Positions 1 to 37,916 of a stretch of DNA of 37,916 nucleotides are shown in pieces (the first letter of the stretch is position 1; each line of letters begins with the position of its first letter). Position numbers and translations under genes: made by a program. Below the pieces are notes generated by a model. The model was not told where the DNA came from and did not search any database. It saw nothing but the letters and a program-made list of their open reading frames with translations. Source of the DNA: an uncultured Bacteroidota bacterium (GTDB lineage: Bacteria; Bacteroidota; Bacteroidia; Chitinophagales; LD1); NCBI GenBank assembly GCA_903889265.1, contig CAISWS010000029.1, forward strand, positions 1 to 37,916. The letters are read 5' to 3'.

Positions 1-540
1 AACAGGTGCTGTTGGAGCAACAGGCGCAGTGGGTGCAACGGGTTTACAAGGCATACAAGGAATTACCGGCGCCGTTGGCTCTACAGGAGCCGCAGGTGCA
101 ACTGGCGCAGTTGGAACTACCGGAGCAGTTGGTGCAACAGGTATACAAGGTATACAGGGCGTTACTGGTGCTGTAGGTGCAACTGGCGCTGTTGGAGCTA
201 CCGGCGCAGTGGGCGCAACTGGTTTACAAGGCATTCAAGGAATTACAGGGGCGGTTGGCTCTACCGGAGCCGCAGGTGCAACGGGTGCGGTTGGTAGTAC
301 CGGAGCAGTTGGTGCAACTGGTATACAAGGTATACAGGGCGTTACTGGTGCAGCAGGTGCAACGGGCGCTGTAGGAGCTACCGGCGCAGTGGGCGCAACC
401 GGTTTACAAGGCATTCAAGGAATTACAGGGGCGGTTGGCTCTACCGGAGCCGCAGGTGCAACGGGTGCGGTTGGTGGTACCGGAGCTGTGGGTGCAACAG
501 GAATACAAGGTTTACAGGGGATTACCGGGGCTGTAGGTCC
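1..540 (+). repeat. 180-bp tandem repeats inside the collagen-like region
   Basis: Three tandem units of 180 bp (60 codons) start near 1, 181 and 361. Units two and three are almost identical over long stretches; for example 241-300 and 421-480 differ at one base. The third unit diverges after about 500. They encode one higher-order block of 20 Gly-X-Y triplets. Units this similar can recombine or slip, and they would also break a short-read assembly, which fits the window starting inside them. Confidence 0.85.
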
Positions 541-2887
541 TACTGGGGCTGCCGGTGCTACCGGGGTTGCGGGTAACACCGGAGCCGTGGGTTCTACGGG
601 TATACAAGGAATACAGGGCGTTACAGGTACAGCTGGTGCCACGGGTGCAGTTGGAGCTACTGGTGCTGTAGGTGCTACCGGAATACAGGGTATCCAAGGA
701 TTTACCGGTGCAGTAGGTCCTACTGGGGCGGCAGGTGCAACAGGAGTTGCAGGTATTACCGGAGCAGTGGGTGCTACTGGCATACAGGGAATACAAGGTG
801 TTACGGGTGCTGTAGGTGCAACTGGTGCTGCAGGCAGTACGGGGGCCGTTGGCGCAACAGGCATACAAGGACCACAAGGTGTTACTGGCGTGGCGGGTGC
901 TACCGGTATCCAGGGTTTACAAGGTATTACCGGGGCTGCCGGCGCCACTGGCATACAGGGACTTCAAGGTATTACCGGAGTAGACGGGCCAACAGGAGTT
1001 AAAGGAACAACCGGAAATGTTGGGGCCACAGGTCTAGCAGGTGCTACCGGTGTAGCGGGACCAACAGGCGCAAATGGCGCAACTGGTATAGGCCAGACCG
1101 GCCCAACAGGTGCAGTGGGACCAACGGGGCCTTTGAGTGGTGCTACAGGTGATTTAGGAGGCACTTACCCGGGACCAACAGTGGTTAGAATTTATGGCCA
1201 ACCGGTTTCCCCTACGGCTCCAACTACCGGCCAGGCATTAGTTTGGAATGGAACGAATTACTTTCCAACAACAATTGGAACTGCAGGATGGCAATTAACA
1301 GGTAATTTGGGAACTAACGAATCCATCAATTACTTAGGAACTAATGATAATACCAATCTGGTTTTCAAATTAAACAATATACGCTCAGGGTTTTTAGATC
1401 TGGACAGTGGCAGAACATATTTCGGATACGGAGCTGGGGGGACGCTAAACGGGGGTCTGAATAACTCGTTTTTCGGAGTTGGCAGTGGCGCCGTCGTAAC
1501 TATAGGTGCTAACAACAACGCGATAGGGTACAATGCATTACATGCCAACACCACGGGTTACAATAACATTGCAGAAGGGAGCAGCGCAATGGCGGCAAAT
1601 ACTACCGGCAGCGAAAACACAGCTGTAGGTTTTGAAGCCTTATTAGCAAATACTACCAGCACACAGAATACTGCTATTGGTGCGTATAGCATGGCCGCCA
1701 ATACCACCGGAAATCAGAATGTCGCATTGGGGTACCAATCCCTTTCTGCAAATACTGGTGGCGTTTGGAACACCGCAGTAGGCTATCAGGCATTAAATGG
1801 TAACACTACAGGTAGTTATAATACTGGTTTAGGTATATATGCCTTGCTGAACAATACCACTGGAAATTACAATACAGCGGTTGGAAACCAGGCTCTGCGT
1901 TATAACACAACAGGAAGCAACCTTGCAGCTGGGGGACAATGGGCTTTGTATAATAACACCACCGCAGCAAACAATACTGCTTTCGGAGTTGGCTCAATGT
2001 ATTATACTACTACCGGCGGCAATTGCTCGGCATTTGGTTATCAGGCGGCATATTACAATTCTACAGGGGCTCTTAACACTGTAATGGGCTATCAGGCTTT
2101 ATATACTAATTCCTTGGCCAGCAACAACGTGGCAATCGGTGACTCAGCTTTATTATCTTATGCAGGAACAGCTGTGCAGGGAGAAAATACGGCGGTAGGT
2201 GGTGGCTCATTGGCTAAAGCAACAACCGGTTGGCAAAATACGGCAATTGGGTTTGATGCAGATAGAGTAACTGTAACTGGAAACCAGGTTACAGCCCTGG
2301 GTGTATTTAGCGGCCCAACTGCTGATGTCTCCGGCCAATCGGATTTGGGATATATGGCTGGCAACGCCGTCGCTAACTGCGTGGTGTTGGGAAATAGTAC
2401 TGTAACTACATTTTATTGCAATGGTGTTGCCACAACACCATCAGACAGGCGTATAAAGAATAACATTCAAACCGATGTTCATGGCCTTGATTTCATTATG
2501 CAACTACGTCCGGTAACTTATAACTATGATGTTCATAAGATGGACCAAATGACCGGCGCAGATGGCAAAGTGGCCATGCTGGACCCTGAATCAAAAAAAC
2601 AATATGAAAGTGCAGCGGCAGTAAAGGAACATATAAAATATTCTGGTTTTATTGCTCAGGAAGTAGAAAGTGCAGCGAATGCCATAGGGTATGACTTTAG
2701 TGGAATCACCAAACCACAGGGAGAAAACACAATTTATGGTTTATCGTACGAGGAGTTTGTTGTGCCTTTGGTAAAAAGTGTGCAGGAACAACAAAATATG
2801 ATTGATTCTCAGAAAGCTTTGATCGATAAACTCAACGCCCGCTTAGACCAGTTGCAAAAAGAAATGGACGCACTAAAAGCCAAATAG
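2..2887 (+). CDS. Collagen-like fibre protein with C-terminal S74 chaperone domain (5' partial)
   Basis: The frame is open from base 2 with no start codon, so the N-terminus lies outside the window; the GTG at 29 is an internal valine codon. Numbered from that codon, residues 1 to about 375 are Gly-X-Y triplets dominated by GATG, GAVG and GIQG. Residues about 385-470 form a linker containing [12 protein letters not shown]. Residues about 480-790 are roughly 24-residue repeats of the type [13 protein letters not shown], like YadA/trimeric-adhesin head repeats. A peptidase_S74 (endosialidase-type intramolecular chaperone) domain starts at SDRRIKNNI, with the Ser805/Lys810 pair at the spacing of the autocleavage dyad known from phage tailspikes. 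The tail is a predicted coiled coil. Inference: a trimeric surface or tail-fibre-like protein whose chaperone domain folds the trimer and may then be cut off. No phage genes lie nearby. Confidence 0.88.
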
Positions 2888-2920
2888 TTGTTTTTAAGCG
2901 GCCTCCGCCGCCATGGAAAT

Positions 2921-2957
2921 AAAAAAGGGAATACCAATGCTGGTGTTCCCTTTTTTA
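2921..2957 (+). terminator. Rho-independent terminator of the fibre gene
   Basis: A 16-bp stem (one U-G wobble) closes an ATGC loop. The left arm is A6-GGGAATACCA, the right arm TGGTGTTCCC-T6. It lies 33 bp after the stop codon. The A-tract on one arm and T-tract on the other would let it act in both directions. Confidence 0.88.
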
Positions 2958-3220
2958 TTTCACAAATAGCTAGTTTAATCTACTGGTTACAAACTCCCCT
3001 TTACAAAGCCAAGTATGGGGCCAAATCAGGAGATAATGCAGTTAAACTGATGTTGTGAAATGTCTTATAACCCTGATTCATTGTGACCTGCCAATCAGCG
3101 GCCAGAAAGTTATTTAGATATTTCTATTGCAATTAGCGCAGCAATATCGAATAGTAGCACAAAAAGAACAATTGATTAGCACTATGCAGGGATCGGTTTT
3201 CGAAAACAGGTTTAAAGTGC
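2958..3220. other. Intergenic stretch between convergent genes
   Basis: Between the fibre gene (plus) and the acyltransferase gene (minus) only the terminator at 2921-2957 was recognised. The remaining 263 bp are AT-rich, with no convincing ORF, RNA gene or repeat. Confidence 0.5.
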
Positions 3221-4300
3221 TTATCGCTTTTTCAGAAAGTACAATTCAAAATATTTGTAGTTAACAGTACTGATAATAAATGAAAGGAGGAAATACATTA
3301 AATAATGCGTAAAAACACTGGCTGGCGAGCTATAAACCTCCACACCTACCAAAAACCATAGCACAATTGAAAAATGAAACAAATACAATGAATATGAAAT
3401 TACGCTTACGTACAAAATAAAATCGCCGAAATATTTAGGATAACTCCTTAATGATGCACAGAGCGGAAAACAAAATAACATACCCGTAGAGAAAATGAAT
3501 GAGTTAAAAACCAACTTGAACTGCGTATAAGGCAGCAAAAGTGTAATTGCAATTAAACCCAGCCCGCAAAAAAGCTTTATATAACGATAAGAATAAAAAC
3601 CCTGGCGATGAAAAAACAACCAGTAGGCACCCAAAACACCAATGGCCAGGCTATCTAACCGCGCTAATACAACTTTTCTAAAGTACTCATCATATACCTG
3701 CGGGCCGGCAGCAAACTGACCCGATTTATATATTTTGTACGATAACGAAACCGCAACGAGAGACAAAGCGGTTAACAAAAATGCATGTCCATAATTTTTA
3801 ATTAAACCTAAAAAGGCAATACAAAGTATTGGAAGAAAAAGATAAAACCATTCTTCAATCGAAAGAGACCAGGATTCTGGGAAAAACCCTGTCATTGGGT
3901 ATAAAAAATTTTGTACGAACAATAAATATTTCCAAATCAACGGGGCAACAGCGGCATTTTTCAGCAACAGAATATTAATTACTATTAAAGTCATTAGTAC
4001 CAGCAAGTAATTGGGCAGGGTACGGTACCAGCGGCGTTTCCAGAAAGAGATGACATTTATTTTGCCACTATTTTTTTTGAGCTCTTTCAATAAAATGCCA
4101 CCAATTAAAAAGCCGCTGAGCACAAAAAATACATCAACCCCGTCAAGCATCCATATGCTGGTATAACTGGAAAAATTTTTGGCCAGGATAAAATCACCAT
4201 GGGCCAAAAGCACCAAAAGAATGGCGACAGAACGCAATAAATCCAAACCGAATACGCGGTTTGCCTTATCAACTTCCAGAAATTTTTCTGTTACCCCCAT
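3221..4300 (-). CDS. Acyltransferase 3 family membrane enzyme (OafA/YrhL-like)
   Basis: The 359-residue product is a multi-pass membrane O-acyltransferase. Family landmarks are visible: GLDLLRSVAILLVLLAHGD near the N-terminus (Arg23 and the probable catalytic His34), GVDVFFVLSGFLIGG at about 53-67, RRWYRTLPNYLL at about 88-99, and PESWSLSIEEWFYLFLP in the middle. About ten hydrophobic segments follow. The family moves acetyl or other acyl groups onto extracytoplasmic sugars of LPS O-antigen, exopolysaccharide or peptidoglycan; the acceptor cannot be read from sequence. There is no partner SGNH domain. The length matches stand-alone members. It is transcribed alone, opposite to the fibre gene. 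Confidence 0.9.
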   Translation of the reverse strand: MGVTEKFLEVDKANRVFGLDLLRSVAILLVLLAHGDFILAKNFSSYTSIWMLDGVDVFFVLSGFLIGGILLKELKKNSGKINVISFWKRRWYRTLPNYLLVLMTLIVINILLLKNAAVAPLIWKYLLFVQNFLYPMTGFFPESWSLSIEEWFYLFLPILCIAFLGLIKNYGHAFLLTALSLVAVSLSYKIYKSGQFAAGPQVYDEYFRKVVLARLDSLAIGVLGAYWLFFHRQGFYSYRYIKLFCGLGLIAITLLLPYTQFKLVFNSFIFSTGMLFCFPLCASLRSYPKYFGDFILYVSVISYSLYLFHFSIVLWFLVGVEVYSSPASVFTHYLMYFLLSFIISTVNYKYFELYFLKKR

Positions 4301-4427
4301 TGATTTAATAAGCCGATACTGAATTTAAAACCAGACAGCAACTTCCGCTCTGTATTGTTGATGTTATTTCAGGAAGGGCATACTTCTTTATAAATTCAGA
4401 ATGCCGTCTTTCAAACTCCTGTTGATT

Positions 4428-5336
4428 TCAACCAACCCTGGGTAAAGTAAACAGGATTTTCATGCCATTTACGGTTGAATCATCAATCCAAATTGCACCT
4501 CCGTGGTTTTCTACAATTTTTTTACAAATGGAGAGGCCCATTCCAATGCCCTCGTATTTTCCGCTGTGCCCACGCTTAAATAAACTGAACAATTTGTGCT
4601 TATCATCCTCCTGAACTCCTATCCCATTATCATAAACACAGAATAAATAATCATTCGTACGCGTTTTTGAACTAATCTCAATAACCGGTATCTCATCGCC
4701 GGTAAACTTCAGAGAATTTGCTATTAGTTGCTGAAACAGTTGTATTAATTGTGCTCTGTTACCTCTAAGGTCAGGCATTACCCCTTCCACTTTAATTTCT
4801 GCCTTCGTGTTTTTTATTGATTCGGCAAGATTATCCAGCGCCATTTCAAGAATAATATTCAGGTTCTGACGTGCAAAATCCTTTTGGCCTTCTTCAACCT
4901 GGGCATATTTAAGCATACCCTCAAGCATATTCTGCAGCCTTTTAACCCCCGACACAGCAAAACCCATAAACTCCTTGGTTTCAGGGTTCAGCTGCTCTTT
5001 TAATCTCAATTCAACCAATTGAATGTAACCGGCAATGGTTCTTAGCGGCTCGCGTAAATCATGAGAAACCGCATAGGCAAACTCGCGCAATTCTTCATTT
5101 GAACGTTGTAGCTTCTGTGCTTGTTCTTCGAGTTTACCGTTGGCTTCAATCAACTCGTTAGAGCTAATATCCATAGAACGTTCAATGAGCTGGCGCTCCT
5201 TCTCATAAAAATCATAAGTATGACTTACCGTGTTTAAAAACTCCATCATTTCAGGCGGCAGGTCATCCACGCTACCAAATTTCTTCTGAATCTGTTTCAG
5301 AAGCAGCTTGTTATATTTCAAATCCACAGTTGTCAT
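4428..5336 (-). CDS. Sensor histidine kinase, cytoplasmic, partner of a FIST protein
   Basis: This 302-residue kinase has no transmembrane segment. Residues about 40-85 are a predicted coiled coil. The HisKA box is YAVSHDLREPLRTIAGY with phospho-acceptor His92. The ATPase domain shows an N-box (ANSLKFT), DNGIGV (G1) and GIGMGLSICKKIVENHGG (G2). The architecture resembles phytochrome-type or light/NO-type kinases that have lost their sensor part. Its start codon overlaps the stop of the upstream FIST gene by 4 bp (ATGA), so the two are translationally coupled, and the FIST protein probably supplies the sensing function. No response regulator is encoded in the window. Confidence 0.9.
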   Translation of the reverse strand: MTTVDLKYNKLLLKQIQKKFGSVDDLPPEMMEFLNTVSHTYDFYEKERQLIERSMDISSNELIEANGKLEEQAQKLQRSNEELREFAYAVSHDLREPLRTIAGYIQLVELRLKEQLNPETKEFMGFAVSGVKRLQNMLEGMLKYAQVEEGQKDFARQNLNIILEMALDNLAESIKNTKAEIKVEGVMPDLRGNRAQLIQLFQQLIANSLKFTGDEIPVIEISSKTRTNDYLFCVYDNGIGVQEDDKHKLFSLFKRGHSGKYEGIGMGLSICKKIVENHGGAIWIDDSTVNGMKILFTLPRVG

Positions 5337-6457
5337 ATTTCTGAAAAGGCCGTAATGGTCATCGTTTGGTTATGTAAATCACATTTATTAGACTTCTTTA
5401 ATGGCGAAATTTCACCATAAGAATAAAATCCTGTCATAAAGGTTTTCTTACCCAAAATGTCGCGCACACTTTCAACCTCTTCATCAACGCGCTGGTCAAG
5501 CACTAATTTTCTTCCTACACAACTTATTAAAAGGGCCAGTTCTGGCTGCATGCCGTTAAAAGCCGTAAATGTATCACTGGCAGCACCGGAAGCCGCATCT
5601 ATAAGACGGTCGAAATTTGCTTTCATTAATCGCGCGTGCGAACCTTCAGGAATATCGCCGGCAAAGGTCATACTATGATCTTCTTCACTCACTGATAAAA
5701 CAGTACGAACAACCGGTTCGCTGTCGTCATCAATTTTTATGGATAAAGGAAACAATAAAGCAGTACCTGGCAGGCCTGAAGCCAGGTCGCCTAAATACTG
5801 TTTATAAAGGTCAAGTGCTGATTTACCTTCAAGTTCGTATAATACGTTTGATTTTGACTTGGTAACTTTGCGGTAAGGCCCAAAAGAATCCCATCCCCCA
5901 TTGCTGCCATGCCCTATCAGCAAATGGCTGCCGTATAATCCAATACCAACAACATTGCCCGCTATAATATTGGAATCAAGGCCAACCAGCGTTTTCTGGA
6001 AACGGGCTCCATCACCGGCCAGTCCTCCGGATATAGTAACTTTAACTGGCAAACTTTCGTTCATCCCCCTTACAAGTTCGCTTCCGTTTACCAACTGCCC
6101 GTCGGCCAGAACAATAATGTGGCGCAGGTCATCCGCTTGTAACGATTCAACCAGATTCTTCCCGGCGGAATAGCTGTCTTTAAAATCAGCAATATTAGAA
6201 AGGCTGGTCTTTATCTGCGTTTTTTCAAACTCAATAGCCGTAACCGATAAGGTATTGTCGGTGACTTCAGTATTCAGAATCTCACCGGCTGTGGAACAAA
6301 AAACAATCTTTGCTTTCGGATAACCCTTTTTAAACTTTTCAGCAATATCTTTTGCTTCGATTAGCCCCCTATCGCCAAACACGAGCACAAGTCCAGCGTT
6401 TTCGTTTATCCCATCAATCTTCCAATCCCCTTTCAGCTGACATTGAGTTATTTTCAT
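5333..6457 (-). CDS. FIST N/FIST C domain sensory protein
   Basis: The 374-residue soluble protein fits the FIST fold. The N-terminal half carries the conserved FCSTAGEI (about residues 53-60) and later GGLAGDGARF. The C-terminal half (FIST_C) carries PELALLISCVGRKLVLDQR and ends in TGFYSYGEISP. FIST domains are proposed small-ligand (possibly amino-acid) sensors and are usually attached to or encoded beside kinases or cyclases. This is the first gene of a two-gene minus-strand operon with the histidine kinase. It has no output domain of its own, so signalling must pass to the kinase or another partner (inference). There is no signal peptide or membrane segment. Confidence 0.9.
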   Translation of the reverse strand: MKITQCQLKGDWKIDGINENAGLVLVFGDRGLIEAKDIAEKFKKGYPKAKIVFCSTAGEILNTEVTDNTLSVTAIEFEKTQIKTSLSNIADFKDSYSAGKNLVESLQADDLRHIIVLADGQLVNGSELVRGMNESLPVKVTISGGLAGDGARFQKTLVGLDSNIIAGNVVGIGLYGSHLLIGHGSNGGWDSFGPYRKVTKSKSNVLYELEGKSALDLYKQYLGDLASGLPGTALLFPLSIKIDDDSEPVVRTVLSVSEEDHSMTFAGDIPEGSHARLMKANFDRLIDAASGAASDTFTAFNGMQPELALLISCVGRKLVLDQRVDEEVESVRDILGKKTFMTGFYSYGEISPLKKSNKCDLHNQTMTITAFSEI

Positions 6458-6758
6458 ATCCGGTATTTTCGGTTAAAGTAATTTTTATTATTAATTAAAA
6501 GAAAGACAAGATCGCGTTACCTGCTTCAAAGGCTTTAATCTGTAATACTGCAATTTTATCCTTTTATTTCATATTCTCAGAAAAGCGTTAACAAAGATGA
6601 TAAAAACGCAACTCGCTTAACATGATGAGGGGGGACTTCAAACACATAGTATACTTAAAGCCATTGCACCACAAACAACCAGCTTAACGCAATATATCAC
6701 ATTCCGCCGAAAAAGGCAACAATCACAACGTACGCGCTGTAATTTTTAATAAACAAAA
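6458..6758. other. Intergenic stretch between permease and FIST operon
   Basis: These 301 bp separate two minus-strand genes, so they should hold the FIST-operon promoter. No TTG/TAnnTTTG pair was found on the minus strand, nor any terminator with a clear T-tract. A G-run (GAGGGGGGA near 6628) stands out but has no evident role. Confidence 0.4.
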
Positions 6759-8045
6759 TCAGGCCCATGCTTTTATTTTAGACCCCTTTACACTGTAAAA
6801 CCATATAAACAGATAACAGGGTACCATAATCCAATAGGCCTGACGATAACCAACAAATGAAATGTCAGCCAGTTTACCCCAAAGCGGGGGAAGTAAAGCA
6901 CCACCCACAATTGCCATTATAAGCAATGCCGAGCCGGTTTTTATAAATTTACCCAGCCCATCAAGTGCCAATGGCCATATCGCGGGCCACATTAAAGCAT
7001 TGGCTAAACCCAGCAGCGCTATAAACAATACTGAAGCATAACCGTGAGTTAAAATAGCAAGTAAACTTAACACTACACCCAGAACGGACGAGTATAAAAG
7101 CGCTTTGGATTGCGTTACGTATTTTGGTATTGCAAATATTCCCAGCAAATAACCGGCAACCATAGCAGTCAGGGTATACGCCGGAAATATTTTTGAGGCA
7201 GATACCGAAATACCTATAGCCTGTCCGTAAACCCCGATGGTATCCCCGGCCATAACCTCTACACCAACATAAAGGAAAAGAGCGATAACCCCTAAAACGA
7301 GGTTGGGAAACTGAAAAATGTTGGTGTGCATCGAATCGTCTGCGGCTTTGCTATCATTTGCCCGTTCATCATCAATATCAGGTAATGAAGAAAACCTAAT
7401 TAAGCCTGCAAGAAAAACCAATACCATCGCCATACCACCATAGGGCCATATGACCCTGGAGGCCAGCTCGTTCAACAATAATCCCTTTTGAGCTACATTA
7501 GCTTGCTGTAATTGTTTTACCAGGTTATCGGCATCAGCAAGTATCAGGGCGCTTAAAATAAGGGGGGCTGAGGCTCCGGCAACCTTATTGCAGATACCCA
7601 TTATGCTTATTCTTTGCGCGGCACTTTCAATAGGCCCTAAACGGGTTATATAAGGGTTAGTAGCCGTTTGAAGAATTGAAAGACCAGTACCGATGATAAA
7701 CAGACCGGAAAGGAACACCCCGTAAATACGGGTATGAGCCGCAGGGATAAATAGCATAGCTCCGAAGGCCATGATAAGCAAACCTATCATCATTCCGTTT
7801 TTAAATCCGGTTTTGCGAAGCAGCGCCGATGCCGGCAGCGCCATTATAAAATATGAAATATAAAAAGCGAACGTTACAAAAAATGACTGAAACGTGGTTA
7901 ACTCGCATGCAATGCGAAGATATTGAACCAAAGTACTGTTTAGCCAGGTAACAAAGCCAAAAATAAAAAAAAGCCCCCCGATAATTAAAGTAGGCCCAAG
8001 GTTTGAAGGATTTGGTTGAGCGGATAGCTGTCTGTTATTGGTCAT
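6759..8045 (-). CDS. Sugar:H+ symporter of the FucP/GluP major facilitator family
   Basis: The 428-residue protein has about 12 hydrophobic segments. Its start resembles FucP/GluP permeases: IGGLFFIFGFVTWLNSTLVQYL in the first helix, then FYISYFIMALPASALLRKTGFKNGM and LQTATNPYITRLGP. The last of these is the sugar-permease signature that replaces the usual MFS RxGRR loop. The family imports fucose, glucose or galactose with protons. The gene is divergent from a fucosyltransferase gene 329 bp away, which makes fucose an attractive but unproven substrate. No fucose catabolic genes (fucI, fucK) lie in the window. Confidence 0.88.
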   Translation of the reverse strand: MTNNRQLSAQPNPSNLGPTLIIGGLFFIFGFVTWLNSTLVQYLRIACELTTFQSFFVTFAFYISYFIMALPASALLRKTGFKNGMMIGLLIMAFGAMLFIPAAHTRIYGVFLSGLFIIGTGLSILQTATNPYITRLGPIESAAQRISIMGICNKVAGASAPLILSALILADADNLVKQLQQANVAQKGLLLNELASRVIWPYGGMAMVLVFLAGLIRFSSLPDIDDERANDSKAADDSMHTNIFQFPNLVLGVIALFLYVGVEVMAGDTIGVYGQAIGISVSASKIFPAYTLTAMVAGYLLGIFAIPKYVTQSKALLYSSVLGVVLSLLAILTHGYASVLFIALLGLANALMWPAIWPLALDGLGKFIKTGSALLIMAIVGGALLPPLWGKLADISFVGYRQAYWIMVPCYLFIWFYSVKGSKIKAWA

Positions 8046-8374
8046 TGGCAGGTTTATTTAATGGCATTAAAGGTAATGAAGCAGTTAACAAAAAAAAGCC
8101 GGCCAACTATTTCACATGCCGCGGATTGAACTTCCTTTTAACTTCAGCTAACCACATACCGCATCTATCTTCATTGAACTTAATAGGGTGCTTTTTTAAA
8201 AGCATGCATAAAAACAGTCTGACGGGGGCAATTTTTGTTTACAGATTTTTGCTACTTTGCGCCGGAAATATGAACTTGAATCCCCCCTCCCAATAACTCA
8301 GATATTAAATAATTCTACGATAAAGTGACGGGATTAATTAAAAACGTAACGTTAAATTTGTATATCGGATTGCA
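8046..8374. other. Divergent intergenic region, permease / fucosyltransferase
   Basis: These 329 bp separate divergent genes. TAAATTTG at 8353-8360 matches the Bacteroidota -7 consensus (TAnnTTTG) 14 bp before the fucosyltransferase start, but without a clear -33 TTG. Another possible -7 element (TACTTTGC, about 8251-8258) follows a TTTG by about 15 bp and precedes an eight-codon ORF (MNLNPPSQ, from about 8270) that could be a leader peptide by chance. A 97-codon frame that starts inside the permease gene looks non-coding. Confidence 0.35.
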
Positions 8375-9280
8375 ATGGTAATAGTTAAGATCTTTCAGGG
8401 AATAGGTAATCAGTTGTTTCAATATGCCTACGGACGTGCTTTATCTTTGCGCTCAGGGTATAATTTCAAAATGGACATCAGTTACTATATTAATTATTCA
8501 GAGGTTACCGATCACGGGTTTACATATAAAAGAGATTACGGGCTTAATAATTTCAACATAGTAGAAAATGTTGCCTCTGAGGCGGAAGTAACTAATAACC
8601 AAATAGTAACTGGCGCAAACAGGTTCAGCCGTTACTTGAACAGAAAATTGGATGAACGGGCACCATACTACCTTAAAAAGCGTGTAAAAGAGCTGGACAC
8701 GGTGTTCGATCCTAACTTGCTGAAGGTAAAAGATGGCTCTTATATAGAAGGTTACTATACCAGCGAAAAGTATTTTAAGGATTACAGGAACGAGATACTA
8801 AATGAGTTCACCCTTAAAGCCCCGTTAAATTCAAAAAATGCAGAGGTGATTGCCAGGATGAGCAATACGGAGTCGGTTTGTATAAGTATCCGGCGAACAA
8901 ATTTCCTATCGAATCCGCTACATAATGTATGCAATGAAAAATATTACAATGATGGGCTTAAAGCAATGAACGACCTGTTAAGCAATATGCATGTGTTCAT
9001 TTTTTCGGATGACAATGATTGGGTGCTAAAAAATTTTAATATCCCTTACAGCCACGAATTTGTTACTCATAATTTTCCCGATTTTTATGAGGACCTTAGG
9101 CTAATGTCTAATTGCAAGCATCACGTTATTCCTAACTCCACCTTTTCGTGGTGGGGTGCCTGGCTAAGCCAACATCCTGATAAAAAGGTAATAGCCCCCC
9201 GTGTCTGGCTCAACTCCGACACCATTGATTACTCAACCGTTATACCCGGGGAATGGATAAAGATTGAGAATAAAAACTAG
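8375..9280 (+). CDS. Glycosyltransferase family 11, alpha-1,2-fucosyltransferase type
   Basis: The 301-residue protein begins VKIFQGIGNQLFQYAYGRAL, the GT11 N-terminal signature. It also has the GT11 nucleotide-sugar motif region VCISIRRTNF (Arg173-Arg174) and the C-terminal HHVIPNSTFSWWGAWL block. It should transfer L-fucose from GDP-fucose to a galactosyl acceptor in the cytoplasm, in the assembly of O-antigen, capsule or a protein glycan. The usual HxRR motif reads SxRR here, so the histidine is Ser171. The length is normal for the family. The SDR gene follows 108 bp downstream on the same strand. No signal peptide, as expected. Confidence 0.9.
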   Translation: MVIVKIFQGIGNQLFQYAYGRALSLRSGYNFKMDISYYINYSEVTDHGFTYKRDYGLNNFNIVENVASEAEVTNNQIVTGANRFSRYLNRKLDERAPYYLKKRVKELDTVFDPNLLKVKDGSYIEGYYTSEKYFKDYRNEILNEFTLKAPLNSKNAEVIARMSNTESVCISIRRTNFLSNPLHNVCNEKYYNDGLKAMNDLLSNMHVFIFSDDNDWVLKNFNIPYSHEFVTHNFPDFYEDLRLMSNCKHHVIPNSTFSWWGAWLSQHPDKKVIAPRVWLNSDTIDYSTVIPGEWIKIENKN

Positions 9281-9388
9281 CGGTGTAAGGAATATATTGC
9301 TAAACTTGCCGAAGCCACCAAGCTGTTATCGCAGCATTGAACGGACATGGTATTTTTTATTTAAATAACGGGTAAGTAGCATACTTCA

Positions 9389-10519
9389 ATGGCAAAACAA
9401 ATACTTATTACCGGCGGTGCCGGATTTATCGGTTCAAATTTATCTATTAAACTGGTAGGGAAGGGGTATACAGTAACGGTATTAGATAACCTGTTGGAGC
9501 AAGTACATGGAGGCGGGCCTAACCCGGTATTACCGGCTGCTTTAACTGGCAAAGTAAAATTTATCAAAGCGGATGTTCGTGACAAAGCTGCTATGCTTGA
9601 GGCCGTTAAACAAGCCGATATAATAGTACATATGGCTGCCGAAACAGGAACTGGCCAATCGATGTACGAAACGGAAAAATATATTGACGTAAATTGCCGT
9701 GGCACGGCTGTTTTGCTTGATATTTTATTGAACGAAAAACACAATGTCAGGAAGGTAGTTTTGTCATCATCAAGAGCCGTTTACGGAGAGGGGAAATATC
9801 AAAACAAACAAGGCCGGGTAATTTATCCCAACTCGCGAAGCGAGGAGCAGTTGAGCATTAAGAATTTCGAGCCGGTTGGCGACAACAACGAAACAATTTC
9901 TGCCTTACCGACTGATGAAGAATCGCGTATAAACCCATTTTCTATTTATGCGGCAACCAAGTATAACCAGGAACAATATATCAGCATAGCCTGCCGTGCC
10001 GCAGGAATACCTTTTGTTATTTTCAGGTATCAAAATGTTTATGGGCCAGGCCAATCGCTTAAAAATCCATATACCGGTATATTATCTATATTTTCTACGC
10101 AAATTAAAAATGGTAATGCCATAAATATTTTTGAGGATGGCCTGGAGAGCCGTGACTTTGTATTTGTAGATGATGTAGTGAACGCAACCACCATGGGCAT
10201 TGAAAACGATGCCGCCAATAATGAAATATTTAATGTTGGCACGGGAAAAGCCATTACCGTTTTAACAGTGGCCAATACATTAGCCCGTTTATACCAGGTA
10301 AAGCCTGAAATAAAAATTACCGGCCAATACCGGATTGGAGATATACGCCATAATTATGCCGACATAACAAAAATAGAACGCACATTAGGGTTTAAGCCCC
10401 TTATAGATTTTGATGCCGGAATTTCGAAATTCACTGCCTGGGTAAGTGGCCAGCAAATTGAAAGCGATAATTACGAGAAGAGTATTGCCGAGCTTAAAAA
10501 TAAAGGCTTGCTAAAATAA
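9389..10519 (+). CDS. NAD-dependent epimerase/dehydratase, dTDP-L-rhamnose 4-epimerase-like SDR
   Basis: This 376-residue extended SDR has a Rossmann motif GGAGFIGS at about residues 9-16, and LDNLLEQVHGGGP and AAETGTGQSMYE. These resemble dTDP-L-rhamnose 4-epimerases (Tll/WbiB type) and related nucleotide-sugar epimerases. The catalytic region shows SSSRAVYGEG, then YAATK (the YxxxK pair), then RYQNVYGPGQ. FVFVDDVV and NVGTGKAITV complete the substrate-binding half. It likely supplies a nucleotide sugar for surface glycan synthesis with the neighbouring fucosyltransferase. The exact substrate is uncertain because this subfamily includes several sugar specificities. Confidence 0.85.
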   Translation: MAKQILITGGAGFIGSNLSIKLVGKGYTVTVLDNLLEQVHGGGPNPVLPAALTGKVKFIKADVRDKAAMLEAVKQADIIVHMAAETGTGQSMYETEKYIDVNCRGTAVLLDILLNEKHNVRKVVLSSSRAVYGEGKYQNKQGRVIYPNSRSEEQLSIKNFEPVGDNNETISALPTDEESRINPFSIYAATKYNQEQYISIACRAAGIPFVIFRYQNVYGPGQSLKNPYTGILSIFSTQIKNGNAINIFEDGLESRDFVFVDDVVNATTMGIENDAANNEIFNVGTGKAITVLTVANTLARLYQVKPEIKITGQYRIGDIRHNYADITKIERTLGFKPLIDFDAGISKFTAWVSGQQIESDNYEKSIAELKNKGLLK

Positions 10520-10591
10520 TTGCGTGAGGCAACTTATTTAAATCATTCACCTGCCATCTTGTCTTCTCAATAGTTGCGCGTCGCATTTTTT

Positions 10592-10612
10592 CCACAAAAA
10601 CAATTTTTGTGG
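10592..10612 (+). other. Perfect hairpin after the SDR gene
   Basis: CCACAAAAA and TTTTTGTGG form a 9-bp perfect stem around CAA, 73 bp after the SDR stop and just before the next promoter. No T-run follows on either strand, so it is at best an atypical terminator or a transcript-end stabiliser. Confidence 0.4.
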
Positions 10613-10627
10613 GCATGTTCAGGCAGT

Positions 10628-10654
10628 TTGGCACACTTTTCACTGTTATCTTTG
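10628..10654 (+). promoter_or_regulatory. Bacteroidota-type promoter of the small outer-membrane protein gene
   Basis: TTG (10628-10630), a 16-bp spacer and TATCTTTG (10647-10654) match the sigma-ABfr pattern TTG / TAnnTTTG. The position argues that the gene starts at 10688, because the longer frame from 10574 would begin upstream of the promoter. Confidence 0.6.
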
Positions 10655-10687
10655 CCATTATTAGCTAATCTTAAAACTACCAAGGAT

Positions 10688-11356
10688 ATGAAAAATGAAC
10701 AGCGGGTAAAGTTTGTGCCATCCATTAAAAGGAGTTTAAGCCTCCTACTTATTTTAATAGCTTCTTTAAACCTCTCATTTGGCCAGGCGTTTGATGCCAA
10801 TACCAAAATACTCTCATTGGGATTAGGTGGTTCTTCCATGTATCATATCCCTGCCGGATATAATTATTATAACTCAGCTTTCTCACCAATAACCGGTGAA
10901 TTAACCTTGCAGGGAGAGTTTGCTGTTTACAAGTATGTTGGCGTTGGGTTTTCGGCTGGAATTGGCGGGCGCGCCGGCTCGGGCGCCCTTTTTGTACCAG
11001 GTTATATTTATGGGCCGGGAGTGTATTCATACGGTTGGTATCCCGAATTTAATATGCCCATTGCTGCAATTGCGAATTTTCACTTTTATCAACTAATTGC
11101 AGATAAAGTGAGCAATGGTGCTAAGCTACATGCTGACAAATTGGATATTTATGCCGGGATAAACCTGGGCACTGGTTTTGCTATTCACCCAGGAATTGTT
11201 GATGGCTATGGAGTCCGGCATACTTACGTTGATGCTCTGGCCTTTGGCGGTATTCAGGCGGGTGCCAGATATTATTTCAAACCTAAAATTGCCGCATTTG
11301 CCGAAATTGGCTGGGGTAAAACCTGGATAAATGGCGGAATTACATTCAAATTATAG
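10688..11356 (+). CDS. Small secreted outer-membrane beta-barrel-like protein of unknown function
   Basis: With the start at 10688 the protein has 222 residues and a clean signal peptide: basic MKNEQRVKFVPSIKR, a leucine-rich core, and cleavage after SFG. The mature part alternates polar and aromatic/hydrophobic residues, is rich in Gly and Tyr, and ends in a strand with terminal leucine (NGGITFKL), as outer-membrane barrels do. About eight strands fit the length. No specific family was recognised. An upstream frame adds 38 residues but has no plausible signal and lies before the promoter. It has its own promoter and a strong terminator, so it is probably monocistronic. Confidence 0.7.
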   Translation: MKNEQRVKFVPSIKRSLSLLLILIASLNLSFGQAFDANTKILSLGLGGSSMYHIPAGYNYYNSAFSPITGELTLQGEFAVYKYVGVGFSAGIGGRAGSGALFVPGYIYGPGVYSYGWYPEFNMPIAAIANFHFYQLIADKVSNGAKLHADKLDIYAGINLGTGFAIHPGIVDGYGVRHTYVDALAFGGIQAGARYYFKPKIAAFAEIGWGKTWINGGITFKL

Positions 11357-11371
11357 ATAGCCAAGTTCACA

Positions 11372-11419
11372 GTATAAAAACAAAGGGCTTCAAATAACTG
11401 AAGCCCTTTGTTTTTATAC
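11372..11419. terminator. Bidirectional rho-independent terminator
   Basis: A 21-bp perfect inverted repeat surrounds a six-base loop (AATAAC). Its core is CAAAGGGCTTCA / TGAAGCCCTTTG, flanked by A5 and T5 tracts. It sits between convergent genes and can serve both the outer-membrane protein gene (plus) and the arsenate-reductase-like gene (minus). Confidence 0.93.
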
Positions 11420-11434
11420 ATGAATTGGCACCGC

Positions 11435-11836
11435 TTATACCGCAACTGAAATAACCAGGCTAAGCACTTTGTTGAGTAATTTATCCCTTACCCGCAATAA
11501 CTGAACATCATCCGGGTTCTCAATATCGCCAAAACGCCATTCAAGCCTCTTGTCGGCTGCAACGGGCACATATGCAGGTACGCCTATGGTTATTACAAAA
11601 TCATAATTAAAATCAGGTACCTCATTAACTGATTTGGTGGTATGCTGGCGCATATCATTATATCCCAGCCTTTCCATAAAAGAAATCGCACGGCTATCCA
11701 ACGCCCTTACCGGTTCAAGCCCGGCACTGAACGCGCATATTTCATCATCACGGTACAATTTTACCATTGCTTCTGCCATCTGGCTATACATAGCGTTATC
11801 CTGGCAAACAAAAAGGATATAGGTCTTATTTCTCAT
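11435..11836 (-). CDS. Arsenate reductase / LMW phosphatase homologue with degenerate active site
   Basis: Starting at the ATG at 11836 the protein has 133 residues; an upstream ATG at 11869 would add 11 unconserved residues. The fold family is clear from ILFVCQDNAMYSQMAEAMV, which aligns with the ArsC/LMW-PTP P-loop (VLFVCxxNxxRSQMAEA), followed by FSAGLEP and a C-terminal WRFGDIENPDD corresponding to the HWGFDDP region. The P-loop Cys11 is kept, but the essential arginine of CX5R is Tyr17. The second and third redox cysteines of thioredoxin-linked arsenate reductases are also missing (IGVPAYVP replaces the usual Cys-containing segment). It is therefore unlikely to be a normal arsenate reductase or phosphatase. 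It has no ars neighbours. Confidence 0.75.
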   Translation of the reverse strand: MRNKTYILFVCQDNAMYSQMAEAMVKLYRDDEICAFSAGLEPVRALDSRAISFMERLGYNDMRQHTTKSVNEVPDFNYDFVITIGVPAYVPVAADKRLEWRFGDIENPDDVQLLRVRDKLLNKVLSLVISVAV

Positions 11837-12026
11837 TTTATATTCTGTTCTACAAAGCAATACCCTCATTCTTATTGCATTATCAAACCTGTGTTAAGAT
11901 TGAGTAAATAAAACCAATCCAAAGGCAGGTAAAAATGTGCACAATCCTTTATGTGGTACATATATTACTCAAAAGCTTTACAATTTGAAAACACTACAAT
12001 GATTGAAGGTTAATCGCTTCAACACG

Positions 12027-12054
12027 TTGCCTTGATATTGCCATCGTAAATTTG
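12027..12054 (+). promoter_or_regulatory. Bacteroidota-type promoter of the metallophosphatase-glycosyltransferase pair
   Basis: TTG (12027-12029), a 17-bp spacer and TAAATTTG (12047-12054) match both promoter elements well. Transcription would begin near 12061, giving a leader of only about 9 nt before the ATG at 12070. Confidence 0.65.
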
Positions 12055-12069
12055 TGAAACCCCTTTAGG

Positions 12070-12945
12070 ATGGAAAAAAGAAAAGTTAAAGTAGCCGTTA
12101 TTTCAGATGTGCATTTAGGCACTTACGGTTGCCACGCCGAAGAATTGAACCAATACCTTAAAGGTATTGACCCTGAAATACTGGTTATTAACGGCGACTT
12201 TATCGATATCTGGCAGCTCAGTAAGTTTTATTTTCCCGATGCACACTGGCGCGTAATACAGCGGGTAATAAAAATGATGATGCACGGTACGCAGGTATAT
12301 TATTTAACCGGTAACCACGATGAGATGCTGCGCAAATTCAGTGGTTTCAGGTTAGATAATCTTCACCTGGAAGATAAGCTGGTATTAAGTATTGACGGAC
12401 AGAAACACTGGTTTTTTCACGGAGATGTATTTGATGTTACCATGCGCCACAGCAAATGGCTGGCTAAAATAGGTGGTGCAGGTTATGATATGCTTATTTT
12501 ATTAAACCGGGCGGTACACCTGATGTTACATAAATTAGGAAGAGAAAAAATATCGCTCTCCAAAAAAGTTAAAGACAGTGTTAAGGCCGCCGTAAAACAT
12601 ATCAGCAACTTTGAACAAACCGCCGCTGATATAGCCATCGAAAACGGATATGATTATGTTATATGCGGACACATACACGAGCCTTCACAAAAGGATTATG
12701 TAACCAGTACCGGTTCGGTTCAATACCTCAACTCGGGCGATTGGATTGAGAACTTAACCGCGTTGGAATATACCGAACAATGGAGCCTTGTATACTATAA
12801 AGACCTGGCCATTATTGAAGAGAAAGATGAAGAAACCATTATACGGCGCCTATCGCCGGATATTATAGCCATGCAAGATGCCTTTGAAAAACACCGGAAA
12901 GTTTCTGCTCAGTATCCCTCACCCACCGGAATACTATCAGCTTGA
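12070..12945 (+). CDS. LpxH-like UDP-2,3-diacylglucosamine diphosphatase family metallophosphatase
   Basis: This 291-residue calcineurin-like phosphoesterase shows all the metal-binding motifs in order: ISDVHLG (DxH) near residue 11, INGDFIDIW (GDxxD), TGNHDE, FHGDVFD, and CGHIHEP (GHxH) near the C-terminus. It belongs to the Bacteroidota group usually annotated as UDP-2,3-diacylglucosamine diphosphatase, but it is longer than E. coli LpxH (about 240 residues), with an insert at about 140-185 that is rich in Lys and may contact the membrane. True LpxH activity (lipid A pathway) is therefore likely but not certain. A MurG-like glycosyltransferase gene follows 131 bp later on the same strand without a terminator. 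Confidence 0.82.
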   Translation: MEKRKVKVAVISDVHLGTYGCHAEELNQYLKGIDPEILVINGDFIDIWQLSKFYFPDAHWRVIQRVIKMMMHGTQVYYLTGNHDEMLRKFSGFRLDNLHLEDKLVLSIDGQKHWFFHGDVFDVTMRHSKWLAKIGGAGYDMLILLNRAVHLMLHKLGREKISLSKKVKDSVKAAVKHISNFEQTAADIAIENGYDYVICGHIHEPSQKDYVTSTGSVQYLNSGDWIENLTALEYTEQWSLVYYKDLAIIEEKDEETIIRRLSPDIIAMQDAFEKHRKVSAQYPSPTGILSA

Positions 12946-13076
12946 AGCAAAATCAACATAACACTTCAACCTTGTTTTTCAACGGAAAGACCAACATAAC
13001 CGACCCTTCAACAGTACTGTTTCGCCAAAACAGCTTCACTAACCTCATTTATTCGTTTAATCTAAAACCATAAGCT

Positions 13077-14093
13077 ATGAAAATTCTATTTGGAATTCAG
13101 GCAACAGGTAACGGGCATATCAGCCGCTCAACAGAGATATACAAGATGTTAAAGCAACATCCGGACGTAACTCAGCTTGACGTGCTGATAAGCGGGGGAA
13201 AGGCCCAGATGGGATTGCCCTTTGAAGTAAATTACGAATACAAGGGCTTTAGTTTCTACTATGGGAAAAAAGGCAAAATATCAGTGCTCAAATCCATCGG
13301 CAAAGCCAACTTCCTGTCAGCCATGATTGGACTGATGAAAGTTCCGTTTAAAAAGTACGACCTTATTATTTCAGATTTTGAGCCCATTACTTTATGGGGA
13401 GCCATGCTTGCCGGTGTTAAACGCGTAGGCATAGGAAATATGTATTCAGTTACCTCTGAAAAATATCCCATTGCCCAGGGTAACTCGGTAACCAAGTTTT
13501 TTGCCACTGTGATGTGTCCTGCGCGCAATAAAATTGCCATGCACTTTCAGAAGTTTGATGACTTTGTTTATTACCCGGTTATCAGAAATGAAATACGCTC
13601 GGCTGTGCCAGCAGATAAAAACTTTACCCTGGTATACTTAAACTCATTCACTGACCAGGAACTTTTAGACCGCTTTACCCAGCGAATGTTTGATAACAAT
13701 AAGTTTGTTATCTATTCAAAAACTTCAGATAAGCACTATACTGTTGGGAATTGTGAAGTTAAACCTTTGGATAACCTCACTTTTACGCAGGATATAACCA
13801 ACTGTTCAGGTGTAATTACTGCAGGGGGATTTCAAACCATATCTGAAGCGCTTTACCTGGGCAAAAAGCTGTTCGTAATTCCTATTAAAAAACAGAGCGA
13901 GCAGATAGGCAATGCAAAAATACTTGCCGGAATGGGTGTAAAAACTTCATTGGAGTTGGAAGCCCCGGAAGTAAAAACGTGGCTGGAGAACCCAAACACC
14001 ATACAGATTAAGTTTGAGGATGACCTTGAAAAAATTGTATCTGCTATATTAAATGCACCGCATACGCCACGCAGACAACGGAAAGCGGCATAA
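13077..14093 (+). CDS. MurG-like (GT-B fold) glycosyltransferase, family 1_3 type
   Basis: The 338-residue protein begins KILFGIQATGNGHISRS, the N-terminal loop of GT28/MurG-like GT-B enzymes. The C-terminal half carries GVITAGGFQTISEALYLGKKLFVIPI and KKQSEQIGNAKILAGMG, the nucleotide-diphosphate sugar binding region. No signal peptide; it is probably cytoplasmic or peripheral on the membrane, and related enzymes glycosylate lipids. Its placement directly after an LpxH-like phosphatase, a pairing familiar in Bacteroidota, suggests a role in a glycolipid or envelope pathway. Donor and acceptor are unknown. The last residues (PRRQRKAA) are basic. Confidence 0.8.
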   Translation: MKILFGIQATGNGHISRSTEIYKMLKQHPDVTQLDVLISGGKAQMGLPFEVNYEYKGFSFYYGKKGKISVLKSIGKANFLSAMIGLMKVPFKKYDLIISDFEPITLWGAMLAGVKRVGIGNMYSVTSEKYPIAQGNSVTKFFATVMCPARNKIAMHFQKFDDFVYYPVIRNEIRSAVPADKNFTLVYLNSFTDQELLDRFTQRMFDNNKFVIYSKTSDKHYTVGNCEVKPLDNLTFTQDITNCSGVITAGGFQTISEALYLGKKLFVIPIKKQSEQIGNAKILAGMGVKTSLELEAPEVKTWLENPNTIQIKFEDDLEKIVSAILNAPHTPRRQRKAA

Positions 14094-14174
14094 CAGCTGT
14101 GCGACGGTTAATTTTTGCTCTTTTACTTTCAGTTTGAAAGAGTAAATTTCAGCCGCATTCTGAAGCAACATAAA

Positions 14175-15059
14175 ATGAAAATGAAAATAACCCTACTGGT
14201 TTTGGCTATTGTGTTTTCGTCAGCCGTTTTTAGCCAAACCACTTTTGATATTGAAGGCCACCGCGGATGCAGGGGGCTACGACCGGAAAACACCATTGCA
14301 GCTTTTATCAATGCCATCAACCTGGGCGTAAATACGCTGGAGATGGATATGCAAATCAGCAAAGACGGCAAAATTGTTATATCGCATGATGCCTATATGG
14401 GCAGCAATATCTGTTCAACCCCCGAAGGCAAACCAGTAAGCCAGGCTGATGAAGAAAAACTGAAAATTTACACTTTAACCTACGACGAAATAAAAAAATA
14501 TGATTGCGGGAGCAGAGGAAACCCTAAATTTCCTGAGCAACAAAAAATGTCGACGGTAAAGCCATTATTAAGTGAAGTAATTGATACGGTTGAAAAATAT
14601 ATTGCTGAGCATCATTTACCACCGGTAAGGTACAATATTGAAACAAAATCAACACCGGCAGGTGACGATATTAACCACCCTAAGCCTGCTGTATTTGCAC
14701 GAATGGTTTATGACCTGATTAAACAAAAAGGAGTTATTAATAAATGCATTATTCAGTCGTTCGACCCACGTACTTTGCAGGAGATTAGGAAGATTGACCC
14801 CAACATTACCACTGCATTGCTGGTTGAAAATCTGAAGGGATTAAAAAGCAACCTGAAACTGCTGGGTTTTAATCCCACTATCTACAGCCCCAATTTTATG
14901 CTGGTAAATAAAAAGCTGGTGCGCCAATGTCATCATCTTAAAATACAGGTTTTACCATGGACCGTCAACGACGAAAAGAAAATGGTAGAGCTAAAACAAA
15001 TGGGTGTTGATGGCCTGATTTCAGATTACCCGGACCGGGAGATTAAAGTATTGAGATGA
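14175..15059 (+). CDS. Secreted glycerophosphodiester phosphodiesterase
   Basis: Starting at the ATG at 14175 (294 residues) gives a good signal peptide: MKMKITLLVLAIVFSSAVFSQ. The longer frame from 14115 only adds 20 residues ahead of it. GDPD landmarks follow: EGHRGCRGLRPENT (catalytic His and metal site), LEMDMQISKDGKIVISHDAYM (Glu, Asp and the second catalytic His), KYNIETK-type RYNIETKS, QSFDPRTL, LPWTVND, and GVDGLISDYPD at the end. It should hydrolyse glycerophosphodiesters to glycerol-3-phosphate and an alcohol in the periplasm. The stop codon overlaps the start of the GH20 gene by 4 bp (ATGA), so both are co-translated. Confidence 0.92.
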   Translation: MKMKITLLVLAIVFSSAVFSQTTFDIEGHRGCRGLRPENTIAAFINAINLGVNTLEMDMQISKDGKIVISHDAYMGSNICSTPEGKPVSQADEEKLKIYTLTYDEIKKYDCGSRGNPKFPEQQKMSTVKPLLSEVIDTVEKYIAEHHLPPVRYNIETKSTPAGDDINHPKPAVFARMVYDLIKQKGVINKCIIQSFDPRTLQEIRKIDPNITTALLVENLKGLKSNLKLLGFNPTIYSPNFMLVNKKLVRQCHHLKIQVLPWTVNDEKKMVELKQMGVDGLISDYPDREIKVLR

Positions 15060-16561
15060 GAGTTATCCTTCCCCTGCTGTTGCTGTTTTCTTTGTCAGGC
15101 TTTTCGCAGACAATAAATATTATCCCCAATCCATCGAAGATTGAGATTAAAGATGGTTTCCTGAATTTTAAACAAGGGTTGAGTATAAAAACGTATGGCG
15201 AAGATGTTGAGCTTACAGGCATTGCCCGGTTATTCGGTAATACCTTGTTCGGTTCAAAGGCATGGAAAGTGCCAGAATCTAAAGACAGGGCGAAACTTAT
15301 CATTCTTCACATACTGTACCCGCAAAGCGATCCGCTTACGGACGAAAGTTATTCCATCCGTGTATTCCCTGATTCAGTATTAATACAATCGCACAGTTAC
15401 AGGGGTTTGTTTTACGGTTGCCAGTCTGCCACGCAGTTGTTCATCAATTCGGTTTTAACCAATGAGGTACCTTGCATGGAAATTACTGATACTCCGCAAT
15501 ATGCTTACCGGGGTATGCACCTGGATGTTTGCCGTCATTTCTTTTCAACAGATGTGGTGAAGCAATACCTGGATCTGATGGCCCAATTAAAACTAAACGT
15601 TTTCCATTGGCACCTTACGGATGACCAGGGTTGGCGGATTGAAATAAAAAAATATCCACGGCTAACAGAAGTTGGCGGATGGAGTACACAAAAAGATGGG
15701 TTTAAAACAGGTGGTTATTACACCCAGAAAGAAATAAAGGAGATTGTAGCCTACGCCGCTGAAAGGTTTATAACCGTTATTCCTGAAATTGAATTGCCGG
15801 GGCATTCATCGGCAGCTATTGCTGCATATCCGTTTTTATCGTGCACACCTAATGAAGCTAAAACAGTGCCCACCACTTGGGGAATTAAAAAAGATATCTA
15901 TTGTCCCAGCGATAGCACTTTTAGTTTTCTGAAAGATGTTTTAGATGAAGTGTGCACATTGTTTCCTGGAAAATATATTCACCTGGGTGGCGATGAGGCG
16001 CCTAAAGATGCCTGGAAAAAAAGCAGTGTTGCCCAGGCTTTAATGCAAAGGGAACATTTAAAAAATGAGGAAGAGTTACAGCATTACTTTCTGAAAAAAA
16101 TGGAAGATTACCTGGCTACCAAAGGCAAACGCTGCATTGGCTGGGGCGAAATAGTTAAAGGCGGATTGAGCGATAGCGTACTTGTTATGAGCTGGCTTAA
16201 TAAAAAAGCAGGCGTAAAAGCAATAGCCCATGGTAACCAGGTTATTATGACCCCGCGGGTATTCTGCTATTTCGATTATCCCCAAAATATAAGCGACAAA
16301 AAACCTGCGTGGTGGATGCTTTATCTTGGCGTGCATAAAGTTTATAGCTTTAATCCGATGGCAAATTCTATTCCCGGCGAAAAAAGAAAACTTGTTTTAG
16401 GCGGCCAGGCCAATGTGTGGACGGAGTATATTACGGATGAAAAACGATTGCATCATCAGATTATGCCACGCCTTAGCGCTATGGCCGAGGCACTATGGAG
16501 CAAGCATAAAAACTTTGCTGATTTTCAGGAGCGAATGAATAATTCTGCGGTGTTGAAATAA
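15056..16561 (+). CDS. Beta-N-acetylhexosaminidase, glycoside hydrolase family 20
   Basis: The 501-residue protein has a signal peptide (MRVILPLLLLFSLSGFSQ), then a GH20b-like N-terminal domain ending at SYRGLFYGCQSATQL. The catalytic TIM barrel contains YRGMHLDVCRHF, NVFHWHLTDDQGWRIEIKKYP, PEIELPGHSSAA and the catalytic pair Asp313-Glu314 in HLGGDEAPKDAW. WGEIVKGG and GGQANVWTEY complete the active site. It removes terminal GlcNAc/GalNAc by substrate-assisted catalysis, in the periplasm or at the surface. No C-terminal T9SS domain is present. Coupling to the glycerophosphodiesterase suggests joint degradation of envelope, teichoic-acid-like or host-derived material (inference). Confidence 0.95.
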   Translation: MRVILPLLLLFSLSGFSQTINIIPNPSKIEIKDGFLNFKQGLSIKTYGEDVELTGIARLFGNTLFGSKAWKVPESKDRAKLIILHILYPQSDPLTDESYSIRVFPDSVLIQSHSYRGLFYGCQSATQLFINSVLTNEVPCMEITDTPQYAYRGMHLDVCRHFFSTDVVKQYLDLMAQLKLNVFHWHLTDDQGWRIEIKKYPRLTEVGGWSTQKDGFKTGGYYTQKEIKEIVAYAAERFITVIPEIELPGHSSAAIAAYPFLSCTPNEAKTVPTTWGIKKDIYCPSDSTFSFLKDVLDEVCTLFPGKYIHLGGDEAPKDAWKKSSVAQALMQREHLKNEEELQHYFLKKMEDYLATKGKRCIGWGEIVKGGLSDSVLVMSWLNKKAGVKAIAHGNQVIMTPRVFCYFDYPQNISDKKPAWWMLYLGVHKVYSFNPMANSIPGEKRKLVLGGQANVWTEYITDEKRLHHQIMPRLSAMAEALWSKHKNFADFQERMNNSAVLK

Positions 16562-16568
16562 ACGACCC

Positions 16569-17942
16569 CTACAACAACGTCCCCTTCAATATAACATAGG
16601 CAACCGAGAAGTAAATAACCAAACCGGTTACATCCACCAGCGTTGCAACAAAGGGTGCCGATGAAGCCGCCGGGTCAGCGCCTAGTTTTTTTAATACGAT
16701 GGGTAGCATGGAACCCGCCAGGGTACCCCAGGTTACTACACCAAGCAGGGCAAAGAAGATAGTAAAGCTAACCAGCAACCAGTGCGGGCCATAATTATAC
16801 AAATGCGTTTGCTGCCATAAAAATATGCGCAGAAAACCCACAGAGCCAAGTATAGCACCTAAAGTAATGCCTGAAAAGATTTCACGCCTCATTACCCGCC
16901 ACCAGTCAACAAAGGTTACTTCACCAAGGGCCATAGCACGAATGATGATAGAAGAGGCCTGGGAGCCCGAATTACCCCCGCTTGAAATAATGAGCGGAAT
17001 AAACAATGCCAGTACCACGGCTTTGCTTATCTCCCCTTCAAAAAAACCCATGGCCGTTGCTGTAAGCATTTCGCCTAAAAACAGAATAATAAGCCAGCCC
17101 GCCCGCTTTTTTATCAGGCGGAAAAATGAGATGGTATTGTAAGGCTCATCCAATGCTTCGGAACCCCCTATTTTCTGAATATCTTCTGTATCCTCAGCTT
17201 CAGCCAAACGGAGTACATCATCAATAGTAACTATACCCAGCATAATTCCATTGCCATCAATTACAGGCAATGCAAACCGGTTGTTTTTTCTGAACAAATT
17301 AATGGCCTCGGTTTCATTATCATTTACCGACAAGGCTAAAAACCGATGGTCCATTACATCGCTCACCTTGGTAGACGGGTCAACAAAAAGAAACTCACGC
17401 ATACGCACATCATCTATCAAAACGCCGTTATCATCCAGTACATAAATAACATTTACGGTTTCAGAGTTTTGTCCGTACTGGCGGATATAGGTAAACACCT
17501 CTTCCACTATCCAGTTTTGTTTAATGGCTATGTAATGCGGTGTCATTAAACGGCCCACCGAATGTTCGGGATAGCCCAGGTGTGAGAGTAGCGTGTGCCG
17601 GTTCTCAACGCTCAGCAATTTAAGCAGCTCATTTACAACCCTGCCGGGCATACCCTCAACAAGGGCAGTAAGGTCATCATCGGGCAGGCTGTTAAGTAGC
17701 TTGGCAGATTTACCCGGAGGCATTTTTTTTATAAGCGCCTGCCGGGTTTTCTCGGGCAATACTTTAAAGCATTTAATGGCAATGTATTCGTCCAATACTT
17801 CAAATACAACAACTTTTTTATCGTCGCTCAGTTTTTCTATTACGCCCAGTATCTCATCAAATTTCAGGGAGTCTACCAGTGCTGTAAGCTTAACTGTATC
17901 TCCTTCCCCGATGTATGACTCTGCCAAATTGTAATTCTTCAT
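16569..17942 (-). CDS. mgtE: Magnesium transporter MgtE
   Basis: The 457-residue protein has the full MgtE layout: an N-terminal helical superhelix domain (residues about 5-130), a CBS pair (about 135-260, with VGRLMTPHYIAI and LPVIDGNGIMLGIVTIDDVL), a connecting helix, and five membrane helices. The pore signatures GGNSGSQASS and LGADPAASSAPFVATLVDVTG are intact. It is a Mg2+-gated channel-like importer of the inner membrane. It starts at 17942 with MKNYNLAES; GGAGG-type purines lie directly before the ATG (ACGGAGG-ATG), too close for a classic Shine-Dalgarno. It converges with the GH20 gene, with 7 bp between the stops and no separate terminator. Confidence 0.95.
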   Translation of the reverse strand: MKNYNLAESYIGEGDTVKLTALVDSLKFDEILGVIEKLSDDKKVVVFEVLDEYIAIKCFKVLPEKTRQALIKKMPPGKSAKLLNSLPDDDLTALVEGMPGRVVNELLKLLSVENRHTLLSHLGYPEHSVGRLMTPHYIAIKQNWIVEEVFTYIRQYGQNSETVNVIYVLDDNGVLIDDVRMREFLFVDPSTKVSDVMDHRFLALSVNDNETEAINLFRKNNRFALPVIDGNGIMLGIVTIDDVLRLAEAEDTEDIQKIGGSEALDEPYNTISFFRLIKKRAGWLIILFLGEMLTATAMGFFEGEISKAVVLALFIPLIISSGGNSGSQASSIIIRAMALGEVTFVDWWRVMRREIFSGITLGAILGSVGFLRIFLWQQTHLYNYGPHWLLVSFTIFFALLGVVTWGTLAGSMLPIVLKKLGADPAASSAPFVATLVDVTGLVIYFSVAYVILKGTLL

Positions 17943-18054
17943 CCTCCGTAAAAGTTGTACAGGAAAAAATTATTCGGGTAAAATTCTAAACCCGCCCGAA
18001 TATAAGCATTGCCCCCGTTTAATAATATTAAACGATAACTGTGTAAGTAAAACG

Positions 18055-20280
18055 CTATTTCTGTATTACCACGCGCTTTGTAACACTGCTGGCGCCATCA
18101 AAAATGGTTAGCAGATAAACCCCGGATGAAATACCGCCTACGGAAACCTGGTTCGACTCATTTTCCACTTTCCCCAACAACAACGAACGACCGGTCATGT
18201 CGTGTAAAACATAAGACGTCCCGGTTAGCTCGGCGCTAACAACCAGGTTAAACATATCGCGTGCAGGATTTGGGAATACCGAGATGGAGTTTGCATAATC
18301 CGATAAGTTCTGCGTACCGGTATTCAGTACCAGGAATGATGCAGAAGTTGCTGAGCAGCCCGAATAGTTGGTAACCTGAACCGTGTAATTGCCAAAACCC
18401 GGAGTGATTACATAGGTCTGCGCGGTAGCCCCTGATATTTCGTTGCCGTTTTTATACCACTGAAAACCTGCTCCGTTGGTAGCCCTTAATGTATCACCGG
18501 CCATGGAAATAGAAGGGATAGCGGCCTGGCATTGGCCTAAAGTGGTAAAATACTGGGTAAAACCGCACCCGAAATCATCCACATAACTTCCTGAGTTTGA
18601 TGTTCCGTTAAGCGCCAAAACAGCATTACCGCTCAGGTAATTCTCTACGGCCATTGAACCCGGAACATAGTTATATGGCGCACCTTCAAGGTAATCAGTG
18701 TAATACCACCACTGTAAGCCTGCACAACCTAAGGTTGTAACTGTAAGTGCATAAAAGCCCGAAGCCGGTAGTTTAACCGTATCGTAATAAGTAGTGGTTG
18801 TATTGGTATTATTGCGCGAAGCCACTATATTATTGTTTTGGTCAGTAATCTGCCAGCTCGCATCCGATTGGCCTGAGCCAAAATTTCCATTGGGATTAAC
18901 ATTACTGGTTACCAGTTTTATTCTAAGCGTATTAGGCCATTTAGGGGCTACTAAAAACTGCGAGGTGAGGGTATCATTGCTTTGGTCGTTATCTGTTTGC
19001 CCGTTTACCTGCTCCAGCGAAACAACAAAAGTATGTGTACCCGTTGCGCTGTTTAAAGATAAATTGGTAAGTGAATTAACGGCCGGCAAAGTGATAATAG
19101 TATCAGTTAATGGGGCTAAATTTCCGGTCCATACATATTGAGACAAAGCTGAATCCCTTACTCCGTAACTGAAGAGCATGGATGTAATGGCAGTTCCACC
19201 AGTGTTGCGTACTTTTATTACCGGATTACTTACCCGTGGGTTCTCGCGCCGGTACCAGGGGAAATTGGTGGGTGCAATGATATCATCCACAGAAGCATCC
19301 AGCGTTTTATTCATAGCCCCATAAGAAAAGGCCTGTGCAGATATTTTGTAGATACCGAAGTATTTAAGCCCGTTATAACTATCATCAAAATTAAGCACTG
19401 TGGTAGAAGGGCTGCCTGCTGCTACGCCGGTTAATGGGTACTGAGCCGTTGCAACCAGGCCACCGGGGCACCAGTTGCCTGCCCTGGCAGCTAACCAGGT
19501 GCCACCCTGCGGATATAATTCCGAAACACCACAATTAATGTTCATATTGGTGGTATACACAGGATTATCATTGGCCAGTACCGTATAGGCGTGGCCTACC
19601 CCGGTATTATCAAATTCGCAACATGAAGAGGCACTATCAGCCCCATGCCCTGTAATGATCAGCTTCATTTCTGTTGACTGCGACCCATTCGGCGGGGTAA
19701 TCGTTATAGGGGCAATATTACTATCAATTGGGTTGGCAGTATTACCATAAGTGCTTGTCTGATCCCAAAGCGGGGCAATTCCTAACACATTCCTTTCAGG
19801 AGTGCCTTCAATAAAAGCAAAACTGAGGCTCAGGGTAAAACCGTAGGAATAACCCGAATAATTAACACGTATACCTGCCGAGTCTTTTAACAACGGATAA
19901 AAGTCGGTTACGTCAAAAATATAAGGTTGCTGCCAGGTTGCAGGAAACCCCGGAACGCCTGTGTTGGCATAGGGTGTAATAAAACGGGCTAATTCTAAAG
20001 TATCACCTCCGGGAACCATGATGTAATTTTCAAGGTCGTAATCCCATTGGTGGCAATATTGAGCGCTTCCCGGACAGTTGTACTCGCCTAAAGTAAAAAT
20101 CATGTAAATTTTGCGATACTGGGTGGTGCCTGAAGGGAACACGGTTTGAAAATCAAAAGTGCCCGGATGTGTCAGCGAATCGTTTTGGGTAATGGCAACC
20201 CAGGTGGTATCGCCATTGTTTGCATATAAGCCGCTCAACGATATAAGCGCGAGAAAAAGGACGAGTAAATATTTATTCAT
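18055..20280 (-). CDS. PNGase F-like domain protein with Ig-like region and T9SS sorting domain
   Basis: The 741-residue protein has a signal peptide (cleavage near LYA-NNG). Residues about 25-330 resemble peptide-N-glycosidase F: YCHQWDYDLENYI aligns with CDEWDRYANVYV, so Asp80 matches catalytic Asp60. ELARFITPY, IFDVTDF, EGTP, then SCCEFDN (Glu222, matching Glu206) and ARAGNWCPGG also align. The third active-site residue, Glu118 of PNGase F, falls on Gly143 or Ser142. A beta-sandwich region, an Ig-like repeat (GAGFQWYKNGNEISGATAQ) and a T9SS type A domain (VFPNPARDMFNL ... GVYLLTIFDG) follow. It is probably surface-exposed and acts on, or binds, N-glycoproteins. Deglycosylase activity is uncertain. 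Confidence 0.85.
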   Translation of the reverse strand: MNKYLLVLFLALISLSGLYANNGDTTWVAITQNDSLTHPGTFDFQTVFPSGTTQYRKIYMIFTLGEYNCPGSAQYCHQWDYDLENYIMVPGGDTLELARFITPYANTGVPGFPATWQQPYIFDVTDFYPLLKDSAGIRVNYSGYSYGFTLSLSFAFIEGTPERNVLGIAPLWDQTSTYGNTANPIDSNIAPITITPPNGSQSTEMKLIITGHGADSASSCCEFDNTGVGHAYTVLANDNPVYTTNMNINCGVSELYPQGGTWLAARAGNWCPGGLVATAQYPLTGVAAGSPSTTVLNFDDSYNGLKYFGIYKISAQAFSYGAMNKTLDASVDDIIAPTNFPWYRRENPRVSNPVIKVRNTGGTAITSMLFSYGVRDSALSQYVWTGNLAPLTDTIITLPAVNSLTNLSLNSATGTHTFVVSLEQVNGQTDNDQSNDTLTSQFLVAPKWPNTLRIKLVTSNVNPNGNFGSGQSDASWQITDQNNNIVASRNNTNTTTTYYDTVKLPASGFYALTVTTLGCAGLQWWYYTDYLEGAPYNYVPGSMAVENYLSGNAVLALNGTSNSGSYVDDFGCGFTQYFTTLGQCQAAIPSISMAGDTLRATNGAGFQWYKNGNEISGATAQTYVITPGFGNYTVQVTNYSGCSATSASFLVLNTGTQNLSDYANSISVFPNPARDMFNLVVSAELTGTSYVLHDMTGRSLLLGKVENESNQVSVGGISSGVYLLTIFDGASSVTKRVVIQK

Positions 20281-20446
20281 TTAAGTTGTATTGTTTTTAC
20301 GAAAGTAGATAATAATGATGATAGAAATGAGCGAAATTGCTGAAACAGGCTACAGGTATTTTACATTAAACGCCGGGAAATTACCGGGCTTAACCGAAAA
20401 TTGCATCCCCTTTTCTGCAAGATAAGTTAAATGTGAGGCAAAATTT

Positions 20447-20454
20447 TACATTTG
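20447..20454 (+). promoter_or_regulatory. -7 promoter element for the small LTPEQ protein gene
   Basis: TACATTTG fits the Bacteroidota -7 consensus and lies 33 bp before the ATG. No good -33 TTG is at the expected distance, so the call rests on one element. Confidence 0.45.
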
Positions 20455-20486
20455 CATTACCTTTAAAATTGTAAAAAAACAAACCT

Positions 20487-20876
20487 ATGAAAAAGACAAT
20501 CATTTTAAGCGCAGCGATGGCTTTCGCAACTTTCGGAGCTTTCGCGCAGCAAGCAAACATTACGGCAACTCAGCAGCCTCATCCGGTAAGAGCACAAGGT
20601 TCGGTTGAAGATCGTGCTAAGAACCAGGTTGACAGAATGAGCGCAACGGTTCAGTTAACTCCTGAACAATACACCAAGGTAATGGAGGTTACTAAAAACT
20701 TTATTGGACAAAGGGATGCCCTTAGAACCAGCGGCAGCCAGGGAGATGACATGAAAGCAAAATTCAAAGCTTTAAAGGAACAGGAAGAAACCCAGTTAAA
20801 GGCAATTCTTACACCCGATCAGTTTACCAGGTTAGTGGCTGCAAGAAAAGAGCACGAAGGCCACAGACCTGAATAA
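20487..20876 (+). CDS. Small secreted LTPEQ-motif protein (Spy/CpxP-like)
   Basis: The 129-residue protein has a signal peptide (MKKTIILSAAMAFATFGAFAQ). The mature part is a mostly helical, charged sequence with two LTP(E/D)Q motifs, VQLTPEQYTKVMEV at about 55-68 and ILTPDQFTRLVAA at about 107-119, as in CpxP/Spy-type periplasmic helical proteins common in Bacteroidota. Such proteins act as chaperones or envelope-stress sensors in other bacteria; here the role is unknown. It has its own promoter element and a terminator, so it is monocistronic and possibly well expressed. Confidence 0.75.
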   Translation: MKKTIILSAAMAFATFGAFAQQANITATQQPHPVRAQGSVEDRAKNQVDRMSATVQLTPEQYTKVMEVTKNFIGQRDALRTSGSQGDDMKAKFKALKEQEETQLKAILTPDQFTRLVAARKEHEGHRPE

Positions 20877-20898
20877 TTGGTTATAACCTTATGTTTTA

Positions 20899-20932
20899 AA
20901 AATAGCTCCTGTTTTGAGGGGCTATTTTATTT
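20899..20932 (+). terminator. Rho-independent terminator of the LTPEQ gene
   Basis: AAAATAGCTCCT (20899-20910) pairs with AGGGGCTATTTT (20917-20928) through one G-U pair around a GTTTTG loop. TATTTTA-type T-rich sequence follows. It lies 22 bp after the stop codon. Confidence 0.85.
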
Positions 20933-20989
20933 TAGGGCCGCGGCAAATAGTTATTGGCTTTCGGCTAATTTTACATTTCAAATTTATAA

Positions 20990-22336
20990 ATGAGCAACTA
21001 CATTATCAGAAACGCAAGGACCATTAACGAAGGGCAAATCCGCACGGCAGACTTATTAATAAAAGGAAACCGCATTGAGCGTATAGACCCACAGTTTGAT
21101 GTAAAATTTAAGGTGAATGAGCTGGATGCACAAGGCAATTACCTGATGCCCGGAATTATTGACGATCAGGTGCATTTCCGCGAACCGGGACTAACCCAAA
21201 AGGCCACGATTTATACCGAAGCCAAAGCAGGGATTGCAGGCGGAGTTACCTCTTTTATGGAAATGCCCAATACTAATCCGCCGGCAACCACCATTGAGTT
21301 GCTCGAAAATAAATATACCATAGCCTCCAAAACCTCTTTGGCCAACTACTCGTTTTTTATGGGTACTAACCTGAATAATTTTGACGAGTTATTGAAAGTA
21401 GATAAGCGTAAAATATGCGGCATTAAAATATTTATGGGCTCCTCAACCGGCGATATGCTGGTAGATAACCGGGAGGTGCTGGAAAGAATATTCAGCCGCC
21501 GGAATGATATACTTATTGCAGTACATTGCGAAGATGACAAACTGGTAAAAGAACGCCTGCAAATGTATATGGAAAAGTATGGTGAAAACATTCCGTTCGA
21601 GTGCCATCCCGAAATAAGAAACGAAGAGGTTTGCCTTAACTCGTCGAGCCTGGCGGTTGAAATAGCTAAGAAGTATAACACGCGTCTTCACATTCTGCAT
21701 ATTTCAACGGCGGATGAGTTGAAGCTTTTCAGAAATGATATCCCTTTAAAAGAGAAGAGAATTACCAACGAAGTTTGTGTGCACCATTTATGGTTTGATA
21801 AGAATGATTATGAACGCCTGGGCAGTAAAATAAAATGCAACCCCGCAATTAAAGAAGCGCACCATAAAAAGGCCCTGTTTGAAGCCTTACTGGATGACCG
21901 GTTGGATATTATTGCAACCGACCACGCCCCGCACACACTGGCTGAAAAAGAAAACCTCTACAACAAGGCGCCTTCTGGTTTGCCACTCATTCAACACTCC
22001 TTGAATATTATGCTGGAATTCTATCACCAGAAAAAAATATCGTTAGAGAAGATAGTAGAAAAGATGTGCCACAAACCAGCCGAATGCTTTGATGTAAAAG
22101 AACGCGGCTACCTGCGCGAAGGTTATATGGCAGACCTTGCCATTTTTAACCCCAGCAGAACCTGGACCGTTAAAAAAGAGAACATCTTGTATAAATGCGG
22201 ATGGAGCCCATTGGAAAACTATGAATTTACCGGCCAGGTGCTGCAAACCTTCGTAAACGGCAACCTGATTTACGATGACGGCCAGTTTAACGAGGAGAAA
22301 ATGGGGCAGAGGCTGGAGTTTGAGAGGGCAGAATAG
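20990..22336 (+). CDS. pyrC: Dihydroorotase
   Basis: The 448-residue amidohydrolase catalyses reversible cyclisation of carbamoyl-aspartate to dihydroorotate in pyrimidine synthesis. Visible active-site parts: DDQVHFREPG (residues 58-67), MPNTNPP, GIKIFMGSS (probable carboxylated Lys146), AVHCE (His179), LHILHIST (His234/His237), and IATDHAPH (Asp311). The usual HxH opening of the metal site is QVH (Gln60-Val61-His62). As far as I recall this is normal in Bacteroidota enzymes such as the Porphyromonas gingivalis one, so it does not argue against activity. No other pyr genes are adjacent. A weak -7-like TACATTTC lies at about 20972. Confidence 0.93.
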   Translation: MSNYIIRNARTINEGQIRTADLLIKGNRIERIDPQFDVKFKVNELDAQGNYLMPGIIDDQVHFREPGLTQKATIYTEAKAGIAGGVTSFMEMPNTNPPATTIELLENKYTIASKTSLANYSFFMGTNLNNFDELLKVDKRKICGIKIFMGSSTGDMLVDNREVLERIFSRRNDILIAVHCEDDKLVKERLQMYMEKYGENIPFECHPEIRNEEVCLNSSSLAVEIAKKYNTRLHILHISTADELKLFRNDIPLKEKRITNEVCVHHLWFDKNDYERLGSKIKCNPAIKEAHHKKALFEALLDDRLDIIATDHAPHTLAEKENLYNKAPSGLPLIQHSLNIMLEFYHQKKISLEKIVEKMCHKPAECFDVKERGYLREGYMADLAIFNPSRTWTVKKENILYKCGWSPLENYEFTGQVLQTFVNGNLIYDDGQFNEEKMGQRLEFERAE

Positions 22337-22467
22337 TATTTAGTGGTTAGTATTAAGTATTTAGACTTGAAATGCCCGGACTATCCGTTTGGCCATGTTA
22401 AAGTTAATGTCCGTCAATCTTTTTTCTTCATTTCAAACTCTCCAACTTTTCTTACCATCTTTACATT

Positions 22468-23619
22468 ATGAAAATCCTCTTGCTTGAACCATTCTTTACG
22501 GGCTCGCATAAAAAGTGGGCAGAGGAGTTTAAGCAATTCAGCAAGCACCACGTAGATATATTAAGCCTGAGCGGCAGTCATTGGAAATGGCGCATGCACG
22601 GAGGGGCCATCAGCCTGGCTAACCTGGTTGTTCCTGAACTTACCACCCCGGACCTGATACTGGCTACGGACATGATGGACCTGAACTTGTTTTTGTCGCT
22701 TACAAGAGAATGGTCACATGATATACCGGTGGCAATTTATTTTCACGAAAACCAGTTGAATTACCCGTGGTCAACTACCGATGCCGATGTTCGCCTGAAA
22801 CGTGATAGTCATTATGCGTTTATCAACTATACTTCTGCATTGGCAGCCGACCGGATTTTCTTTAATTCTGAATACCATAAAAAAGCATTTTTACAGGAGT
22901 TGCCTAAATTTTTAAGTGCTTTTCCCGACCATCAGAACCACATCAGCGTAAGACTGATATCCGCCAAAAGCATGGTGCTTCCTTTAGGGTTAAATCTGAA
23001 ACAATTCGATAGCCACAAACCAGCAAAATTCGATCAGCAAAACAGGGCTGTGGTTTTATGGAACCACCGCTGGGAGTTTGACAAAAATGCTGAGCAGTTC
23101 TTTAATGCCCTTTTTGAAATTGCCGATAAAGGCGTTGACTTTAAATTGATAGTATTGGGCGAAAGCTATGGCAAACGGCCACCGGTTTTTGACCATGCCA
23201 ATGAACGCCTGGCAAAGCACATTCTTCATTTCGGTTATACTTCCAGCTTTGATGAATACGCGAAATGGCTTTGGATGGCCGACCTGCTGCCGGTTACCAG
23301 CCACCAGGATTTCTTTGGCGGCAGCGTAATTGAGGCTATGTATTGTAATGCTGTGCCGCTACTGCCTAAACGGCTTGCTTACCCTGAGCATATTGACCAG
23401 CAATACCACTCCACCTATTTTTATGATGATTATGATTTTGTAAAAAAGGTGCATCACCGTATTATGGACGTAAAATATCTCCGGGTAATGAATAGCCGTC
23501 AGTACGCCGAAAAATACGACTGGACCAACCTGATAACTACTTACGACCGTGAAATGCAACAGGTTGTTGAAGCAAAAAAATCAAACCGGCCTTTAAAGGA
23601 GTCAGGTATCATTATTTAA
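22468..23619 (+). CDS. tRNA-queuosine alpha-mannosyltransferase homologue (GTDC1/DUF3524 family)
   Basis: The 383-residue GT-B enzyme carries the DUF3524 N-terminus: LLLEPFFTGSHKKWAEEF (residues 3-20), LSGSHWKWRMHGGA, and VAIYFHENQLNYPWS. The C-terminal Rossmann half has VLWNHRWEFDKN, SHQDFFGGSVIEAMYCNAVP and LLPKRLAYPE. The human relative, GTDC1 (QTMAN), adds mannose to queuosine in tRNA-Asp. Bacterial members are named after it, but direct biochemical proof for this group is not known to me. The protein is cytoplasmic with no signal or membrane segment. It stands alone: 131 bp after pyrC and with no queuosine genes (tgt, queA) in the window. Confidence 0.85.
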   Translation: MKILLLEPFFTGSHKKWAEEFKQFSKHHVDILSLSGSHWKWRMHGGAISLANLVVPELTTPDLILATDMMDLNLFLSLTREWSHDIPVAIYFHENQLNYPWSTTDADVRLKRDSHYAFINYTSALAADRIFFNSEYHKKAFLQELPKFLSAFPDHQNHISVRLISAKSMVLPLGLNLKQFDSHKPAKFDQQNRAVVLWNHRWEFDKNAEQFFNALFEIADKGVDFKLIVLGESYGKRPPVFDHANERLAKHILHFGYTSSFDEYAKWLWMADLLPVTSHQDFFGGSVIEAMYCNAVPLLPKRLAYPEHIDQQYHSTYFYDDYDFVKKVHHRIMDVKYLRVMNSRQYAEKYDWTNLITTYDREMQQVVEAKKSNRPLKESGIII

Positions 23620-23669
23620 GCCTTTTCCTAAGCACTCAATCATTTTTTTCACTTTCTGATATTAATCAG

Positions 23670-23699
23670 TTGAAAAAATGAGTGAACCTCTTACCTTCG
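23670..23699 (+). promoter_or_regulatory. Promoter of the FTR1 permease gene
   Basis: TTG (23670-23672), a 19-bp spacer and TACCTTCG (23692-23699, one mismatch to TAnnTTTG) form a Bacteroidota-type promoter. Initiation is expected near 23706, at the left edge of the palindrome described next. Confidence 0.55.
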
Positions 23700-23705
23700 C
23701 GCTTG

Positions 23706-23722
23706 TTTAGAATAATTCTAAA
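23706..23722. promoter_or_regulatory. Fur/PerR-like palindromic operator before the iron permease
   Basis: TTTAGAAT-A-ATTCTAAA is a perfect 8-1-8 inverted repeat. Its inner 15 bp match the 7-1-7 Fur/PerR-family box (TTATAATnATTATAA) at 12 of the 14 defined positions. It overlaps the predicted transcription start and lies 28 bp before the GTG start, so bound repressor would block initiation. Metal-responsive repression is an inference from pattern and neighbouring gene. Confidence 0.6.
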
Positions 23723-23749
23723 TACAGTTTTAAAAGCCAAAACTACTAC

Positions 23750-25672
23750 GTGAAACGCTTTTGCGCAGCCATTCTTCTTCTTGTTATAGGCCAATTTTCT
23801 TTTGCGGGTAACGGCGAGTCTTCCAGGGTTTTAGTCCACACACTCAATTATTTAAGTCAGGATTACGCTGGGGCCGTAAAAGACGGTAAAATTATAAGCC
23901 AGAGCGAGTTTAAAGAAATGAATGAGTTTGGCGAAACTGCCATTCAGGAATTGAAAGAACTGGCCCCTACCTGGACCCCGGCCGATTCATCCAACATCAG
24001 CGCCATGGTTTACCAGTTGGATAGCCTGATAAAACAACATGCGCCCTTCGAAACTGTATCTGCCCTTTGTATTAAAACCCGGGATAAGGTAATTGCAGCA
24101 TCAGGTTTAAAAATTACACCCACTGTTTACCCCAGTATTGCCAATGGCAAAATTGTTTTTAAAACCGAATGCGTTAAATGCCACGGTGCCGAAGGTTTTG
24201 GCGATGGCGCCGAGGGCGTTGGCCTGAACCCACCACCGCGCAACCTGCACGATGAAGATAAGATGCGGGTACTGTCGCCATTTTTTGTTTTCAATACGGT
24301 AAGGTTAGGGGTTGAAGGAACGGGTATGAAATCGCACCCGATGCTGGAGGATAACGAGGTATGGGATGTAGCTTTTTATGTGCTATCGTTAAGATACGGA
24401 CAATTTAAAAACGACCCTTATTTAAAAGAAGATGCCACCAAAGCCCTGCTCGACTCGCTGACTGTTGACACAGTTTCTACCACCAGCGATGAGGATTTTC
24501 TGAAAGCCTATAATATTACCGACAGCACTAAGGCAAAACTGCTTTTAGCTGCCATACGGCTTAACCAGCCCAAGCACCATAGTAACGATTTTATTACCAC
24601 TGCTATTAAATACCTGGACGGCGCCATGGACCTTTACAACCAGGGCAAATTTACCGAGGCTTATCAGCTATCAACATTGGCATACCTTGAAGGTATTGAG
24701 CCAATAGAAATGCAGCTTAAATCAAACGACCCGCAGTTAATGAGCCAGCTTGAACAGCAAATGCATTTTCTGAGCCAGATGATGAATGCTCACAAACCGG
24801 CGGCCGAAGTAAGCGATTCATTAATGGCTGCAAAAACCTCCATTGGTGTTGCTGCTAAACTGATTGATAAAAAAGAATATTCGTTCTGGCTGGCTTTACT
24901 AATGGCCATGTCTATTCTTTTGCGCGAAGGGCTGGAGGCATTCCTGGTTATTATGGTAATTCTCTCCATCCTTAAAGCAAGCGACCTGAAAGGTGCCACC
25001 ATATGGGTACACGGTGGCTGGATACTGGCTATTCTGGCCGGTTGTGTAATATGGATGGTAAGCGGACACCTGATAGGCAATCAGGTTGAGCACATGGAAC
25101 TGATGGAGGGCGTTATATCGCTGTTTGCAGTGTTTATGTTATTGTATGTGGGTTTCTGGCTGCATGGCAAAAGCGAGATTGGCAAGTGGAAAGAATACGT
25201 AGGCAATAAAATGAAAGGCGCTATTAAAAACGAAAGCATGATTGGCCTTGGCAGCCTTTCGTTTTTTGTAGTATTCCGCGAGGTATTTGAATCCGTACTG
25301 TTCCTTTCAGCGCTTAATATTGAAGCTGCCGGTAAACAAAGTAACGCCATTGTATTAGGTGTTATTATTGCCTTTGTAATAGTAATAGTACTGGCTGCAT
25401 TGCTGCTTCAGTTCTCAGCCAAGTTACCTATACCTAAATTATTTAAAGTATCCTCCATTGTAATGAGCATCCTCGCTGTAATCCTGGCGGGCAAGGGAGT
25501 TCACTCATTACAGGAAACCGGCTGGTCTCCTATCCACAGCTTCCCCGTAATGCGATTGGAACTGATTGGTGTTTTCCCTACTTTGGAAACCTGCCTGGCC
25601 CAGGGTGTTATTCTACTAATCCTGGTTTTTGTTTGGAATGCAACGGGATTGATTAAGAAGAAAGCAAAGTAA
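23750..25672 (+). CDS. Cytochrome c - FTR1 family iron permease fusion
   Basis: The 640-residue protein starts at GTG (no nearby in-frame ATG) with a signal peptide ending near SFA-GNG. Residues about 125-225 form a class I cytochrome c domain: KTECVKCHGAEGFGDG gives heme site C141-V-K-C144-H145, with a later Met (GMKSHPML) as possible axial ligand. A helical linker follows to about 375. The C-terminal half is an FTR1 permease with about seven membrane helices and both iron-binding REXXE motifs, R392EGLE396 and R510EVFE514. FTR1 moves ferric iron coupled to ferrous oxidation; the cytochrome domain may take the electron. Database entries of this architecture exist. The operator at 23706 suggests iron- or metal-dependent control. 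Confidence 0.92.
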   Translation: MKRFCAAILLLVIGQFSFAGNGESSRVLVHTLNYLSQDYAGAVKDGKIISQSEFKEMNEFGETAIQELKELAPTWTPADSSNISAMVYQLDSLIKQHAPFETVSALCIKTRDKVIAASGLKITPTVYPSIANGKIVFKTECVKCHGAEGFGDGAEGVGLNPPPRNLHDEDKMRVLSPFFVFNTVRLGVEGTGMKSHPMLEDNEVWDVAFYVLSLRYGQFKNDPYLKEDATKALLDSLTVDTVSTTSDEDFLKAYNITDSTKAKLLLAAIRLNQPKHHSNDFITTAIKYLDGAMDLYNQGKFTEAYQLSTLAYLEGIEPIEMQLKSNDPQLMSQLEQQMHFLSQMMNAHKPAAEVSDSLMAAKTSIGVAAKLIDKKEYSFWLALLMAMSILLREGLEAFLVIMVILSILKASDLKGATIWVHGGWILAILAGCVIWMVSGHLIGNQVEHMELMEGVISLFAVFMLLYVGFWLHGKSEIGKWKEYVGNKMKGAIKNESMIGLGSLSFFVVFREVFESVLFLSALNIEAAGKQSNAIVLGVIIAFVIVIVLAALLLQFSAKLPIPKLFKVSSIVMSILAVILAGKGVHSLQETGWSPIHSFPVMRLELIGVFPTLETCLAQGVILLILVFVWNATGLIKKKAK

Positions 25673-25692
25673 ATATTCCCCTGCCATAAAGG

Positions 25693-25800
25693 GTTTACAC
25701 CTGTTTACACTTTTTAAACCAATGTTAATTATTAAATAATTGAAAATCAATAAATTAACCTGTTTACACTGCCCAAATTCGTAAAAAAGTGTAACCCCTT
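25693..25800. repeat. Short direct and inverted repeats between convergent genes
   Basis: GTTTACAC occurs at 25693, 25703 and 25762. The longer ACCTGTTTACACT occurs twice (25699-25711 and 25758-25770). An inverted relative, AAAAGTGTAACCCCTTTAT near 25787, mirrors ATAAAGGGTTTACAC. The region lies 3' of both flanking genes, so a promoter role is unlikely. A weak hairpin (CCTCTCCGC / GCGGAAGG) sits near 25847-25868. Confidence 0.5.
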
Positions 25801-25883
25801 TATTTATTTTATAACTAATTTAAAATCAATCAGTTGCTTACATTAAGCCTCTCCGCTGGTGCGGAAGGTTTGGGTGCCGCTAT

Positions 25884-26645
25884 TTAATTCAAATACCGGA
25901 ACATTCCACCAACATGCGCAGCCAAAGTATCAGCCAGCACAGGCACATCACTGGTATTGGTAACGGGGTTAGCAGGAATGTTAACCCGCTGCAGCAACTG
26001 GCTGAAATCTGCAATCACATTAACCGTCATTACCTTGCCGCCGGTGGCATTAAATGCTGCGCTATACGGGGCGGCAGAGTGGTCGGGCAGGTTTACGGTT
26101 TCAAGCAGTGAGTCGCTGCCTAAGTGGTAACTGAATGTTTTATTGGGGCTTTGGTGGTTATTGGTGCTGTCGGCCAATCCTTCCACAGCCATAAAAATAT
26201 AGCCCAGGTTATCCGATGAAAAATGCATGGCCGGGCTCTGCGTCACCAGCGGGCCACCGCTATGGCCGGAGGGGTCAGTATGATTATCGGACAGGTTAAC
26301 TCCCACGTTAAACGAAATACTTTTATAGCTACCCGTTGGCACTGTGCCTGCAATCAGGTTAAGGCGGTTATCAGCGGTAACCAGTAAATACCCGGAGTCG
26401 GCGTAAGTGGTACCTGAAGTGCTGGTTAAGGTCAGGTTGGTAATATAAAAAGAGGTGCGGCTGAAAGAAACACTATCACCTGTTGCCGTAGCATAATTTT
26501 TACCTGCCACAATTGAATCGTTTCCGAAGTAGGGATAAATATTTAATACCAGCAAAGAGGTATCAACGCTGTTTTTTTTGCATCCTGCTGCAAACAACAA
26601 CGCAAAAATAAAAGCCAGCACTGCCGGTTTGGTAAAATTCTTCAT
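25884..26645 (-). CDS. MbnP-like lipoprotein, first copy
   Basis: The 253-residue protein has a lipoprotein signal (LFAAGC, lipidated Cys22). The mature domain resembles MbnP, the periplasmic copper-binding protein beside methanobactin genes: LLVLNIYPYFGNDSI, SFYITNLTL, GYLLV, GSYKSISFNVGVN, AMHFSSDNLGYIFMAVEG and FSYHLGSDS occur in the family order. In relatives I remember, the segment before GYI contains a Met-x-Trp-x-Trp motif (GMYWTW); here it is AMHFSSD with no Trp, so the Trp-to-kynurenine copper site is not conserved. It is transcribed away from the plus-strand cluster that contains its paralogue. Metal binding remains a family-level inference. Confidence 0.8.
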   Translation of the reverse strand: MKNFTKPAVLAFIFALLFAAGCKKNSVDTSLLVLNIYPYFGNDSIVAGKNYATATGDSVSFSRTSFYITNLTLTSTSGTTYADSGYLLVTADNRLNLIAGTVPTGSYKSISFNVGVNLSDNHTDPSGHSGGPLVTQSPAMHFSSDNLGYIFMAVEGLADSTNNHQSPNKTFSYHLGSDSLLETVNLPDHSAAPYSAAFNATGGKVMTVNVIADFSQLLQRVNIPANPVTNTSDVPVLADTLAAHVGGMFRYLN

Positions 26646-26820
26646 CCTTAATTATTTATTCAATCTGTTAAAGCGATGCGATGTTAAATATATTTTGGAT
26701 GAAGTTAGTTGAGGATGGCGGATATTAACAGGCTTCCCTGCTGTCCCCAAGGGGGACGGGACAACTGTTAGGAAGACTTTTTTGCACTTCTTTTTCAAGC
26801 GGAGTGAAGAAAAAAGAAGT

Positions 26821-26856
26821 ATGTCCCCCGCTGGCGGGGGCGTAGGGGGTGGTGAG
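26821..26856 (+). repeat. GC-rich palindromic interspersed repeat, copy 1
   Basis: This 36-bp core begins ATGTCCCCC, contains the hairpin CCCCCG/CGGGGG, and ends GTAGGGGG-T-GGTGAG. Copy 2 at 29756-29791 has the same length and 31 of 36 identical bases. Both cores are directly preceded by an A/T hairpin. Confidence 0.7.
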
Positions 26857-26946
26857 TATCTATGAACTTCGGACACCTCAACTACGAAAACGTCATTTTC
26901 CTAACAGTTATGAGGGGACGGAAAGTGACTGGCTGTTCAAAATCAT

Positions 26947-26977
26947 TTGCATTAATCAAACCCGCACATTACATTTG
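26947..26977 (+). promoter_or_regulatory. Promoter of the Cys/His - Met-rich - MbnP operon
   Basis: TTG (26947-26949), a 20-bp spacer and TACATTTG (26970-26977) match both Bacteroidota elements. Initiation near 26984 would leave a leader of about 8 nt before the ATG at 26992. Confidence 0.6.
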
Positions 26978-26991
26978 CCTTTAACTACAAC

Positions 26992-27363
26992 ATGAAAAAG
27001 CTACTGGCCGTTTTTCTTGCCTTCAGCATCATCAGCCAAAACCTGGTGAATGTGGCCATTGGCATTTATTATCACGTAAACAAAGCATACATCAGCCAGC
27101 AGTTATGCGAAAACCGCAGCAATCCGCAAATGCATTGCAACGGGCATTGCTACTTATCAAAACAATTGCAGAAAGCCGAACACGGCGAAAAGCAATCGGC
27201 GCAGCTGATTAAAGAGAAAGAAGAAATTGTAGTTAATCAGTCCGAAAATCTTCCCGGCCGTTATTTTCCGGTAGTTAAAGTTGAAGTATTCCGCACGCTT
27301 ACATCCTCACTTTATATTTCTTTTTGCCCCCAGTCCCTTATCAAACCACCGGCAACCGCCTAG
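26992..27363 (+). CDS. Small Cys/His-rich membrane-anchored or secreted protein
   Basis: The 123-residue protein has an N-terminal hydrophobic segment (residues 3-27). A compact cluster follows: C39-ENRSNPQ-M47-H48-C49-NG-H52-C53, then YLSKQLQKAEHGEK. The spacing of three Cys, two His and a Met looks like a soft-metal site (Cu+ or Zn2+). Similar small proteins with a CxNKxxPxLHCNGKCYL-like motif are familiar beside TonB receptors and metal genes in Bacteroidota, and are generally annotated hypothetical. It is first in a plus-strand run with short gaps (74 bp to the next gene). No enzymatic domain is seen. Confidence 0.7.
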   Translation: MKKLLAVFLAFSIISQNLVNVAIGIYYHVNKAYISQQLCENRSNPQMHCNGHCYLSKQLQKAEHGEKQSAQLIKEKEEIVVNQSENLPGRYFPVVKVEVFRTLTSSLYISFCPQSLIKPPATA

Positions 27364-27437
27364 TTACGGAATCTGTATTTAGCGGGCTAAGCTATTTGGC
27401 CGCTTTAAGATTTGTTGGTTTGATAAATTAAAAAACT

Positions 27438-28424
27438 ATGAGACTATTTTTAGTGGCTTTGGCGCTTTTAGCGGTCATAGCCCAAACAAACGCACAGGCA
27501 TGTTGCTGCACAAGTGCCGGGGGCAGTTATTCCATACTGCCTAATATTGATGAGCATATCATCGGCCTGCGCTATACCCACAGCAACTGGAGCTCAACCA
27601 CCTACCCTACCATGAATATGAACATGGATGGAATGAACATGAGCATGATGAGCGGAGGCCTGCCTACCGTTGAGAATATGAATACTTTCGACCTGTTTGG
27701 CAGGTTTGCACTACCCAAAAGGTTTTACGTATCGGCGTTTTTACCGGTGCATATTTTGCAGGAAAGCTACACGGGAAGCAATACCCGCGTCGCGGGGCTT
27801 GGCGATGTCAGCCTTCTTTTGCAGTACGCAATTATTGACCCTAAAAAATGCACAGGGCATCCCAGCAAACACCAGTTGCGCCTGGGTGCAGGCATAAAAG
27901 CCCCCACCGGTAAATTTAGTATGACACCCGATGGCATGTTTACTACTGACCTTCAGTTAGGCACCGGCAGCTGGGACTTTCTGTTTAACGCCGTATACAC
28001 CTATCGTTATAAACAGTTTGGTTTTAATCTTACGGCCTCTTACAAAAAGAACCTTACCAATGCCGATCAGTTCCGGTTTGGAGATAAGTTACGTGGCGGC
28101 CTCGAGGCATTTTACATCGTTAAATTGCCCAAGTCAGTATCTGTTATGCCTAAAATAGGTACCCATTACGAGTATGCTTTTGACAACGTAAACGCGGGCG
28201 AAAAATTAACCTACACCGGCGGCCAGAATTTATATGCCGATGCGGGCTTCGATATTTATTACAAGAATTTTGCATTTTCTATGGCTGTATCGCCCACCCT
28301 TTATAACGTATATAACTGGATAGGAGAGCCTTTTGAACATTACTCAATTGAAACTGGTATTTATTACAGTTTCTCAAAAATTATTAAACACAAAAAATCT
28401 TCGCAAAATGAAAAACAACTATAA
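27438..28424 (+). CDS. Outer-membrane beta-barrel protein with Met-rich metal-binding segment
   Basis: The 328-residue protein has a signal peptide (cleaved after NAQ). A CCC triplet at residues 22-24 of the precursor starts the mature chain, and a Met-rich stretch follows at 59-71 (MNMNMDGMNMSMM). The rest is made of alternating strands typical of a barrel of the transporter/phenol-degradation MetA type: GLGDVSLLLQYA, LRLGAGIKAPTGKF, LGTGSWDFLFNAVYTYR, ending YSIETGIYYSFSK. Met-rich MxM motifs are classic Cu+ ligands (CopC, PcoA, Ctr). It may be an outer-membrane copper channel or sensor. The 3' end overlaps the next gene by 17 bp in another frame. Confidence 0.75.
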   Translation: MRLFLVALALLAVIAQTNAQACCCTSAGGSYSILPNIDEHIIGLRYTHSNWSSTTYPTMNMNMDGMNMSMMSGGLPTVENMNTFDLFGRFALPKRFYVSAFLPVHILQESYTGSNTRVAGLGDVSLLLQYAIIDPKKCTGHPSKHQLRLGAGIKAPTGKFSMTPDGMFTTDLQLGTGSWDFLFNAVYTYRYKQFGFNLTASYKKNLTNADQFRFGDKLRGGLEAFYIVKLPKSVSVMPKIGTHYEYAFDNVNAGEKLTYTGGQNLYADAGFDIYYKNFAFSMAVSPTLYNVYNWIGEPFEHYSIETGIYYSFSKIIKHKKSSQNEKQL

Positions 28425-29217
28425 ATTTCTCTTTTTAGTCCCTGTTGTTATGCTTGCCTTTTTATTTGGCTGCCGAAAACCGGCCACCACAGCGGCTGCT
28501 CAAAAAGCATTATTCGGCCTGCATTTGCACACATATATTGATACAAACCTGGTAAGTACAAGCTTAACTGATACCGTCCAGTACGGCCAATGGTTCCAGG
28601 ACCATAACCAAAGATGGATGAATATTACCAACGCCAGCATCTACATTTCAAACATTGGCATTCATAGCTCTACTACAGGGCAATGGTATAACCTCCAGGG
28701 TTCAGTAATGCTAAAACGCATCGAAAATGAGCAATATGCCATTGACAGTGTGCCGGTCGACAATTACGATAATGTCAGGTTCACCATCGGCCTGGGTTCT
28801 GCTTTAAACAACAATCCTCCCAGCTATTATAGCGGTTCAGGCATTCCGGTGGCCGATAGTGTTTTAACTGCTTCGGAAAATATTATGTATGCTAACCCGG
28901 GATATTACTTTTTATATCTCACAGGTTACGCAGGCACCACATCTGGACATAGTAATCCCGTTCCATTCTCTTATCAACTTGCAGGCGACACATTCCAGGT
29001 GTCGCCACCGTCCGCCAGCCAGAACAATATTTTCCCGATTATACCTAATGTACCAGGTGCCCAATACGTTCATATCATTTTCGATTATGGTAAATTACTA
29101 CAGTCATTCCCAATTACAGCGCCGGTCAATTTAAAAACCACTACACCAACGCCGCAACTGGACAGCATTCCCGGCATTATCCGTTACGAATGCGCCACAC
29201 CTGGCAAGGATTGCTGA
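28408..29217 (+). CDS. MbnP-like lipoprotein, second copy
   Basis: The start at 28408 (269 residues) gives a lipoprotein signal (MLAFLFGC, Cys22); an upstream frame from 28333 lies wholly within the preceding gene and has no signal. The domain follows the MbnP-like order: LFGLHLHTYID, ITNASIYISNIGIHSS, YAIDSVPVDNYDNVRFTIGLG, IMYANPGYYFLYLTGYA, FSYQLAGD and VHIIFDYGKLLQ. As in the first copy, the Trp-containing motif remembered from relatives is absent (IMYANPGYY). The two copies are clearly diverged from one another. It is third in an operon with a Met-rich outer-membrane protein, so copper or another soft metal is the likeliest ligand (inference). Confidence 0.8.
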   Translation: MKNNYKFLFLVPVVMLAFLFGCRKPATTAAAQKALFGLHLHTYIDTNLVSTSLTDTVQYGQWFQDHNQRWMNITNASIYISNIGIHSSTTGQWYNLQGSVMLKRIENEQYAIDSVPVDNYDNVRFTIGLGSALNNNPPSYYSGSGIPVADSVLTASENIMYANPGYYFLYLTGYAGTTSGHSNPVPFSYQLAGDTFQVSPPSASQNNIFPIIPNVPGAQYVHIIFDYGKLLQSFPITAPVNLKTTTPTPQLDSIPGIIRYECATPGKDC

Positions 29218-29246
29218 AGTTGTATTTTTAAAACTAGATTTGTAAA

Positions 29247-29663
29247 ATGTTCAATATAGGTCGCGGAGTAATTTTGCTGGGTCTGCTTTGGGTGGTAGTA
29301 CTTTCCGGTTGTCAAAAAGACAAGACCCCAACAGGCAGCACATGTACCACCTGCTCCGCGACCTCTTTTAAAACAGATATCATTCCCATTCTTAATCAAA
29401 ACTGTGCAACCAGCACGGCTTGCCATCAGGGCTCTTTCGCGGCCAACGGGCATTTGAACCTGGATAGTGCTGTGGCTTATGCCCAAATTACAGCTGCCGG
29501 CACCGGATACATCATTGATAGTAATGCCAACAACAGCATAGTTTACGATGAATTGGCATCACCAACCAATGCCGGCACCCACATGCCCATTGGCATTCAG
29601 TTAGACCAATGCACGGTTCAAAAAGTATATTGCTGGATACAGCAAGGAGCGCTCAATAACTAA
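29247..29663 (+). CDS. Cytochrome c-like lipoprotein with non-canonical heme motif
   Basis: The 138-residue protein has a lipoprotein signal (VVLSGC, Cys22). A C33-TT-C36 pair precedes the heme region IIPILNQNC53ATSTAC59H60, where two cysteines five residues apart replace the usual CxxCH. The C-terminus, HMPIGIQLDQCTV...YCWIQQGALNN, is typical of Bacteroidota small cytochromes (axial Met in MP, final W-I-x-x-G-A-x-N-N). Related sequences often read NCAxSGCH (CX3CH). It probably carries electrons in the periplasm for the MbnP-like/metal operon, possibly as a counterpart of the MbnH cytochrome. Heme attachment with a CX5CH site is uncertain. It lies 29 bp after the MbnP-like gene. Confidence 0.75.
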   Translation: MFNIGRGVILLGLLWVVVLSGCQKDKTPTGSTCTTCSATSFKTDIIPILNQNCATSTACHQGSFAANGHLNLDSAVAYAQITAAGTGYIIDSNANNSIVYDELASPTNAGTHMPIGIQLDQCTVQKVYCWIQQGALNN

Positions 29664-29992
29664 CCGTTTAAGCTGATTTTAAAGCAACTAACTTTTAGTG
29701 TTCGAAACCTTTAAAATGCAGGCCTGATACAATTTTCGCAATGCGAAAATTGCCAATGTCCCCCTATGGAAGGGGCGTAGGGGGAGGTGAGAATTGTGCC
29801 GCATAAAATAACTGAATTATGAAAGGCCGCGTGTTTCCAAAATTAATGGCTTTTAACCCATACTTTGATGCAACTTTACCAGAGGTTTAACAAACTTTAC
29901 TTTTAGTGGCCGGCTTGCTAATGTTAAACTCTGAATCCTTCTAACAGTCAAATTCGCATTATTTAAAGTTTGTTTTTATCTTTATTACAACA
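29664..29992. other. Intergenic region after the metal operon
   Basis: These 329 bp hold the second copy of the GC-rich repeat. No ORF, RNA gene or T-tract terminator was recognised. The last 40 bp contain TATCTTTA near 29975, a possible poor -7 element for the metallopeptidase gene. Confidence 0.45.
29731..29791 (+). repeat. GC-rich palindromic interspersed repeat, copy 2, with A/T hairpin
   Basis: A perfect hairpin, CAATTTTCGC-AAT-GCGAAAATTG, comes first, followed by the 36-bp core (29756-29791): ATGTCCCCC, a variable centre, then GGGGCGTAGGGGG-A-GGTGAG. Arrangement, length and orientation equal copy 1 at 26786-26856, although the A/T hairpins differ in sequence. Confidence 0.7.
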
Positions 29993-31804
29993 ATGGGCAA
30001 ATACTTTTTACTCCTTTTAACAGCATTAATTTTTGTGGGTCCGGCAGTTGCCCAAAAAACAGGTAACGGCCCGGTAAATGCGCAATATGCTGCTGCAACC
30101 TGCAAAGCTTCTTTTACCAAATTCAAATTTGCCGGTGAGAATAATGCTACAGAAATTCAAAAGCTTTTACAAAGCCGGATTGAGAACCTGCAAAATGAAA
30201 ACGTTACGTTAAAACTTACTTACGTAACCCAAAGCCTTGCGGGCTATCATTATTCCTTTACCCAGCTTTATCTGGGCATACCTGTTTACCAATCTGAAAT
30301 AAAAATAAATATTGACAAACAGAATATTGTTCATTCCATTTTCGATAACTCCTATAATACCAGGGGCTGGAATCTATCAGTACCCGCTAACATCAGCAAC
30401 GCAGTTATAGCAATCAATCCTAAAACCGGAGACCCGGTAATTGCGGTTTTAAGTATTGAGCAAAACCATCTTGAAACTGTAACTGTTAACGGTATAATTA
30501 TTTTTCAGCGCGATGTAAATTCTTATTATCAGCAGCAGGATTCAACAGTAATAGGAAAAGTTTTTTTTCCTGACCCGTTAACAAGTTCCCGGCATCTGTT
30601 TACCGATACCGCATCCATAACACCAACGGATTCCACACCGGTTGTAGTGCTATATGGTAATAACAACGGGGCTGATGAGCCCTGGATGGATGCCCAGCAG
30701 TTGACGGTAAGTTTTAAAGCCAACTACAGCGATAGCGTTTTTACCCTTTCAAGTCCGTATGTGCTGGTAACCAATTACGATACCTTTCCTCCTAATACGC
30801 CTCCTGCCATCTCAACCAACGGGCAGTTCAATTTTAACCGTTCTCAATCAGGGTTTCAGGATGTAAACGCTTTTTATCATATCAGCCGCCACCGGGATTA
30901 TGTAAGCGCGCTTGGTTTCAACTGCGCCGATTCAATAGTATGGATTGATACACATGCACTTTTTGAGGACAACTCTTATTTTTCTCCGGGGGATTATCCG
31001 AGGAGAATTTACTACGGAATAGGCGGCGTACCCGATGCAGAAGATGCCGATGTGGTAGTTCACGAATATTGCCACTCACTTTCGTATAACTGCGCCCCTG
31101 GCAGCAATGTAGGCCTGGAAAGAACCAGCCTTGACGAGGCCTTCTGCGATTATAATGCAGCCGCTTATTCAAAAGCCATCAGCACGTTTAACGACACCTG
31201 GGTTTATAACTGGGATGGCCATAACCAATACTGGCCGGGCCGGGTAGTAAACTCGGAGATGACGTATCCTGCTGATTTGGGCGAAAACATTTATACCAAC
31301 GGCCAGATGTGGTCGGCAGTGTTATTTAACCTGAATGGTGATTTGGGCCGCGGGATTACAGATAGCCTTATTTACCAGACCCATTACAGCTATGCTCAAA
31401 ATATCACCATGGCCCATGCCGCCACACTATTAATCGATGCCGATTCATTACTGTTTAATGGCGCGCACTACTGCGAAATTTACGGACGTTTGCTTCAACA
31501 TGGCTTTGTGAGCCCGCTTGCCAATGGTTGCGCACCGCTGGCACCCCAGGGTATTCAAACAGTTGCTGACGATAACTTCCGTTTTGCACAAACGGGTAAC
31601 GCCTTTACACTTTACAACACCAATTCAGCCAGCATCCGAATCCGGCTTTTAAGCATTACCGGCCAGCAGATTGCACCAGAGGTTGCTATACAGGATGCCG
31701 TTTATAATTATCAGAATTCCTCCCTGGCTACCGGTATTTACCTGGTGAATGTTATTTCAGATAGTGGGGCTGCTACCTTTAAATGGGTAAATGCGGTTCG
31801 GTAA
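29993..31804 (+). CDS. Secreted gluzincin-type zinc metallopeptidase with T9SS sorting domain
   Basis: The 603-residue protein has a signal peptide (cleaved after AVA), then an FTP/PepSY-like propeptide region (YVTQSLAGYHYSFTQLYLGIPVYQSEIKINID, read in two parts). The catalytic site is H357EYCH361, with the third ligand Glu382 in SLDEAFCDY (ExxxD pattern, 21 residues after the second His), as in M4/M36 thermolysin/fungalysin-like enzymes. GQMWSAVLFNL and ITMAHAATLLIDAD are the downstream M36-like helices. The C-terminal 70 residues (ITGQQIAPEV...SSLATGIYLVNV) form a T9SS sorting domain. It should be exported, activated by propeptide removal and held at the cell surface, where it digests proteins. 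Confidence 0.88.
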   Translation: MGKYFLLLLTALIFVGPAVAQKTGNGPVNAQYAAATCKASFTKFKFAGENNATEIQKLLQSRIENLQNENVTLKLTYVTQSLAGYHYSFTQLYLGIPVYQSEIKINIDKQNIVHSIFDNSYNTRGWNLSVPANISNAVIAINPKTGDPVIAVLSIEQNHLETVTVNGIIIFQRDVNSYYQQQDSTVIGKVFFPDPLTSSRHLFTDTASITPTDSTPVVVLYGNNNGADEPWMDAQQLTVSFKANYSDSVFTLSSPYVLVTNYDTFPPNTPPAISTNGQFNFNRSQSGFQDVNAFYHISRHRDYVSALGFNCADSIVWIDTHALFEDNSYFSPGDYPRRIYYGIGGVPDAEDADVVVHEYCHSLSYNCAPGSNVGLERTSLDEAFCDYNAAAYSKAISTFNDTWVYNWDGHNQYWPGRVVNSEMTYPADLGENIYTNGQMWSAVLFNLNGDLGRGITDSLIYQTHYSYAQNITMAHAATLLIDADSLLFNGAHYCEIYGRLLQHGFVSPLANGCAPLAPQGIQTVADDNFRFAQTGNAFTLYNTNSASIRIRLLSITGQQIAPEVAIQDAVYNYQNSSLATGIYLVNVISDSGAATFKWVNAVR

Positions 31805-31848
31805 ACTTCCTTTTTGCTAGAATTAACATCAGCGTAATCAATAGATCT

Positions 31849-31856
31849 TAATTTTG
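31849..31856 (+). promoter_or_regulatory. -7 promoter element for the His-rich protein - TonB receptor pair
   Basis: TAATTTTG matches TAnnTTTG and ends 9 bp before the ATG at 31866, which would make the mRNA almost leaderless. No -33 TTG is seen at the right distance. A TTG start at 31854 inside this element is unlikely. Confidence 0.4.
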
Positions 31857-31865
31857 CCGCTATCG

Positions 31866-32204
31866 ATGAAACGTGGTAAGTTTTCTTTTTTAAGGTTTAC
31901 GCTTCTTTGGTCCCTGACGGCGGTGTTTTTATACTCTGCTTCTGTTCAGGAAATCCATTACCTTTTTGTAGACCATCATACCGAGGTAAACGAACATTGC
32001 CACAATCACCTGCACGCCCATGTAAATCATGTTGAGTGTAACTTGTGTAAAATTGAGTTAAGCTCATTTTTACAAAGTCCTTGCCTGGACAATTCTGCAA
32101 ATCCCCCATACTTAAAGTCAACAGATATTTTTGCAATTAGGAATGTAACGCTTCATGCCGGATATTCCTCTATATCTCCCCGCGGCCCTCCCTTTAATGC
32201 ATAA
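31866..32204 (+). CDS. Small His-rich membrane-anchored protein beside the TonB receptor
   Basis: Starting at the ATG at 31866 gives 112 residues: a basic N-terminus and one hydrophobic helix (about 9-24), then a His-rich stretch HYLFVDHHTEVNEHCHNHLH (31-50) and AHVNHVECNLCKIEL (51-65). The combination of nine or more His with a CxxC pair in 35 residues indicates a metal site, Zn2+ or Cu+/Cu2+. HEC.LC-like small proteins are often found next to metal-related TonB receptors in Bacteroidota. It lies 102 bp upstream of the receptor gene on the same strand. Possible roles are metal buffering or sensing; no family was identified with confidence. Confidence 0.65.
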   Translation: MKRGKFSFLRFTLLWSLTAVFLYSASVQEIHYLFVDHHTEVNEHCHNHLHAHVNHVECNLCKIELSSFLQSPCLDNSANPPYLKSTDIFAIRNVTLHAGYSSISPRGPPFNA

Positions 32205-32306
32205 CCGCAGCTTACTTCATTCATTGATATTGTACTGTTGTGAGCTTTGAGGCATTGCGCCATTCTGATTGAATTGCAATTATAAATTTCAAAAGATTTA
32301 TTGAAC

Positions 32307-34757
32307 ATGAAACATTTAAGCTTTTTCATTTCCCTGCTGCTATGGTCCGCAACTTCATTTGCGCAAAACAGCATACAGGGAACTGTTTACGATAAAGACA
32401 CCAAAGAAACCCTGCCCGGTGTAGCAGTTTACATACCCGACCTTAAAGTAGGCACTGTTACAGATACCGCCGGCAATTTTTCGTTCGTGAATATCTCCAG
32501 GGGCAAATTTTTACTTGAAATAAAGTTTATTGGCTACGCCTCTAAAGTACTGACCGTTTCAACTACCGATGTTGCGCCCTTACAAATATACCTGTCGCAA
32601 TCTGCCGGTGAATTGCAGGAAGTAGTGGTAACCGGCGTTTCAAAAGGCACTGAAATACGCCGTAGCTCTGTGCCCATTGTTGCTATCGACAAAGATTACC
32701 TCGTTACCAACCTGGCAAGTAATGCTATTGATGCTATTACCAAAGTGCCCGGTGTTACTGCGGTTACAACCGGCCCCAATATTTCAAAACCCTATATCCG
32801 CGGGCTTGGCTTTAACCGTATACTAACCTTATTTGACGGCAACCGGCAGGAAGGCCAGCAATGGGGCGATGAGCACGGCATTGAGGTTGACCAATATAGT
32901 ATTGAACGCGTGGAAGTGATTAAAGGCCCCGCCAGCTTAACTTATGGCAGCGACGCCCTTGCCGGTGTAGTAAACCTTATACCCACCCAACCTGCGCCCG
33001 AAGGAACTTTAAAAGCCGATATTACCACTAACTATGCCACCAATAACCAGGAAGTGGGCGGCTCGGGTATGGTGGAAGGCACCAAAGACGGCATAGACTT
33101 TTTAGCCCGTATTTCTCATAAACAGGCTATTGATTATGAGGATAAAATTGATGGAAGGGTTTTCGGTACCGCTTACAGCGAAACCGACGGCAGCGGTTCC
33201 CTTGGCATACACCGTAAATGGGGATTTTCGCATATCAGTTTTTCTGCCTTTAACGATCTGCAGGAAATACCCGATGGCAGCCGCGATAGTGCTACGCGGC
33301 AGTTTACCCGGCAAATAACCGAAATAGATACACTGCGCCAGATAGTTTCGCAGCACGACCTTAACAGTTATAAAATTGAAAAGCTGCACCAGCACATACA
33401 ACACTACAGGGTGTATGCCAACAATAATTTTTTGCTGGGCGAAGGCGGCTCGCTGGAGGTGAACCTGGGTTACCAGTACAGCCAGCGGCAGGAGTTTGCC
33501 CACCCGGTTTTGTACACCATACCAGGGCTTTTTCTTCAACTCAACACGTTTAACTACGATTTCAAATACCACATGCCCGAAATTAAAGAGTGGAATTTTA
33601 TGCTGGGGATTAATGGCATGTACCAGGTAAACAAGGTTACTAACGGAACTGATTTTGTAATACCATCCTACAACCAGTTTGATATTGGCCCTTTTGCTGT
33701 GGTAAAAAGGAGCTTTGGCAAATTTGACCTGGAGGCCGGTGTGCGCCAGGATTTCCGCATTTTTAATAATCAACAGTTATACACCAAACCAAACCCAACT
33801 ACCGGGTTCGATATGCCGGTAACCGGTGCAGACACTGTGGGGGCATCAAAAGTATTCTCCAACTACCATGCACTTTTTCAGGGTATTTCTGGTAGCCTGG
33901 GCGCAACTTACAATGTCACCAGCCAGCTTTGCATTAAGCTGGATGTGGCCCGGGGTTTCCGCGCACCTAATATCGCTGAAATATCGGCCAACGGTGTACA
34001 CCCCGGCACTAATATTTACCAGCTGGGCAACCCAAATTTTAAACCGGAGTTTAACGTACAGCCCGATTTGGGCATTGCCTTTAACTCAAAATACGTGGTG
34101 CTTTCGGCAGATGTATTCTATAATTACATTCAGAATTATATCTATAACCAAAAGCTCCTTTCGGTACACGGCGGAGATTCGGTTATTGTGCAGGGTAATC
34201 AGACTTTTCAGTTCCAATCTGCCCGCGCACAGCTTTATGGTTTTGAATTCAGCCTGGATATACACCCGGTTAAATCGCTGCACTTTGATAACGGTTTATC
34301 GCTGGTATACGGTGATTTTTTAGGCAAAAAAGGCACCGCAGTTTCTGATAGCGAGCGCTACCTGCCTTTGATTCCGCCATTGCACGGAACATCAGAAGTG
34401 CGATATGATTTCAGTATTAAGCCTGCACATATGTTAAACGCGTTCGCCAAAGTGGGTATCGTTTATTACACCACTCAAAACCGGGTCTACTCCGCCTTTG
34501 GTACTGAAACACCTACCCCCGGTTATGTATTATTAAATGCGGGTATAGGCAGCAGTTTTACCAATAAAAAAGGAAAAACCATTGTAAGTGTTTACATACT
34601 GGGCAGCAACCTGCTTAACACCGCTTACCAGGACCATTTAAGCAGGTTGAAATATTTTGAATTTTACCCCAACAATCCAACCGGCCACGACGGTATTTAT
34701 AACATGGGTCGTAATGTTTCCGTTAAGCTTGATTTCCCTTTAGAGTTTAAGATTTAG
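32307..34757 (+). CDS. TonB-dependent receptor, probable heavy-metal or metallophore uptake
   Basis: The 816-residue protein (ATG at 32307 chosen over TTG at 32301) has a signal peptide ending FAQ. It has an N-terminal carboxypeptidase-regulatory-like domain (IQGTVYDKDTKETLPGV ... LLEIKFIGYASK, residues about 20-100), a TonB-box-like EVVVTG, a plug (PGVTAV, YIRGLGFNRIL, VEVIKGPASLTYGSDALAGVVN) and a 22-strand barrel ending KLDFPLEFKI. The plug segment QQWGDEHGIEVDQ resembles the GDEHG loop of zinc/copper-type receptors (ZnuD-like). There is no partner SusD, so glycan uptake is unlikely. The upstream His-rich protein and the nearby MbnP-like operon support metal or metallophore transport. Substrate unproven. 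Confidence 0.88.
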   Translation: MKHLSFFISLLLWSATSFAQNSIQGTVYDKDTKETLPGVAVYIPDLKVGTVTDTAGNFSFVNISRGKFLLEIKFIGYASKVLTVSTTDVAPLQIYLSQSAGELQEVVVTGVSKGTEIRRSSVPIVAIDKDYLVTNLASNAIDAITKVPGVTAVTTGPNISKPYIRGLGFNRILTLFDGNRQEGQQWGDEHGIEVDQYSIERVEVIKGPASLTYGSDALAGVVNLIPTQPAPEGTLKADITTNYATNNQEVGGSGMVEGTKDGIDFLARISHKQAIDYEDKIDGRVFGTAYSETDGSGSLGIHRKWGFSHISFSAFNDLQEIPDGSRDSATRQFTRQITEIDTLRQIVSQHDLNSYKIEKLHQHIQHYRVYANNNFLLGEGGSLEVNLGYQYSQRQEFAHPVLYTIPGLFLQLNTFNYDFKYHMPEIKEWNFMLGINGMYQVNKVTNGTDFVIPSYNQFDIGPFAVVKRSFGKFDLEAGVRQDFRIFNNQQLYTKPNPTTGFDMPVTGADTVGASKVFSNYHALFQGISGSLGATYNVTSQLCIKLDVARGFRAPNIAEISANGVHPGTNIYQLGNPNFKPEFNVQPDLGIAFNSKYVVLSADVFYNYIQNYIYNQKLLSVHGGDSVIVQGNQTFQFQSARAQLYGFEFSLDIHPVKSLHFDNGLSLVYGDFLGKKGTAVSDSERYLPLIPPLHGTSEVRYDFSIKPAHMLNAFAKVGIVYYTTQNRVYSAFGTETPTPGYVLLNAGIGSSFTNKKGKTIVSVYILGSNLLNTAYQDHLSRLKYFEFYPNNPTGHDGIYNMGRNVSVKLDFPLEFKI

Positions 34758-34769
34758 TACCTTAATTCG

Positions 34770-34817
34770 ATGGAACGCTGGTTTTCATTATTCAGATAAT
34801 GAAGATCAGTGTTCCAT
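34770..34817. other. Extended hairpin between receptor and T9SS cargo genes
   Basis: ATGGAACGCTG (34770-34780) pairs with CAGTGTTCCAT (34807-34817) with one wobble. Inside it TTCATTAT and ATAATGAA pair around TCAG, making a long near-continuous stem. No T-run follows, so it is a terminator only in a loose sense; it may stabilise the receptor mRNA end. Confidence 0.5.
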
Positions 34818-34844
34818 TGTATTAAATTCCTTTCATTATCTTTC
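34817..34844 (+). promoter_or_regulatory. Probable promoter of the following T9SS cargo gene
   Basis: TTG (34817-34819), a 17-bp spacer and TATCTTTC (34837-34844, one mismatch) lie just before the ATG at 34849. The -33 element abuts the hairpin described above. Confidence 0.45.
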
Positions 34845-34848
34845 AACT

Positions 34849-36858
34849 ATGAAAAAACATTACCCGATACTGTTAGCCGTTGCATTATTTTTCCTGTTTA
34901 ATAAATCATTTGCTGCCAACGATTCAATTTACGAGGCCCGTAGAAATGCCTACATTGATAATTGCCTGGCCAACTTCAGCACCTTTGATATAACCTTGCA
35001 GGCGTATCGTGGGCTGCCGGTTAATTCTGCTGCATTTGATACGATGGTAAATCAATTACCAACGGACGGCACTGCCGATTTTGAAATTGTGCAGGTAGTG
35101 CGTATTCTTTTTCTTTCAAACGGTCAGTACGATTCAACAGCATTACCTGTTTTAAGGCAAATACCCTTCTGGCTAACCAATGGCGATCAGCTATTTGATT
35201 ACTGGAGCGAAAACCACATGATACAATGGATGAGTTCAGATTACCTCCTGCACCAAAAATACAACTGGCCGGTTGATAGCAGGCTTAATTACCGCGTAAA
35301 ACATTACCTTGATTTAAAAGTGAAATATGGTTTTTATGAATTCCTCTCTACAGATTACGGCCCCTATTGCTTAAACGGTTTATTAAACCTGGCCGACTTT
35401 GCGCAGGACAGCACCATTAAAGCCCTGGCCACACAAGCCTCGCAGCGATTGCTTACAGATATGCTTAGGGCTACCAACAGCCTTGGCACTTGCTATCCTG
35501 CTGCCGGAAGAAACTACTACGGCAAATACGAAACCCCTTACGATCAGAATTACAATAACCTGATATGGTTGCTAACAGGTTTCGGGCAACAGCAAACCGG
35601 GCCATCTCCTGGCGGAGTGGTATTAGCTACTTCAAGCCTGCCGGTGGACAGTATTATTGCTTCATGGACACCTCATTTGGATACCACCATAATTATAGGC
35701 CATACACTTGACAGCGGGCTTGTAATAAACGATAGCCTAACCCCAACCGACAAAGTGCTGTTTCAGTGGAGTTCAGGTGCTTACTTTCATCCTGATGTAG
35801 TGTTGTCCACTGCGCAATTACTTACTGATTCAAACCTTTGGAGCAATCCTAACTTTTCGCAATTTGCTTATTTCCAGTACGAGCAGCCTTCTAATTTGGT
35901 GCCGCTTTCGGTCAGCTTTAATTACCTCTCTGAAAGCTCGGTTATCTGCAATGATACCGTGGCTATATTTAAGGATAACACCGTTACACTATCCTCCGTC
36001 CGCAACCTCTGGCCGGGTAAGTTAGGATTTGAGCAAATACCCTGCGTTGCCAATGGGGGAACCACGGCCGTTTTTACTGCTTCAGGAAAAATAATTGCCA
36101 ACTTCGAAAACCGGACCGCTACAAACGAAAACAACGACCTGCCCTATGTAATACAGAAAAAAAATGTGGCATTGGAAATGTACCGGCCTGATATTAAGCT
36201 ACCAATTTTAGGTTATAAATACCCGCAGGTTTCGTTGCACTGGATTGACAGTGTTTTTGACGAAGAACGGTATGACAGTCTTTGGATTTTAGGCCGTCAG
36301 GGCAATGGTTACGTAGCAGTGCGCCGCGGATGCCTGGATAGCGTTAACGGCCTGCGCGCCTGCCAGGAACCTAATGGACAAACATGGATAATTATGGTTG
36401 GCGATAGTGCCATGTATGGCAGCTTTAATAATTTTCAAAGCGTAATTGATTCATCACAATATCAGGAAGGATGGACCCTGGATAGCGCTACAAATCTTTG
36501 GACTTACTCCGCTCAAATTACCATTGATGGAAAAACCCTTGGCTACGATTGGCATGGTGATTCATCTTTAGTAAGTGAAAATACAGCTGTACAGAATATT
36601 TCTGCAAACAAGGCAGAGTTTAACGTTTTTCCTAACCCAACTTCAAATGCGGTAAGTATTGACCTGTCCTCGTTTGCTAATGAGTCGTTGACTTTAAGAG
36701 TAGTAAACATGCTGGGCCAGGAATTATACCATGAAAGTGCGGCTGGGAAAGGAACCGGCTTAAAAACCTTGAATACTTCTAACTGGCCGGATGGGGTTTA
36801 TTTAATATCGGTTGAAACCAGCGATGGATTAGTTTCAAAAATACTGGTTAAAGAATAG
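34849..36858 (+). CDS. Large T9SS-exported protein with toroid-like N-terminal region, function unknown
   Basis: The 669-residue protein has a signal peptide (cleaved near SFAA-NDS). Residues about 30-250 are helical, with FDYWSENHMIQWMSSDYLLHQKYNW (read as WSENHMIQW and SSDYLLHQ), Tyr/Trp/Asn-rich segments and YYGKYETPYDQNYNNLIWLL. This suggests an (alpha/alpha) toroid of the kind used by polysaccharide lyases, but no lyase family could be assigned. Residues about 260-585 appear beta-rich, as in the supersandwich that follows the toroid in such lyases. The C-terminus (VFPNPTSNAVSID ... GVYLISVETSDG) is a T9SS type A domain. Surface or secreted location is well supported; enzymatic activity is a guess. 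Confidence 0.7.
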   Translation: MKKHYPILLAVALFFLFNKSFAANDSIYEARRNAYIDNCLANFSTFDITLQAYRGLPVNSAAFDTMVNQLPTDGTADFEIVQVVRILFLSNGQYDSTALPVLRQIPFWLTNGDQLFDYWSENHMIQWMSSDYLLHQKYNWPVDSRLNYRVKHYLDLKVKYGFYEFLSTDYGPYCLNGLLNLADFAQDSTIKALATQASQRLLTDMLRATNSLGTCYPAAGRNYYGKYETPYDQNYNNLIWLLTGFGQQQTGPSPGGVVLATSSLPVDSIIASWTPHLDTTIIIGHTLDSGLVINDSLTPTDKVLFQWSSGAYFHPDVVLSTAQLLTDSNLWSNPNFSQFAYFQYEQPSNLVPLSVSFNYLSESSVICNDTVAIFKDNTVTLSSVRNLWPGKLGFEQIPCVANGGTTAVFTASGKIIANFENRTATNENNDLPYVIQKKNVALEMYRPDIKLPILGYKYPQVSLHWIDSVFDEERYDSLWILGRQGNGYVAVRRGCLDSVNGLRACQEPNGQTWIIMVGDSAMYGSFNNFQSVIDSSQYQEGWTLDSATNLWTYSAQITIDGKTLGYDWHGDSSLVSENTAVQNISANKAEFNVFPNPTSNAVSIDLSSFANESLTLRVVNMLGQELYHESAAGKGTGLKTLNTSNWPDGVYLISVETSDGLVSKILVKE

Positions 36859-36885
36859 TAGAAATTTTATCGGAGCTGTCGGGAA

Positions 36886-37707
36886 TTATTCAAACAACGC
36901 CAAGTGCTGGGCTTGCGGTGTTTTCACGTCTACCTGAAAACCTATCTCATAACAGTGCAGATGCCTTACTTCATCATAAACGCCATTAATTATTATAAAC
37001 TGCCGGCCCGGTTTGCGGCAATAGCCAATATAAATATGCTGGTCGGCCACATAGCACTGGCCATTATTTACAAAAGCGATATTGTGCTCCACCTCTTCGG
37101 ATGAAAACGACTGCATGGGGAGTACAATAGTGCTTAGTATCTTTTGCAGGTAAGGATGGCAAACTGTGCAGCTGTCAAAATCAATAGGGCCCAGTTTCAC
37201 GCTGTCGATATAGATATAAACCTTGGCCATTTTGTTGCTGTCGGCAACAATTAAACCCAAACTGTCATTATCAGCAGTTACATAGCCGGTAAAATCAGAC
37301 CTGGAGCCCGACATTTTTTTAAAAGTATTAAGGGGCAGGCGTTTAATAACTTCGGTGTGCAGTTGCTGACTGGCCTCAACAGCCCATTTATCATTAACAT
37401 AACCAAATATAAGGTGCAGGGTTACCAGCACTACAAAGGTTACTGGTATAACAGTAGCTGTGGCCCATATAACAAGCTTGCCTAAAGCACGGGTCTGTGC
37501 TATCATAAACAACACAACACCAACCGTTAACGATATAATTATTTCAGACAGAAAGGCGAGGGCTGAACTAACAAAATTGCTTTCCGGGCCACTCAGCTGC
37601 TCAAAAGTATGAGCATTCCAGCCAGCCAGGTTTTTTATGATGCTGAATGCCATGATAAAAACCAGGTAGTAAACAAGCAGGTAAGGGATTTTTCTCTTTC
37701 TCGTCAT
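36886..37707 (-). CDS. Unrecognised membrane protein with three helices and a CxxCH motif
   Basis: The 273-residue protein starts MTRKRK and has three hydrophobic helices (about 9-27, 45-70 and 78-104). The positive-inside rule places the remaining C-terminal domain (105-273) outside the cytoplasm. That domain includes C180-T-V-C183-H184, a canonical c-type heme attachment motif, plus Cys218, Cys230 and Cys252. No cytochrome-like Met/Gly pattern surrounds it, so heme binding is a possibility only. I could not assign the protein to a family. The first 43 codons lie largely within the left arm of a perfect inverted repeat that ends the window. Confidence 0.65.
   Translation of the reverse strand: MTRKRKIPYLLVYYLVFIMAFSIIKNLAGWNAHTFEQLSGPESNFVSSALAFLSEIIISLTVGVVLFMIAQTRALGKLVIWATATVIPVTFVVLVTLHLIFGYVNDKWAVEASQQLHTEVIKRLPLNTFKKMSGSRSDFTGYVTADNDSLGLIVADSNKMAKVYIYIDSVKLGPIDFDSCTVCHPYLQKILSTIVLPMQSFSSEEVEHNIAFVNNGQCYVADQHIYIGYCRKPGRQFIIINGVYDEVRHLHCYEIGFQVDVKTPQAQHLALFE
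37580..37691. repeat. Perfect inverted repeat, left arm
   Basis: These 112 bp (codons 6 to about 43 of the preceding minus-strand gene) are the exact reverse complement of 37805-37916. The arms are separated by 113 bp of non-repeated sequence. Homology stops at 37691/37692 on the inner side; the outer end is set by the window edge. Confidence 0.95.
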
Positions 37708-37804
37708 GGCATCCGGTTATAATTTCGAAAAAAAATCCTGCGCTTTACCGGTGTGGCGGTTAACTAGCGCCTATAAATATAAAAGAGTTTTTTTCCAGTT
37801 CAAT

Positions 37805-37916
37805 AAATCCCTTACCTGCTTGTTTACTACCTGGTTTTTATCATGGCATTCAGCATCATAAAAAACCTGGCTGGCTGGAATGCTCATACTTTTGAGCAGC
37901 TGAGTGGCCCGGAAAG
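37805..37916. repeat. Perfect inverted repeat, right arm, running off the window
   Basis: Every base matches the reverse complement of 37580-37691. In the plus direction it re-encodes YLLVYYLVFIMAFSIIKNLA and onward, but the codon before the shared ATC is TAA, so the start of the gene is not duplicated; the first in-frame Met would be the ATG at 37842-37844. Either a divergent partial paralogue begins here or the sequence is a fold-back assembly product. Confidence 0.93.

Follow-up and report, generated by a model that had tools for sequence, protein, structure and literature searches.

We examined a 37,916-nucleotide contig of an uncultured Bacteroidota bacterium (CAISWS010000029.1; hereafter the window). 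Two small proteins encoded on it, CysHis and HisP, are probably regulators. We consider it likely that they mark two separate metal-limitation operons, and that each is the leader ORF of its operon and would sense metal as its own chain emerges from the ribosome. A first-pass annotation of this DNA, whose listed features were all located where it had placed them, read both proteins as metal carriers. However, their operon-head position, ruler length and C-terminal Pro-Pro fit leader ORFs of the CruR and CutF types better.

CruR (bp2923, DUF2946) is the leader of cruR-bfrG/crtA-bp2921 in Bordetella pertussis, a copper-sensing arrest-peptide uORF with a CXXC motif 45 residues before RAPP, and the first gene before a TonB receptor (PMC9426467). 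HisP (31866–32204, plus strand) has a similar anatomy: it is a small exported protein at the head of its operon, with a CxxC, a 44-residue spacer, RGPP instead of RAPP shortly before its end, and a TonB receptor next. The two differ in that HisP has a His-rich stretch before the CxxC, precedes a ZnuD-like receptor, occurs in another phylum and has no DUF2946 match. In the Pfam search neither leader matched DUF2946 (PF11162), and for HisP there was no match at E values up to 1, so we rejected membership; the domain is nearly absent from Bacteroidota (1/99 above the cut-off).

The conserved parts of HisP lie at the two ends of the spacer. Both cysteines of the putative metal motif CNLC (32037–32048, plus strand) are invariant in 15/15 members, and the proposed arrest motif RGPP (32181–32192, plus strand) is invariant in 15/15 and in 22/22. 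The distance from CxxC to RGPP is exactly 44 residues in all 22 members and 43 in two further divergent ones, and the spacer sequence itself has a mean identity of only 19% between members. Relatives across the phylum have spacers of 43–45 residues and a receptor as the next gene in seven of eight cases. A -7 promoter element, TAATTTTG (31849–31856, plus strand), precedes HisP in the window, and such an element is found within 60 nt upstream of 13 of the 22 family members. The receptor directly follows HisP in 16/17 loci, the 17th being interrupted by a contig end. HisP and its receptor are thus a constant pair in their own right, separable from the copper operon described below.

RGPP is a strong arrest motif, and HisP resembles the RAPP/RGPP arrest peptides (PMC12992588, PMC10987492) in carrying it at the C-terminus of a short uORF whose product is exported and which precedes a TonB receptor. 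By analogy with CruR, the CxxC 44 residues upstream would bind metal just outside the ribosome. When metal is absent, the ribosome would stall at RGPP and the downstream receptor would be expressed; metal would relieve the stall and shut the receptor off.

The other small protein, CysHis (26992–27363, plus strand; 123 amino acids, containing LCENRSNPQMHCNGHC), had no match in Pfam or NCBIfam profile searches. It has an N-terminal transmembrane segment, and its family shares one layout: CxNx7CxGxC, then about 65 residues, then [ILV][FL][HKRQ]PP, then the end. The putative metal motif CENRSNPQMHCNGHC (27106–27150, plus strand) has C39, N41, C49, G51 and C53 invariant in 12/12 members. The protein ends in KPPATA, and its Pro-Pro (27346–27351, plus strand) is the proposed arrest point. 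A Pro-Pro near the C-terminus, always within the last 16 residues, is present in 105/105 members compared with 10/404 control ORFs. The spacing averages 66.2 residues (sd 2.9), varying by a few residues between members. These features go beyond chance, since the family occurs in 29/30 genomes of the host's family and 74/198 across Bacteroidota, and the gene order downstream of CysHis is conserved among relatives.

The genomic setting of CysHis is also that of a leader. The next gene lies on the same strand in 98/98 cases, at a median gap of 96 nt. In the window, a Bacteroidetes-type -7 element (TAnnTTTG; TACATTTG, 26970–26977, plus strand) ends 14 nt 5' of the ORF. This element occurs within 60 nt upstream of 49/99 CysHis genes, compared with 1/188 Barrel, MbnP or MbnH genes and 156/1203 genes overall. 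In 46/96 cases fewer than 150 nt separate CysHis from the end of a preceding same-strand gene, so it cannot always be proven to open its operon.

CutF-like proteins, such as Rhodobacter capsulatus CutF, have been surveyed in 29 clusters, with Bacteroidota among the phyla listed (PMC9973294). As described there, such proteins share with both our leaders a length mostly under 150 amino acids, an N-terminal export segment, a Cys motif, Pro-Pro in the last 15 or so residues and a same-strand gene next; CysHis has that gene within 1000 nt. CysHis differs in its CxNx7CxGxC motif, its spacer of about 65 residues, its [ILV][FL][HKRQ]PP tail and its downstream gap. We considered a CutF-type stem-loop between leader and next gene and rejected it at CysHis, as these gaps fold no better than controls (z of -1.95 versus -1.73). 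CysHis also differs from the RAPP/RGPP arrest peptides in having no R[AG]PP or similar motif. Judged from these sequence features, CysHis is probably a second, longer-ruler class of metal-sensing leader. A chain of about 65 residues is roughly long enough to span the ribosome plus the translocon, so the CxNx7CxGxC motif would already be sampling periplasmic copper when the ribosome has yet to arrive at the terminal [ILV][FL][HKRQ]PP.

If this is correct, several hundred unnamed proteins that precede copper genes would be regulators, and the two spacer lengths would offer a direct route to asking whether a nascent chain senses cytosolic or periplasmic metal. The different Pro-Pro motif of the CysHis family may also explain why copper-related uORFs of this kind were reported to be absent from Bacteroidota when RAPP/RGPP arrest peptides were surveyed in 2025 (PMC12992588).

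The carrier interpretation places both small proteins in the periplasm or membrane as parts of one import route for copper or a copper-metallophore, together with the barrel, the MbnPs, the cytochrome and the receptor. In its favour, the neighbouring genes are copper-linked, Cys, His and Met motifs are present, and the two modules are neighbours here as well as in three relatives and at locus L148, on one contig labelled Chryseobacterium. We nevertheless think it unlikely. A carrier role leaves unexplained a 44-residue spacer kept without sequence conservation, an invariant RGPP and a terminal Pro-Pro in all members, and the receptor is ZnuD-like. Moreover, in most genomes of the family a long distance or a contig boundary separates the modules; just 4 of 30 have the HisP–receptor pair close to the copper operon. 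In the neighbourhood comparison proposed in the first-pass annotation, gene order behind CysHis is conserved and the HisP–receptor pair is constant, but the two are mostly unlinked, and we dropped a unified copper-import route as a general claim. We saw no dedicated metallophore genes.

The receptor itself (32307–34757, plus strand) contains the Pfam Plug and beta-barrel domains, and its best PDB match is the Neisseria zinc receptor ZnuD (4rdr). A plug histidine occupies the same place in both, within PDHA in ZnuD and DEHG here. In contrast, the ZnuD profile (NF038289) scores only 82 bits, far below its 950-bit cut-off, and the protein carries an extra N-terminal CarboxypepD_reg domain. It is not of the OprC type (TIGR01778; 47 bits against a cut-off of 472), and its plug region contains GDEHG and no ACxxxM. 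Because the best solved relative is ZnuD, zinc may be at least as likely a substrate as copper.

An alternative is that both leaders are metal-responsive uORFs for zinc, or for general thiol or metal stress, with only an indirect association with copper. The receptor resembles ZnuD (in relatives the ZnuD profile scores 82–123 bits), one relative has a cation-diffusion facilitator in the gene run behind the receptor, and some HisP relatives carry His without CxxC. We give this reading little credence for the pair of leaders, since CysHis precedes MbnP, MbnH, OprC-type receptors and Sco, all of them copper-linked families. MbnP/MbnH, OprC-type receptors (carrying CxxxM and HxM) or Sco follow CysHis in 49/83 cases compared with 4/212 control genes. 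On this evidence from neighbouring genes, operon 26992–29663 is copper-linked, as had been proposed. In Proteobacteria, CruR homologues likewise precede MbnPH-like genes.

Besides its leader, this operon encodes a barrel protein, an MbnP and a cytochrome-like lipoprotein. Barrel (27438–28424, plus strand) has an N-terminal CCC and a Met-rich loop and contains MNMNMDGMNMSMM. AlphaFold2 models it as a beta-barrel (mean pLDDT 78), and Foldseek matches the model to FapF (5o67, 7e-13) and a COG4313 channel (4rl8, 4e-12), a similarity of fold only, at 14–15% identity. It differs from these channels in its Cys cluster, its Met-rich loop and its copper-linked operon. CysHis would control a copper-handling set made up of a COG4313-type channel, an MbnP serving as periplasmic copper binder, and CytL as a monohaem redox partner in place of MbnH.

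The two MbnP-like lipoproteins reported earlier are both present: one in the operon (28408–29217, plus strand; PF20243, 50.6 bits) and one on the opposite strand (25884–26645, minus strand; 97.5 bits), each above the curated cut-off of 27 bits. Neither belongs to the MbnP_like_WxW profile TIGR04052: one copy scores 46 bits, where the cut-off is 140, and the other has no match. The MbnP WxW tryptophans are thought to be converted to kynurenine, which MbnH (TIGR04039) reportedly generates; kynurenine has been described for MopE and CorA. As the first-pass annotation noted, there is no MbnH in the window. It does occur elsewhere in the genome, where each of the two other MbnP genes adjoins one, and many relatives have it at the same operon position, where the window has CytL (29247–29663, plus strand).

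CytL is a small lipoprotein whose c-haem motif, C-x5-C-H, is degenerate; its relatives have CX4CH and, in one case, the canonical CXXCH. Its structure model is weak (pLDDT 69) with no significant PDB match, although the five matches listed all contain haem c, and we dropped the structural argument for a cytochrome fold. We assign it as a putative monohaem cytochrome because relatives match PSCyt1 and one has CXXCH.

WxW is present in 39/41 MbnPs that adjoin MbnH and in 0/12 that adjoin CytL. A test of WxW against MbnH on independent pairs had just two such pairs and no power. By sequence, the operon's MbnP belongs to a supported clade, including both window copies, that lacks WxW and is paired with CytL instead of MbnH. 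We consider it quite improbable that CytL replaces nothing, that the window MbnPs are ordinary ones and that MbnH reaches them in trans from the two other MbnP–MbnH pairs of this genome, as both window MbnPs and all other CytL-paired copies lack the WxW tryptophans and form a separate clade. A branch without the presumed kynurenine tryptophans makes the need of MbnP for kynurenine in copper handling testable.

More tentatively, and with some doubt, we suggest that Bacteroidota possess two nascent-chain metal rulers, a CruR-like one of 44 residues that ends in RGPP and would read metal close to the ribosome exit, and another, found throughout the phylum, of 65 residues with a new, non-RAPP arrest tail ([ILV][FL][HKRQ]PP) that would read copper beyond the translocon. 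The latter would control, among others, a kynurenine-free MbnP system with a monohaem redox partner.

The association between WxW and MbnH is close to one evolutionary split. The minus-strand MbnP is divergent and stands without an adjoining partner.

The window belongs to a 5.1 Mb Bacteroidota assembly of 527 contigs whose named close relatives are Bacteroidetes and Chitinophagales MAGs, and we found all the features listed in the first-pass annotation. One group (26992-29663) opens with a small Cys/His protein; after a gap of 74 nt comes a beta-barrel, whose gene overlaps that of an MbnP lipoprotein, and after a further gap of 29 nt a small cytochrome-like lipoprotein. A second MbnP (25884-26645) is divergent to this group. 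In the other group (31866-34757), a His-rich CxxC protein is followed 102 nt downstream by a TonB receptor. Between the groups lies a T9SS-sorted, weakly M36/fungalysin-like protein (29993-31804), and such a protein also adjoins MbnP genes at L035 7958 and L041 2882 in relatives. An FTR1-type iron permease fused with a c-type cytochrome domain (23750-25672) sits immediately upstream of the locus, and a long collagen-like repeat protein (2-2887) is open at the window start.

Most surprisingly, each of the two small proteins resembles a metal-sensing leader ORF, with arrest, regulation and metal binding as predictions. In the His-rich family, the spacer between CxxC and RGPP is exactly 44 residues long in 22/22 members, with two to six residues left after the PP; two further divergent members have a spacer of 43. 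Both cysteines and R-G-P-P are invariant in all 15 aligned sequences, while mean pairwise identity across the 44-residue spacer is 19% and falls to 5%. Such constancy of length but not of sequence is expected of a ruler. CruR of Bordetella, which heads a TonB receptor operon, contains CXXC, 45 residues and RAPP, and copper relieves its arrest and triggers Rho-dependent termination (PMC9426467). This arrest was later demonstrated in vitro, in a study that counted RGPP among its strongest arrest motifs (PMC12992588). The His-rich protein has almost the CruR ruler (44 versus 45 residues) and likewise heads a TonB receptor, although it carries RGPP in place of RAPP and has no detectable DUF2946 similarity. 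Elsewhere in the phylum, relatives from other families close with RGPP, RAPP or RSPP, and in those that have CxxC, 43-45 residues separate it from this ending. A TonB receptor comes next in seven of eight called relatives, the window's own counted. The His-rich protein looks like a CruR-type leader, predicted to bind metal, arrest and regulate. Three relatives (L236, L237 and L240, ~1440-1850) have no CxxC, although His and a RAPP or RGPP motif are kept, and a fourth (L244, ~1440-1850) ends in RSPP before an ABC-transporter gene; these are possibly leaders for other metals.

The best solved relative of the receptor (32307-34757) is ZnuD, and zinc and copper are both possible substrates. Receptor and His-rich leader form a constant pair; a lipoprotein of ~180 aa often comes next, and the run behind the pair includes a cation-diffusion facilitator in one genome. 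The proposal that both groups form one route is in keeping with their being neighbours in the window, but the receptor module lies near the copper operon in just 4 of the 30 genomes of the window's family, plus one contig labelled Chryseobacterium (L148). Both kinds of operon include Ig-like/DUF4625-like lipoproteins, downstream of the receptor pair in one and of the barrel in the other (L216 9635-10497; L048 8401-9297).

The Cys/His protein resembles a leader of another class, phylum-wide and with a different tail, [ILV][FL][HKRQ]PP, for which arrest, regulation and metal binding are again predicted. PP falls within the last 16 residues in 105/105 members, compared with 10/404 other small ORFs, and in 98/98 cases the next gene shares the leader's strand. 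In 49/99 members, a TAnnTTTG promoter element occurs in the 60 nt upstream, against 1/188 Barrel, MbnP or MbnH genes and 156/1203 genes overall; in the window it stands 9-14 nt before the ATG of both leaders. The last Cys precedes PP by 66.2 residues on average (standard deviation 2.9), and we found no consensus between the metal motif region and PP. By glycosylation mapping, a nascent chain that threads through both ribosome and translocon needs a length close to these ~65 residues. The Cys/His class may therefore sense beyond the inner membrane; the 44-residue spacer of the His-rich class would reach only just outside the ribosome. The criteria given for CutF-like proteins in PMC9973294 (small size, an export segment, a metal motif and a PP among the final 15 residues) also describe the Cys/His protein, and the list there includes Bacteroidota.

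The small Cys/His protein is present in 29/30 genomes of the window's family and, in a sample across the phylum, in 74/198 genomes and 41/103 genera. Scanning named genomes gave at least 586 confirmed stretches, and the 80 we kept include Pedobacter, Chitinophaga, Dyadobacter, Runella, Spirosoma, Flavobacterium and Algoriphagus. Behind it stand Barrel-MbnP-MbnH, MbnP-MbnH-Barrel, OprC-type receptors, other TonB receptors, or Sco. MbnP, MbnH, an OprC-type receptor or Sco occurs within the next three same-strand genes in 49/83 distinct cases versus 4/212 control genes of the same contigs, counts that are approximate because the sample was drawn by the family motif and a simple script served for gene calling. 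The OprC-type receptors have CxxxM and HxM motifs, and for the one searched, the sole solved protein matched was OprC. The Cys/His family is therefore tied to copper, and the copper link first suggested for the operon at 26992-29663 is well supported by association. In Runella defluvii (L144), three tandem leader-MbnP-MbnH units each have their own Cys/His leader. Such leaders also head pairs of a TonB receptor and a BNR-repeat protein in Chitinophaga, Pedobacter and Spirosoma (L108, L113, L123, L132, L162), and the Pedobacter BNR protein contains a Met/His-rich MKMNHSHGGGGMKMSH stretch.

MbnH is thought to oxidise a Trp of the MbnP WxW motif to kynurenine for copper binding, and kynurenine has been described for MopE and CorA. 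WxW is present in 39/41 MbnP copies adjoining MbnH and in 0/12 adjoining the small cytochrome lipoprotein, an association that is descriptive, not a statistical test, because it reflects about one evolutionary split. In a tree made with the WxW columns left out, a supported branch (15 rows, SH-aLRT 99) sets apart the copies paired with the cytochrome and the two window MbnPs (28408-29217 and 25884-26645); rows labelled Weeksellaceae, Spirosoma and Chitinophagaceae are included. One row of this branch, L099_7, is labelled as adjoining MbnH, probably because the cytochrome part of the profile picked up the FTR1-cytochrome protein next to it. This lineage has probably dispensed with both MbnH and a Trp for it to oxidise.

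The barrel (27438-28424) is modelled as a COG4313/FapF-like outer-membrane channel. Its Met-rich stretch lies between the first strands, in a low-confidence loop of the predicted structure that would be extracellular given the usual orientation. The cytochrome-like lipoprotein (29247-29663) has the motif C-x5-C-H, which is CX4CH in relatives; one relative has CXXCH, with PSCyt1 and Cytochrome_CBB3 matches.
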